From Nitrosomonadales bacterium (GTDB taxonomy: Bacteria > Pseudomonadota > Gammaproteobacteria > Burkholderiales > Gallionellaceae): a stretch of 64,000 bases of DNA. Each line of letters begins with the position of its first letter. The stretch's first letter is position 1. Below the pieces are notes generated by a model. It saw only the letters and a list, made by a program, of their open reading frames with translations, searched no databases and was not told where the DNA came from. Both the position numbers and the translations under genes were made by a program. The DNA is taken from assembly GCA_016195965.1 (NCBI GenBank), contig JACPYR010000017.1, forward strand, positions 1-64,000, written 5' to 3'. Below, piece by piece: positions 1-64,000 of this stretch.

Positions 1-315
1 ATGCTGCGCTTGCTGCAACTGAATTTGTTTATGCGCCGAGATTTACTTCGGTTGTTACGCGGAGATCCGCCAGAGCGAAATCCTCTCGCAGAGCAGTAAC
101 TATGTTTGATATGAAAATCTGTGGGACAGCAGTGAGTCTGATCCCATCGCTTGGTTGGATATTTTTCCCCCACACTTCGAACCCGTTCATATATATGTAA
201 CAATTGGAAAATATCATAAATACAGCATTCGTTGCTTGTGTGCGATATTTGCAATTATCGTACTAGCATGCCTATGCGGAATGGCCAAAGTGATTATTAA
301 TATAGCGGGGAAAAT

Positions 316-1014
316 ATGATGCGTATTTTGTTGGTTGCTCTATGTGGCATTGTGATGACTGGATGCGCGAATATGGATAACCAAATATCGATGGGTGATT
401 TGCGGCAACCGTCACTGCAGTTTGTGGTTGATAAAACGCAACCAGATAATTATTCGGGGTATATGGCGGCGGAGGGGAATATCTATAGCTGTCGCTTTGG
501 GATTCATTATGAGACCAAGGATGAATTTTCTCCACCCAAGGCACAAATCTTTGCGGCGCTAATTGAAAAAGTGTCACCGACCATAATATCCCATGATGTA
601 ATTTTGGAGCGATTTGACGTGTACTACAACCACCGTCTCAAAGCGCTCCATATTGCAAGTGCTACGTTTGGCGGTGGAATTATTGGAAGCATGGCAGAAT
701 TTTCTGCATCGCAGAACAAAGATGTTTTTACCTTTGATAAGCTACTAATTGATACAAATCCGGAAAAAGAGCGACATCCAGGTGAAAATCATGTTGGCTG
801 TGATGATGCACACGAAGGTGAATATTACCCTTCGGAAATTAGCGGAGGGCACGATGTAGTCGTCACATGGCTGAAATTCACCGTGGACAACCATCCTTAT
901 TACTTCAGGACTTATTATCAGTTCCAGCCGGATAACAAAGAGCAAATTGCAGCCGGGGTCAAAGAAGCGCTTCAAATGTCCATAAAGGGTATTGCCCCAA
1001 GGCTTAAACTTTAA
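316..1014 (+). CDS. Hypothetical lipoprotein
   Basis: ORF of 232 aa starting MMRILLVALCGIVMTGCANM, a signal peptide with lipobox (MTGC). Confidence 0.65.
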   Translation: MMRILLVALCGIVMTGCANMDNQISMGDLRQPSLQFVVDKTQPDNYSGYMAAEGNIYSCRFGIHYETKDEFSPPKAQIFAALIEKVSPTIISHDVILERFDVYYNHRLKALHIASATFGGGIIGSMAEFSASQNKDVFTFDKLLIDTNPEKERHPGENHVGCDDAHEGEYYPSEISGGHDVVVTWLKFTVDNHPYYFRTYYQFQPDNKEQIAAGVKEALQMSIKGIAPRLKL

Positions 1015-1136
1015 GGTGTATGGACTTCACCCTCGCTAAAAACCCACCTGAAAGCGGAACGTCAATTATGTAGTACCCCGATTAATATCTGCGGGCCCTC
1101 CAACATAGATAGCCACCGCATCTGGTATCCGCGTAG

Positions 1137-1481
1137 CTATTTGACCGCCGTGATCTCGCTGATCACGTATTTTCCCTTGCGGACTTCATTCAGCTTGAAT
1201 TCGATTTTTTGCCCGGCCTTCAGTTTTGCCAGCACGGTCTTGTCCTGAACCTCGAAATCCATGGTCATGCCCGGCCAGTCCAGGCTGGCAATCGGCTCGT
1301 GGGTGATGTTGAGTTTGCCGGCTTTGGCATCCACGCTGTTGACCTTGCCCTTCCCGTGATGTGCTTCTGCAACAGGTTTGCCATCCATCGGCATAACCAT
1401 GGGCTTGTCATCTGCTGCGGCAGGAAGCGCAGCCAGCGTGAGAAGCGCCATGGGGATCAAGATGAATTGATTGCGTTTCAC
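1137..1481 (-). CDS. Periplasmic copper-binding CusF-like protein
   Basis: Signal peptide followed by KVNSVDAKAGKLNITHEPIASLDWPGMTMDFEVQDK, the CusF/CopK-type WPxMTM motif. Confidence 0.85.
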   Translation of the reverse strand: MKRNQFILIPMALLTLAALPAAADDKPMVMPMDGKPVAEAHHGKGKVNSVDAKAGKLNITHEPIASLDWPGMTMDFEVQDKTVLAKLKAGQKIEFKLNEVRKGKYVISEITAVK

Positions 1482-1571
1482 AGTGTTTCCTTTATAGAGT
1501 TAATTAATGGATCGAGATGGCGCGATAATACTGAAAACCGTGCGGCATATCAAAGGCATTCGCGCATCAAA

Positions 1572-2234
1572 TCAGCGCAAGCTCATCACCGGCCAGCCAT
1601 GCCGTTCGGCGTGCTGGCGCAAGGTGTTGTCGGGATTCACTGCCACGGGTTTTTTCACCTTGGCGAGCAGCGGCAAATCGTTCAGCGAGTCGCTGTAAAA
1701 GGTCGTGTCGGCAAAGCTGTCCCAGTTCCAGCCGCGTTGCGTCATCCAGCTTTCCAGCCGCGTGATTTTTCCCTCGCGGAAGCACGGCACGTCGGCGACA
1801 CCGCCGGTAAATTCGCCGTCCTTGTGTTCAGGCTCGGTGGCGATCAGATGTTCGACGCCGAATTCGCGCGCGATCGGAGCGGTCACGAAACTATTGGTGG
1901 CGGTGATGATGATGCATATGTCGCCCGCCGCAAGGTGGCGCTTGACCAGGTCGCGCGCCGCCGGGGTGATCATGCTGGTGACTTGCTCGCGCATGAACTG
2001 TTGATGCCATTGATCCAGCGTCTTGCGCGCATGGCGCGACAGCGGCTTCAGTTGAAAATCCAGGAACTCGTGGATATCCAGGGTTCCCGCTTTGTAGTGT
2101 TCGTAGAAGGCGAGGTTCCTGGCCTCGAATAATTCGCGGTCCAGTACGCCGATGCGGATCAAAAATTGCGACCACTCGAAATCGCTGTCGCCGTTGAGCA
2201 GGGTGTTATCCAGATCAAATAAAGCAAGGTTCAC
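1572..2234 (-). CDS. HAD-IB family hydrolase (SerB-like phosphatase)
   Basis: MNLALFDLDNTLLNGDSDFEW motif I DxDxT; FYSDSLNDLPLL motif. Confidence 0.9.
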   Translation of the reverse strand: MNLALFDLDNTLLNGDSDFEWSQFLIRIGVLDRELFEARNLAFYEHYKAGTLDIHEFLDFQLKPLSRHARKTLDQWHQQFMREQVTSMITPAARDLVKRHLAAGDICIIITATNSFVTAPIAREFGVEHLIATEPEHKDGEFTGGVADVPCFREGKITRLESWMTQRGWNWDSFADTTFYSDSLNDLPLLAKVKKPVAVNPDNTLRQHAERHGWPVMSLR

Positions 2235-2235
2235 T

Positions 2236-2916
2236 TCAGTTACCTTTCGACTCTTGTTGTAATACTTCTTTCAGTAACGGCACCGAAGGCGCTCGGTGCA
2301 GGCTCAGCGAGTGCGCATCCAGCGCGTCCAGTGCCGCGAGCAGGCTGGGCAGGTCGCGCCTGCCATGACGCAATAAATACTGCGCGATTTCCGGCGGCAA
2401 GACAAATCCTTTTGCTTGCGCATGCTGTGACAGTGCGAGCATTTTTTCTTCGTCGCTCAGGCCATGCACCAGGTATACCAGCCCCCATCCCAGGCGGGTG
2501 CGCAGGTCGTCACGTATCTTGAGATGCAGCGCGGATTCCTTGCCGCTGACCAGCAACATGCCGCCGCTGTCGCGCATCTGGTTGTAGAGATTGAACAGAT
2601 CGATTTGAGCGGTTTCGTCGAGCTGTTCGGCGTCATCCACTGCCACTACTTTTGCAAGCTGTGGTACGCCAGCCTGCGCATACTGCGCGCTATGCCCTGC
2701 CGCCAGTGCAGCTCGCACGCAGGCTTGCAACAAATGACTCTTGCCGCTGCCGGGTTCACCCCACAGGTAGAAGCAGCGTTCGCCGCTGTTGCCGGCATCA
2801 TCGTTGCCGGACAGGGCATGGCGCAGCGCCGACAGCAATTCAAGATTGCCCCCGACGACGAAGCCGTCCAGCGTAGGCGAACTGATGGGGGCGATATCGA
2901 GCAGCAGTTGACTCAA
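2236..2916 (-). CDS. hda: DnaA regulatory inactivator Hda
   Basis: LSQLLLDIAPISSPTLDGFVVGGN, Walker A WGEPGSGKSHLL. The listed ORF runs upstream to 3315, but homology begins at the TTG at 2916, next to the perM-like stop. Confidence 0.85.
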   Translation of the reverse strand: MSQLLLDIAPISSPTLDGFVVGGNLELLSALRHALSGNDDAGNSGERCFYLWGEPGSGKSHLLQACVRAALAAGHSAQYAQAGVPQLAKVVAVDDAEQLDETAQIDLFNLYNQMRDSGGMLLVSGKESALHLKIRDDLRTRLGWGLVYLVHGLSDEEKMLALSQHAQAKGFVLPPEIAQYLLRHGRRDLPSLLAALDALDAHSLSLHRAPSVPLLKEVLQQESKGN

Positions 2917-2924
2917 GGCATCCT

Positions 2925-3989
2925 CTAGGAATTCGTATTGCGATACATCTCGCTGGTGAGGTACCAGGACTTGCCGTGGCGCAGGCCGACCAGCAGAATC
3001 GCAGACAGCGGCAACGCCAGCAGCAGCCCGAAGAAGCCGAACACCTGGCCAAAGGCGAGCAATGCAAAAATCACCGCCAGCGGATGCAACCCGACGCGAT
3101 CGCCGACCAGATACGGCGTGACGACCATGCCTTCGATCAGTTGCCCCGCGCCGAACACCGCCCACACCAGCACGACGCTGCTGAATGCGGTGAACTGCAT
3201 TGCCGCCGCCAGCGTGGCCAAAATCAAACCCGTGATCATGCCCAGATAAGGCACGAATACCAGCATGCCGGCGACAATCCCGATGGGCAGTGCAAATTCC
3301 AGCCCCACCAACCACAGCACCAGAACATAATATGCGCTCATCAGCAGCATCACGGAAATCTGCCCGCGCAGAAATTCTGCCAGGACGCGGTCCACGTCGG
3401 CGGTGATTTCCTTTACCTTGATCTGGGAATGGCGCGGAATCAGATCATCCACGCTTTGCAGCAATTTATTCCAGTCGCGCAGCAGATAGAACATCGCGAC
3501 CGGGATTAACAGCAATTGAGTGAGCATACCGATGAATGCACCGCCGCTGCTCTTGAGCCAGGGCAGCAATTTTGCCGCAGCACCGCCGGTACTCTGCCAA
3601 TCGTTGAGCAACATTCCCTTCACGGCCTGGCTATCCCATTGCAACTCTGCGCCGAACCACTGTTGCAACTGTGGCAGCAGGTGAAATCTTGCCGCTTCGA
3701 CCCAGTCCGGCAGACGCGACATGAATCGACTGATTTCCTTTTCCAGCAGCGGCAGCATGATCAACAACAGCGAGCCGAGCAACAAAAATATTCCACCCAT
3801 CACCAGCACTACCGCCAGCGTGCGCGGTACATTCCATGCATTCAGCCGATGCACCAGCGGATTGCAGATATAGGCGAGTATGCCTGCGGCGACAAACGGC
3901 GTCAGTATCGGGCTGAGCAAATACACCAAGCCAGCGGCTATCACGGCGAAAGACAGCCATTGCAAGGCAGCGAAGCGGGATAGGGTCAT
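2925..3989 (-). CDS. AI-2E family transporter (PerM-like)
   Basis: Multi-TM protein with typical AI-2E/PerM C-terminal GLxLALPLSAILLVGLRH. Confidence 0.9.
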   Translation of the reverse strand: MTLSRFAALQWLSFAVIAAGLVYLLSPILTPFVAAGILAYICNPLVHRLNAWNVPRTLAVVLVMGGIFLLLGSLLLIMLPLLEKEISRFMSRLPDWVEAARFHLLPQLQQWFGAELQWDSQAVKGMLLNDWQSTGGAAAKLLPWLKSSGGAFIGMLTQLLLIPVAMFYLLRDWNKLLQSVDDLIPRHSQIKVKEITADVDRVLAEFLRGQISVMLLMSAYYVLVLWLVGLEFALPIGIVAGMLVFVPYLGMITGLILATLAAAMQFTAFSSVVLVWAVFGAGQLIEGMVVTPYLVGDRVGLHPLAVIFALLAFGQVFGFFGLLLALPLSAILLVGLRHGKSWYLTSEMYRNTNS

Positions 3990-4049
3990 TTAAGGTAAAA
4001 TTCGCGGAATTCGTGTGGCACTTTATCCTGTAGAAAGCGAAAACTCAAC

Positions 4050-5105
4050 TTGAACAACACAACCAACCCTACATCCCCCGCCGGCCTGACATACCGCGAC
4101 GCCGGGGTGGACATCGATGCGGGCGACCGCCTGGTCGAAAACATCAAGCCTTTTGCCAAGCGCACCATGCGCCCGGAAGTTCTCTCTGGTATCGGCGGTT
4201 TCGGCGGTCTGGTGGAAATTTCCAAGAAATACAAAGAGCCGGTGCTGGTGTCCGGCACCGACGGAGTCGGCACTAAACTCAAGCTTGCATTTGAATTGAA
4301 TCGCCACGACACGGTGGGCATTGATTTGGTCGGCATGAGCGTCAACGACATACTGGTGCAGGGCGCTGAGCCATTGTTCTTCCTCGATTATTTCGCCTGC
4401 GGCAAGCTGGATGTAGATGCCGCCACCGAGGTTATCAAGGGCATCGCCTTTGGTTGCGAGCAGGCCGGTTGTGCCCTGATCGGCGGCGAAACGGCTGAAA
4501 TGCCCGGCATGTATCCGGCGGGAGAATACGACCTCGCCGGCTTTGCGGTGGGCGTGGTGGAAAAGGCCAACATCATCAGCGGTGCGCATATCAAGGCGGG
4601 TGACGTGGTGATCGGCTTGGCTTCGAACGGCGCGCATTCCAACGGCTATTCGCTGGTGCGCAAGATCATCGGCGCCAACAAGGTCGATCTCGGCCAGAAG
4701 CTGGATGGCAAGACGCTGTCCGACCTGATCATGGCGCCTACGCGCATTTACGTGAAGCCGCTGCTAGCGCTGATGCAGAAGCTCACCGTCAAGGGCATGG
4801 CGCACATCACCGGCGGCGGGCTGCTGGAAAACGTGCCGCGTGTATTGCCGGAAAACCTGGTCGCGCAACTGGATGGCAAGGCATGGCACACGCCCGCCTT
4901 GTTCGACTGGCTGCGCGAGATGGGTAACGTCGCGCCGCATGAAATGTACCGCACCTTCAACTGCGGCATCGGCATGGTGGTGGTCGTGGACAGGAACGAT
5001 GCGGATGCCGCGCTGGCACACCTCAACGCCGCAGGCGAAACCGCAACCTTGATCGGCACCATACGTGCACGCCAGGGCAGCGAGGCGCAGACCCAAGTTT
5101 TATAA
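4050..5105 (+). CDS. purM: Phosphoribosylformylglycinamidine cyclo-ligase
   Basis: [50 protein letters not shown]. Confidence 0.97.
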
Positions 5106-5114
5106 AACCAAGCT

Positions 5115-5234
5115 ATCCGCAGATTTCACAGATTTACACAGATTAAAAATCTTTACACCCTGTTTACTGCTATGCAAATAGGTTTATGGAATTACTTCCG
5201 GTTTAATCTGCGTCAATCTGCGTAATCTGCGGAC
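5115..5234. repeat. Dispersed long inverted repeat (CCGCAGATT family), copy 1
   Basis: TCCGCAGATTTCACAGATTTACACAGATTAAA ... TTTAATCTGCGTCAATCTGCGTAATCTGCGGA. Confidence 0.85.
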
Positions 5235-5257
5235 AACGGATTTTCTTTGGATACACC

Positions 5258-5896
5258 TTGAAAAATATCGTCATCCTGATCTCCGGGCGCGGCAGCAACA
5301 TGCAGGCGCTGCTGGAAGCGCGGTTACCCTGCAACATCGCGGCGGTCATCAGCAACCGCGCGGATGCCGAGGGGCTGAATATTGCGCAGGCGCACGGTAT
5401 TCACACTGCCGTCATCGCGCACCGCGACTATGCTGATCGCGGCAGCTTCGACGCGGCGCTGGCCAAGACGATAGACCGCTACAACCCTGATATCGTCGTG
5501 CTGGCTGGTTTCATGCGCATCCTGACGCCCGGTTTTGTCGAACATTATCGCGGCAGACTGATCAATATCCATCCTTCGTTGCTTCCGGCTTATAGCGGAC
5601 TGGACACGCATGCGCGCGCGTTGCACGACGGGGTGAAGATACACGGCTGCACGGTGCATTTTGTCACCGCCGATCTCGATCATGGCCCCATCATCATCCA
5701 GGCCGCCGTGCCGGTTGCGCGCGACGATACCGAGCAGACGCTGGCGGCGCGGGTGTTGCGCGAAGAACATCGCATATATCCGCAGGCTGTGCGCTGGCTG
5801 TGTACCGACCAGATTGAGCTGGGCGGGCAAGGGAGGGTGATACTCAAGTGCCGCAAACAAATCGGCACGGCGCTGATCTCGCCCGGCCTGGAATAA
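5258..5896 (+). CDS. purN: Phosphoribosylglycinamide formyltransferase
   Basis: ISGRGSNMQALLEA, LINIHPSLLPAYSGLDTHARAL, GCTVHFVTADLDHGPII. Confidence 0.97.
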   Translation: MKNIVILISGRGSNMQALLEARLPCNIAAVISNRADAEGLNIAQAHGIHTAVIAHRDYADRGSFDAALAKTIDRYNPDIVVLAGFMRILTPGFVEHYRGRLINIHPSLLPAYSGLDTHARALHDGVKIHGCTVHFVTADLDHGPIIIQAAVPVARDDTEQTLAARVLREEHRIYPQAVRWLCTDQIELGGQGRVILKCRKQIGTALISPGLE

Positions 5897-5898
5897 TC

Positions 5899-6603
5899 AT
5901 GAAGTCGACATTGCGGGCGCTCGCATGGCTGATGCTGTTTATTTCAGGACATGTTCTGGCCGATCCGCCGACACGAATCTTGGCCAATTACGACGTATAC
6001 AAGGGGCCGCTGCGCATCGGCCAGATCGAAGAGAGCTATGCGCGCGACCAGGATCGCTACACCCTGACCAGCGCCACCAGTGCGGTCGGCTTGCTGGCGA
6101 TATTCAATCCGGGGCGAATTTTGATCAGCAGCAGCGGTCTGGTGGGGAGTCGTGGTCTGCGGCCATTGCGTTTCAGCGATCAACGCGAACGCCACGAAAG
6201 CAGGAATCGCAGCGCGGAGTTCGATTGGAATGCCGGGCGGCTTACGATGATTCAGCAGGAGCAGCGCACGACGGTCGCATTACCCGAGGGCACGCAGGAT
6301 CGATTGAGCTCAATGTACCAATTCATGTTCCTGTCGCCGCAACCGGGCGCTACGCTGGATTTTGCGATGACCAATGGCGGTAATCTGGATGATTACCACT
6401 ATACTGTTACGCGCGGCGAACCGCTTAAAACGCCTGCCGGCGAATTCAGTACGCTGTACCTGGACAGCCATGCAAAAAAAGGCGAAACCCGCACCGAGTT
6501 ATGGTTGGCTACGCAGCAATATAATCTGCCCTGCAAAATGATAGTCACCGACCCAGACGGCGACCAATTGACGCAGATATTGCGCAGCATCGAAACCCAA
6601 TAA
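5899..6603 (+). CDS. DUF3108 domain-containing protein
   Basis: Signal peptide then ANYDVYKGPLRIGQIEESY...; start set at the ATG 5899 immediately after purN. Confidence 0.75.
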   Translation: MKSTLRALAWLMLFISGHVLADPPTRILANYDVYKGPLRIGQIEESYARDQDRYTLTSATSAVGLLAIFNPGRILISSSGLVGSRGLRPLRFSDQRERHESRNRSAEFDWNAGRLTMIQQEQRTTVALPEGTQDRLSSMYQFMFLSPQPGATLDFAMTNGGNLDDYHYTVTRGEPLKTPAGEFSTLYLDSHAKKGETRTELWLATQQYNLPCKMIVTDPDGDQLTQILRSIETQ

Positions 6604-6633
6604 ACCAACCTTGCCCATCATCGAATACTAGCC

Positions 6634-7914
6634 ATGCTCATCACCGAATACCGTTTAGATCTCGTCATCCTGGCCTTGCGCACGATATTGCCGCTGGCCC
6701 ATCCCGCCGATACCACGCTGCGCTATTTTTTCAAGGAAGAACGCCTCGGTTCCAACGAGCGCGAACTGGTCGCGGAGACCGTGTTCGGCGTGTTGCGCCA
6801 CCGCATGCTGCTGGAGCATGCCTGCACGACACAAGGGAACGAAGCCGTTGCAGCCAAAACCGCCACGCCGCGACGGATGGCGCTAGCCTATCTGCTCAGG
6901 TTTGGCGGCTATAACCTGCGCGAACTAGAGCCGGTGTTGAAGCGCGACGAGAAGGAATGGCTCGCCACCGTGAAGGGTGTGAAGCTCGATGAGCTGCCGT
7001 TGCCGGTGCAGGCCGAGCTGCCCGAATGGCTGGTGGAAAAGATGCGCGCCTCTTATTCAGACGCCGACATCCTGACGATAGGAAAATCCATGCAGCAGGG
7101 CGCGCCGCTGGATATCCGCGTCAACACCCTGCTCGCCAAGCGCGAGGAGGTGCTGCAGCAATTGCACGACAAGAAAATCGAGGCGGAGGCCACGCCTTAT
7201 TCGCCCGTCGGCATCCGTCTCAGGGACAAGATCCCGCTGAACAAGGATGCGCTGTTTACCGAGGGCAAAGTCGAAGTGCAGGACGAGGGCAGCCAGTTGC
7301 TCGGCTTCCTGCTTGCTCCCAGGCGCAACGACATGGTGGTGGATTTCTGCGCCGGGGCGGGCGGCAAGACGCTGATGTTGGCAGCAGCAATGAATTCGCA
7401 GGGGCGCTTGTATGCGCTGGACGTGTCGGAAAAACGCTTGGCCAATCTCAAGCCTCGCCTGAAGCGCTCCGGCGCGAGTAACATTCAGCCCATGTTGATC
7501 GCGCACGAGAACGACCTCAAGGTCAAACGTCTGGCAGGCAAGATAGACCGCGTGCTGGTGGATGCGCCGTGCAGCGGCCTGGGCACGTTGCGCCGCAATC
7601 CCGATCTGAAATTCCGCCAGTCGCCCGGCAGTCTGGAAGAACTCACGCAGAAACAGGGCGCGATACTCGCCTCTGCCAGCCGCCTGTTGAAAAAAGGCGG
7701 GCGATTAGTGTACGCGACCTGCAGCATCCTGCCGGAAGAAAACCAGCACATCGTGCAAGCCTTTCTCGCAGCGCACCCCGACTTCGTGCTGAAACCTGCG
7801 GGTGAAGTGCTGCAACAGCAGAAAATCGGGCTGGAGGCGGGCGATTATCTGGAGTTGCGCCCGCATCTGCATAACACCGATGGGTTTTTCGCTGCGGTGC
7901 TGGAGCGGATTTAA
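6634..7914 (+). CDS. RsmB/NOP family class I SAM-dependent RNA methyltransferase
   Basis: VQDEGSQLLGFLLAPRRNDMVVDFCAGAGGKTL, VDAPCSGLGTLRRNPD, ATCSILPEEN. Confidence 0.93.
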   Translation: MLITEYRLDLVILALRTILPLAHPADTTLRYFFKEERLGSNERELVAETVFGVLRHRMLLEHACTTQGNEAVAAKTATPRRMALAYLLRFGGYNLRELEPVLKRDEKEWLATVKGVKLDELPLPVQAELPEWLVEKMRASYSDADILTIGKSMQQGAPLDIRVNTLLAKREEVLQQLHDKKIEAEATPYSPVGIRLRDKIPLNKDALFTEGKVEVQDEGSQLLGFLLAPRRNDMVVDFCAGAGGKTLMLAAAMNSQGRLYALDVSEKRLANLKPRLKRSGASNIQPMLIAHENDLKVKRLAGKIDRVLVDAPCSGLGTLRRNPDLKFRQSPGSLEELTQKQGAILASASRLLKKGGRLVYATCSILPEENQHIVQAFLAAHPDFVLKPAGEVLQQQKIGLEAGDYLELRPHLHNTDGFFAAVLERI

Positions 7915-8002
7915 TGGGCTGGTGCGCCGCTAATTTCTGTAGAATGGAGGGGCTGTTGCTGCGGTATCGGATAGCACACGGAAGCCCCTTTTAGGAGAAG
8001 TC

Positions 8003-9166
8003 ATGTTTTCAAATTTACCCTGGTGGGCTTATGTGCTCATCGCACTGTCCCTCACTCATATCACCATCGCGTCGGTGACCATTTTTCTGCACCGCCATCA
8101 GGCGCATCTCGCTTTGGATTTGCACCCGGCCGCCAGCCACTTTTTCCGCTTCTGGCTGTGGCTGACCACCGGCACCGTGACCAAGGAGTGGACCTCGATC
8201 CACCGCAAACACCACGCCAAATGCGAGACTGCGGAAGACCCGCACAGCCCGCAAGTCCTGGGCATCAAAAAGGTGCTGCTGGAAGGCGCTGAGCTTTATC
8301 GCAAGGAAGCCAGGAATCTCGAAACGCTGGAAAAGTATGGGCGGGGCACGCCGGACGATTGGCTGGAGCGCAAGCTGTATTCCAGGCACAGCGGCAAGGG
8401 CATCGCGTTGATGCTGCTGATTGATGTGCTGTTGTTCGGGCCGATCGGCATCACCGTGTGGGCGGTGCAGATGATGTGGATACCGGTGATGGCTGCGGGC
8501 ATTATCAATGGCGCCGGGCATTACTGGGGCTACCGCAACTTCCAGCCCGGCGATGCTTCCACCAATCTCGTGCCGTGGGGCATACTGATCGGCGGCGAAG
8601 AGTTGCACAACAATCACCACGCTTATATGAATTCCGCCAAGCTTTCCAATAAGTGGTATGAATTCGACATCGGCTGGCTATACATCCGCAGCATGGCTAC
8701 GCTGGGGTTAGCAAAAGTTAAAAGGGTCGCGCCCAAGGTGCGTCTGAACACCGCCAAGACGGTCTGCGATATTGACACGCTGCATGCGGTGATGGCCAAC
8801 CGTTACGAAGTGATGGCGAAGTATGCGCAGTCGTTGAAATCGACTTATCGCGAGGAAATCTCTCAGCTCAAGCAGCGCATACCGGACCTGGGTAAAGTCG
8901 ATCTGAAGCGCATCAAGCACTGGCTGCATGTCGATGAGACCGCGCTGAGCGAGCAGGAAAAGCTAAAGCTGGGTTTGGTGATCAGCACCAGCCCGAAGTT
9001 GAATACCGCCTACACCTTGCGCCAGGAGCTCATCGCGATCTGGCAGCGTTCCACGGCGACCAAGGAGCAGATGGTCAAAGACCTGGAAGACTGGTGTCGC
9101 CGCGCCGAAACATGCGGCATCGAAGCGCTGCAACAGTTCTCCAGGCGTCTGCGCTATTACGCCTGA
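8003..9166 (+). CDS. Acyl-CoA/fatty acid desaturase
   Basis: HRHQAH, HRKHHAK and HNNHH histidine boxes. Confidence 0.93.
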   Translation: MFSNLPWWAYVLIALSLTHITIASVTIFLHRHQAHLALDLHPAASHFFRFWLWLTTGTVTKEWTSIHRKHHAKCETAEDPHSPQVLGIKKVLLEGAELYRKEARNLETLEKYGRGTPDDWLERKLYSRHSGKGIALMLLIDVLLFGPIGITVWAVQMMWIPVMAAGIINGAGHYWGYRNFQPGDASTNLVPWGILIGGEELHNNHHAYMNSAKLSNKWYEFDIGWLYIRSMATLGLAKVKRVAPKVRLNTAKTVCDIDTLHAVMANRYEVMAKYAQSLKSTYREEISQLKQRIPDLGKVDLKRIKHWLHVDETALSEQEKLKLGLVISTSPKLNTAYTLRQELIAIWQRSTATKEQMVKDLEDWCRRAETCGIEALQQFSRRLRYYA

Positions 9167-9208
9167 CGTTGTGGACTGCATTGAGAGCCGCGCCGACTAA
9201 TAAACCGG

Positions 9209-9291
9209 CTCTTAACAATTTTCAGGATGACGTATCACCGGGCCGCTTCCTTCTTTTTAAAAGGGGGATGCGGCCCGAGAATTGTTAAGAG
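9209..9291. repeat. Nested inverted repeat / long hairpin
   Basis: CTCTTAACAATT (9209-9220) pairs with AATTGTTAAGAG (9280-9291); inner CGGGCCGC (9239-9246) pairs with GCGGCCCG (9270-9277). Confidence 0.8.
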
Positions 9292-9471
9292 GCAAAATCT
9301 ATTGCCTTGGAAAACTGCGGTTGGCAGATATCAACTCTGCGACACGCCCGCTGCGCGGGGAGAACGGTCTGCTCGCCCATTGGCAGAGTGCAAAAAGCCG
9401 TTCGTGCTGTATCGGAGCATGGAAGGCTTTTTCAATTTCAACTGCCGTTTCTAAAATTATTGGATCAGTCT

Positions 9472-11649
9472 ATGACGGATAATAAATTGCGCGCTGGTTT
9501 TTCGCCGACGACCACGATCACCATTTCGGCGATTGTGGCGGTAGGTTTGGCGTTGCTGTCTGTGATGCTGGCCATGAGCGGGCCGTGGCTGGGTATGGTG
9601 TTCGATCGCAGCTATGACGGCGCGGGGATACGCGTAGCGCAGGTGATAGACAACAGTCCGTCTGCCGGAAAAATAAAGGCGGGCGATATCATCGTTGCAC
9701 TCGAAGTGCCGACGCAGCAGAGGGTGGAGGTCTCTTCCCTGGTCACGCAGGAAGACCCTGACTATGCGGCCAGCTATGCCGAATTCAACGCCTTTATGGA
9801 ACTGCAACAGCGGGTGTGGCAGGCCATTTCAGCGCCATCGTTTGCGGTCGTTCTGGAAGACGGACGGCAAGTCGTGCTGGCTCCCGCCGCAGCTCCGGGG
9901 CTGGCCGTATTGCCGGTGGCGTTCTGGTGGCTGCTGCTGTTCGGCGGCGCTTCTTTTTTTCTCGGTATCAGCGCATGGAGTCTGCGCCGTGGCGAGCCGG
10001 TCACCAGGGCGCTGGCGGTTTCGGGCATGGGCTTCATGGTGAGTGCCTATACCTGCGGCATCTATATCGCGCGCGAACTGGCCCTGCCATCCGAGCGATT
10101 CTTTGCCTTGGTTGCAATCAGTCATCTCGGCCTCGTGGTATTCGCCTACGCCGCGATTTTGACTTTCTGGTATTACCCGCGCAGATTGGGTAATGGGCCT
10201 GCGGCCTGGCTATTTGCGCTATGGGGCGCGGCGATCTGGCTCAACGAAACGCTGCAGTGGTGGAACACCCCGCCCCATCCCTATTATGCGCACTTGGTGG
10301 TGGCTTTCTTCATGCTGGTGTTGCTGACTTCGCTGCAGTGGCGCCAATTCCGGGGGGTACCGCTGGAGCGCGCGATGCTCAAATGGATGTTGAGTACGAT
10401 GGTGATCACCCTGGGATTTAACGTGTTGCTGTTTTGCGTTCCCATCATCTGGGCGGGGCTGCCTGTTACCTCGACTGCGCTGACCTTCGGCTCGGTATTT
10501 GTGTTTTTCCTGGGCCTGACCATAGGCAATATCCGTTATCATCAGTTTGACCTGGAGCACTGGTGGTTCAAGGCCTGGCAATGGCTGATCTTCATTCTGA
10601 TCACGCTGGTCGCCGACGCAATTTTCGTTTACTTCATGCACATCACCGATGTCGTTTCGGTTGGCTTGGCTATCGCTATGGGTTGCATATATTTGCTGCT
10701 GCGCCAGTGGTTTTGGGGGAGGTATGCTGGAAAGAATAGCCGCACGCTGGAGCGTGCCTTGCCGCATTTGATCGATGCGCTGATGCTGCAGCAACAAAAG
10801 ATCACGCCGGATCAGCAGTGGCGGCAGTTGATCGCGCAGATATTCAATCCGCTCTCGATGAAAGCCCTTTCCGATGAGCGCGAGACGATAGCCATCGAAC
10901 GCGGCGGCCTGGCGCTAAAACTGCCCAGCCTGGACGGCGCGGTAACCATCGAGGCGTTCTGCTGCGATCAGGGCAAACGCTTGTTCACCGCCGCCGATGT
11001 GAATCTGGCCAACCGCTTGCTGGAACTGATGCGCCATTCGCGGGACATCTTGTCCGCGCGCGAACAGGGCGCGCAGGAAGAACGCCACCGCATCCAGCGC
11101 GATCTGCACGACGACGTTGCGGCCCGGCTGTTATCGCTGCTGCACCAGACACGCGAGCCGATGGTCAGCAAGGTTGCGCGCAATGCGTTGCGCGGCTTGC
11201 GCGATGTCATCCATCTGCTTGGCGACGAGGAGGCGCCGCTGGAGAGCGTGATGACCGATATCGAAGCCGGGGCGCGCGAGCAGCTGGCCGGCTTGGGCAT
11301 ACATTTCGAGTGGCGCTCGCCCGATAACTGGCCGGCTGTCACGCTGCGTTCCCAGCAACACATCAATTTGCGGCGCATTGCGCGCGAGGCGATAGCCAAC
11401 GCGCTCAAGCATGCCAACCCGGAAAACATTGTGATCGAAGTCGATCTCGGCCAGAAACTTTGCCTGCGTATCTGCAACGATGGCGCTGCCGCCGAACCGT
11501 CCGGCTGGATACCGGGCCGGGGTTTGAATAACATCAAGTCGCGCGTCGCCGAGATGGACGGCTCCCACAAATGGGTGATTGAGCGGGAGGGGACAAATAA
11601 GCAATACTGCTGCTTGGCTGTGTGCATACCCTTATCCCCGAGCAAATAA
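9472..11649 (+). CDS. PDZ-like / multi-TM sensor histidine kinase (HisKA_3 type)
   Basis: N-terminal PDZ-like VIDNSPSAGKIKAGDIIVAL, several TM segments, QEERHRIQRDLHDDVAARLLSLLHQ H-box, IAREAIANALKHANPENI N-box. Confidence 0.88.
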   Translation: MTDNKLRAGFSPTTTITISAIVAVGLALLSVMLAMSGPWLGMVFDRSYDGAGIRVAQVIDNSPSAGKIKAGDIIVALEVPTQQRVEVSSLVTQEDPDYAASYAEFNAFMELQQRVWQAISAPSFAVVLEDGRQVVLAPAAAPGLAVLPVAFWWLLLFGGASFFLGISAWSLRRGEPVTRALAVSGMGFMVSAYTCGIYIARELALPSERFFALVAISHLGLVVFAYAAILTFWYYPRRLGNGPAAWLFALWGAAIWLNETLQWWNTPPHPYYAHLVVAFFMLVLLTSLQWRQFRGVPLERAMLKWMLSTMVITLGFNVLLFCVPIIWAGLPVTSTALTFGSVFVFFLGLTIGNIRYHQFDLEHWWFKAWQWLIFILITLVADAIFVYFMHITDVVSVGLAIAMGCIYLLLRQWFWGRYAGKNSRTLERALPHLIDALMLQQQKITPDQQWRQLIAQIFNPLSMKALSDERETIAIERGGLALKLPSLDGAVTIEAFCCDQGKRLFTAADVNLANRLLELMRHSRDILSAREQGAQEERHRIQRDLHDDVAARLLSLLHQTREPMVSKVARNALRGLRDVIHLLGDEEAPLESVMTDIEAGAREQLAGLGIHFEWRSPDNWPAVTLRSQQHINLRRIAREAIANALKHANPENIVIEVDLGQKLCLRICNDGAAAEPSGWIPGRGLNNIKSRVAEMDGSHKWVIEREGTNKQYCCLAVCIPLSPSK

Positions 11650-11650
11650 C

Positions 11651-12286
11651 TTGAAAGAAATTCTGCTGATCGAAGACTTTGCAGACATCCGCCGTTGGCT
11701 GGCGGGTTTGTTGCGCGCAGCCTTTGGTGCAGTGAATATCACCGAGGCGGCCACCGTTGCGCAAGCCTACAGCCATCTCGATGCGCAGCCGTTCGATTTG
11801 ATCGTGATCGACCTGAACCTGCCCGATGGAACCGGGGTCGATATCCTGCGCCAGATCAAGGCGCAACGGATGACGGCACACTGTGTGGTCGCCACGGTGT
11901 ACGACGATGACGCCTACCTGCTGCCCGCTCTGCATGCGGGCGCCGATGGTTATTTGCTCAAGGATCAGCCGGGCGAACAACTGGTGCGCGACCTGCACGG
12001 GATACTGAGTGGCTCTCCCTCCCTTTCCCCGCCGATCGCCCGGCGCATCATGCAGCTTGCCAAGCAACAACCCGCCGCACCGTTGCTGGTACCCCTGACC
12101 GCGCGCGAAGAAGAAGTGCTGACCTATATCGCCAAAGGACTGAACCGCACCGAGATCGCGCAACTGCTCGGCATCAGCGCCCATACCATCACCACCCATG
12201 TGCGCTCGATTTACACCAAGCTCGATATCTCCTCCCGCGCCGAAGCCGCCGTCGAAGCGATACGGCGCGGCCTGATCAGCACTTAA
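11651..12286 (+). CDS. NarL/FixJ-type response regulator
   Basis: KEILLIEDFADIRRWLAGLL receiver; LTAREEEVLTYIAKGLNRTEIAQLLGISAHTITTHVRSIYTKL LuxR HTH. TTG start just after the kinase stop. Confidence 0.92.
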   Translation: MKEILLIEDFADIRRWLAGLLRAAFGAVNITEAATVAQAYSHLDAQPFDLIVIDLNLPDGTGVDILRQIKAQRMTAHCVVATVYDDDAYLLPALHAGADGYLLKDQPGEQLVRDLHGILSGSPSLSPPIARRIMQLAKQQPAAPLLVPLTAREEEVLTYIAKGLNRTEIAQLLGISAHTITTHVRSIYTKLDISSRAEAAVEAIRRGLIST

Positions 12287-12503
12287 CCTTACGCCAACCT
12301 TACCTCTTTCCTCACTCACTTGTGGGATACCGAGCTTTTTGCGTTGCCGCTAGGATCACCCCCAATTGCGGCATCAAGGCATCAGTCCGTTTGCTGATCC
12401 TTCATCAGCTCAAACTTTGGCCGCATCACCAATTCAGGTGATGCGCATTCAAAAGTTAATCGCTAGCATGCCGCTGGCTCAAGTTTATAAATGGAGATTA
12501 GTG

Positions 12504-14672
12504 ATGAAAACAGTAACAGGGAAGCGCCAATTGATTAGGTCATTTTTTGTTGCAGCCATTTGCGCGCTGGCGGGCTGTGGCGGCGGGGCGGGAGGCAGCG
12601 GCGCTCCGGCAGCCCCTACGTTGAGCGGCGTCGCGGCGGTGGGCTTCCCTATCGTCAATGGTTCCATCAGCGCCCGATGCGCGACAGGGGCGCCGCTGAC
12701 TGCCACCACCAATAGCACTGGCGGATGGCAAGTCACCCTCGCTGCTACACATACCCTGCCCTGTGCGGTGCAGGTGAGCGGAGGCACGATCAACAATGCC
12801 GCCAACACCACGCCCTATCACTCCATAGCCACGACCACGGGTAACGTAAACGTCACGCCGCTGACCGACCTGATGGTGGCCAACCTGACCGGCAACGCAA
12901 CGCCGAGTGCATGGTTTACCGGGCTGAGCACGACCCCCGCGCCGCTCACGACTATCACGCAGGCCAATGTCGATGCGTCGCTTACCAAGCTGCGCGCGGC
13001 CCTGAGTACGCTGGCGCCGCTCGGCACGACCAACCCGATCACTACGGCCTTCATCCCCGCGCCCGGCAACATCAGCGACGACATGCTATCCGCACTGAAA
13101 GCGGCGATGACCAGCATGGGAACCGCGTACACGTATACGAGCATGCTGGGCAGTGCATCCGTTCCGGCATTCACAGTGCCATCGGGTTTTAGTACGGCTC
13201 TGGCGACCGCTTATGCGGGCACGACGAGTGGTTCGACATCGACAGGCAGCACGACCACAGCAAGCATCGCGAATTTTGCAGGTAGTTACAACCTCACCAC
13301 GGGCGGCGGAACAACGGCAACTATTACCTTTGACTCGGCGGGCAATGTGTCATCCTGCAAGCTGAGCACCGTCGTTGCCTGTTCCGGAAAATTGACGCTG
13401 AATGCAACGACGGGGGTAGCGACCATCCAGGTTTCCGGCAATGATGGGCTGAGCCCTGTTGACACCTCAGCCAGCATAAGCGGAACCATCGCTGCGAGCG
13501 GCAGTGTTACAGGAAGTTTTTCGGGCAGCTCAGTTACTACCGGTCCATTCAGCGGTACCTTTACGGGGAGCAAGCCTGGTTGCGCTACTCCACCTGCAGC
13601 CCCAACCGGAGTTGCCGTGACACATGTGGCAGGTACTTCCTTCATTGATAATTACATAACTTGGAATCCTGTGGCCAATGCTTCCTATTACGAAGTACTC
13701 TATGGCCATCTACCCACTGCCACAGACGTTGTTTTTGGCGTACCACCGTGTGCCTATCTACCTGGATGTACCGATACATGGGCGGGTAGTTACCCCTTCT
13801 CAATCAATCACGAATATTATGCGGTGAAGGCCGTGAATAGTTGCGGTGTCAGAAGTGCGCTCTCGGCTATTGTTCCTTCACCCCTTGTAGTAGCTATGCC
13901 GGTTATATCCAGCATAAGCCCAACTTCTGGCGCAGTTGGGACGGTTGTGAACATTGCGGGAACAAACTTCAACGCCACTCCTGCAAACAATACGGTCAAG
14001 TTCAACGGAACCGCAGCAACGGTGACAAGCGCATCAGCTACATCGATTACTGTCACCGTGCCTAGTGGCGCGACGACAGGGACGATCTCCGTTGCAACGG
14101 CGGGTGGGACAGCCACATCAACCGGTAGCTTTACGGTAAGTACAGGGGTGGCTGCTTTGCCTGCAACATCAATGCTGACAGTTGCAGGATCTATCAACGC
14201 TTCGCTTGCTATGAGCAAAGATGCATATTTGGCGGATACTAATGGCCCATATATTGGAACGCAGAATAACTTTTTAATGTACAACGGACTCTATTCTGGT
14301 GCCAACTCATTCCTGCCAGTTAATATATATTCGAGAAATTGGAGCGGGGCTGATGGAGTTACGAGCAATTTATATAAGCTTAATTTTTCTGTGATCGAAG
14401 ATGCTTCACATAATTTAATTTTATATGTTGATGGAACCACCATGGGGGGGACGCTTGAAACATACAACGTTGGCACTAATTTAACCGCATGGGGAGATTG
14501 TGCGATCGGTGGGACTATCGTGCCCACCTGTGCAAGCGCGGGTATTACACTGAATCGTAGTGCTGGAACGATAACTTTCTTGAATACGCCTATGGTTAGG
14601 ATAGGTGTGTCACCCTATGCACTGTTGGGGGCATTCACATTGAGTGGCACATTATCGTTTACCCCGTTTTAA
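12504..14672 (+). CDS. Large lipoprotein with IPT/TIG-like domain
   Basis: Lipobox ICALAGCGGG; SISPTSGAVGTVVNIAGTNFNATPANNTVKFNG IPT/TIG motif. Confidence 0.75.
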   Translation: MKTVTGKRQLIRSFFVAAICALAGCGGGAGGSGAPAAPTLSGVAAVGFPIVNGSISARCATGAPLTATTNSTGGWQVTLAATHTLPCAVQVSGGTINNAANTTPYHSIATTTGNVNVTPLTDLMVANLTGNATPSAWFTGLSTTPAPLTTITQANVDASLTKLRAALSTLAPLGTTNPITTAFIPAPGNISDDMLSALKAAMTSMGTAYTYTSMLGSASVPAFTVPSGFSTALATAYAGTTSGSTSTGSTTTASIANFAGSYNLTTGGGTTATITFDSAGNVSSCKLSTVVACSGKLTLNATTGVATIQVSGNDGLSPVDTSASISGTIAASGSVTGSFSGSSVTTGPFSGTFTGSKPGCATPPAAPTGVAVTHVAGTSFIDNYITWNPVANASYYEVLYGHLPTATDVVFGVPPCAYLPGCTDTWAGSYPFSINHEYYAVKAVNSCGVRSALSAIVPSPLVVAMPVISSISPTSGAVGTVVNIAGTNFNATPANNTVKFNGTAATVTSASATSITVTVPSGATTGTISVATAGGTATSTGSFTVSTGVAALPATSMLTVAGSINASLAMSKDAYLADTNGPYIGTQNNFLMYNGLYSGANSFLPVNIYSRNWSGADGVTSNLYKLNFSVIEDASHNLILYVDGTTMGGTLETYNVGTNLTAWGDCAIGGTIVPTCASAGITLNRSAGTITFLNTPMVRIGVSPYALLGAFTLSGTLSFTPF

Positions 14673-14795
14673 ACCGAGAATGTGGTTGGACCTTGCATTT
14701 TTCATGTGAAATGTAAGGTTCGCGGCGCCGGGAGATAATATTTCCTGGCGTGTGCGAGTAAAATTATTTCAACTCTTTTTCTAAGGAAGTCAAAA

Positions 14796-15467
14796 ATGCA
14801 AAAAACTATTACCGCTGCAATTTCTTGTGCCTTGCTAGGTGTCATGGCGCCTGCTGTTGCGGAAGAGGCCGTTCCAGCTTCTTTTTGCGCGGAGTGGAAG
14901 TCTGCCGTGGCGGTTGACACGAAAGGCCTGGATAAACTCTTCATCAACAACGCAAAGGAAAAACCTGCCGAGGGGATGTCGTACACCAAGAAGCAATTTG
15001 CCGCGTTGCTCGGCAAGGATTTGGCGGCGGCGAAAAATGTGCTGGCCGGCTCCAAGGACAAGTTGCCGAAAACGAGCGATGGCCTGGTGGACTTGAAGGA
15101 TGTGATGCTCAACGGTTTCAACCTGTCGGGCCTGAACTTGGACAACGTGGATTTTAAAGGCGCGGAAATGAACGGGGCCGATCTCTCGGGTTCCTCGTTG
15201 CGCGGCGCGTCGCTGTATAAGGCGGAGCTGGAAGGCGCCAACCTGAATCACGCCGACCTTTCTTATGCCAATGCGGCGAAGGCCACCCTCGTCAAGGCCA
15301 GCCTGTGCCAAGCCACGCTGGTTGCCGCAGACTTCGAGGATGCCGAGATGCTGGGTGCTTATGTCAAGGGCGCGAAACTAGACCGCGCATCGAATGTTCC
15401 GAAAGCGATTTACCTGAATGCCGACGGCGTGCTGCATTTCGGCTTGCCGGTGCCTTCGATCAAGTAG
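14796..15467 (+). CDS. Pentapeptide repeat protein (secreted)
   Basis: Signal peptide; A(D/N)LxX repeats NLSGLNLDNVDFKGAEMNGADLSGSSLRGASLYKAELEGANLNHADLSYA. Confidence 0.88.
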   Translation: MQKTITAAISCALLGVMAPAVAEEAVPASFCAEWKSAVAVDTKGLDKLFINNAKEKPAEGMSYTKKQFAALLGKDLAAAKNVLAGSKDKLPKTSDGLVDLKDVMLNGFNLSGLNLDNVDFKGAEMNGADLSGSSLRGASLYKAELEGANLNHADLSYANAAKATLVKASLCQATLVAADFEDAEMLGAYVKGAKLDRASNVPKAIYLNADGVLHFGLPVPSIK

Positions 15468-15502
15468 CGGTTCTATTTCTCGGACAGGTGATTGAACTTT
15501 AC

Positions 15503-15528
15503 GGTGGGAGCGGCTTCAGCCGCGATGT
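15503..15528. repeat. REP-like palindrome
   Basis: GGTGGGAGCGGCTTCAGCCGCGATG, same core as 20879. Confidence 0.7.
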
Positions 15529-15661
15529 TGCATCCCTCTATTGATCCGGCCAGATTATGTTTGAAGCCCGTCCGCATTGAGCATGTCGAAATGCGAACGG
15601 ACTTGCAGCCTTCGTCGGGCGCTGGAGTCGTTACTCTATTCATCCTTAAAACTGCAGTTCA

Positions 15662-15791
15662 ATCCGCAGATTACACAGATTAACGCAGATTTTCATATTG
15701 TTACCGGCAGTTTTGTTCTCACCCTATAGGTTGTGTCAGCAATTTTGATAACCAGTTATTTAATCTTGTGTAATCGGCGTAATCTGCGGAC
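15662..15791. repeat. Dispersed long inverted repeat (CCGCAGATT family), copy 2
   Basis: TCCGCAGATTACACAGATTAACGCAGATT ... AATCTTGTGTAATCGGCGTAATCTGCGGA. Confidence 0.85.
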
Positions 15792-15909
15792 AAGTAAGTT
15801 TTTCAGGTTCATGCCGGATCGTCCACTATGATTTCCTTGCCATCTACCCTTAAGGTTTAATACTATCGCTTTGGGTTTTTGAATGTGGAAGTCAAAGAAA
15901 GGGAGTCCT

Positions 15910-16266
15910 ATGCTGGTCAAGTGTCCCGGATGTGGAAAGGAAATAAGCAAAAGTGCAATGATCTGCCCTCATTGCCAATGCAACACGGCGGCATTGAAAA
16001 AGCAGGAAACCAGGCCGTGCCGGATATGCAAAACTCCGCTGGTGGTGAAGGACCACCTTTCCATCGTATATAAAAGCAACGCCAGCATTGTCGATGGTGA
16101 TCCGATCAGCAGCTCTTTGAAATATACCCCGTGCCCCAAATGCGGTGAACCCAAGCCCATCTTGGAGGAATCTGCGGCATCGGCGAGCTCGAAATGGGTG
16201 ATCGCGATCCTGCTGGTCGTTATCGGAATAGCGGCTGCGGCTTATCTGAAATTCGCCGGACACTGA
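15910..16266 (+). CDS. Zinc-ribbon protein with C-terminal TM segment
   Basis: MLVKCPGCGKEISKSAMICPHCQCN, CRICKTPL, CPKCGEPKP, then WVIAILLVVIGIAAAAYL. Confidence 0.75.
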   Translation: MLVKCPGCGKEISKSAMICPHCQCNTAALKKQETRPCRICKTPLVVKDHLSIVYKSNASIVDGDPISSSLKYTPCPKCGEPKPILEESAASASSKWVIAILLVVIGIAAAAYLKFAGH

Positions 16267-16344
16267 CACCCGCCAGTAGCAAAAGAGGGCGCTGGAAATA
16301 AACGGCTCGGCGCAACAGGGATGCGGCGCATGATCGCCCGACTC

Positions 16345-17385
16345 TCAACAACTGTGGTTGGCCAGCCCCATCATCAGCTTGACGAAGCGGGCGCGGGTAT
16401 CCACGCCGAGCTTGGCGTAGATATGCTTGATCTGGGTATTCACGGTGTTAGGGCTGCTGCCCAGTTTATCCGCCACCTGCTGCGCGGAGCCGGAGTCCAG
16501 CAGCAATACCGCCACCTTCGCCTCGGCGGGCGTCAGCCCGTAGGCGTTCTGCAGCGCAGCCGGATCGATATGGATTTCCCGCGCGCTGTCGGCGATGAAA
16601 ACGATGGCGGCATAAGCGCCATTGCTGCCGCCGAATTCGTTGTGTTCGCCCAGCGCCGAGAATTGCAGCGTATAGCTGGCAGCGCCGGAGGTGCGCGGCA
16701 CCGCGACACATTGAGAAAAATGCGGCGTATCGTAAGGATCTCGGTCCAGGGCCGCGCCGAGTGCGTCGCTGATCGCGCTGTTGGCCGAAGCGTCGTCTAC
16801 GACCAGTTCACCCAGTCCCGCGCGATGGGTCAGATTGCGCAACCGCAAGCCGTCGTCATCCTCCAGCATGCGTTGCGCGGCGCGATTGGCGTAGGCCACA
16901 GCCCCAGACTCATCCATCAATAAAATTCCGGACGGCAAGCGGTTCAACGCATCCAGGCTGGAGGCGACGGTCAATTCCGCCGAACGCAGGCGCTGCATCA
17001 CCCCCAGCGAACGCGACAAATGCGGCAGTACCAGCCGCAGTTTCGCACGGTCGTCTTCGTTGAAATCATGATGGTGCAGGCTGCGAAAGAATGAAAATGC
17101 GGTAAGGGTGGTGTGTGGAGAGTCAGCCCCGAAAACAATGCTGGTCATCATTTGGGCCATGTTGGGATCACGAGAATAGCATGTGTTAAACGCCTTCGAC
17201 TCCAACCATTGCACGCGCGGGGCCAGTTCATCACCGAGCATCACATTGCCTTCGAATACCTGATTCTTCTCAACCGCAGCTTTCGTATAAATATCTTCGC
17301 TTTGATATGTGTTTACGTAGCGGTCGATCTGATCCTGGGTAACTCCGCGGAGAAAAAAATATCCACCCTGTTCGGGAGAGTGCAA
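16345..17385 (-). CDS. LuxR-family transcriptional regulator (N-terminus frameshifted; true gene probably starts at 17537)
   Basis: C-terminal LTPAEAKVAVLLLDSGSAQQVADKLGSSPNTVNTQIKHIYAKL. The conserved-looking N-terminus ELTRLSELIGLIYEGATDPTRW lies in another frame (17313-17537). Confidence 0.8.
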   Translation of the reverse strand: MHSPEQGGYFFLRGVTQDQIDRYVNTYQSEDIYTKAAVEKNQVFEGNVMLGDELAPRVQWLESKAFNTCYSRDPNMAQMMTSIVFGADSPHTTLTAFSFFRSLHHHDFNEDDRAKLRLVLPHLSRSLGVMQRLRSAELTVASSLDALNRLPSGILLMDESGAVAYANRAAQRMLEDDDGLRLRNLTHRAGLGELVVDDASANSAISDALGAALDRDPYDTPHFSQCVAVPRTSGAASYTLQFSALGEHNEFGGSNGAYAAIVFIADSAREIHIDPAALQNAYGLTPAEAKVAVLLLDSGSAQQVADKLGSSPNTVNTQIKHIYAKLGVDTRARFVKLMMGLANHSC

Positions 17386-17744
17386 TGGGGTGAACAGGAC
17401 GCTGTTCGGCGCACCGATGTAATCGGAAACTGCCGGCAGGAGATGTCTTTCGTCCAGCGCGTCGGGTCGGTCGCCCCCTCGTAGATCAAGCCGATCAGTT
17501 CGCTCAGGCGCGTCAGTTCTTCGTTGTTGCAGTCCATGCTAAAAAAATTCCCTTTTTTTGCTTCATATACCCTGTTTGGGTGATGCGCATTTTAAAGTGA
17601 ACGACTAGCATGCCGCCAGCTGAGAATCTCGCTTGGCAATCAGCGGATGTAAGGTGGCTGTAAGAATTACATGAGTGTTGCATCAGTTGTGTTGGTCGTA
17701 AGCAAGGTATTTTTGCAAGTTAATTTTCAGGAGAGCTTTTAAAA

Positions 17745-20700
17745 ATGAATAGAAATGAAAGCACACTTAAGAGTGGGCTGCTGCTGGTAGTCGGCTCGAT
17801 AATCGCCGCATTGCTGGCAGGTTGCGGCGGCGGTGGCGGTAGTGGCGGTAGTGGCGGTAGTGGCGGCGGTACTGCCACGATCAGCGGTACCGCAGCTTCC
17901 GGCGCACCTATCGTTGGCCAAGTGGTCGCGATCGATGCGAAGGGCGCAAAATTTTCTGCGACGACCAGCGCGAGCGGCGCTTATACCGTCAATGTGGCGG
18001 GCGGGACAGCTCCATTCATCTTGACGATCATCGGCACCGCAGGTGGTAAAGCGACTACTTTGACCTCGGTGGCTACTGCGCCTGGCCAGACCGTGAACAT
18101 CACGCCGCTGACAGATCTGATTGTATCCACCGCAGCGGGTCAGCCCGGTGGTGCGACACTGGCGACTCTTTGTACTTCGACCGTTGCTGCAGACCAGACG
18201 GCATGTAAGGCAGCACTGACAGCGGCAGCGACACCCGCAAATTTGAGTGCGGCAGTCACAGCAGTGACCAATATGGTTACCGCAACAGCTAGTGCTGTCG
18301 GTGGAGTAAGCAAACCCGATCTGCTGAATGGTGCATTTACCGCGAATGGCACAGGTATGGATAAGGTGCTGGATGCGATTCTGGTTGCTCCTGCAACGAC
18401 CCAAACCGGAACGGGCTCAACGGCGACCGTGACGCTGATCGCGGTTCCCGGCGCGACATTAGGAACGGTGGCGATGCCTGCCATATCGGGCGCTACGGCG
18501 ACTACAACGGTTACGCCCACGACGACAGCGTTGACTACAAGTATCACAACCGCCACGACGGCAGCCACTGCACTGTTGGAAATTCAGTCCTGCCTGGCTT
18601 CGTTGAATGCGCTTTATCCGGTAAGCATGACGACTCCGCCAACAGCAGCACAGGTGGGGGCTTTCATTGATCCAACATTCAGCTTGGCCGGCCCCAGCAT
18701 TGCCGCGAATCCAAATTTTGCGATCAATTTGCTATCTACTGCAGCCACGGCTACAGCAGGCACCAACCCGGGTTTTGCACAGCCCGGATTTTCGATAACG
18801 GTCAGTGCGTTGTCCGATTTTGACTTTACTCCGCAACCGACGGCTGCAACATTGGCCACATCGATGGTCAATTCGGCTGTGAATTTGGCGGCAGCGACTC
18901 CCTATGCTTGGGTCAAGATCAACATGACTACTAGCAATGGCGGTTCTGGAAACTGGAAAATGGTCAAGGGGGCGGCTTACGCGGGTTGCACTGGCGGTTG
19001 GAGAATCGCAGGCCCAGCAGGCCATATCCAGACACACATGCGTGCACGGGTAGTAAAGAATAATTTCGGCGGGATCACCTATACCCGAGAACTTCCATTC
19101 CATATAGCCACCACCAAAGCGATGGCCGAGGGTATCGGTTCTATCGTGGTTACAGGCCCAGGCTTGAGCGTATACGGCAATGCGACTGCTCCGGTCGCGG
19201 CAGCTGTTCCGGCCAATTCGATTACTCTGCTGACACCTCCGGTAGTCGTTGCACCGGCAGTGCAAATACCGGTGATGACGATCAAGAATCAGCTCGTAGG
19301 TAATATCGAGTCTCTGCAAAGTTGCCAGGACCTGGCCGGGACGGCAGCAGTAGCAGGCACTCCTTGTTATGACGAAACGGCGGTCGCACCGGGAGCGGTT
19401 TACACTTACACTGTGTATAACACCGCGATGACTCCTGCGGTATTGTATGCATACCCTGTCCAGATTGCTGCGGTGCCGCTATCCAAGGCCTTTGTGCAGG
19501 CCAACGACAAGGATCTGTTTGCGCAGAACATCACTGCCAGCCCGGCTGGAGTTGTTGCGCTCAATACTGCAGTAACTTCTTTTGCTACTGGTGCAGCACT
19601 GGATAATTTATTGACATTTAGCTATACCCAGTCCCCCGTGTATGGCGCTCAGACCAATAATTGCGGTATTGGCGTGACTGATGCTAATAATGCTGTGGTA
19701 TTGCGGGCAGAGCAAAATGTGGACGGCTTGCCGACTCAACAAACCGGTTGCACGTTCAATACTGCCGGATTGAATTTGGGTAGCCTAGCGAAACCTGCCA
19801 GTGCATTCGGTGGGACAAACAGCTGGATGTATGTAGGCAACATGGTGCTGGGCAATCATCTGGTTTCCTCGCAACCATATGTTGCGACCACGACCACGAC
19901 TACGACTACGACTACAACTACAACTACAACTGCAGCAAGCACGATAGTTGGTTCCTGGTATTTGTCTGGAGGGACCAACTTTGTTGCCGGAGGCGGGCCG
20001 GGAGAGTCAGTGTTGACGTTCTTTGCGGATGGCACCTTCATACACGCGCAGTCGGTCATGCCGGGAACTGTCGCGCAGCAAACGGCGTCGCAAGTATGGC
20101 CAGGTTTGGAGCAAGCTACTTACACCTGGAATGCAAGCACCGGTGTATTGACCAATACCTGCCCAACCGTTGATACCAATGGAACAGCTGGGATTTCAGG
20201 AGTCGCTCCGGGAGGCTACACGGCGTATAAGGGCCTGCCGATTGGCACGGCTTGTCCTTATACTGTTAATACGATAAATGGCGTGACAGTAAGCGGTAAT
20301 ACATTGTCATTGGGCGGGAACACATTTACTCGCGTTGTGGATGCAACTAATCCGATCATTGGCTCCTGGTATTTATCTAGTGGCACCAACTTCGTTGTTG
20401 GGGGAGGCCCGGGAGAATCTGTGTTGTCGTTCTTTGTTGATGGCACCTTCATGCATGCTCAGTCGGTCATGTCGGGTACACTTGCGCAGCAACAGGCGTT
20501 ACAAGTATGGCCGGGTTTGGAGCAAGCTACTTATACTTGGAATGCAAGCACCGGTGTATTGACCCATACCTGCCCAACCGTTGATACCAATGGAACAGCC
20601 GGGATTTCAGGCATCGCTCCCGGAGGTTACACTGCGTACAAAGGCCTGCCAATTGGCACGGCTTGTCCTTATACCGTTAATACGATAACTGGCGTGACAG

Positions 20701-20753
20701 TAAGCGGCAATACGTTGTCAATTGGTGGAAACACATTTACTCGCGCGATGTAA
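17745..20753 (+). CDS. Large Gly/Thr-rich lipoprotein with tandem C-terminal repeat domains
   Basis: Lipobox IAALLAGCGGGGGSGGSGGSGGG; poly-Thr linker; two ~137-aa C-terminal repeats beginning IVGSWYLSGGTNFVAGGGPGESVL / IIGSWYLSSGTNFVVGGGPGESVL. Confidence 0.8.
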   Translation: MNRNESTLKSGLLLVVGSIIAALLAGCGGGGGSGGSGGSGGGTATISGTAASGAPIVGQVVAIDAKGAKFSATTSASGAYTVNVAGGTAPFILTIIGTAGGKATTLTSVATAPGQTVNITPLTDLIVSTAAGQPGGATLATLCTSTVAADQTACKAALTAAATPANLSAAVTAVTNMVTATASAVGGVSKPDLLNGAFTANGTGMDKVLDAILVAPATTQTGTGSTATVTLIAVPGATLGTVAMPAISGATATTTVTPTTTALTTSITTATTAATALLEIQSCLASLNALYPVSMTTPPTAAQVGAFIDPTFSLAGPSIAANPNFAINLLSTAATATAGTNPGFAQPGFSITVSALSDFDFTPQPTAATLATSMVNSAVNLAAATPYAWVKINMTTSNGGSGNWKMVKGAAYAGCTGGWRIAGPAGHIQTHMRARVVKNNFGGITYTRELPFHIATTKAMAEGIGSIVVTGPGLSVYGNATAPVAAAVPANSITLLTPPVVVAPAVQIPVMTIKNQLVGNIESLQSCQDLAGTAAVAGTPCYDETAVAPGAVYTYTVYNTAMTPAVLYAYPVQIAAVPLSKAFVQANDKDLFAQNITASPAGVVALNTAVTSFATGAALDNLLTFSYTQSPVYGAQTNNCGIGVTDANNAVVLRAEQNVDGLPTQQTGCTFNTAGLNLGSLAKPASAFGGTNSWMYVGNMVLGNHLVSSQPYVATTTTTTTTTTTTTTTAASTIVGSWYLSGGTNFVAGGGPGESVLTFFADGTFIHAQSVMPGTVAQQTASQVWPGLEQATYTWNASTGVLTNTCPTVDTNGTAGISGVAPGGYTAYKGLPIGTACPYTVNTINGVTVSGNTLSLGGNTFTRVVDATNPIIGSWYLSSGTNFVVGGGPGESVLSFFVDGTFMHAQSVMSGTLAQQQALQVWPGLEQATYTWNASTGVLTHTCPTVDTNGTAGISGIAPGGYTAYKGLPIGTACPYTVNTITGVTVSGNTLSIGGNTFTRAM
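19944..20753 (+). repeat. Intragenic tandem duplication, period ~411 bp
   Basis: 19944-20354 and 20355-20753 encode near-identical ~137-aa segments. Confidence 0.85.
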
Positions 20754-20805
20754 TTCTCTGCTAAGGTATTTGACGTGACTCAGGAGGCTAGCTTCCTGAG
20801 TTCGA

Positions 20806-20845
20806 GTAAAAAACGCAAGGATCGAAAGGCCCTTGCGTTTTTTTG
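20806..20845 (+). terminator. Rho-independent terminator
   Basis: AAACGCAAGG-loop-CCTTGCGTTTTTTT. Confidence 0.85.
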
Positions 20846-20878
20846 TATCCGTCAATTTTCAAAGAACGATAAGGGCAT

Positions 20879-20944
20879 GTGGGAGCGGCTTCAGCCGCGA
20901 GAGATTTCAGTGGGAAGCGGCTTCGCGGCTAAAGCCGCTCCCAC
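20879..20944. repeat. REP/BIME-like palindromic pair
   Basis: GTGGGAGCGGCTTCAGCCGCGA ... TCGCGGCTAAAGCCGCTCCCAC; related copies at 15503-15528 and 32129-32156. Confidence 0.8.
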
Positions 20945-20947
20945 AGT

Positions 20948-21282
20948 TTAAGTGAGCTGTTGTTTCAACATTTCGCATAGACCGCTGACTGCCTGACGGT
21001 GAACTTCTGTTTTCGTTTTCGCAAACGTCTTGATCACCAGACCAGCGTTCAGCGTCACCACGCGATCAATCCGGATCCAGCTGGGTTTAGGGAGATGTCC
21101 TTCCAGCAATGCATCATTTTTCAGTGGTATCGCATTAATATGAGGGGAGCGTGAGCTGATTGCCATACCGATGAAGTCGCCATTTCGTCGGGTGTAGTCA
21201 ACACCAATACAGGCCGGCGCTTGGTCGTCGTTGCATCCGAGTATGGGAAAGGCGGTAATACCAGCGCTCCTGCCTTAAACAT
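20948..21282 (-). pseudogene. MazF/PemK-type toxin, frameshifted
   Basis: MFKAGALVLPPFPYSDATTTKRRPVLVLTTPDE in one frame; GDFIGMAISSRSPHINAIPLKNDALLEGHLPKPSWIRIDRVVTLN in the adjacent frame. Confidence 0.75.
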
Positions 21283-21458
21283 GATTCCACACCTCGTCGT
21301 CCGGATTGTCCCAAACACTGGCGAGCGATTTTTCCTGGGCTTGCATCAGATCATTCCACTGTGCCTGTTCCTGACGCGACTTGAGATAGCCGATGAAATC
21401 CAGCACTTCCCTCACTTGCCCCTCCGGCAATGACAATTTCAGCCAATCCCATGTTCAT
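21275..21458 (-). pseudogene. Cognate antitoxin-like ORF, probably frameshifted near the N-terminus
   Basis: Hand translation: MNMGLAEIV in one frame, LSLPEGQVREVLDFIGYLKSRQEQAQWNDLMQAQEKSLASVWDNPDDEVWNHV* in another; overlaps the toxin start. Confidence 0.6.
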
Positions 21459-21528
21459 CTCCTTCAATAACACTATGTTAACGTTGTTTGTCCAGACTAG
21501 ATCATCCCTTCGACAGCACTCAGCGGCT

Positions 21529-22104
21529 TCAAGCCTTCGACAACAGCTTCAGCGCCTGGCGTATGCCATCCGAGACGTTGACTTCTTTGGGCAATTGCTT
21601 GGCCGCCCAGTCCGCTTCCTTTTCGTTGTAGCCCAGCGCCTGCAGGGCATTGACGATGTCGTTGCTGGCTGATGCGATGGCGGCACCCGGCGTGGCGCTG
21701 GTCACGGCGAACTTGCCCTGCAATTCCAGCAGCAGGCGTTCGGCGGTTTTCTTGCCCACGCCGGGTATCTTGGTGAGCCGCCCGGCATCCTTGTTCGCCA
21801 CCGCGACGGCCAGATCGGCAAGGCTTAAGCCGGATAACACCGAGAGCGCCAGCTTGGGCCCGACGCCGCTGATCTTGAGCAACTGGCGGAACGCGACGCG
21901 CTCCTCGTTGCTGGCAAATCCGTACAGCAGATGCGCATCTTCGCGCACGATCAGTTGCGTGTGCAGCACCACTTTTTCGTGCAGCACCGGCAGGTTGTAG
22001 AACGTGCTCATCGGCACGTCGAGTTCGTATGCCACGCCCTGCACGTCCAGCAGGATTTGCGGCGGATTCTTTTCCAACAATATTCCGGTTAAGCGACCGA
22101 TCAT
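21529..22104 (-). CDS. ruvA: Holliday junction branch migration protein RuvA
   Basis: [49 protein letters not shown] HhH. Confidence 0.97.
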
Positions 22105-22349
22105 TTCAACTCCACCTTTTATAAACTGCTGATTAAATCCGTTCGTGGTGAGCTTATCGAATCATGTGCGGATTTAATCTACTTGTTAAATTCACCCTTC
22201 GACAAGCTGGTGGAACAACTAGCCATTCGACTAGGCTTCAAACGACGATAGCCAAGTACACCCGCAAGGGGTACGCCGTGGTTGTATGGGGCTGAAGCCC
22301 CGACAACACACGCAGGCTGGTTATCAGGGCGAACGGCCTTCATGCTCTA

Positions 22350-22994
22350 TCAAATCAGCCTCCCGTTCTTCATGCGATACCCCGCCGTTGCCAGTTGGCC
22401 CAAACCTTGCCCGCCATTCGCGTGGGCGATCGCGCAGGCCAGCGCATCTGCCGCGTCCGGGCTGGGGGTGCCGGACAATTTCAGCAGGCGCTGCACCATC
22501 TGCTGCACCTGTTCTTTGTCGGCGTGGCCGTTGCCGACCACGGCCTGCTTGACTTGCAATGCGGTGTATTCCGCCACCGGCAGATTCGCCAGCACCGCCG
22601 CGCAAATCGCCGCGCCGCGCGCCTGGCCGAGCAGCAGCGTGGATTGCGGATTGACGTTGACGAATACTTTTTCCACCGCGACTTGTTGCGGCTGATGCTG
22701 CGCGATCACTTCGCACAGCGAATTCAATATTACTTTTAATCGCTCCGGCAATTCGCCGTCCGGTGTCTTGATGCAGCCGCTGGCGACGTAGTGCAACTGC
22801 TGGCCTTCTTTATCGAGCACCCCAAAGCCCGTCACACGTAACCCCGGATCAATTCCCAATATCCTGGTGTGGGAGGGCGCAAGGGGCAAGGGGCAAGGGG
22901 CAAGGTGAGCATCCTTGGAACGTTCAGCGACGGTTTCCTGAACCTTGAGCCTTGTACCTTGTGTCTTGAACCTTGAGCCTTGAGCTTTGTTCAT
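22350..22994 (-). CDS. ruvC: Crossover junction endodeoxyribonuclease RuvC
   Basis: [57 protein letters not shown]. True start uncertain because low-complexity repeats lie in the N-terminal region. Confidence 0.93.
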
Positions 22995-23719
22995 CAGTGT
23001 TCTATCACCGCCGTCGTATAAACTTCCTGCACATCGTCGAGATCTTCCAGCGCGTCGAGCAGCTTCTGCATTTTCACCGCGTCGTCTCCGGTGAAGATCA
23101 CTTCGTTGGCGGGCTTCATGATGACTTCGCCGAACTCGGGCTTGTAGCCTGCGGCTTCCAGCGCCTGCTTCACGTTGACGAAATCGTGCGGCGAGGTGAT
23201 CACTTCTATGCTGCCGTCGTCGTGGCTGACGATGTCTTCCGCGCCGGCATCCAGCGCGACTTCCATCAGGCCGTTCTCGTCGGTGCCGGGGGCGAAGATC
23301 ATCTGGCCGCAATGTTTGAACAGGAACGATACCGAACCGTCGGTGCCGAGGTTGCCGCCGTTCTTGGTAAACGCGTAGCGCACATCGGCCACGGTGCGGG
23401 TCTTGTTGTCGGTCATGCAATCCACCATCACCGCCGCGCCGTTGATGCCATAGCCCTCGTAGCGCAGCTCTTCATAATTGACTCCATCCAGTTCGCCGCT
23501 GCCACGTTTGATCGCGCGTTCGACGTTGTCCTTGGGCATATTGTTGGCGTAGGCCTTGTCCATCGCCAGGCGCAGGCGCGGATTGCCGTCCGGGTCGCCG
23601 CCGCCCAGCCTCGCCGCGACGGTGATTTCCTTGATCAGGCGCGTGAATATCTTGCCGCGCTTGGCATCCTGCTTGCCCTTGCGGTGCTGGATATTTGCCC
23701 ATTTGCTGTGTCCCGCCAT
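22994..23719 (-). CDS. yebC: YebC/PmpR family transcriptional/translation regulator
   Basis: [32 protein letters not shown]. Confidence 0.96.
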
Positions 23720-23807
23720 GCTTGCCTCCTAAAACCAGTTATGCATTTCATAAATATTTATCATGCGATGGTATCATTTAGACCGTTGCAACCCAAGTCA
23801 GACCGAT

Positions 23808-25328
23808 ATGACAGAACCTTTGCTGATAGCCAAGAATAACCTGCAAGAACTTTACCTGTTGCCGCAGATGGCCAGCCGCCACGGCTTGATCACCGGTGCG
23901 ACCGGAACCGGCAAGACCGTCACCTTGCAGACGCTGGCGGAAGCCTTCAGCCGTATCGGCGTGCCGGTGTTCCTGTCCGACATCAAGGGCGACCTGTCCG
24001 GCGTGAGCAAGGCGGGCGGCGGCAATGCCAAGGTCGAAGCGCGCGTGGAACAGCTGGGCCTTGCCGACTTCGCGCACCGTGCGTATCCGGTGACGTTCTG
24101 GGACGTGTTTGGCAAGATGGGCCATCCGCTGCGCGCGACGATTTCCGACATGGGGCCGCTGCTGATCGGGCGGATGCTGAATCTCAACGAGGTGCAACTG
24201 GGCGTGCTGTCACTGGTGTTCAAGATCGCAGACGACTATGGCCTGTTGCTGCTCGACCTGAAAGACCTGCGCGCGATGGTGCAGAGCGTGGGCGACAACG
24301 CCGCCGACTTCACCACCGAGTACGGCAATATCTCCACCGCCAGCATAGGTGCGATCCAGCGCGGGCTGTTGCAGATCGAGATGCAGGGCGGCGACCAGCT
24401 GTTCGGCGAACCGATGCTCAACATCGAAGACCTGATGCAGACCGACAGCAACGGCTGCGGCATGATCAACATCCTCGCCGCCGACCAGTTGATGACCTCG
24501 CCCAAGGTCTACTCGACGCTGCTGCTGTGGTTGCTCTCCGAGCTGTTCGAGCATCTGCCGGAGACAGGCGACTTGGATCGCCCGAAGCTGGTGTTCTTCT
24601 TCGACGAGGCGCACCTGCTGTTCAACGATGCGCCCGCCGCGTTGCTGGACAAGATCGAGCAGGTGGTGCGGCTGATCCGCTCCAAGGGTGTGGGCGTGTA
24701 TTTCGTCACGCAGAATCCCGCCGACGTGCCGGACAGGGTGTTGGGCCAACTCGGTAACCGTGTGCAACATGCGCTGCGCGCTTTTTCGCCGCGCGATCAG
24801 AAAGCGGTCAAGGCCGCCGCCGAGACGATGCGCGATAACCCGGCGCTGGATGAGGCGAGCGTCATCACCCAACTGGGGGTAGGCGAGGCGCTGGTCTCAT
24901 GCCTTGATGAAAAAGGCACGCCCAATATTGTCGAGCGCGCGCTGATCGTTCCGCCACAGGCACAGATCGGCCCGATCACCGAGTCCGAACGCAAAGCGAT
25001 CATGCAGGCCTCGCTGCTTGCCGGACATTACGAAAACGTGATCGACCGCGAATCGGCCTACGAGATACTCAAGGGCCGCACGAATGAAAAACAGGGAGAA
25101 GTTCCCGCCCCGCAACCTACCCCGCAAACGCCGCAAGCAAACAGCGGTGGCGGCCTGGGCGACATGCTGGGCGGAATTTTTGGCGGCAGCGGTGGCAACA
25201 GCCGCGCCAGCAGTCGCCAAAGCATAGGCGAAGCCTTCGTCAAGAGTGCCGCACGCTCGATCGGTTCGGCGGTCGGGCGTGAGATCATACGCGGGGTGCT
25301 GGGCTCGATATTGGGTGGCCGCAAGTAA
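23808..25328 (+). CDS. HerA-like / DUF853 (YjgR) helicase
   Basis: [64 protein letters not shown]. Confidence 0.92.
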
Positions 25329-25359
25329 GCAACATAAATTCTGTAGGGCGGGGCGAGAC

Positions 25360-25974
25360 ATGAAAGCGATACTGATAGCCAATCCTAAAGGTGGCAGCGG
25401 CAAGACCACGCTGTCGGTCAATATTACGGGCTATCTGGCCAATCGCGGCCAGCGCGTGGCCTTGCTCGATCTGGATCGCCAGCAGTCAGCCGCGCGGTGG
25501 CTGGCGATGCGGCCCGGCTATCTTCCTGCAATAGAATTGCTTGCATCGAAAAAAGATGAAGCGCGCCGCGCCGATATCCTGGTGATAGACTCGCCCGCCG
25601 GGCTGCATGGAAAAAACCTTGATCATGCCATCAAGCTCGCCAGCATAATCATCGTGCCTATAGCACCCTCTTTATTCGATCTGCAAGCCAGCAGGGACTT
25701 CCTGCAAACATTGACTTTGGAAAGTAAAGTGCGTAACGGTTTTTGCCGCATCGGTGTGGTCGGCATGCGCATGGAGATGCGCACCAAAGCGGCTTTTGCG
25801 CTGGAGCATTTTCTGGCGACCTTCGATTTGCCGATACTCGCCTACCTGCGGGAAACCCAGGTCTATGTGAATGCCGCCTTTGAGGGAAAATCCCTGTTCG
25901 ATCTGCCGCCTTATCTTGCCGGGCGCGAGCTGGAGCAATGGGCGTTTTTGCAGGGCTGGCTGGAACAGGAATAA
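25360..25974 (+). CDS. ParA-family ATPase
   Basis: MKAILIANPKGGSGKTTLSVNITGYLANRGQRVALLDLDRQQSAARW. Confidence 0.9.
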   Translation: MKAILIANPKGGSGKTTLSVNITGYLANRGQRVALLDLDRQQSAARWLAMRPGYLPAIELLASKKDEARRADILVIDSPAGLHGKNLDHAIKLASIIIVPIAPSLFDLQASRDFLQTLTLESKVRNGFCRIGVVGMRMEMRTKAAFALEHFLATFDLPILAYLRETQVYVNAAFEGKSLFDLPPYLAGRELEQWAFLQGWLEQE

Positions 25975-26583
25975 TCAAAAAGTTTCTTGGCGTTTGCCCT
26001 GTTCTTGAGTGGCCCTCAGATTGCGCATGCAAACGGAAAACCGTGCTTCTTCTTCCGGGGAGACATGTTGGTCGAACTGAAATAGCTCGTCAGGATCATC
26101 TTCCTGACGGTTTATTCCAGATTTGAAATTCAGCCCGACGATGAAATTTTCTTGCAACATTGCGGTCAAAAGATCTGCCGTGCTGGAAAATTCGCTGTTC
26201 ACCATATAGGCGTCGCTATGCGCCGATTCTTCATCCTTGTAGAACATCGGGCGCTTGCCCGAACCGGTCGTGACCCATGCCCTTTGTAATTTTCCAGGCG
26301 ATGCGGAATCTGCCTTGCCGTGCTTTGCGATGGTCTTCCTGGCGACCGCTTTGAATACGCCGAATGCAGCTCCCGTTTCTTTCCTGAATACGGTGATCAG
26401 TATATTGAGGGATAGACCGTCCGGTGTTTCTCCGGTGGCCCGCAGTCCGCATCCGGTTTGCCGTCCATTGCTGAAATAATCAACCGTCGCCAAATGCTGG
26501 TTCAGTGGAACGATAGGGGCAGGGGAGTCGGCCAGCGCCGGTGTTGACAACAGCACGCCAACAAGAAGAATCCAGTATTTCAT
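25975..26583 (-). CDS. Hypothetical secreted protein
   Basis: Signal peptide MKYWILLVGVLLSTPALADS; no family recognised. Confidence 0.6.
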   Translation of the reverse strand: MKYWILLVGVLLSTPALADSPAPIVPLNQHLATVDYFSNGRQTGCGLRATGETPDGLSLNILITVFRKETGAAFGVFKAVARKTIAKHGKADSASPGKLQRAWVTTGSGKRPMFYKDEESAHSDAYMVNSEFSSTADLLTAMLQENFIVGLNFKSGINRQEDDPDELFQFDQHVSPEEEARFSVCMRNLRATQEQGKRQETF

Positions 26584-26725
26584 TTGCACTCCCCTTCGGC
26601 TTAAATCCTGGCTACGCGTTAAATTATTATTGTACTCTATAAGCTGCGCCGCACATGCAGTACACATTCTGATAGGTCATTTCATACCCACTTTTCCCAT
26701 GAACCGCATGGGGGATGGTGAAACT

Positions 26726-27028
26726 CTATGCGGCCTTGAGTTGCTGGATGTGGGTGTAGTCGCCTTGCTGTTCCAGCGTCCACACGTCTACAGCCTGCTG
26801 CATCCTTAGCCACAGCCCCGCGCCATTACCCAATAGCTTTCCCAAGCGGATTGCCATATCCGGTGTAACTGGGCGGTGTCCGTTCAGTATCTCAGACACG
26901 GTGCGGCGCGACACGCCCAGCCGGTCGGCAAGCTCGCCTTGCGTGATCCCCAGCTCAGGCAACACCACCTCGCGCAGCAATGCGCCCGGATGGCTGGGTG
27001 CACGTTTTTTGTTTCGTAAAGTATCCAT
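26726..27028 (-). CDS. higA: HigA-family antitoxin
   Basis: HPGALLREVVLPELGITQGELADRLGVSRRTVSEILNGHRPVTPDMAIRLGKLLG. Confidence 0.92.
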   Translation of the reverse strand: MDTLRNKKRAPSHPGALLREVVLPELGITQGELADRLGVSRRTVSEILNGHRPVTPDMAIRLGKLLGNGAGLWLRMQQAVDVWTLEQQGDYTHIQQLKAA

Positions 27029-27306
27029 CAGTGATAATCCTCCAAGTCCAGAATGTAAGCGTCTCCATTTTCAAATTCAAACGTGATGCGCCAATTGGCC
27101 GACACTCTCACGCTCCACAGGTTGCGCTTGTCGCCCTTCAAGCGGTGCAGGCGTAAGCCGGGCAAGTCCAATTCTTTCACCTGTTCCGCTGCGTCTATTG
27201 CATCAAGTATCAGGGTAATGCGGGGCGCATAGTCCGCCTGCACACCGCTGACACTGTCTTTAATAAATAGCCGCTCAAGCCCTTTGTGTTTGAAGCTCTT
27301 AATCAT
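27028..27306 (-). CDS. higB: HigB-family toxin
   Basis: MIKSFKHKGLERLFIKDSVSGVQADYAPRI ... LHRLKGDKRNLWSVRVSANWRITFEFENGDAYILDLEDYH. Confidence 0.93.
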   Translation of the reverse strand: MIKSFKHKGLERLFIKDSVSGVQADYAPRITLILDAIDAAEQVKELDLPGLRLHRLKGDKRNLWSVRVSANWRITFEFENGDAYILDLEDYH

Positions 27307-27367
27307 GGCTTATTGTAACCTTATAAGTTACATTGTCAAGCATCGCCTGCGCGCGTGTTCGGTCATG

Positions 27368-27565
27368 CTATGCGGCGCTTGCATGGTGCGCCTGTGCTAT
27401 CGCTTCCGTTGCGCCCCAGGCTGAACAGACGGGCAGGTCGGGAAAGGTAGCTATGTAGCATTCATCCTCATCACTCCAGAAAACTTCAACCGGGTAGGAT
27501 GCCCAGCGCCCGCGCAACACCATCTGCCCGCTGTCAATGTCGGCCTGTGTGATGGGCATATTCAC
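27368..27565 (-). CDS. HicB-like antitoxin, probably truncated
   Basis: YPVEVFWSDEDECYIATFPDLPVCSAWGATEA then an early stop; no HicA seen nearby. Confidence 0.6.
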   Translation of the reverse strand: MNMPITQADIDSGQMVLRGRWASYPVEVFWSDEDECYIATFPDLPVCSAWGATEAIAQAHHASAA

Positions 27566-27626
27566 GGCATACCCGCTTTTATACCCATTTTTTTTCTAGG
27601 ATGGCAATGCATACCTTTGGACTGCT

Positions 27627-27672
27627 AAAAACAACAAAGCCCAGTGCTACCGGGCTTTTACGTTGTTTTTTT
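27627..27672 (-). terminator. Terminator downstream of ychF
   Basis: Minus strand: AAAAGCCCGGTAGCACTGGGCTTTGTTGTTTTT. Confidence 0.7.
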
Positions 27673-27708
27673 GGATGGCATTGGATGCCATTGGACAGGT
27701 AAAACGGT

Positions 27709-28800
27709 TTACACATTGAACAGGAAGTTCATTACGTCTCCATCCTGCACCACGTAGTCTTTGCCTTCGACGCGCATCTTGCCTTTTTCCTTCGCGCCCG
27801 CCTCGCCGCCGCAGGCGATGAAGTCGGCATAGGAGATGGTCTGCGCGCGGATGAAACCTTTCTCGAAGTCGGTGTGGATCACGCCCGCCGCCTGCGGTGC
27901 AGTGTCGCCTTTGTTGATGGTCCAGGCGCGTACTTCTTTGACGCCTGCGGTGAAATAAGTTTGCAGGCCCAGCAGGTCGTAGCCGGTGCGGATCAGCCGG
28001 TTCAGGCCGGGTTCGTCCAGCCCCAGGTCGGCGAGGAATTCTTTCTTGTCGGCGTCGTCCAGATCGGCCAGTTCGGCCTCGATCTTGGCGGACAGCGCCA
28101 CGACCGGCGCGCCTTCCTTGGCGGCGTGTTCGCGCAATCGGTCCAGATGCGGGTTGTTCTCGAAGCCGTCTTCCAGCACGTTGCCGACGTACATCGCGGG
28201 CTTGATCGTGAGGAGGCACAGCGGCTTGACGAGCAGCTTCTCATCCTCGCTCAAGCCGAAGGTACGCGCGGGCTTGCCTTCGTTCAGATGCGGCAGCAGT
28301 TTTTCCAGCAGGGCCACCAGCTTCTGCGCGTCCTTGTCGCCGGACTTGGCCTTCTTGCCGTCGCGCTGAATGGTGCGCTCCACCACCGCCAGGTCGGCCA
28401 GCGCCAGCTCGGTGAGGATCACTTCGATGTCGGAGATCGGATCGACGCGCCCGGCTACATGCACTACGTTGGGATCATCGAAGCAGCGCACTACGTTCAC
28501 GATCGCATCGGTCTCGCGGATGTTGGCGAGGAACTGGTTGCCCAGGCCTTCGCCCTTGGAGGCTCCCGCCACCAAGCCCGCGATGTCGACGAACTCGACG
28601 ATGGCGGGCTGCATCTTCTGCGGCTTGACGATTTCGGCCAGGGCCTGCATGCGCGGGTCGGGTACCTCGACGATACCGACGTTGGGCTCGATGGTGCAGA
28701 ACGGATAATTCTCCGCAGCTATCCCTGCCTTGGTCAGTGCGTTGAACAGGGTGGACTTGCCGACATTGGGCGGGCCGACGATACCGCATTTCAAACTCAT
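27709..28800 (-). CDS. ychF: Redox-regulated ATPase YchF
   Basis: [50 protein letters not shown]. Confidence 0.98.
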
Positions 28801-29116
28801 GGTGGTTCCTTGCTGGATTCTGAAAGGCGCGAATTGTAACACCCTTGGGGGATTGGACTTGTCGGCTGGATGAAGCACGGCTGAAAATAATTACAGCAAT
28901 AGGTCAGATTCCTGGTTGAGGGCGGGACTCTCAAGATGGAGGGGTGGGCTGAATGTGCGGTCCGGGATGGATAGTAGCCGGCATGCCGATCAAGATGATG
29001 GATTTCATCTTGATCGGAGGTGCAGCGTCGTTAATCCGGCATGGCCATTCTTATCAACAGCATGAACTTTTTGACCGCCAGGCGATGCTTCATGGGGGCT
29101 GATTTCAGGATGAATA

Positions 29117-30400
<1,284 letters not shown>

Positions 30401-30703
30401 TTAACAATGAACTGAAGCCCTCAATGACGACCGAGAGCGGCGACTGGTGCAAATTCAGAAACCCATACAACATGATAGCCCCAAATGGCGGTTACCAGCA
30501 AAAATTGTTACCCCAAATTGCATCGGTACCGGGAGTCGCAACAGGCGTTCAGAATGTTGGCGCCGGACGATTCTGTTGGTTGGGTAGAACAGAGTTTGCG
30601 CGATGATGGACTCAAGGATGGAATAGCGGTGGGTTTGGTACTCGGGTCAAGTATGAGATACTTCATCGGGGCAATTTTCATGTTTATCCGCAGGAGCCGG
30701 CTC

Positions 30704-31318
30704 ATGGGCAAGAAAATAAAGTTTATTGTCTGGTTGCTGTTGATGGCCTTATCGGGATTAGGTACGGTGCATGCGCAAGACGACGATTTTGCCGCCGGCA
30801 AGGCAAAGTCCAAGTTATGCCAGCAGTGCCACGGCGAAGACGGCAATAGCATCAATCCTTTTTGCCCCAATCTGGCGGGGCAGAATCCGGCTTATTTAGA
30901 GAAACAAATCCGCGATTTTCAGGCCAGGGTGCGCGTTGATCCGATCATGACCGGGGTGTCGCAAAGCGTTATTTCAGATCAGGATGTCAAGGATATTGCG
31001 GCTTACTTTGGTAGCCGCAAGCGGATGGCTGGTTATAACGCTAACAAAATCGGCCAGCTCATTTTTCGCGAAGGTAAACCTGAAAGCGGCCTGGATTCCT
31101 GTGCCAGTTGTCACGGCGAAAACGGCAGAGGCAAGCAGGACGATGCAGTGGCCTTCCCCGTGTTAGGCGGACAAACCAGGGACTACGTTATCAAACAATT
31201 GAGAGATATGCGCAGCGGCGCCCGCCACAACGATCCCGCAGGCATGATGGGCGATATTGCCAAAAAGTTGAGCGATGCGGAAATCAGCGCGCTGGCGGAT
31301 TACATTTCGGAGCTGTGA
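30704..31318 (+). CDS. Diheme cytochrome c (cytochrome c4-like)
   Basis: Signal peptide; two CxxCH motifs, CQQCHGEDGN and CASCHGENGRG. Confidence 0.92.
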   Translation: MGKKIKFIVWLLLMALSGLGTVHAQDDDFAAGKAKSKLCQQCHGEDGNSINPFCPNLAGQNPAYLEKQIRDFQARVRVDPIMTGVSQSVISDQDVKDIAAYFGSRKRMAGYNANKIGQLIFREGKPESGLDSCASCHGENGRGKQDDAVAFPVLGGQTRDYVIKQLRDMRSGARHNDPAGMMGDIAKKLSDAEISALADYISEL

Positions 31319-31372
31319 AGCGTAGCCATCATCCGGCAAGTCCCGCATCCTCAAGTCAGCAGTCTTGGTCGG

Positions 31373-31948
31373 CTAAGCGCTGTGCAGCTTCAGCATCGCC
31401 GCTTCGGGTTTCCCCTCGATGATCAGATGCGCGAGGCCATGCGCTTTTTTCATCGCCGCATCGATTAATTCGCGGTCTTCCAGGCGCGGATTGCCTAACA
31501 CGTAATTGGATACTTCGCTACGCTCACCGGGATGACCGATACCGATACGCAGCCGCCAGAAATCATTGCTGCCCAGATGCGCGATGATGTCCTTCAGCCC
31601 GTTGTGCCCGCCGTGTCCACCGCCGATTTTCAGGCGCGCCACACCCGGTGGTAAATCCAGCTCGTCATGAACAACCAGTATTTCCGCCGGGGAGATTTTA
31701 TAGAACTGTGCCAGCGCACCGACAGAGCGGCCACTGTGATTCATGAAGGTTTGCGGTTTGAGCAGCCATGTTTCATGGCCATGCAACTGGGCGCGTGCGG
31801 TCAGGCCGAGAAACTTGCTCTCGCTCTTGAAGCTCTGTTTTTGTATAAGCGCGAGTTCATCCACCCACCAGAAGCCGACGTTGTGCCGGGTGGTTTCGTA
31901 TTCGCTTCCGGGATTGCCCAGGCCAATGATCAAGCGTATCTCAGTCAT
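31373..31948 (-). CDS. pth: Peptidyl-tRNA hydrolase
   Basis: [58 protein letters not shown]. Confidence 0.97.
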
Positions 31949-32128
31949 GTTGTCTTTCAATTCTGGTTGATTAACGAAAGCCGCTAATTTTCGGGCCACA
32001 GAGATTAAAAATCAAATGCTCATGAAAATCGTCATGCAAACGATCTCCGGGCGCGCAGCGCTGAAGCGGGGCGCTAGTGTAGCGTTGCACTGTTGATTAA
32101 ACTTAATGGAGTTATCGAGCAAGTCATT

Positions 32129-32156
32129 TGTGGGAGCGGCTTTAGCCGCTCCCACT
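32129..32156. repeat. REP-like palindrome
   Basis: TGTGGGAGCGGCTTTAGCCGCTCCCACT, same core as 20879. Confidence 0.7.
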
Positions 32157-32212
32157 GGAGAAGTTAAGTTCCAAACAGAATGCAACACTACACTAGCGAG
32201 AAGAATGGACGG

Positions 32213-32386
32213 CTACTTTTCAGCGTCTTCGATTTTCTTTTTCGACTCGTCGGTATTGGTTTTCACCACTTGATCTACACCCTGGGCTTTTTCAAGCGCG
32301 GCACGCTGCGGAGCGGCGATTTTCGGCGCGGGGGTGGAGCGGTCGCAGGCGGCGAGCAGCACAACGGCGAGCAAGATGTATTTCAT
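32213..32386 (-). CDS. Small lipoprotein (57 aa)
   Basis: Hand translation: MKYILLAVVLLAACDRSTPAPKIAAPQRAALEKAQGVDQVVKTNTDESKKKIEDAEK*. Confidence 0.55.
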   Translation of the reverse strand: MKYILLAVVLLAACDRSTPAPKIAAPQRAALEKAQGVDQVVKTNTDESKKKIEDAEK

Positions 32387-32456
32387 GTTTTCTCCGTCCG
32401 GGAATCCTGTTGGGATATCGTCAATTCGTCGGCTGCCACTCTAGCACGAACAGCGA

Positions 32457-33272
32457 TTAGCGCTGGCAACTCCCGCAATAGAAACTGGAGCGCTGGCCCT
32501 GTTTGATCTGCTTGATAAGTGCGCCGCAATTCCGGCAGGGTTCGCCCGCCCTGCCGTACACCCAATAAGACTGCTGGAAATAGCCGGGCTGGCCGGAGGG
32601 AGCGACGAAGTCGCGCAGGGTGCTGCCGCCCAGCCGGATGGCTTCGCTAAGCGTGGCGCGGATTTCTTCTGCCAGTTTGGCGCAGCGCGGCTGGCTGAGC
32701 TTTCCGGCGGCGAGTTGCGGTTTGATCCCGGCGCGGAACAACGCCTCGTTCGCGTAGATGTTGCCTACGCCGACCACGACGTGGTTGTCCATGATGCATT
32801 GTTTGATGCTGACGCTGCGCCCGCGCGTGGCCAGAAAGAGATGGCGCGTATTGAAATCATTTTCCAGGGGCTCAGGGCCGAGGCTGGCAAGCAACGGGTG
32901 AGTGTGCACATCGCCGCCATGCCAAAGCACCGCGCCGAAACGGCGCGGGTCGCGCAAGCGCATCAGCGTGCCGTTATCGAGGATCAAGTCAAAATGATCG
33001 TGCTTTTCCGGCGCAGCATCTGCGGGCAGGACGCGCAGGCTGCCGGACATGCCCAGATGCAGGATCAGCGTGCCATTGCCGCAATCCATCAGCAGATATT
33101 TGGCGCGGCGCTGGAGTGAAAGTATCACCTGTCCGCGCAATAACCCCGGCAAATTTTTCGGGATGGGCCAGCGCAGGCTGGCGTTGCGGATGACGACATC
33201 CGCAATAGTCAGGCCGGTCAGGTGTGCGGCCAGGCCGCGTCGTGTGGTTTCTACTTCTGGGAGTTCAGGCAT
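32457..33272 (-). CDS. mutM: Formamidopyrimidine-DNA glycosylase
   Basis: [19 protein letters not shown]-terminal zinc finger [26 protein letters not shown]. Confidence 0.97.
33251..33272 (+). repeat. attL-like core repeat
   Basis: CTACTTCTGGGAGTTCAGGCAT, overlapping the mutM start codon. Confidence 0.8.
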
Positions 33273-33392
33273 AGGGTTTTTCTCTGTTGATTGGCATTCC
33301 AAAAATACATAACTTTCCTATAATTTCATTGAGTTAAGCATTTGTCCCTTGTTTGTTGTGTTGATAAGTATTCTGGCATATACTTCATTTTA

Positions 33393-33410
33393 GGTTACAT
33401 AGTGGTTACA
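33393..33410 (+). promoter_or_regulatory. Putative integrase arm-type sites (left)
   Basis: GGTTACATAGTGGTTACA, two GGTTACA at 11-bp spacing. Confidence 0.55.
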
Positions 33411-33435
33411 CAGATGACTTAATAGTGGGAGCAAC

Positions 33436-34776
33436 ATGGCAAAAATAGTCAAAGCGGTTAAGGTGAAGCTGACATCGGGCAGGATAGCAGACTTCAAATG
33501 CCCCGCAGATAAGCAACAAGCCTTCCTTTGGTGCGACACTGTGCCGGGGCTGGCCGTTCGTGTAACGGCAAACGGCGCGAAGTCCTACATATTCCAGGCC
33601 AAGGTTAAGGGCAAATCCATGCGCCTGACCATTGGTGATGTGAGCGTATGGAGCATTGCCGATGCGCAAATCGAAGGCCGCCGCCTACAATCGCTGATAG
33701 ATAACGGCGATGACCCGCGCCAAGTGAAGGCCGACAAAGCCGCCGCCAAGGAAGCCGCGAGGCTGGCCAAGGAATCGGAAGCCGCCGCGCTGGTGCTGCA
33801 GGAAGCCCGCGAATCTGTGACCGTGGGTGCGGCATGGCTGGAATATATCGAAGCCCGCAAAGCGAATTGGGGCGTTCACGCTCTTTATAAACATGAGCGC
33901 GCCATGCAAAGGGCAGGACAGCCGCAAAAGCGTGGCAAGGAATTGACTGTAGCCGGTGAACTGGAATCACTAGCCGATGTTCGCCTTGTTGACCTTACAC
34001 CCGAGCGAGTAAATGAGTGGGCAAGCGTTGAGGTGTTGATTCGCGCATCATCCGCACGGCTTGCATTAAAGATGCTTCGGGCGTTTCTATTCTGGTGCGC
34101 CCGACACCACAACTACAAAGCAATCATCGCAAGCAATGCCGCCACAAGCCCTGAAGCCCGCGAAACGCTAGGAAAGCCAAAGGTAAAGAATGACGCGCTC
34201 CAGCGTGAGCAATTACCTGCATGGTTCGCCGCAGTGAAGAGCATCGGCAATCCTGTGATTAGCGCATTTTTACAAACCTTGCTGATAGTTGGTGCGCGCC
34301 GTGAAGAGTGGGCATCACTGCGCTGGGTTGCCGTAGATTTTCAGTGGAACAGCATTCGCATAAAAGACAAGGTGGAGGACTTCCGCATCATTCCCTTAAC
34401 GCCCTATGTGGCGCAATTGCTGGCCGGATTGCCGCGCCGTAACGAGTTTGTTTTCAGTAGCCCCGCATCTATTTCCGGCTATCTTGCCGAACCTTCGGAT
34501 AAGCATAACGAGGCATGTGCTGTTGCTGGTGTGGATGTGACCTTGCACGGCTTGCGCCGTAGCTTTGCAACCCTGAGCGAATGGATAGAAATGCCCGCCG
34601 GAATCGCTGCGCAAATACAGGGACACAAGCCACAAGGGGTGCGTGAACAACACTATATCCGTCGTCCGCTAGACCTGTTGCGTATGTGGCACGTCAAAAT
34701 TGAAGCGTGGATACTGGAGCAGGCCGGGATTGTGTTTGTGCCGGTGCAAGTGGGTTTGCGTGTAGTGGAGAAATAA
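33436..34776 (+). CDS. Tyrosine-type site-specific integrase (P4-like)
   Basis: Arm-binding-type N-terminus (LAVRVTANGAKSYIFQAKVKGKSMRLTIGDV); VGARREEWASLRW and HGLRRSFATLSEW catalytic motifs; Tyr in HYIRRPLD. Confidence 0.9.
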   Translation: MAKIVKAVKVKLTSGRIADFKCPADKQQAFLWCDTVPGLAVRVTANGAKSYIFQAKVKGKSMRLTIGDVSVWSIADAQIEGRRLQSLIDNGDDPRQVKADKAAAKEAARLAKESEAAALVLQEARESVTVGAAWLEYIEARKANWGVHALYKHERAMQRAGQPQKRGKELTVAGELESLADVRLVDLTPERVNEWASVEVLIRASSARLALKMLRAFLFWCARHHNYKAIIASNAATSPEARETLGKPKVKNDALQREQLPAWFAAVKSIGNPVISAFLQTLLIVGARREEWASLRWVAVDFQWNSIRIKDKVEDFRIIPLTPYVAQLLAGLPRRNEFVFSSPASISGYLAEPSDKHNEACAVAGVDVTLHGLRRSFATLSEWIEMPAGIAAQIQGHKPQGVREQHYIRRPLDLLRMWHVKIEAWILEQAGIVFVPVQVGLRVVEK

Positions 34777-34811
34777 TCCCTTGAAACCCTTCATATATAC
34801 CAATACAATGT

Positions 34812-35135
34812 ATGCCAATAAAAAACATTAAGCCTCTCAAGCCGAGCGAAAAGCTGGCTAAGCAATGGCTCAAGGAGGCTGCCCAAGGCAAACGGCGCTT
34901 GCTCTTTTCTCCACACGCCGAATTGCGAATGCGCCAGCGCAAGATTGGGCGTAGGCAGGTGCTGGAAACCTTGGGACATGGAACCATCAGCGAACCGCTT
35001 CACCAAGATATTCATGGGGACTGGCGCTGCAACATCAGTTGGCAACATGCTGGGATGCGCGTTACGGTGGGCGCGGTATTCAAGCTGCATGAAAATGGCG
35101 AATGGGTAATCATCGCAACGGTATTCGAGGGATAA
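34812..35135 (+). CDS. DUF4258-family protein (putative toxin)
   Basis: LLFSPHAELRMRQRKIGRRQVLETLGHG ... WRCNISWQHAGMRVTVGAVFK, paired with an HTH protein 4 bp downstream. Confidence 0.75.
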   Translation: MPIKNIKPLKPSEKLAKQWLKEAAQGKRRLLFSPHAELRMRQRKIGRRQVLETLGHGTISEPLHQDIHGDWRCNISWQHAGMRVTVGAVFKLHENGEWVIIATVFEG

Positions 35136-35139
35136 AGAA

Positions 35140-35589
35140 ATGTTGAAATATGACGACTGTGGGCTGCGGAATATATGGCTGAAAAATGGCTACCGATATG
35201 AAGTAATCGAAGGGCATGGCAAGTGCTTGGAGATAGCCGACATAAACGGGCTACATCGCACCATTGCCCACCAATTGGTAAATTATCGCAAGCGATTGTC
35301 TGGCGCGGAAATCCGTTTTCTTCGGGTGGAAATGGGCATGTCGCAAAAACGACTGGCCGACTGCATGGGCGTTGACGAACAGACAATTTCCCTATGGGAA
35401 CGAAGCAAACGCCGCCCGACAGTGGCAGCCGAAAGGATGCTGCGCCTGCTTTATCTGGAACATGCTGACGGCAAAACCAAGGTAGCGAAAATGATTGCCC
35501 AATGGAACGACATAGATCGGCAAGAACTGGAAGAAGAATCCAAGCAAGTATTTCAGGAAACAGATGAAGGGTGGCGAATGGCCGCATAG
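35140..35589 (+). CDS. XRE-family HTH protein (putative antitoxin)
   Basis: LSGAEIRFLRVEMGMSQKRLADCMGVDEQTISLWERSKRRP. Confidence 0.8.
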   Translation: MLKYDDCGLRNIWLKNGYRYEVIEGHGKCLEIADINGLHRTIAHQLVNYRKRLSGAEIRFLRVEMGMSQKRLADCMGVDEQTISLWERSKRRPTVAAERMLRLLYLEHADGKTKVAKMIAQWNDIDRQELEEESKQVFQETDEGWRMAA

Positions 35590-35694
35590 AGTTCTACCGT
35601 CCCCCATGCGGTTCATGGGGAAAGCGAAGCGGGCTTGCGCTGATACGCAAGTCCGCTTCTAACCACAACGCAACCTACACAGGAGGTACGCATC

Positions 35695-36345
35695 ATGGCT
35701 ACTGCCATTATAGACACACCCGCAAGAGACAGCACCAGCAAACAAAATCCGTCCGCAATGACTGCACGCGAAGAGCGTGCGATCTATCGCGCAATGGGCA
35801 TACTTGAAACACATCTAAGACGAGCGCCCAGTGAGGTGCTTAACAGTTCGTCGCAGGTGCGCAAATTCTTGACGTTGAAGCTAGCGCGCGAAGAGAGCGA
35901 ACAATTTGTGGTGTTGTTTCTCGACACGCAGCACCGCTTGATTGAGGCTGAGACGTTATTCTACGGCACGCTTGGACAAGCCAGCGTCTATCCTCGGGAA
36001 GTGGTGAAACGCGCCCTGTACCACAATGCGGCGGCTGTGATACTGGCGCACAATCATCCATCTGGCGTGGCCGAACCCAGCCAATCAGACCAGCTATTGA
36101 CCTGTGCGCTGAAGCAAGCATTATCGCTAGTGGATGTGCGCATACTGGATCACTTCATCGTTGCATCAGACTGCGCGCTATCACTCGAAGAGCAAGGGCT
36201 GATGTATGGCAATCCTAAGCTGGAAAGTGAAGTGGAAAAACGTGAGCGTCGCAAGGCACTGGCGCGGAAAATACGCAAGCCGCGCCTCCAAACAAAAGCG
36301 GCAAGAGCACGCGCTGGCCGCGTGTCGATGGCCACACACGTTTAA
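35695..36345 (+). CDS. RadC-like JAB domain protein
   Basis: [65 protein letters not shown]. Confidence 0.93.
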
Positions 36346-36445
36346 GCAATATCGAGTTTACCCCCGCCTAGTTTTAGCGGACGAAAAGCCGGTTCCTTCA
36401 CCGGTCTGTCGGGGGTTTCTATTTTGAAGGCTGACACCGGAAGGG

Positions 36446-37786
36446 GTGCAAATGCAGACAATTTTTACTATTCCCGAAACGCTGGCAGTGCTTGAAAAGC
36501 ATACAGGCCGGACATGGACCGCCTCAGAACTTTTCGACATGGTGGGCAGCTATGGGATAAATCTGCACGCCGCAGCGCCGGTAACCGCACAAACCAAGAT
36601 TGAAAAGTTTGTTGACAGCGTTGGCATGGTGCAAAAATTCAGTTTGCCGCCTGCTGACTGTGATTATTTACTTGATCCGTTCAAAGTGCCAAATAGTCAT
36701 TCCGGCTTGGCTGTGCTATTTCCGGCGCAAGTGAAGCAACTTCAAATAAATGGCGAAACCCTGACAAGACACCCAAGCGACCACGACGAAATAGCGGGTG
36801 AAAATAAAGTGTTTATCGAACCCGTGCGAGTAACCAGCGAACAGGTGCGTGTCAAGGCGGAGACACTAGAAAGGATATTGAATAGATTAGGCACGTCACA
36901 ATCCTCTAAAATGAATATGCTGAAACTGGTAAAAGACCAACTGAGGTTTGATGATGAAATGCGTATTTCGTATTCCAGTGTTCGCAAGAATGCAGATGGT
37001 AATCCGTATTACGTCACAGGCGCGAGACAATGGTTGAAGGCCGTTAGCGTAATTGGTTTAATTACGCCCGGGCAATTCCTTGCGATCATGCTGGAAGGGA
37101 TGCGCAACACGAACATCCTCATGCATGGCGGATTGGATGAAAGTTATGAGCAGGAAATAATCACAGCATGGGCTGGGTTCATTCGAGACGCGCTACACAA
37201 TGACGAAATCAGCCCGCGTGATGATGTGACTGGCCTTCCCATCGGCAAGATGAGCTGTGCCCCCCATATGGATATTCTTGATTGTTCTTGGTGTATGTCC
37301 GTATCTGATGCCGTTAAATTGGCCGCTTCTAAGGGCGCTGAAATCGACTTTGTGGCGATAGCGGAACACCTCTACAAAATTTATTTTGAGAACGAAGCCG
37401 CAACCGTGGAGCGGGCTGCTCCCGCCGCGAAGGTGGAAACCGTTCCTGACACAAGCCAGAGCAGTGAAGATATTGAAGAGCAAGCCGCTGCCAATAACGA
37501 AAACAAAATATTAGCCGCACTGTTTGACCCTGTGCCAGTGGACGTATTGGAAATGATGTTTCCTGCTGATGGAAAGTGGAAAAGCTGGACAGATAGAGCC
37601 TCTAGAAACGGGTTAATTAATGCCCGCGAAGGAACCGCAATGTATAACCCTTACAAGGCCGGAATGTGGTTTGTTGTTAAGGGCAGGAAGGGGATGACTA
37701 TAGGCCACTGCCGCCGGAAGCTGGCGAACCATCTGCCTGATCGTTCCCTGGATGAAAAATATCTGCTGACTGGTGAGTTAGACTAA
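36446..37786 (+). CDS. Uncharacterised 446-aa element protein
   Basis: Complete ORF in the same orientation as the rest of the element; no family recognised. Confidence 0.6.
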   Translation: MQMQTIFTIPETLAVLEKHTGRTWTASELFDMVGSYGINLHAAAPVTAQTKIEKFVDSVGMVQKFSLPPADCDYLLDPFKVPNSHSGLAVLFPAQVKQLQINGETLTRHPSDHDEIAGENKVFIEPVRVTSEQVRVKAETLERILNRLGTSQSSKMNMLKLVKDQLRFDDEMRISYSSVRKNADGNPYYVTGARQWLKAVSVIGLITPGQFLAIMLEGMRNTNILMHGGLDESYEQEIITAWAGFIRDALHNDEISPRDDVTGLPIGKMSCAPHMDILDCSWCMSVSDAVKLAASKGAEIDFVAIAEHLYKIYFENEAATVERAAPAAKVETVPDTSQSSEDIEEQAAANNENKILAALFDPVPVDVLEMMFPADGKWKSWTDRASRNGLINAREGTAMYNPYKAGMWFVVKGRKGMTIGHCRRKLANHLPDRSLDEKYLLTGELD

Positions 37787-38023
37787 CCGCCATATTTCCG
37801 CCACACCATAGACGCACCTCGGCATTCTTCCACCGGGTTGCCGCCATATAGCCGCCACTCTTCCGCCGATACCCCTTCAAATTTTCTTTACACAATTGAG
37901 TCTATCAATATCTCTACGCCGATGTACCTTCCTGCAAAGGGCGGAATGTGTGGGTGTTGATAGCTGATTGTCGGCAAGTTATCAATACCCATCACGCCGC
38001 CCCGAGCGGGAATTTTAGGAGTA

Positions 38024-38278
38024 TTGATAATGACGCTTGATAACCCGCAATTCCCAGCAACATGCGCAGCACATAACTTACAAACCTTTCCCCCGCTAGA
38101 GCTTGTCACGCGCCCCACGGTTCCAACTGACCAAGCCGCCTATTACCTGAACCGCAAGCCGCAGACAATGCGCAGCTGGGCCTCGACGGAGAGCGGCCCA
38201 CTTCGCCCGGTGCATATCAATGGCCGTCTTGCATGGCCGGTTGCGGCAATCCGCGAAATCGTGAAAGGGGGTGCGTAA
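38024..38278 (+). CDS. Small HTH / AlpA-like putative regulator
   Basis: PTDQAAYYLNRKPQTMRSWASTESGPLRPVHINGRLAWPVAAIREIV resembles a MerR/AlpA-type HTH. Confidence 0.6.
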   Translation: MIMTLDNPQFPATCAAHNLQTFPPLELVTRPTVPTDQAAYYLNRKPQTMRSWASTESGPLRPVHINGRLAWPVAAIREIVKGGA

Positions 38279-38733
38279 TGTCAACCTCGATTCCGGAAAA
38301 TTCTAATGACACTATGGCCGATAGCCCAATGGATTACACATTGACGGAAGCTGCCAAGCATACCGCTCGCTTGCTTAAAATCACGCCTGAAGAGGCAGTG
38401 CGTGATTACCCTGTAATCGTGTCAACCTATGCGCTGTTTGCGGTTGGTCAATGCGATTCTGACGCTGCGTATAACCGGCATGAGGAATTGACGGATGTGC
38501 TGTGCGACATGCGCGATACGGTGCGCGAGATTGCGGAAAATCTGAAATCCAATTCAGCGCGGGCAGTGTGCCAGACTTCACCCGTGCTTGATGAGCTGCG
38601 CAGCCTATCAGAGCGTGAGCGCTGGCAGATGTATGAGGCTTTGAAAGCTGGCTTTTTCAAAAACCACAAGACTTACACCCAGTGCGAATACGACCGCGCC
38701 ATACGGCTGTACACGAACCTGCTGGGGGTGTAA
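38278..38733 (+). CDS. Hypothetical element protein
   Basis: MSTSIPENSNDTMADSPMDYTLTEAAKHTARLLKI...; start overlaps the preceding stop. Confidence 0.6.
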   Translation: MSTSIPENSNDTMADSPMDYTLTEAAKHTARLLKITPEEAVRDYPVIVSTYALFAVGQCDSDAAYNRHEELTDVLCDMRDTVREIAENLKSNSARAVCQTSPVLDELRSLSERERWQMYEALKAGFFKNHKTYTQCEYDRAIRLYTNLLGV

Positions 38734-38735
38734 CT

Positions 38736-41195
38736 ATGGCCGATCCAATACAAGCGTTTTTCGCCGCTATGCGCGAGGCTGGCCTGTCGATTGATGAGAC
38801 GATCACGGCTGATGGTCGGCTACATCGCTTCAATGTCGAGGGCGACAAACGCGGCAAGCGGAATGGTTGGTACGTGCTACACCTTGATGGTCTGGCGGCG
38901 GGTTCTTTCGGTTCGTGGCGTACTGGGGAAAGTCATCAGTGGTGTACCAAGGCCGAGCGCGAGATGAGCAACGAGGAGCGCGAGCAGAACCGCCTTCGTA
39001 TAGCCACTGCCAAGGCCGAGCGTGAAGCCGAAGAAGCCAAGTTGCGCGAGGTTGCGCGCCTCAAGGCTGAAAAGCTTTGGGCGCGTGCGGGTTCGGTCGA
39101 TTCTGCGCATCCGTACCTGGCAAAGAAAGGCATCCGGCCTGTCGGTATCAAGCAACTGAACAACATGCTGGTAGTGCCGGTGCGTGATGCGGATGGCGCG
39201 CTACATTCTCTTCAGTTCATCAGCGCAGATGGTAGCAAGCGGTTTCTGACAGGTGGACGCAAGGCCGGATGTTATGCAGCAATGGGTGAGCCTATGGGCG
39301 CTCTGTGCATCGCCGAAGGCTATGCAACCGGGGTCAGCATCCACCATGCCACTGAATACGCGGTAGCGGTGGCGTTTGATGCTGGCAATCTTGCGGCAGT
39401 AGCCAAGGCGCTGCGCGCTAAATTTCCCGACATCCAACTGATCGTGTGTGCTGATGACGATCACCAGACGCCTGGCAATCCCGGCATCACCAAGGCGACC
39501 GAGGCGGCGCGCGCCGTGGGTGGGCTGCTTGCCGTACCCGACTTTGGCAGCAACAGACCGGACAGCGTTTCTGACTTCAACGACTTGCACCAGCACGGCG
39601 GGCAGGATGCCGTATGCGGCTGCGTAGCGCGTGCAATTGAAGTGGTGATGACTGAGCCTCAAGCTCAAGAGAAAAACGCACCAAAACGCAAAGTAACGGT
39701 TCCAGCTTCGACATCGGAAACTTCGGTTACTGAATCTTGGCCTCCCCTGCTGCTGCCCGGCACGGTACGCCCGCCTGAAATTCCCGCCGACATTCTGCCT
39801 GGCTGGGCGGGTGCAATGGCCGCAGCGGTGGCCGCCGACACTCAGACATCACCATCCGCATCCGTGCTGCTGGCGTTGCCGATGATTGCGGCCTGTGTGC
39901 AGCGCCGCTATGAGGTAGCCCCGCATGGTGATGGCAGTTATCGAGAGCCGTTGTGTTTATGGACCTTGGCCGCACTGCCCAGCGGATCACGCAAGACGCC
40001 GATCCTCAAGGCGTTGTCCGATCCATTGCGCCGATGGGAAAAGCTGCTGGCGGATCGTCTGCGCGCCGAGATTGCCCGAGTCGAAGCGACGCGGCGCGTG
40101 ATGAAGAAGCGTATCGAGGCGCTGGAAGCCAAGGCCGCCAAGGTCGAAAGTTCGACCGAACGCGCCAGCATCCGCGATGAAATCCAGCGGGAGCTGGAAG
40201 AAACGCCGGAGGAACTGAAAGTGCCACGCCTGATGACCGGCGACACCACGCCGGAACGGTTGCAGGAGATGCTGGTAGAACAGCATGAGCGCATGAGTCT
40301 GGTGAGTGATGAGGCCGGAATATTCCTGGTGCTGGGCGGCATGTACAGCGGCGGACAGGCGAATCTGGATGTATTCCTGCAAGCCTACAGCGGATCATCG
40401 GTGCGTGTTGACCGCAAGGGACGTATGGCGCATCTGGAAAGCCCCGCGCTGACCTTCGCCCTGGCCTTGCAGCCGGGCATCTTGCAGGACGTCGCCAACG
40501 ACAAGCGTTTTCACGATTCCGGCCTGCTGGCGCGCTTCCTGTTTTGCATCCCGCAGAGCACGGTCGGCGCGCGCGATGTACGCGCCAGAAATCCCATCCC
40601 GGATCATGTCGCCGCCGCATGGCGCGAAGGCTTGTTTTCCCTTCTGCTTGACGCTGAAAAGCGTCCAGATGAACCTCGTCTATTGTCCTTCACCAATGAG
40701 GCGCGCGAGTGCTGGCTGGACTTCGCGCAGAAGGTGGAAAACGAGCTTGCCAGCGGCGGCAAACTGGCGCATTTCGCCGAGTGGGGCGCGAAGCTGCCCG
40801 GCCAGTGCGCCCGCATCGCCGGACTGATGCAGCTTATCGCCACAGGCCGCGAATCCAAGCAGGTAGGGCTGGACGCCGTACAGCGCGCCGTCAAGTTATC
40901 CGGCTTGCTGGTGAAACACGCTTACTCGGCATTCCGGCTGCTGGGGGCGGACAAGGTGGAAGCAGACGCCATCCATCTGATGGAGTGGATCAAGGCGCGC
41001 GGACTGGATGAGTTCGACAGGAACGATGCGCACAGGGCGATGGAGGGCAGGTTCCGCACCGTGGCACGCCTCAAGGAAGCCGCCGAACGGCTGCACGAAT
41101 GGAATGTATTGTCGCCAGAACTGCGCCGGAGCAACCACAAAGCGCGACCGTCGCCTTACTACCGGGTAAACCACCAGTTATTTGGTAAATCGTGA
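38736..41195 (+). CDS. Toprim / DUF3987 primase-helicase-like replication protein
   Basis: HPYLAKKGIRPVGIKQLNNMLVVPVRDADGALHSLQFI ... CIAEGYATGVSIHHATEYAVAVAFDAGNL Toprim-like; DUF3987-like C-terminal half (LPSGSRKTPILKALSDPLRRWE). Confidence 0.85.
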   Translation: MADPIQAFFAAMREAGLSIDETITADGRLHRFNVEGDKRGKRNGWYVLHLDGLAAGSFGSWRTGESHQWCTKAEREMSNEEREQNRLRIATAKAEREAEEAKLREVARLKAEKLWARAGSVDSAHPYLAKKGIRPVGIKQLNNMLVVPVRDADGALHSLQFISADGSKRFLTGGRKAGCYAAMGEPMGALCIAEGYATGVSIHHATEYAVAVAFDAGNLAAVAKALRAKFPDIQLIVCADDDHQTPGNPGITKATEAARAVGGLLAVPDFGSNRPDSVSDFNDLHQHGGQDAVCGCVARAIEVVMTEPQAQEKNAPKRKVTVPASTSETSVTESWPPLLLPGTVRPPEIPADILPGWAGAMAAAVAADTQTSPSASVLLALPMIAACVQRRYEVAPHGDGSYREPLCLWTLAALPSGSRKTPILKALSDPLRRWEKLLADRLRAEIARVEATRRVMKKRIEALEAKAAKVESSTERASIRDEIQRELEETPEELKVPRLMTGDTTPERLQEMLVEQHERMSLVSDEAGIFLVLGGMYSGGQANLDVFLQAYSGSSVRVDRKGRMAHLESPALTFALALQPGILQDVANDKRFHDSGLLARFLFCIPQSTVGARDVRARNPIPDHVAAAWREGLFSLLLDAEKRPDEPRLLSFTNEARECWLDFAQKVENELASGGKLAHFAEWGAKLPGQCARIAGLMQLIATGRESKQVGLDAVQRAVKLSGLLVKHAYSAFRLLGADKVEADAIHLMEWIKARGLDEFDRNDAHRAMEGRFRTVARLKEAAERLHEWNVLSPELRRSNHKARPSPYYRVNHQLFGKS

Positions 41196-41260
41196 AAGTC
41201 GCTATAAGTTATTTTTAGATAATTTATTTATTATCAATCAGCTACGCCATACAGACATGC

Positions 41261-41355
41261 ACCCCTGTCGATTAAGTCGATTAACTCGATTAACCCAACT
41301 TTCACTATATCGAGGATTCCGGTTAGTCGAGTTAATCGACTTAATCGACAGGGGT
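41261..41355. repeat. Large inverted repeat with GTCGATTAA iterons (candidate element origin)
   Basis: Arms 41261-41295 and 41321-41355 (35 bp, one mismatch), 25-nt loop; arm contains repeated GTCGATTAA / CTCGATTAA units. Confidence 0.85.
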
Positions 41356-41677
41356 AAGGGTTGTGGGCATGTGAGAGAGTTTGAACGACATGAAGTAATC
41401 CACATCGGCAATGCAGCTTGGGTAATGGCCTTATCCTCCTCTCAAAAATCACGGGTCCTTCCCAGGGTTATTCACAGCGGGTCCCATGACCGCGAAAATT
41501 CTCTAGTTACCAACATCCATAAGGGGGTTGTATCGTAGGCGGGGCATTAGATTTGGAGGTGGTGTATATATTTTAAGCAAATGAAAAATGTAATGCTTAA
41601 TTTTTATGCAGCGGGTTGTAGCGGTGTGCAAGGCTAGAATTTTGTGATGTTTAACTTTATGAAGGAGCGTAGCGATC

Positions 41678-42136
41678 ATGGCAACACAACAACAAATAGC
41701 AGAGCACTTGGATTTAAGCCAACAACAGATAAGCAACATCATGGCGCGCCTTGGGATCGACTGGAAAACCGCAAGTATGGATCACGTCCGCATCGCATAC
41801 ATTCGGCATCTAAGAGTGGTGGCCGCTGGGCATGAGTCAAGTGGCGGCGATAGCTTGGTGGCAGAACGGATACTTTCTGAGCGCGTGGATCGTGAACTGA
41901 AGGAACTCACACTTGCCGAGAAAAAAGGCACACTCATCAATGTCGCACAGCTTGAGCCTGAACTGATGAACATGGTGAGTGCCTTCCGTACTGAGCTGCT
42001 ATCCCGTGATGACAAGCTGGCCAGTGACCTTGCCACGCTGTACGGAATACAGGTTGATGTTGCGATACTCAATGAATTCACTAACGCCGCACTGTTGCAA
42101 CTCAGTCGATACGATGTCGCACGGGATAGGGGGTAA
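41678..42136 (+). CDS. Nu1 / terminase small subunit-like HTH protein
   Basis: MATQQQIAEHLDLSQQQISNIMARLGIDW HTH followed by RVDRELKELTLAEKKGTLINVAQLEPELMNMVSAFRTELL, an Nu1-like layout. Confidence 0.5.
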   Translation: MATQQQIAEHLDLSQQQISNIMARLGIDWKTASMDHVRIAYIRHLRVVAAGHESSGGDSLVAERILSERVDRELKELTLAEKKGTLINVAQLEPELMNMVSAFRTELLSRDDKLASDLATLYGIQVDVAILNEFTNAALLQLSRYDVARDRG

Positions 42137-42295
42137 AAATCTCTACAGCCCTATGCTTCAAGACCGGTAGCCTACCTTTGTTTGCAGCGGCGCGAATTAG
42201 ACAGGGGGGGTATTGAATTCGGAGATGGAGTATCGGGTGCTGAAATTCTTATAGGAAAATCAAGCCGTGGTATGTTATTGACTTGGAGGCATAAC

Positions 42296-42580
42296 ATGGG
42301 TTTTCTATTCCGTAAGCGCATTAAACTACTTCCTGGCGTTTGGCTAAACCTGAGCAAGGGCGGAGTCAGCACGTCCATTGGAGGCAAGGGGCTGACCGTC
42401 AACATAAAGAGCGGCAAGACCAAAACTACCGTAGGAATTCCCGGGACCGGATTGAACTACAGCGAAACATCTGCCGCCGCGCATCAGGTACACAAAACAC
42501 CGATACCAGCGAGAGCAGGAATCCCGACATTGGTCTGGTTGCTAATCTTGGTGGTGGCAATGGTGTTGCTGCTGAAGTGA
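42296..42580 (+). CDS. DUF4236 domain-containing protein
   Basis: MGFLFRKRIKLLPGVWLNLSKGGVSTSIGGKGLTVNIKSGKTKTTVGIPGTGLNY. Confidence 0.9.
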   Translation: MGFLFRKRIKLLPGVWLNLSKGGVSTSIGGKGLTVNIKSGKTKTTVGIPGTGLNYSETSAAAHQVHKTPIPARAGIPTLVWLLILVVAMVLLLK

Positions 42581-42688
42581 AATCCAAACTATGCAATGTT
42601 GGGCAATGAGCCCTGACCGCTGGCGCTAGAGATAGCCCGGCGGTTTTTATTTTCGTGGGCGGGTGTGCGTGCATTATTTATGAAATGC

Positions 42689-42706
42689 GGTTACAAACTG
42701 GTTACA
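42689..42706 (+). promoter_or_regulatory. Putative integrase arm-type sites (right)
   Basis: GGTTACAAACTGGTTACA, two GGTTACA at 11-bp spacing. Confidence 0.55.
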
Positions 42707-42765
42707 TTAAAACAAAGCAAGCCAAGTATATACCCTAACACATTGATTAATATAATGTGTCATTA

Positions 42766-42787
42766 CTACTTCTGGAAGTTCAGGCAT
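42766..42787 (+). repeat. attR-like core repeat
   Basis: CTACTTCTGGAAGTTCAGGCAT, one mismatch to 33251-33272. Confidence 0.8.
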
Positions 42788-42865
42788 GTTTACCTCAGAT
42801 ATCTTTCCTACTCCGTTTAAGGGAGAGGAAAAAAGGCGTTTTGGCGATAATCAAAGGCCGCCGCA

Positions 42866-43052
42866 TAACGTAGCGAGCGCAGCTGAGACAAGGCAAAAAA
42901 TGGCGAAAAACCGGAATTTACTGTTATGTAAATGAGGATTTTGAGCCATTTTTTAACGCAGTATCAGCAAGCGCATAACCAACGACTTAGTTGGCGTAGT
43001 TTGACAACTTAGTCGGATGGCTAGTCGTTTCATCAGTAGTTATGCGGCGGCC
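42866..43052. repeat. Nested palindromic repeat (MITE-like)
   Basis: Outer AAAGGCCGCCGCATAAC ... GTTATGCGGCGGCCTTT; inner AAAAAATGGCGAAAAACCGGAATTTAC TGTTAT GTAAATGAGGATTTTGAGCCATTTTTT. Confidence 0.75.
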
Positions 43053-43054
43053 TT

Positions 43055-44431
43055 TTAGGCACGGCGGCGTTTCCACCAGATATAACCTCCGGCACCCGCC
43101 AATAGCAGCGGCAATCCGAGCAGAAAGCCAAAGCTGATGACGTTGAGTTTGGTTTTGCTCAGCGCCAGTTTGCTGTCCTTGGCCGGACGCAGTTGTGGCG
43201 TGATCAGATGCTCCTCGCCCGCCAGCCAGTTCACCATGTTCATGCCCAGATCGACGTTGCCGCCGTTGCCGGCGAAACTGTTGGAGAGGAATGCGCCGTT
43301 GCCGACCACCACGATACGCTGCTCCCGTGCATTGATGTTGCGTTGCAGCGCCACTGCAATAACTGCCGGACCGGGGGTGTCGTGCTGTTTGTCGAACGGG
43401 TGCCCGGACAAACGGTTTTCGTCGTGCGGCTTGCCCTTGGGAGGGGTGCGGCTCACCCAGCCGCGCGCGGCGACTTCCACCAGAACCTGGTGCTGCCAAT
43501 CCTTGGTTTCGTTCCACAGCAGCGGGCGGGCAGACGGAAAGGCGGTGATCAGGCTGAAATTGCGGGTGATCGCGTGAGACGGATAGGTCGCGCCCAGCGA
43601 CCAGGTGGCGGGTGCATTCATCTCGGCAGCAGCCGGATCTATCACCACGCCGGGAGGCAACAGCAAGTCGAGTTTTTCGGCGAGGCGCTCCAGTCCGTGC
43701 ATGGGCTCGGCGTCCACCAGCCAGAGCAGGTTGCCCCCGCGATCGACATAGCGCAGCAGCTTGTCCACTTCACCCCGCATCAGATCGAGTTGCGGCTGGG
43801 TGATCACTAGCACGCTGACATTGTCCGGCACCTCCTGCGCCAGCGCCAGATTCAGGCTGCCGAGATGGAAGCCGTTCTGCTTGAGCTTGGCGCCGAACGG
43901 AGCGCCGAGGTCGAAGTTGGCGATGCCGTCCAGTTTGCGTTCTCCGTGCCCGTCCAGATACATTACTGTTTGATCGCCGGTATGCGCCAGGCGCAACAGG
44001 GTGCCGGTGACGATAGGCTCGTTGATCTTGGTCAGATGCTCGCTGCGTCCGGCGTATTCGATCACCATTTCGCCATTGAAGCGGATTTGCGCAGCACGGG
44101 CTTTCTCCGCTTCCTTTTCGGGATCGACGAATACCAGCTGCATGTCGGGTTTGTAGCGCTGATAAAGCGACAGAAAATCGCGGATGATTTTGCGTATGTC
44201 GCCCAGGCGCGCATCCTGTTCGGTCGCATACACGGTGACCGTGACTGGCCCGTTCATCTGCCTGAGCACTTCCACACTGTCGGGTTCCAGACTGTTGACG
44301 GCGTTGTAGGTGATATCGCGCTGAACAGGATGCTGCATCGCCAGATAAACCAGGCCAAACGCCGAGCCCGACAGCAGCAACACGAACAGCAGGTTGCGCA
44401 GAGTCGGATTGGTGGAAAACTTATTCTTCAT
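43055..44431 (-). CDS. GldG-family ABC transport accessory protein
   Basis: N-terminal TM; YNAVNSLEPDSVEVLRQMNGPVTVTVYATEQDARLGDIRKIIRDFLSLYQ; C-terminal TM. Confidence 0.85.
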   Translation of the reverse strand: MKNKFSTNPTLRNLLFVLLLSGSAFGLVYLAMQHPVQRDITYNAVNSLEPDSVEVLRQMNGPVTVTVYATEQDARLGDIRKIIRDFLSLYQRYKPDMQLVFVDPEKEAEKARAAQIRFNGEMVIEYAGRSEHLTKINEPIVTGTLLRLAHTGDQTVMYLDGHGERKLDGIANFDLGAPFGAKLKQNGFHLGSLNLALAQEVPDNVSVLVITQPQLDLMRGEVDKLLRYVDRGGNLLWLVDAEPMHGLERLAEKLDLLLPPGVVIDPAAAEMNAPATWSLGATYPSHAITRNFSLITAFPSARPLLWNETKDWQHQVLVEVAARGWVSRTPPKGKPHDENRLSGHPFDKQHDTPGPAVIAVALQRNINAREQRIVVVGNGAFLSNSFAGNGGNVDLGMNMVNWLAGEEHLITPQLRPAKDSKLALSKTKLNVISFGFLLGLPLLLAGAGGYIWWKRRRA

Positions 44432-44434
44432 GGC

Positions 44435-45178
44435 TTATCCGTATCTGCGGTTGTTGTGCAAACGCTTCATCGTCAACAGCAGGAAGACTGCGGTAAACAA
44501 CACGAAGAATGCTGCATCGCCGCTGTCCAGCAAGCCGTTGTTGAAATTCTGGAAGTGATAGAGCGGCGAGATGGCGTGCCAGGGCGAATTTTCCGCTGCC
44601 GCGCCGACATCGGCCAGCCACAACCCGATCAGCACCGCAAACGCGCCTAACGCGGCGATGATGGGCTGTGTGGTCAGTGCGGAAATGTACAGCCCCAGCG
44701 CGACATAGCTGGCCGCAAGCAGGAACAGGCCCAGCATATTGCTCAACAGCAGGCCGTGGTCGAGAGCCGTGCCCAGCGTCAGCGTATAAAGCATCAATGG
44801 CACGCCCGCCATCATCAGCAGCAGAAAAACCAGCAAGCCCAGAAATTTTCCGAGCACGATGCGGCAACCGGACAGCGGGGCAGACAGCAGCAGCGCAAAT
44901 GTCTGGTTGCGGCGCTCTTCGGCGATCAGGCGCATCGTGAACATCGGAACCAGCATCATCAGCAACAGAGCTACCGTGTTGAACATCGGGGCGGCAACCG
45001 TGGCCGTCACGCCGGGAGGATTGGCGAGTTGCGCGAGCTGAGGCTGTATTTCCAGGAATGCCTCCAGCCTAGCCAGAAAAAACCATGCGAAAATAAACTG
45101 TAGCGCCGCCAGTATCAGCCAGGTGGATGGCATGGCAAACAGGCTGCGCAATTCGCGTAGCGCGAGCAGGTGGATCAT
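44435..45178 (-). CDS. ABC transporter permease (GldF-like)
   Basis: Multi-TM; RELRSLFAMPSTWLILA; LIAEERRNQTFALLLSAPLS. Confidence 0.88.
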   Translation of the reverse strand: MIHLLALRELRSLFAMPSTWLILAALQFIFAWFFLARLEAFLEIQPQLAQLANPPGVTATVAAPMFNTVALLLMMLVPMFTMRLIAEERRNQTFALLLSAPLSGCRIVLGKFLGLLVFLLLMMAGVPLMLYTLTLGTALDHGLLLSNMLGLFLLAASYVALGLYISALTTQPIIAALGAFAVLIGLWLADVGAAAENSPWHAISPLYHFQNFNNGLLDSGDAAFFVLFTAVFLLLTMKRLHNNRRYG

Positions 45179-46143
45179 GGAGTTTCTCCTTCAGCAGAAG
45201 TATCTGTGATCTTGACGAACACATCTTCCAGCGTGGCTTGCAAAGGAGTGAGTTGCTCAAGTTGCCAGCCTTGCTGTTCTGCCATCGTCAGCAACGCGCC
45301 TTTGGGGTTGTTGTCCGGTGCATGCAAGATGCGGAACTGCGTGGCAGAAATTTGCTCGACGTCGCTGATACCCGGGATCCCTTCCAGCACGCTCGGCGGG
45401 GGAGGGTTGCCCAGGCCGACGATGAAGCCGGACACGCTGCCGTGTTGCTGCATGTGTGCACTGGTATCGCCATAGATCAGCTTGCCGTGCTGCATGATTT
45501 CGACGCGGTCGCAGACGCTTTCCACTTCGCTGAGCAAATGAGTGGAAAGGATCACGCTATGCGCATCGCCTAGTTCGCGGATCAGGTTGCGTATCCCGCG
45601 AATTTGCGCGGGGTCGAGACCGACGGTGGGCTCGTCGAGCACGATCACGGCAGGGCTGTGGATAATCGCTTGCGCGATACCGACGCGTTGCTGATAACCT
45701 TTGGACAGGGTGCCGATGATCTTTTTGCCGACCTCTTCCAGGCCGCATCGTTGTCTGGTTTGCATCAAGGCCCCGGCAGCGGCGGCAGGCTTCATGCCGC
45801 GCAGACGCGCTGCAAAAGTCAGGTAATCATTCACGCTGAGTTCGCGATAAAGCGGCGGGGTTTCAGGAAGATAGCCTATGTGTGCCTTGGCCTGAATCGG
45901 ATGATGCAACAAATCTACGCCGCAGATGTCTATGCTGCATTCATTTTTTTCAGCATCATCCGGCAGCAGGCAGCCCGTCAGCATTTGCAGTGTCGTACTC
46001 TTGCCGGCACCGTTGTGACCGAGCAGGCCCAGCACCTCGCCGCGCCTGAGTTGCAAAGACACTTGATGGATGACTTGCCGACCGCCAAAGCGCCGCGTCA
46101 GGTTGCGTGCGGAAAGGGTTATTTCAGGAGTTAGGTTAGGCAA
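45175..46143 (-). CDS. ABC transporter ATP-binding protein (GldA-like)
   Basis: Walker A LGHNGAGKSTTLQML; signature LSKGYQQRVGIAQAI; Walker B VIVLDEPTVGLDP. Confidence 0.93.
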   Translation of the reverse strand: MPNLTPEITLSARNLTRRFGGRQVIHQVSLQLRRGEVLGLLGHNGAGKSTTLQMLTGCLLPDDAEKNECSIDICGVDLLHHPIQAKAHIGYLPETPPLYRELSVNDYLTFAARLRGMKPAAAAGALMQTRQRCGLEEVGKKIIGTLSKGYQQRVGIAQAIIHSPAVIVLDEPTVGLDPAQIRGIRNLIRELGDAHSVILSTHLLSEVESVCDRVEIMQHGKLIYGDTSAHMQQHGSVSGFIVGLGNPPPPSVLEGIPGISDVEQISATQFRILHAPDNNPKGALLTMAEQQGWQLEQLTPLQATLEDVFVKITDTSAEGETP

Positions 46144-46213
46144 AGTCTGGGGGCGGAATGGTTGTGGATTTGATTAAATATACCCTATTATGTGCACCCA
46201 CATCAAAAGCAGT

Positions 46214-47959
46214 ATGGATATGACCCAGTTTAAATACATCCTCCTATGCAGTTTGCTGCTCACCGCATGTGCGCACGCTCCCCAGCAACCCAAAGCGGCA
46301 GTACAGGACGATCAGGCAGAGGCTGAAAGCCAGGCTGAACCACAGGCTGAAGTGCCGCAGGTGTTGCCCAATGTTGAATTAAGCGGCGAGTTACTCTACG
46401 AGTTCATGCTGACCGAGATCGCCAGTCAACGCGGCAACGACGCGCTCGCAGTTACAGGCAGCGTCGATCTGGCCAAAAAAACCCAGGATCCGCGCCTGGC
46501 GATGCGCGCGGCCCACCTGGCGCTGCAGTTCGGCCAGATCGACAAGGCGCTGGAGGCGCTCAGAATTTGGCGCAATACCGATCCGGCCTCGATCATGGCG
46601 AGACGCATGCTGTCATCGGTATTGCTGCGCAGCGGCAATACCGAAGCAGCCGGCAATGAATTCGCGGACTTGCTGAAAGTGGACGAGAAACATGCCGCAC
46701 AGAACTTTATCCAGATTTTTCAGATGTTGGCTGCCTACCCGAATAAGGCGGAGGCCCTGAAGTTGTTGCGCGGACTCGCGCAACCCTATCCGCGAGTCGC
46801 TGAAGCTCGCTGGGGCGTGGCGCAATTGGCGCAGGCGTCCGGCGATGCGGAGCTGGCGTTAAACGAGGCAAAGCAAGCGCATAGCCTGCGCCCAGAATGG
46901 GATAGAGCCGCCTCACTGGAAGCTCAATTGTTGCAAAAAAATGCGCCGCAGCAGGGTTTGGAGGTGTTGCGCAGCTATCTGTCCAGCTATCCCGATGCAC
47001 ACGAAATTCGTCTGCAATATGCGCGCACCTTACTGGATCAAAAGCAATACAAACTGGCGCGGGATGAATTTCAACGAATAGCGGACGAAAATCCCGAGAA
47101 TCCGGATCTGGCCTATGCCATCGCACTGATATCGCTGCAGTTAAGTGACTGGGAAAATGCCGAAATACAACTCAAACAAGCGCTCAGCAAGGGCAAGAAA
47201 GAGCAGGACACGGTGCAGTATTACCTCGGGCAATTGAGCGAGGCCAAGAAAAAAGAAGAGGAGGCGATTGCTTATTATCGCGAGGTCAAGGGCGGTGAAT
47301 TTCAGGTGGCTGCCCATATCCGCATTGCATATTTGCTGAGCAAACGCGGCCAGCTTGCCGAAGCGCGCCAGCTGCTGCATCAGGTGCATGTCACGAATGA
47401 CCTGCCTCGCGCACAGTTGTCGATGGTCGAGGCGCAATTGTTGCGTGAGGCGAGCCAGTTCGACGACGCCTATCAAGTGTTGAGCCAGGCTCTGGCGAGG
47501 TTGCCTGACCAGATCGACCTGATTTACGAGACCGCGATGATGGCCGACAAAATCGGCAAGTTTGACGAGTTCGAGAAATTGATGCGCAAGTTGATCAAAA
47601 TCAAGCCGGATCATGCACAAGCCTACAATGCGCTGGGCTATAGCATGCTGGAACGCAATGATCGCATCCCGGAAGCCGTAGAGCTGGTGGAGAAAGCGCT
47701 CCAACTCGCGCCGGATGATGTCGCCATCATGGACAGCGTGGGGTGGGGCTACTATCTGAGTGGCAAACTGGACGAGAGCGTGAAGATGCTGCGGCGCGCT
47801 TTTGCCGGTGATGCCAACCCTGAAATCGCCGCGCATCTGGGAGAGGTGCTGTGGGTGCGCGGGGATAAAGAAGAGGCAAAAAAAATATGGCAGAACAGCC
47901 TCAAGGAAAATTCCGGCAACAAGCCGCTGCAGGCAGTCATCCAAAAATTTGACCCTTGA
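46214..47959 (+). CDS. TPR-repeat lipoprotein
   Basis: Lipobox LLLTACAHAP; TPR repeats including AYNALGYSMLERNDRIPEAVELVEKALQLAPDD. Confidence 0.87.
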   Translation: MDMTQFKYILLCSLLLTACAHAPQQPKAAVQDDQAEAESQAEPQAEVPQVLPNVELSGELLYEFMLTEIASQRGNDALAVTGSVDLAKKTQDPRLAMRAAHLALQFGQIDKALEALRIWRNTDPASIMARRMLSSVLLRSGNTEAAGNEFADLLKVDEKHAAQNFIQIFQMLAAYPNKAEALKLLRGLAQPYPRVAEARWGVAQLAQASGDAELALNEAKQAHSLRPEWDRAASLEAQLLQKNAPQQGLEVLRSYLSSYPDAHEIRLQYARTLLDQKQYKLARDEFQRIADENPENPDLAYAIALISLQLSDWENAEIQLKQALSKGKKEQDTVQYYLGQLSEAKKKEEEAIAYYREVKGGEFQVAAHIRIAYLLSKRGQLAEARQLLHQVHVTNDLPRAQLSMVEAQLLREASQFDDAYQVLSQALARLPDQIDLIYETAMMADKIGKFDEFEKLMRKLIKIKPDHAQAYNALGYSMLERNDRIPEAVELVEKALQLAPDDVAIMDSVGWGYYLSGKLDESVKMLRRAFAGDANPEIAAHLGEVLWVRGDKEEAKKIWQNSLKENSGNKPLQAVIQKFDP

Positions 47960-48540
47960 TGATGAGATTGTTGCTGGTTTTGGGGCTTGCCATGCTGAGC
48001 GGCTGCGCGTCCCTCCAACCTGCCCAAGCGCCAACAGTACGTCCCTCACACCCTGAAACTGCACCGTTCGAGATGAGTGGGCGCGTGTCGATCAACCATC
48101 AGGGCGAACGGCATACCGCCGGGCTGCATTGGACGCATCGCGCGCAATCCGATGAAATCCTGCTACTGACGCCGCTGGGACAAACGGTCGCGCGCATTTA
48201 TCGGGACGATAGTCATGCAACGCTGGATGACGGCAAGCAACGCTACCAGGATGCGGATGTCGAATCGCTGATGCAGCAAGTGTTGGGCTGGCATTTGCCG
48301 CTGGCGGGCTTGCATCAATGGGTGCTGGGCTTGCCAGTGGCCGATGTTCCGGCACAAACCGAGCGCGGCGGTGATGGGCGAGTTTCCCTGTTGTATCAGG
48401 ATGGCTGGGAAGTACGTTACCTGCGCTTTGCGGATAGCCAGCCGGATAGTCTGCCGTCGCGTTTGCAGTTAAACCGCGAAAATTTACAAATGCAATTGCT
48501 GATCGACGAGTGGGCATGGATCGATCAAGTCATGCATTGA
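47959..48540 (+). CDS. lolB: Outer membrane lipoprotein LolB
   Basis: LGLAMLSGCAS lipobox; FEMSGRVSINHQGERHTAGLHWTHRAQSDEILLLTPLGQTVARI. Confidence 0.88.
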   Translation: MMRLLLVLGLAMLSGCASLQPAQAPTVRPSHPETAPFEMSGRVSINHQGERHTAGLHWTHRAQSDEILLLTPLGQTVARIYRDDSHATLDDGKQRYQDADVESLMQQVLGWHLPLAGLHQWVLGLPVADVPAQTERGGDGRVSLLYQDGWEVRYLRFADSQPDSLPSRLQLNRENLQMQLLIDEWAWIDQVMH

Positions 48541-48619
48541 TTGCATGCCCTGTGGCGGCTATTTTGCCCGACTATTTTGCCAGACCTGGCCTCAAGTTCT
48601 GCTCACAATCTTTGGAAAT

Positions 48620-50131
48620 TTACTCCGCCAGGTGCCGCGCCTGCCGGGTGGCAGGATTCTTCGCCCGTTTCGGGGCTGGCAAATAGTTTTTCGGTTTCAT
48701 GAACGAGGGCATCTCCTTGCTGCCCGACAGGATGAAATCCTGCTCCAGTGCCGCGCGGGCCGCATCGGCATCTGCCGCGAGCGCGGACTTCAGCCCGCCT
48801 AGCACCAGATCGAACAGCAGGTCCAGCGGGATCTGGTGCGTCTTGCGCGTGGTGTCATACAGCCAGTCTGAAAACGCGAGGAAGCGCGCAAACGGGTCGT
48901 CGGCCAGCAGCAATTCGAGCGCGTGCGGGAAACGTCCGGAGTTGGCGACGAGATCCCAGTAACGGGCAAAACGGGTAAGCCGTTGCATGGTGGAAAAATC
49001 GATGCGGTCGGTGGCTTGCACGGTGTAGGGCGGGTAGGGCGTGTAGCGCATGTCGTAAGCTGCTGTGTGGCGGATGATGGGCGTGCCGCGCAGGCGCTTC
49101 AAGATCCCTACCTGGATCTCCTGCTGCTTGAGTGCGACCAGACGGTTGAATCCTTGCCCCACGCTCTCGATGTCTTCGCCGGGCAGGCCGATGATGAGAT
49201 CGACGTGGACATGCGCGTGGCTTTCATGGCGCAACCAGCGCAGGTTCTCGAAGGTCTTGGCACTGTCCTGTTTGCGCGAGATCAGCGCCTGCACTTCGGG
49301 GTTCAGGGTCTGGATGCCGACCTCGAATTGCAGCGCGCCGGCGGGGAATCGGACGATGAGTTCTTTCAACTGATCGGGCAGGTGATCGGGGATGACCTCG
49401 AAATGCACGAACAGTTTGTCGTCCAGCCGCGCCAGGAAAAACTCCAGGATGCGGATGCCGGCCTTGAGGTTCAAATTGAAGGTTCGGTCGACGAATTTGA
49501 ACTGGCGCGCGCCACGCAGGTACAGCGTGTTGATCTCGGCCAGGAAGGCATCCAGGTCGAAGGCCCAGGCGGTCTTGTCCAAGGACGAGAGGCAGAATTC
49601 GCACTTGAACGGGCAGCCGCGCGAGGCTTCCACATACAGGGTGCGGTGGGCGATGTCGTCGTCGGTATAGAGCGCATAAGGCAGCTTGATGTCGGACAAC
49701 GGCGGCTGGATGCCGGGAATGATCTTCTGCGGCTGCGGATGCCGCCGCAGGAGCTCGCGGCAGAGCTTGGGAAAACTGATGTCGCCCCAGCCGGTGACGA
49801 CGTAATCGGCCAGGCGCACGATTTCCTGCTCATTGCATTCGTAACTGACTTCCGGCCCGCCCAGCACCACGGTGATTTCGGGGGCAACGCACTTCAGTAA
49901 GGCTACCACGCGGGTGATCTCGGTCACGTTCCAGATGTACACGCCGAAGCCGACGATACGCGGCTGGGCTGCCAGCAAAGCCTCGACGATCTCTTCGGTC
50001 CGGTTCTGCAGCACGAATTCCAAGATCCGCGTTTCACCCGCAAGCTCACCCATGTTGGCGGCCAGATAGCGCAGGCCGAGCGAGGCGTGGATGTAGCGCG
50101 CGTTAAGGGTGGAAAGGAGGATGGCGGACAT
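48620..50131 (-). CDS. B12-binding domain radical SAM protein (DUF4080-like)
   Basis: ILLSTLNARYIHASLGLRYLAANMG; YVEASRGCPFKCEFCLSS radical SAM CxxxCxxC. Confidence 0.9.
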   Translation of the reverse strand: MSAILLSTLNARYIHASLGLRYLAANMGELAGETRILEFVLQNRTEEIVEALLAAQPRIVGFGVYIWNVTEITRVVALLKCVAPEITVVLGGPEVSYECNEQEIVRLADYVVTGWGDISFPKLCRELLRRHPQPQKIIPGIQPPLSDIKLPYALYTDDDIAHRTLYVEASRGCPFKCEFCLSSLDKTAWAFDLDAFLAEINTLYLRGARQFKFVDRTFNLNLKAGIRILEFFLARLDDKLFVHFEVIPDHLPDQLKELIVRFPAGALQFEVGIQTLNPEVQALISRKQDSAKTFENLRWLRHESHAHVHVDLIIGLPGEDIESVGQGFNRLVALKQQEIQVGILKRLRGTPIIRHTAAYDMRYTPYPPYTVQATDRIDFSTMQRLTRFARYWDLVANSGRFPHALELLLADDPFARFLAFSDWLYDTTRKTHQIPLDLLFDLVLGGLKSALAADADAARAALEQDFILSGSKEMPSFMKPKNYLPAPKRAKNPATRQARHLAE

Positions 50132-50361
50132 GCGGGTCAGGTGTGGCTGGTCAGAAATCAGGCCGACATGTTACGCTACTTCCGCGCCATCTCGTCATGG
50201 TGCCTGATACCTAATGTCATACTTTCTGCCCTCAATCATTTCCATTTCTAAACAATGCCGATGCGATACTAGTTAGCTAGTCCTCGAGCAAGCTGCTAGA
50301 ATTTATTGATAGTTGGATAAAACCCGGGGCTCAAATTGACTCCCGCCACGAGATTCGCAGA

Positions 50362-51312
50362 ATGAAACTGATTTGCCCCGCGCCTGCCAAATTAAACCTG
50401 TTTCTCCATGTCGTCGGGCGCAGGGCGGGCGGTATGACACGGTGCGCGCAAGCGTCCGGTGCGGGAATGCCGCCCTCCCGCCTCCTCCCGCAATCGGCTG
50501 GCTCCGCCAGTAACGTGTCGGAGGCGGACGGCTATCACCTGCTGCAAACCCTGTTCCGTTTTATAGAGTTGCACGACACCTTGCATTTCGGCCTGCGCGA
50601 AGACGGTGTGGTTCATCGCACCAATGCCGTTGAGGGTGTGCCGGAAGAGCAGGATTTGTGCGTGCGTGCGGCGCGCTTGCTGCAAGCCGAGACAGGCTGC
50701 GGCTTGGGCGTAAACCTCACGGTGGAAAAGCGCATTCCAATGGGCGGCGGCCTGGGCGGCGGCAGTTCTGATGCCGCCACCACGCTGATCGCGCTGAATC
50801 GCTTGTGGTCTTTGGGTTTGTCGCGTTCCCGTCTGATGCAGCTGGGCTTGCGGCTGGGCGCGGATGTGCCGGTTTTCGTGTTCGGCGAAAATGCCTTTGC
50901 CGAAGGCGTCGGCGAGCAACTGCAGGCCTATCCCCTGCCGGAGGCATGGTATGCGGTGTTATTTCCTCCGGTACACGTACCGACCGCACAGATTTTTACG
51001 CATCCAGAATTGACACGCGATACGGTTTCCATCACAATGCGCGCCCTCTCGGAACGGCAATTGTGGGAACAGCAGTTGCATAACGATCTGCAGCCCGTGG
51101 CATGCAAGCTTTATCCCGAGGTGGCGCGTTATATCGCATGGCTGGAAAAATTCGGGAAGGCGATGATGACAGGTTCCGGTGCCTGTGTATTCGCAGAGTT
51201 TGCCAGCCGCAGCCAGGCCGAAGCCGTTTTGCGGGAATTGCCACACGAAATGCGTGGCGTAGTAACACAAGGTTTAGCAAAGCATCCGTTGCATGATTGG
51301 GTGCTTGAGTAA
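50362..51312 (+). CDS. ispE: 4-diphosphocytidyl-2-C-methyl-D-erythritol kinase with in-frame insertion
   Basis: PAPAKLNLFLHVVGRRA...DGYHLLQTLFRFIELHD; IPMGGGLGGGSSDAATTLIALN. Confidence 0.95.
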   Translation: MKLICPAPAKLNLFLHVVGRRAGGMTRCAQASGAGMPPSRLLPQSAGSASNVSEADGYHLLQTLFRFIELHDTLHFGLREDGVVHRTNAVEGVPEEQDLCVRAARLLQAETGCGLGVNLTVEKRIPMGGGLGGGSSDAATTLIALNRLWSLGLSRSRLMQLGLRLGADVPVFVFGENAFAEGVGEQLQAYPLPEAWYAVLFPPVHVPTAQIFTHPELTRDTVSITMRALSERQLWEQQLHNDLQPVACKLYPEVARYIAWLEKFGKAMMTGSGACVFAEFASRSQAEAVLRELPHEMRGVVTQGLAKHPLHDWVLE

Positions 51313-51320
51313 AGAGTAGA

Positions 51321-51395
51321 TGGGGAGTCGCCAAGTGGTAAGGCACCGGATTTTGATTCCGGCATTCGTAGGTTCGATCCCTACCTCCCCAGCCA
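51321..51395 (+). tRNA. tRNA-Gln (UUG), CCA encoded
   Basis: TGGGGAGTCGCCAAGTGGTAAGGCACCGGATTTTGATTCCGGCATTCGTAGGTTCGATCCCTACCTCCCCAGCCA; acceptor, anticodon and T stems pair; anticodon TTG. Confidence 0.97.
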
Positions 51396-51396
51396 G

Positions 51397-51476
51397 TTTT
51401 CGGGGCGTTAAGCCTCCTGTGCAATTTGCAGGGCGCGAGCCTCTGTGTCGTTTGCGGGGCGTAAGCCCCGTGTGTT
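51397..51476. repeat. Three tandem GGGGCGTAAGCCCC-like units
   Basis: Units begin TTTTCGGGGCGTTAAGCCTCC, TTTGCAGGGCGCGAGCCTCT and TTTGCGGGGCGTAAGCCCCG, about 26-28 bp each. Confidence 0.75.
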
Positions 51477-51497
51477 TTGATTTTTAAGGGGTCGCTC

Positions 51498-52448
51498 GTG
51501 TCCTACGACAGCTTGATGGTGTTCACCGGCAATGCCAATCCTAAGCTCGCCGAAGCGGTCGCGCGGCATCTGCACATACACCTGGGTCGCGCCACGGTAG
51601 GGCGTTTTTCCGATGGCGAAGTTATGGTCGAGCTGCTTGAGAATGTGCGCGGTCGGGACGTTTTCGTGTTGCAATCCACTTGTGCGCCAACCAATGACAA
51701 CCTGATGGAAGTGATGGTGATGGTGGATGCGCTCAAACGCGCTTCTGCCGGACGCATTACCGCCGCGATGCCGTATTTCGGTTACGCGCGCCAGGATCGC
51801 CGCCCGCGTTCGGCGCGAGTCGCGATTACCGCCAAACTGGTCGCGGATATGCTGAGCAGCGCCGGGGTGGACAGGCTGCTGACGATGGATTTGCACTCCG
51901 ACCAGATTCAGGGCTTCTTCGATATCCCGGTGGACAATATTTACGCCAGCCCCATCCTGCTGTCCGACGTGTGGAAGAATAACTACCCGAATCTGATTGT
52001 GGTATCGCCGGACGTGGGCGGCGTGGTACGCGCCCGTGCGCTGGCCAAACAGATGGACGCGGATCTGGCGATCATCGACAAGCGCCGTCCCAAGCCGAAT
52101 GTGGCCAAGGTAATGAACATCATCGGTGAAGTGGCGGGACGCACTTGCCTGATCATGGACGACATGGTGGACACCGCCAACACCTTGTGCGAAGCGGCCA
52201 ACGCGCTGAAGGAAAAAGGCGCGACGCGCGTGCTGGCTTATTGTACCCACGCGGTATTGTCCGGCCCGGCGATCGAACGCATCGAGAATTCCGCGATGGA
52301 TGAGCTGGTGGTCACCGACACCATTCCATTGAGCGAAGCGGCACGCAAGTGCAGGCGTATCCGCCAATTGAGCACGGCAGAATTGCTGGCTGAGACGATA
52401 CGCCGCATCAATAACGAAGAGTCGGTGAGCTCGCTGTTTACCGAGTAA
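51498..52448 (+). CDS. prs: Ribose-phosphate pyrophosphokinase
   Basis: [61 protein letters not shown]. Confidence 0.97.
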
Positions 52449-52533
52449 GTCAGGTTTTAGCGCTAGCCATGTTGGCTAGCGCAAATGTTGAATCGTCTGG
52501 TCGCGGGCGATTCAGTTTTTTTGGAGAAGTGAA

Positions 52534-53247
52534 ATGACAATCGAAATCAATGCAACAATTCGTAAGGCGCAAGGTACGGGTGCGAGCCGCCGTCTGCGTA
52601 ACGCCGGCCGCGTGCCAGGCGTTGTGTATGGCGTGGGCGACGTAAACATGATCGAAATGGATCACAACGATCTGTATTACAAGCTGCGTGCGGAAGCGTT
52701 CCACGCTTCCATCCTGACGCTGAATCTGGAGGGCAAAAAGGAGTCCGTGCTGTTGCGCGACTTCGTCATGCACCCGTTCCGCCAGCAAGTTCAGCACATC
52801 GACTTTCAGCGTGTGGATGCGAAGAAAAAGATGCACATCAAAGTGCCATTGCACTTCATCAATGAAGAGATCGCGCCTGGCGTAAAAGTGGGTGGCGGCA
52901 AGATCAGCCACGTGATGACCGAACTGGACATCGCTTGCCTGCCCAAGGATTTGCCGGCTTTCATCGAAGTGGACTTGTCGCATCTGACGCTGGGCCATTC
53001 CATACACGTCTCCGATTTGAAGCTGCCTAAAGGCGTGGAAGCCGCTTCTCATGGTGCCCATGCCGCCGAAGCGGTAGTGGCTACCGTGCAAGTTCCGCGT
53101 GGCATGGCTGAAGCTGAAGTGGCGGCCGAGGCTGATGCCGCCGCTGCCGCTTCTGCGGCTTCCGCGCCGGCTCCGGCAGCGGGTGCCGCCAAAACGGCTG
53201 CCCCTGCTGCTGCAGCAGCGCCTGCTGCCGCCAAAAAAGCCAAGTAA
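52534..53247 (+). CDS. rplY: 50S ribosomal protein L25/general stress protein Ctc
   Basis: [52 protein letters not shown]-like region; Ala-rich tail. Confidence 0.96.
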
Positions 53248-53262
53248 TACGTTCGGCTGCAG

Positions 53263-53300
53263 AAACCCGCCATTGCTGATCCCGGCATGGCGGGTTTTTT
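53263..53300 (+). terminator. Rho-independent terminator after rplY
   Basis: AAACCCGCCAT...ATGGCGGGTTTTTT. Confidence 0.9.
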
Positions 53301-53376
53301 CATTCAGGGGCGGAATGTTCTATCAATACACGGCTGCATTGAAAGCAAGCCAGATTCTGAATAATCATAAGGTGCG

Positions 53377-54267
53377 GTGATCGAAATGATTTTTTCCGAT
53401 AAGGCTGCAACGGGCAATAAATCCGGTCAACGGTTGATGTCCCGTGTATACGCGCCGGTTCTATTTCTGGTTGCGATGATTCCTGTCGGCCATGCCGATA
53501 CGTTGCCGCGCCCCGACCATGTCGTGGTAGTGATAGAGGAAAATCGCGGCTATGCGCAGATCATGGACACTGGCAATCGCGCTTCCTACATCCACGCACT
53601 GGCAAAACGTGGGGCGTTGTTTACGCAGTCCTACGGGGTCACGCATCCCAGCCAGCCCAACTATCTGGCACTGTTTTCCGGCTCCACCCAGGGGGTATCC
53701 GGAAACGCCTGCCCGAATTCTTTTGCTACCGATAATTTGGCCTCTGCTTTGCGGGATGCGGGTTTCAGCTTCGCCAGTTATGCGGAATCGTTGCCCGCTG
53801 CGGGCGGCTTGAGCTGCGAGTCCGGCGCGTATCGGCGCAAACATAATCCCGTGGCGAACTGGCAAGGCACGCGCCTGCCAGCAGGGGTGAACCTGCGTTT
53901 TGCCGATTTCCCGCAGGACTTTTCCAGGCTGCCGACAATTTCTTTTGTGGTTCCGAATCAGGACAACGACATGCACGACGGCAGCTTCGAGGCGGCGGAC
54001 CAGTGGCTGAAGACGCACATCGATCCGTATGTATCCTGGGCGATGCAGCACAACAGCCTGCTGCTACTCACCTGGGACGAGGATGATTATCGTGAAGACA
54101 ATCATGTGGTGACGTTGCTGGTGGGGCCGATGGTGAAGGCGGGTATCAGTACGCAGCGCATCGATCACTATAGCGTGCTGCGCACCTTGCTCGACTTATA
54201 TGGCTTGCCCGCGCTGGGTGAGAGCCGCGCTGCGGAAGCGATCAAGGGAATCTGGAAAAACCGCTGA
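53377..54267 (+). CDS. Secreted acid phosphatase / phosphoesterase family protein
   Basis: RPDHVVVVIEENRGYAQIMDTGNRASYIHALAKRGALFTQSYGVTHPSQPNYLALFSG. Confidence 0.85.
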   Translation: MIEMIFSDKAATGNKSGQRLMSRVYAPVLFLVAMIPVGHADTLPRPDHVVVVIEENRGYAQIMDTGNRASYIHALAKRGALFTQSYGVTHPSQPNYLALFSGSTQGVSGNACPNSFATDNLASALRDAGFSFASYAESLPAAGGLSCESGAYRRKHNPVANWQGTRLPAGVNLRFADFPQDFSRLPTISFVVPNQDNDMHDGSFEAADQWLKTHIDPYVSWAMQHNSLLLLTWDEDDYREDNHVVTLLVGPMVKAGISTQRIDHYSVLRTLLDLYGLPALGESRAAEAIKGIWKNR

Positions 54268-54273
54268 CGCAAA

Positions 54274-55547
<1,274 letters not shown>

Positions 55548-55600
55548 GCGGCTGCGCAGTTCGCCGCCTATGATCCGGACCTTATTTATCTTTTGGTGAA

Positions 55601-56932
55601 TTATTTCGCAGCCCCTTCAGGGCCCCCCACGATCACCGTCGCCATTGCCTGCGGATCGATGTGTCGTGAGAACGCGTCACGTATCTGCGCCGTAGTGACC
55701 CGGTCGACGTTATCGGTGAAATCGTCCAGATAAGTCAGCGGCAAATTGTAAAAGCCGATGATGCTCAGATAGTCGAGTATCTTGCGGTTGCTGTCGATGC
55801 GCAACGGGAAGCCGCCGATGATGTTCTGCTTGGCGGCCTGCAATTCCTTTTCGCTCGGGCCTTGTGCGACGAAGTCCGCCAGCGTTTTGCGCGCCAGCCG
55901 CAGGGCTTCGTCTGCCTGTTCATTCTTGGTTTGCAGGCCGATCTGGAATTCGCCCGGCTGCTTGAGCGGCATGAAGTAGCTGTAGACGCTGTAGGCCAGG
56001 CCTTTCTTTTCGCGCACCTGATCCATCAGCCGTGACACGAAGCCGCCGCCGCCCAGCGTATAGTTGCCGACATACAGCGGAAAAAAGTCCGGGTCACCGC
56101 GCGCCACGCCCGGCGCGCCGATCAGGATGTGGCTCTGGCTGGCCGGATGGGGGATGCGCTGCTCACTCGCCGTGATCTTCATCGTTACACCGGGCAATGA
56201 CGAGGTGGTGGTTGATTGCGGCAGTTGCGCGGTGAGTTGTTGCGCGATCGCCGTTGCCTGGGCGCGCGTCGCATCGCCCATGATCGCAACCACGGCGCGA
56301 TTGGCTTGGTAATGCTCCCGGTAAAAATCCTGCAGGTCTTGGACGCTGATTTTTTCCACGGTATCGACTTCGCCAGAGCTACGCAGCGCATAAGGGTGCG
56401 CACCGAACACGGCTTTCTGGAATGCGCGCGCGGCTATGCTTTCCGGCTTGGTGTCGGACTCTTTTAATGCCGCGATCAGCCGCGTTTTCTCCCGCTCAAG
56501 AATTGCCGCCGGGAATGCCGGATGCTGCAGCACGCGCGCCATGATATCCAGCGCCTTGTCGCGCTCTGCCGTGCTGCTCAAGGTGCGCAGCGACACACTG
56601 GAGCGATCCTGGTCAAAGCTGCCGCCGAATTGCGCGCCGATGTCCGCCATGCCGCCGGAAATGTCATCCTCGCTCAAACCGTCGGCGCCGGCATCCAGCA
56701 TCTGGTGCGTCAATCCGGCTACGCCTGATTTATCTGCATTATCGAAGCCGCTGCCTGCGGGAATGCTCACCGCCACATCCAGCATTGGGATGTCGTGATC
56801 TTCAACGAACAACACCTTCGCGCCGCTGGCGCTCTGCCAGTGCTGGATTTTCGGGGTGGCGTAAGCAAGAGTTGTCAGGCAGCACAAGGCTGCCACGCTC
56901 GCGGCTCGTATCAGTTTTGTTCTAGCGGACAT
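55601..56932 (-). CDS. M16 family peptidase (non-catalytic type paralog)
   Basis: KVLFVEDHDIPMLDVAVSIPAGSGFDNADKSGVAGLTHQMLDAGADG; the HxxEH motif is degenerate (HQMLD). Confidence 0.9.
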   Translation of the reverse strand: MSARTKLIRAASVAALCCLTTLAYATPKIQHWQSASGAKVLFVEDHDIPMLDVAVSIPAGSGFDNADKSGVAGLTHQMLDAGADGLSEDDISGGMADIGAQFGGSFDQDRSSVSLRTLSSTAERDKALDIMARVLQHPAFPAAILEREKTRLIAALKESDTKPESIAARAFQKAVFGAHPYALRSSGEVDTVEKISVQDLQDFYREHYQANRAVVAIMGDATRAQATAIAQQLTAQLPQSTTTSSLPGVTMKITASEQRIPHPASQSHILIGAPGVARGDPDFFPLYVGNYTLGGGGFVSRLMDQVREKKGLAYSVYSYFMPLKQPGEFQIGLQTKNEQADEALRLARKTLADFVAQGPSEKELQAAKQNIIGGFPLRIDSNRKILDYLSIIGFYNLPLTYLDDFTDNVDRVTTAQIRDAFSRHIDPQAMATVIVGGPEGAAK

Positions 56933-58286
56933 GCGATCCTCCTGCGGATTTGTGTTTTGGCTTGCCGGAAAGCGGCTGAGGGTCGAGCACGGCGACCGTC
57001 AGATTGTCGTCCTGCAAAAATTCTCTGGCGACTTGCTGCACCTGTTCGGCTGTCACCGCCTGGAGTTTTTTCAGCATCACCGGAATCGCCTGATGGCCCA
57101 GGCCGGTGCTCTCCAGCTCGCCTATCTGCATCGCCTGATAGAACAGCGAGTCGCGCTTGAACACTTCGGATGCGGTCACCTGTGCCTTGACGCGCTTGAG
57201 TTCATCTTCGTTGACGCCGTCTTTCAGCAGCAACTCGATTTCTCCGCGCAACGCGGATTCCACATCCTGTACGTTCTTGCCCGCGCTGGGCGTGGCTTCC
57301 AGCATAAACAGGCTGGGGCCGCGCGCCATCGAGTCATAACCCGCTCCCGCCGCGCTGGCGATCTGCTGCTCGCGCACCAGATGTTTGTTGAGCCGCGCCG
57401 ATTCGTTGCCGTCCAGTACACCTGCTAGCATCTCCAGCGCATAAGGCTTCCAGTCTTTCTCGGCATCCCTGATCACCGGAGCCTGATAGGCCATCACCAG
57501 CTGCGGCAATTCGGCTGGCGCCTTGACGACCAGGCGCTTGATGCCGACTTGCTTGGGCTCGGTGTAGTTGCGCCGTATCGGCAATTTATGCTGGGGGATG
57601 GAACCGTAATAGCGTTGCGCCAGCGCAAACACCTCGTTGGCTTTCACGTCCCCGGCGATCACCAGCGTGGCGTTGTTCGGCGCATACCAGCGGTTATACC
57701 AGACCTTGGCGTCATTGACCGTGAGCATCTGCAAGTCGCTCATCCAGCCGATGACCGGATGGTGGTAGGGATGTTCCTGGTAAATGGTCGATCTCATGAT
57801 TTCATTCATCAGCGACTGCGGCTCGTCGTCGGTGCGCATGCGCCGTTCTTCCATGACCACCTTGATTTCCTTGCTGAACTCTTTCGCGCTCAGATCGAGA
57901 TTTTCCATCCGGTCCGATTCCAGCTTCATCGCCAGCGGTAATTGGGATTTATGCAATTGCTGGAAATAAGTGGTGTAATCGCTGCTGGTAAACGCGTTCT
58001 CGCGCCCGCCTGCTGCCGCGATGCGTTTGGAGAATTCCCCGACCGGCACGGACTTGGTTCCCTTGAACATCATATGCTCCAGCACATGCGCGATTCCGGT
58101 AGTGCCGGCCATTTCATCCATGCTGCCCGCTTTGTACCAGACCTGCTGAACGATAACCGGCGCGCGGTGATCTTCCTTGACGACGACTTTCAGTCCGTTC
58201 GCCAGCGTCTTCTCGAATACTTCGGCCTGCGCGGCGCTGTGCGAGCAACCCAACAACAATGCGATGTAAAATAAATAAACTCTCAT
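56922..58286 (-). CDS. M16 family zinc peptidase
   Basis: GIAHVLEHMMFKGTKSVPVGEFSKRIAAAGGRENAFTSSDYTTYF with HVLEH motif. Confidence 0.94.
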   Translation of the reverse strand: MRVYLFYIALLLGCSHSAAQAEVFEKTLANGLKVVVKEDHRAPVIVQQVWYKAGSMDEMAGTTGIAHVLEHMMFKGTKSVPVGEFSKRIAAAGGRENAFTSSDYTTYFQQLHKSQLPLAMKLESDRMENLDLSAKEFSKEIKVVMEERRMRTDDEPQSLMNEIMRSTIYQEHPYHHPVIGWMSDLQMLTVNDAKVWYNRWYAPNNATLVIAGDVKANEVFALAQRYYGSIPQHKLPIRRNYTEPKQVGIKRLVVKAPAELPQLVMAYQAPVIRDAEKDWKPYALEMLAGVLDGNESARLNKHLVREQQIASAAGAGYDSMARGPSLFMLEATPSAGKNVQDVESALRGEIELLLKDGVNEDELKRVKAQVTASEVFKRDSLFYQAMQIGELESTGLGHQAIPVMLKKLQAVTAEQVQQVAREFLQDDNLTVAVLDPQPLSGKPKHKSAGGSHVR

Positions 58287-58371
58287 GTCCCTAGCCCTTT
58301 AAGGTGTAATCGGCATAAAATGCCGCGCGCATTATGCGACATTTTTCCGCTTACCGGCCATACCCATCCAA

Positions 58372-59346
58372 ATGTTTAGTTTTTTGAAAAAAAATCCGAC
58401 CGATACGCCCAGCGAGAAAGCAGATGGCGGCTGGTTTTCTCGCCTGAAGACCGGCTTGGCGCGCACCGGCGGCCAGTTGGCCGATCTGTTAGGCGGCGGC
58501 GGAAAAATAGACGACGACCTGTACGAGGAACTGGAGAGCATACTTATCACCGCCGATGTCGGCATGGATGCGACCCGCGCGCTGCTGGCCGACCTGCGCC
58601 ACCACGTCAAGGAACATCGTTTGAGCGAAGCCTCGCAAATGAAGGAAGCGCTCGCACATTGTCTGCTCAAGCTGCTCAAGCCGCTGGCGCAACCGTTGCA
58701 GGCTGAAACCAATAAACCTTTTGTCATCATGATGGTGGGCGTGAACGGCGCGGGCAAGACCACCTCGATAGGCAAGCTGGCGAAATACCTGCAGGACCAA
58801 GGCTTGTCGGTGATGCTTGCGGCAGGCGACACGTTCCGTGCTGCTGCAAGAGAGCAACTGATGACCTGGGGCGAACGCAACAATGTGACGGTGATCGCGC
58901 AGCAGAGCGGCGATGCGGCTGCGGTGATCTACGATGCGGTGCAGTCCGCACAGGCGCGCAAGATCGACGTGGTGCTGGCCGATACCGCCAGACGGCTGAC
59001 CACCCAGGCGCACCTGATGGAAGAAATCAAAAAAGTGAAGCGCGTGATCGCCAAGGTGTTACCCGATGCGCCACACGAGGTGCTGCTGGTGCTGGACGCG
59101 AATACCGGGCAGAACGCGCTCTCCCAGCTCAAGGCATTCGATGAGGCGCTGGGTGTGACCGGCTTGATACTCACCAAGCTGGACGGCACAGCCAAAGGCG
59201 GCGTGATCGCCGCGATCGCCCATTCTGCGCATAACCGGGCACATCCCATCCCGGTACGTTTCATCGGCGTGGGTGAAGCGCTGGATGACCTGCGCCCGTT
59301 CGTGGCGGAGGATTTTGTCGCGGCATTGCTGGGTTTAGACGAATGA
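58372..59346 (+). CDS. ftsY: Signal recognition particle receptor FtsY
   Basis: MMVGVNGAGKTTSIGKLAKYLQ; VLLVLDANTGQNAL; LTKLDGTAKGGV. Confidence 0.97.
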   Translation: MFSFLKKNPTDTPSEKADGGWFSRLKTGLARTGGQLADLLGGGGKIDDDLYEELESILITADVGMDATRALLADLRHHVKEHRLSEASQMKEALAHCLLKLLKPLAQPLQAETNKPFVIMMVGVNGAGKTTSIGKLAKYLQDQGLSVMLAAGDTFRAAAREQLMTWGERNNVTVIAQQSGDAAAVIYDAVQSAQARKIDVVLADTARRLTTQAHLMEEIKKVKRVIAKVLPDAPHEVLLVLDANTGQNALSQLKAFDEALGVTGLILTKLDGTAKGGVIAAIAHSAHNRAHPIPVRFIGVGEALDDLRPFVAEDFVAALLGLDE

Positions 59347-60023
59347 TCTCTTTTTCTCAAGTCAACAAGCGCTACCCCGGCGGCTATCAGGCGTTGAAGA
59401 ATGTTTCGTTCGATATTGCCGAGGGCGAGATGGTGTTTCTCAGCGGCCATTCCGGCGCGGGCAAGAGCACGCTGCTCAAGCTGATCGCGGCGATCGAGCG
59501 CCCCAATTCCGGCAGCGTGCTGGTAAACAACCAGAACGTCGGCGTGCTCAAGGAGCGCGCCCTGCCATATCTGCGCCGCAACCTGGGCATCATTTTTCAG
59601 GATCACAAGTTGCTGTTTGATCGCAGCGTGTTCGACAACGTGCTGCTGCCGCTGCAGATTTGCGGTTTCGATTACCGTGAAAGCCACAAGCGGGTGCGTG
59701 CCGCACTCGACAAGGTCGGCCTGCTCAAGCGCGAAAAATCCCATCCCATCGCGCTGTCAGGCGGCGAGCAACAGCGCTTGTGCATTGCCCGGGCGATCGT
59801 CAATCGTCCGGCCATCCTGCTGGCCGATGAGCCGACCGGCAACCTGGATGCCGAGTACGCGCAGGAGATCATGGCGATATTCAGATCCTTCCATCAGGTC
59901 GGTGTCACCCTGCTGATCTCCACCCACGATACCAACGTGTTGCAGGATAACGGCGTGCGCGTGCTCGCTCTCAGGCAGGGTGAGTTGCAAACCATAACAT
60001 CGGGGGGGGGAGGAGGAAAATGA
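59343..60023 (+). CDS. ftsE: Cell division ATP-binding protein FtsE
   Basis: [80 protein letters not shown]. Confidence 0.97.
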
Positions 60024-60916
60024 GGCACGCATTCGCGCAAAATTCCAGCATATTGCGGCGCATGTTTGCTTCGCCATTGGCCGGATTTCTCAACATTCTG
60101 GTCATCGGCATCGCGCTCAGCCTGCCTGACGGTATGTATGTGCTGCTGAAAAACATGCAGGGGCTGGTCGCGCAACTTTCGGGCACCCCGCAGATCAGCC
60201 TGTTCATGAGCATGGATGCAAAGGCGGACGATGTCGATATGCTGCGCAAACAACTGGAGCAACATCCGGCTATCGAACGCATTGAGTTTGTTGCGCGGGC
60301 AAGGGCCTTGGAGCAGCTCAAACAAAGCACCGGGCTCGCCGATGTGGTCGGCGGTTTGAGCCAGAACCCCTTGCCGGATGCCTTCATCGTCTACCCCAAA
60401 TCAAGTACAGCGCAAGCGCTGGATGAATTGCGCATTGAGTTGGCGAAGCTGCCCAAGGTGGAATTGGCACAACTCGATTCAGCCTGGGCATACAAGCTGG
60501 AAGCCTTGCTCAAGTTCGGGCGGATGGGGGTGCTGATACTGGCCAGCCTGCTCAGCCTCGCGCTGATTGCTGTCACGTTCAATACCATACGACTGCAAAT
60601 TCTTACCCAGCGCGATGAAATTGAAGTGGCCAAATTGATAGGCGCAACCAACGGTTTCATACGCCGCCCATTCCTGTATTTTGGTGCGGCTCAGGGTTTG
60701 TTGGGGGGCATCGTGGCCTGGTTCATCATCATGGCCAGCCTGCTGTTGCTCAATCACCAGCTCGGTGCCTTATCGCAGCTTTATGCCAGCCAGTTTGTTT
60801 TGCATCCGCTGTCAATCGGCGATAGCCTGACACTGCTGATGTTTTCGATGTATCTGGGTTGGCTGGGTGCGTGGTTGTCAGTGGCGCGGCATTTGTCGCA
60901 GATAGAGCCGCGTTGA
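60020..60916 (+). CDS. ftsX: Cell division permease FtsX
   Basis: Follows ftsE with 4-nt overlap; TM protein, VTFNTIRLQILTQRDEIEVAKLIGATNGFIRRPFLYFGAAQGLLGG. Confidence 0.96.
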   Translation: MRHAFAQNSSILRRMFASPLAGFLNILVIGIALSLPDGMYVLLKNMQGLVAQLSGTPQISLFMSMDAKADDVDMLRKQLEQHPAIERIEFVARARALEQLKQSTGLADVVGGLSQNPLPDAFIVYPKSSTAQALDELRIELAKLPKVELAQLDSAWAYKLEALLKFGRMGVLILASLLSLALIAVTFNTIRLQILTQRDEIEVAKLIGATNGFIRRPFLYFGAAQGLLGGIVAWFIIMASLLLLNHQLGALSQLYASQFVLHPLSIGDSLTLLMFSMYLGWLGAWLSVARHLSQIEPR

Positions 60917-60951
60917 ATGTGGGGAGTTCGGGTTACATTTCAAAGCAGTGT

Positions 60952-61143
60952 TTACTGCACGTAGCGTACCGTTTCATGGGCGAAGTAAAACAACGGCAGG
61001 CTCAACTGGCGATGGTATATCAGGTCGAGGTCGTCAATTTCAACAGCCCGACCGAAGAGCATGATCTCTTCGCTGTCCACGCCGCTGAACGCATCGTCTG
61101 CAGTTTGTGGGCCGCTTAACTCTATCGTGAAATCCATGCACAT
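60952..61143 (-). CDS. Small hypothetical protein (63 aa)
   Basis: AAGGGG Shine-Dalgarno-like site upstream of the ATG. Confidence 0.5.
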   Translation of the reverse strand: MCMDFTIELSGPQTADDAFSGVDSEEIMLFGRAVEIDDLDLIYHRQLSLPLFYFAHETVRYVQ

Positions 61144-61228
61144 CCCCTTAAAACATGACTTCAGTGAAATTACATTTGTTTCTTATCGGACTTGAATTGT
61201 ATTTCTGCGCTATCCGATGCGCGGTGAG

Positions 61229-61348
61229 TCAGGTTGTGGGCTTGGCCACAACATAAAATCCTTTGTTGCGCAAGGTCTGGGCTTTTTCCATGTCCGCTAC
61301 AATGGTGTAGCGCAGCACGCCGTGATAATAAACGCATAATTTAAGCAT
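61229..61348 (-). CDS. Small hypothetical protein (39 aa)
   Basis: Hand translation MLKLCVYYHGVLRYTIVADMEKAQTLRNKGFYVVAKPTT*, preceded by GGAGG. Confidence 0.45.
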   Translation of the reverse strand: MLKLCVYYHGVLRYTIVADMEKAQTLRNKGFYVVAKPTT

Positions 61349-61412
61349 GATAACCTCCAATCAATCTGCCATATCGTATGGCATGTCTTGCTCAGCACCG
61401 GCCAACATCAGG

Positions 61413-61631
61413 CTAGCGCTGGTTGGCATACATTTTTGCCAGGAAGATATCGGCAATTACCGCAGTAAGATCCGACGGTATGCTCAATTGCTTCTCTGCC
61501 TGGATCAGTTGTTGCTGGCACATCAAGTCAACAGCGGGGTTCCAACCGGCACACATGATTTCCGCGCCGTATTCCGCTTCCATCAAGTCATGTTCGATTT
61601 CGTAGCCGCTCATATTCATCGTGATACTCAT
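61413..61631 (-). CDS. Small hypothetical protein (72 aa)
   Basis: Strong AAGGAGGTG Shine-Dalgarno just upstream of the ATG. Confidence 0.55.
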   Translation of the reverse strand: MSITMNMSGYEIEHDLMEAEYGAEIMCAGWNPAVDLMCQQQLIQAEKQLSIPSDLTAVIADIFLAKMYANQR

Positions 61632-62120
61632 GGCACACCTCCTTCTGCTTGCTTAACTTCGTTACGGCCTGTTGCCGCGTAGTTGCATCCTGGTCTGATG
61701 GCTTGAAACTTCGAATGGCCACCGGTGTTGCTCTAGCAGCATATTGTATGCCAAGCGGCAGATTGCTGCTCTGAAATGGCGCCGCCATTGGCCTTGGTGG
61801 GGTTTGTGCGGAGGTATTGAGGCGCCGAGGAATTTCTCAAAAGTAGCTAAAATTTGCGGTTAGTCTTAGTAATGAGAAGAAGAATTTACCAATTTATAAA
61901 ATAGAGAATGTCACAGGGGAAGTCGACAGCAATAGGATTTTGGGTTCCTTTCGCATTAAATATCGCACTGTAGTCATAGTGGGTATTGCTGGGCTCCGGG
62001 CAAGCGGCTCGGTTGGGCGGACGCATTACCAAGTCTCACAACAGGGATGGTGCGGTTACAATGCGTGTTTTACGGATTATCCCGAATAAAATATCCAGAG
62101 CGTAAAGTGCAATTAACCAC

Positions 62121-63197
<1,077 letters not shown>

Positions 63198-63200
63198 ATA

Positions 63201-63608
63201 ATGAGTAAAAGCAAAATATTTTCGCTGCCGGTGCGCGTATATTTTCAGGACACCGATGCGGGCGGGGTGGTTTATCATGCCAGCTACGTGAACTTCATGG
63301 AGCGGGCGCGCACCGAGTGGCTGCGCGCACATGGTTACAGCAATGCCGGGCTGATGAAGGAATTCGGTACGGTGTTCGTGGTGCGCTCACTCAAGCTGGA
63401 TTATCTCAGGCCCGCGCTGCTCGATGATTTACTGGATGTGACGGCGCAGATCAAGGATATCGGGCGCAGCCGCATCTCGTTGCTGCAAAGCGTGTGCCGG
63501 AATGGCGAGGTGTTGACCGAGGCTGAAATACATCTGGTTTGCGTCTCGCTGGCAAGTTTCAAGCCGGTCAGCGTGCCGGAAGTGTTGCGCGAGCGATTGA
63601 AAGTTTGA
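63201..63608 (+). CDS. ybgC: Tol-Pal associated acyl-CoA thioesterase YbgC
   Basis: RVYFQDTDAGGVVYHASYVNFMERARTEWLR. Confidence 0.95.
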   Translation: MSKSKIFSLPVRVYFQDTDAGGVVYHASYVNFMERARTEWLRAHGYSNAGLMKEFGTVFVVRSLKLDYLRPALLDDLLDVTAQIKDIGRSRISLLQSVCRNGEVLTEAEIHLVCVSLASFKPVSVPEVLRERLKV

Positions 63609-63623
63609 AAGGGAAATTTTAAA

Positions 63624-64000
63624 TGGATGTGACGCAGGATTTGTCGTTTGTGCACCTGATCAGCCATGCCAGCGTGCTAGTGCAGTTGGTGATGGGTTTG
63701 TTGCTGCTGGTATCGGTGCTGTCGTGGTGGTATATTTTTCTTAAGATGTTCGCGATCCGCGATGAAGTCAAGCTGACCGAGGAATTTGAGGAGGCGTTCT
63801 GGCACAACCAGAATTTGAACGAACTGTACAAGTATGCGAGCGGGAACTCTACACGTGAACATGGTGCAATGGAGCGCATTTTTGCCGCCGGTTTTGTCGA
63901 GTTCGTGAAATTGAAAAAGCAGCAGGGGGTGGATGCCAGCGCGGTCATGGAGGGGACGCGCCGCGCGATGCGCGCGACCTATCAGCGCGAGATGGACAGG
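63624..64000 (+). CDS. tolQ: TolQ, partial (runs off window end)
   Basis: Hand translation MDVTQDLSFVHLISHASVLVQLVMGLLLLVSVLSWWYIFLKMFAIRDEVKLTEEFEEAFW...; follows ybgC. Confidence 0.92.

Follow-up and report, generated by a model that had tools for sequence, protein, structure and literature searches.

An inverted repeat of 9-bp iterons, which lies directly 3' of a gene for a Toprim-DUF3987 primase-helicase in the 64,000-nt stretch of DNA analysed here (the window), is most probably (probability about 0.88) the replication origin, an initiator-binding array, of a phage-satellite-like integrative element of approximately 9.5 kb with a pri-rep-ori layout. A preliminary description had proposed an origin or an initiator-binding site, and this proposal gained support from the recurrence of the array behind other DUF3987 genes, its 9-bp pitch and an adjoining AT-rich stretch, as well as from a predicted winged-helix tail of the protein, a tail residue that tracks an iteron base, and an experimentally proven PICI origin of like layout. 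Sequence comparison documents the array together with its recurrence and pitch, a winged helix predicted at the end of the protein, and the residue-base covariation. The features discussed below are listed in Table 1.

Table 1. Positions in the window of the inverted repeat, its proposed initiator and other features of the element
Feature	Position	Strand	Basis or remark
Left att repeat CTACTTCTGGGAGTTCAGGCAT, at mutM/fpg 5' end	33251-33272		22 bp, 21/22 identical to right copy
Tyrosine integrase	33436-34776	+	Pfam Phage_integrase, Arm-DNA-bind_3; phrog_1
Toprim-DUF3987 primase-helicase, proposed initiator	38736-41195	+	DUF3987 E 5e-97, Toprim_3; PHROG DNA primase and DNA helicase
Initiator C-terminal domain (residues 730-819), predicted winged helix	40923-41192	+	Structure model, fold search
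Arg767, at the candidate specificity column	codon 41034-41036	+	Column analysis
AT-rich stretch (~71% AT), candidate unwinding element	41196-41260		L135 and L008 similar in sequence
Left arm, three iterons (41267-41275, 41276-41284, 41285-41293)	41261-41295	+	Repeat inspection
25-nt spacer separating opposed iteron sets	41296-41320		Commonest spacer in relatives 23 nt
Right arm, three inverted iterons (41349-41341, 41340-41332, 41331-41323)	41321-41355	-	
TerS-like small terminase subunit of the element	41678-42136	+	phrog_57 terminase small subunit, E 3e-21
Right att repeat CTACTTCTGGAAGTTCAGGCAT	42766-42787		22-bp repeat, 21/22 identical to left copy

Sequence and composition of the inverted repeat

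The arms of the repeat are 35 nt each and complementary at 34 of 35 positions (97%), with one mismatch and 25 nt between them, exactly as the preliminary description had placed them. The successive units of about 9 bp that it had noted in the arms proved to be three 9-bp iterons per arm, with the core TCGA in the window, and the distance of about 65 bp that it had given to the DUF3987 gene also held, since the stop codon of that gene ends at 41195 and thus leaves a gap of 65 nt. The left-arm iterons (41267-41293) are GTCGATTAA, GTCGATTAA and CTCGATTAA, and those of the right arm, read on the minus strand from 41349 down to 41323, are GTCGATTAA, GTCGATTAA and CTCGACTAA. The spacer is 60% AT, and the more AT-rich stretch (~71%) lies outside both iteron sets.

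The repeat is far beyond chance. Its inverted-repeat score was 32, compared to at most 8 for shuffles of the same 400 nt, and folding of the single strand gave a z-score of -10.4, with none of 200 shuffles (0/200) being equally stable. The word TCGATTAA occurs in 6 copies in the window, where 1.3 are expected, and 5 of these are within the repeat region. The array is single-copy across the 2.7-Mb assembly; no matching array was seen among 119 other genomes of the family, and a DNA similarity search of plasmids and phages with positions 41196-41677 returned no match. Viral contigs yielded six matches to the exact iteron pair; all were rejected, since each looks like an isolated pair that arose by chance and DUF3987 genes are absent nearby. 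Two further strong inverted repeats are present in the window, at 20878-20945 and at 5116-5233, the former of which (TGTGGGAGCGGCTTCAGCCGCGA...) is REP-type in appearance and resembles sequence near 32131.

As RNA, the repeat would form a very stable fold (-62.9 kcal/mol) just past a stop codon, and the preliminary description had kept a strong bidirectional terminator, which would stop transcription both ways, and a structured RNA as alternatives; the latter could form the 3' end of the primase transcript and protect the mRNA. However, a scan of the region for intrinsic terminators (G+C-rich stem, short loop and T-run) found 0 patterns, the T-run is absent after both arms and the loop is 25 nt long, while Rfam gave no family at threshold and only a sub-threshold microRNA match, lending no support to a structured RNA. 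Neither constant-pitch iterons, which a simple terminator does not need, nor an iteron base that tracks a protein residue would be expected of a terminator, and relatives often carry iterons of the two orientations that do not form a near-perfect hairpin. Termination or RNA structure as the function of the repeat is highly improbable.

The integrative element carrying the repeat

The element occupies a site at the mutM 5' end and is bounded by att repeats with the consensus CTACTTCTGG(G/A)AGTTCAGGCAT. Its joined flanks gave a 523-nt alignment that spans the junction and matches an empty site of a congener (L267). The gene order of the element is integrase, DUF4258, HTH, RadC-like, two unknowns, a small HTH-like ORF, Toprim-DUF3987, TerS and DUF4236, and the likely element genes from int through DUF4236 are all directed rightward, on the + strand. 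Searches against Pfam and PHROG identified no phage structural genes in the element, TerS being the only packaging/structural family, and because of this lack of structural genes its make-up is satellite-like (PICI-like).

The ORF at 38030-38278, considered as a possible counterpart of the AlpA regulator of Gram-negative PICIs, is HTH-like by eye and has no NCBIfam match. The DUF4258 gene and the HTH gene that follows it (34812-35589), the latter similar to antitoxins of the MqsA type (NCBIfam TIGR03830, below cut-off), may be a pair with a toxin-antitoxin or regulatory function in the element. Positions 36446-37786 encode a 446-aa element protein for which Pfam, PHROG, NCBIfam and PADLOC gave no match and which has a weak relative in L149.

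Recurrence of the array behind other DUF3987 genes

Approximately 130 relatives were compared overall. The scan for arrays covered 112 further DUF3987 loci, most of them drawn at order, class and phylum level from Pseudomonadota genomes, and 310 other long ORFs on the same contigs, picked mechanically, served as controls; an array was scored as an inverted repeat with a score of at least 12 and a centre <140 nt past the stop codon. Such a repeat was present in 50 of the 111 DUF3987 loci with enough sequence, compared to 16 of the 310 controls (OR 15, Fisher p 2e-20); a check for the hairpin behind DUF3987 genes of related elements had been suggested in the preliminary description. Upstream regions of the DUF3987 loci contained a repeat of the same score in 5 of 104 cases. 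About half of the DUF3987 loci were without an array at the thresholds used, and none was found behind yfjI, which belongs to a cryptic prophage of K-12. The array of the closest relative (L008, 72% identical) was unreadable because its contig ends 34 nt past the stop codon, and a search of viral contigs for close relatives of L135 found none.

The best period was 9 bp in 71 of 76 arms, though the iteron words vary among loci (TGCTATT, TGCGACA, CCGACAAAA, CTGACAG, TCGCA and others). At L177, the place behind the DUF3987 gene where an origin array would be expected is taken by a hairpin whose near-perfect arms are 65 bp long (GGCCTTGATCATCGTTTCGTCC...) and which looks like an inserted repeat element of seemingly unrelated sequence; this locus was included in the 50/111 count and excluded from the Mantel test and from the pitch and column analyses.

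A separate set of viral contigs, in which most Toprim proteins match the query in the primase part only, was enriched for iterons after the gene (21/63 vs 5/112, p 6e-7) but not for near-perfect dyads (5/63, p 0.10), and the compact dyad therefore seems to typify the DUF3987 group. At L338, L281, L285, L305, L324 and other viral loci, whose primase-helicases are similar to the query chiefly in their Toprim portion, dense iteron arrays (TGTGCAG, TGACACC, TGCAGGA, CGCCACA) were also observed 3' of the Toprim-fused genes.

The genes downstream differ among the DUF3987 loci, and neither the TerS of the window nor the HTH gene at 35140 was found at any of the other loci (0/112 each). As judged from these loci, the array is linked to the DUF3987 gene and not to the neighbouring genes. 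This bears on the reading of the repeat as an operator or autoregulatory site, bound by an HTH protein (35140 or 38030) or by the initiator and controlling the terS side instead of serving as an origin. Palindromic repeats are typical of operators, and the initiators of iteron replicons often autoregulate as well; nevertheless, the array follows DUF3987 where the other genes are unrelated and is located 3', not 5', of the conserved gene, so that such a regulatory role is very unlikely. A packaging site of the satellite (cos/pac, bound by TerS) is the least probable of the readings considered. The terS start is 322 nt downstream of the repeat, and in lambda-like phages cosB immediately precedes terS, but all other array-bearing DUF3987 loci lack this TerS, and separate candidates for TerS-binding (packaging) sites are found between the array and terS in the form of three short GGGTTGT-containing repeats (41358-41373, 41522-41535 and 41610-41623).

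Covariation of a C-terminal residue with the iteron sequence

For the C-terminal domain of the DUF3987 protein, the predicted fold is a winged helix. The last 90 residues of the protein were modelled as H-E-H-H-E-E (pLDDT 78, pTM 0.69), and the nearest solved folds were mostly winged-helix DNA-binding proteins, with modest E-values of 0.01-0.1. The full-length AlphaFold model was poor (pLDDT 58) and served for tail topology only, and a profile search of PDB sequences returned no match.

When the tails of 26 proteins were grouped by iteron type in a discovery alignment, one column contained Arg in 7/7 proteins with GCGAC and Gln in 19/19 with GCTA. Over all array loci, Gln was accompanied by a TA-core in 23 of 26 cases and Arg by its absence in 26 of 27, and no other tail column separated the iteron types as well. 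The corresponding counts in loci outside the discovery set were 8:3 for Gln and 1:22 for Arg (p 7e-5), and in the genuinely new draw alone, which is small, they were 3:1 and 0:3 (p 0.14), with four further Gln and two further Arg loci of that draw agreeing by eye only. Gln pairs with the T-containing cores GCTA and CCTA, and Arg with the G-containing cores GCGAC, CGAC, TGAC and TCGA; neither trait is shared by the sister proteins L138 (Gln, TGCTATT) and L146 (Arg, TGCGAC). Some apparent exceptions were labelling artefacts, as L142 and L011 contain GCTA or CTACA and L351 has a T at the same place, and L195 (Gln, no TA) is a true exception to the rule. The window was automatically labelled as Arg with TA because of GATTA; its core itself is TCGA, which together with Arg767 fits the Arg class.

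Because related loci are not independent, the association was also evaluated on a helicase-core tree from which the tail was excluded. On this quick tree with long branches, at least 7-10 changes of the residue are counted, at least 7 of them on branches with good support. Among independent pairs, residue and iteron changed jointly in 6, oppositely in 0 and without a match in 3 (sign test, p 0.03 only). In a Mantel test, the relation between tail similarity and iteron similarity was significant; the test is not decisive because core similarity contributes too, tail and core not being cleanly separated (partial values 0.21 and 0.155).

It is very probable that the DUF3987 C-terminal domain reads the iterons, because a residue within it varies in step with the iteron, the switch is recurrent and the rule holds in loci outside the discovery set. 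The comparison further suggests that a single tail residue sets which DNA word is read, in that Gln would read T (GCTA, CCTA, CTC) and Arg would read G (the four cores listed above).

Proposed mechanism and implications

In the proposed mechanism, the element would replicate after excision, with the winged-helix C-terminus of the DUF3987 protein binding the three 9-bp iterons of each arm in opposite orientation. By analogy with other initiators, two initiator/helicase assemblies may be placed on the facing iteron sets, one on either side of the spacer; melting could then occur at the AT-rich stretch just 5' of the array or at the spacer, and the Toprim primase part would carry out priming.

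Pfam continues to list DUF3987 as a domain of unknown function although about one tenth of the genomes sampled contain it, and a literature search with limited journal coverage returned no paper tying it to an origin. We lean towards the broader view that DUF3987 initiators constitute a widespread replicon family, characterized by a compact 9-bp-iteron dyad origin and a one-position winged-helix recognition switch. If the origin reading is right, a simple rule, opposed 9-bp iterons just 3' of the gene, would find many mobile-element origins from sequence, and the origins behind the Toprim-fused viral genes (L338 and others) could be located likewise. A one-residue switch would also account for changes of origin specificity in such elements, and repeated joint switching of array and protein would create new origin specificities and hence new incompatibility groups.

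Comparison with known systems

The PICMI satellites of Vibrionaceae are, like the element described here, small satellites with a DUF3987-type prim gene: their core prim is modelled by DUF3987 (PF13148) or DUF5906, and its deletion lowers replication (PMC10803314). They differ in that they integrate at fis and have no iterons described (PMC10803314), whereas the site used by the window element is the mutM 5' end.

The SaPI Rep protein and SCCmec Cch2 both bind DNA 3' of their own genes via a C-terminal domain (PMC7581432). SaPI Rep is an initiator helicase that reads iterons just 3' of its gene, and two hexamers have been proposed (PMC7581432), but it belongs to a Gram-positive element and is a different helicase. 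The C-terminal domain of Cch2 binds dsDNA right after the helicase gene, at a putative origin where inverted repeats are dispensable for binding (PMC7581432). Unlike the initiator proposed here, Cch2 is of another helicase family, and its repeats are 5-nt direct repeats. The alpha protein of satellite phage P4 reads iterons. It is also a primase-helicase-origin-binding protein, acting with ori/crr (PMC6092414), and the comparison is based on its description; helicase family and origin layout are different.

A close parallel is provided by the Gram-negative PICIs, in which gene order is rightward and some members bear terS. In the window element, a specific att site is accompanied by an integrase, 22-bp repeats and an empty site in a congener; gene order is unidirectional and rightward; the pri-rep gene (Toprim-DUF3987) is followed directly by the iteron array, 65 nt past the stop codon; and structural genes are lacking, terS being optional in PICIs. 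The EcCICFT073 element was located in the CFT073 record by position and gene content, there being no annotation of that name. Its 9-bp CTGTCTACC iterons occur in both orientations directly after the primase gene; a pri-ori segment of EcCICFT073 replicates a plasmid, and deletion of ori impairs replication (PMC6092414). As judged from sequence layout, the array architecture of the window matches such tested PICI origins, since in each case an integrative satellite carries, right behind its primase-helicase gene, iteron sets of both orientations with a 9-bp pitch; the DUF3987 nature of the primase is established for the window and not for EcCICFT073. The EcCICFT073 array extends over ~230 bp in imperfect clusters, and in PICIs an AT-rich region has iteron sets on either side (PMC6092414), whereas here a single compact, near-perfect dyad of 95 bp has its AT-rich stretch outside. 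What would thus differ from known PICI-type origins is the compactness of the dyad, its proposed DUF3987 initiator and a putative recognition code.
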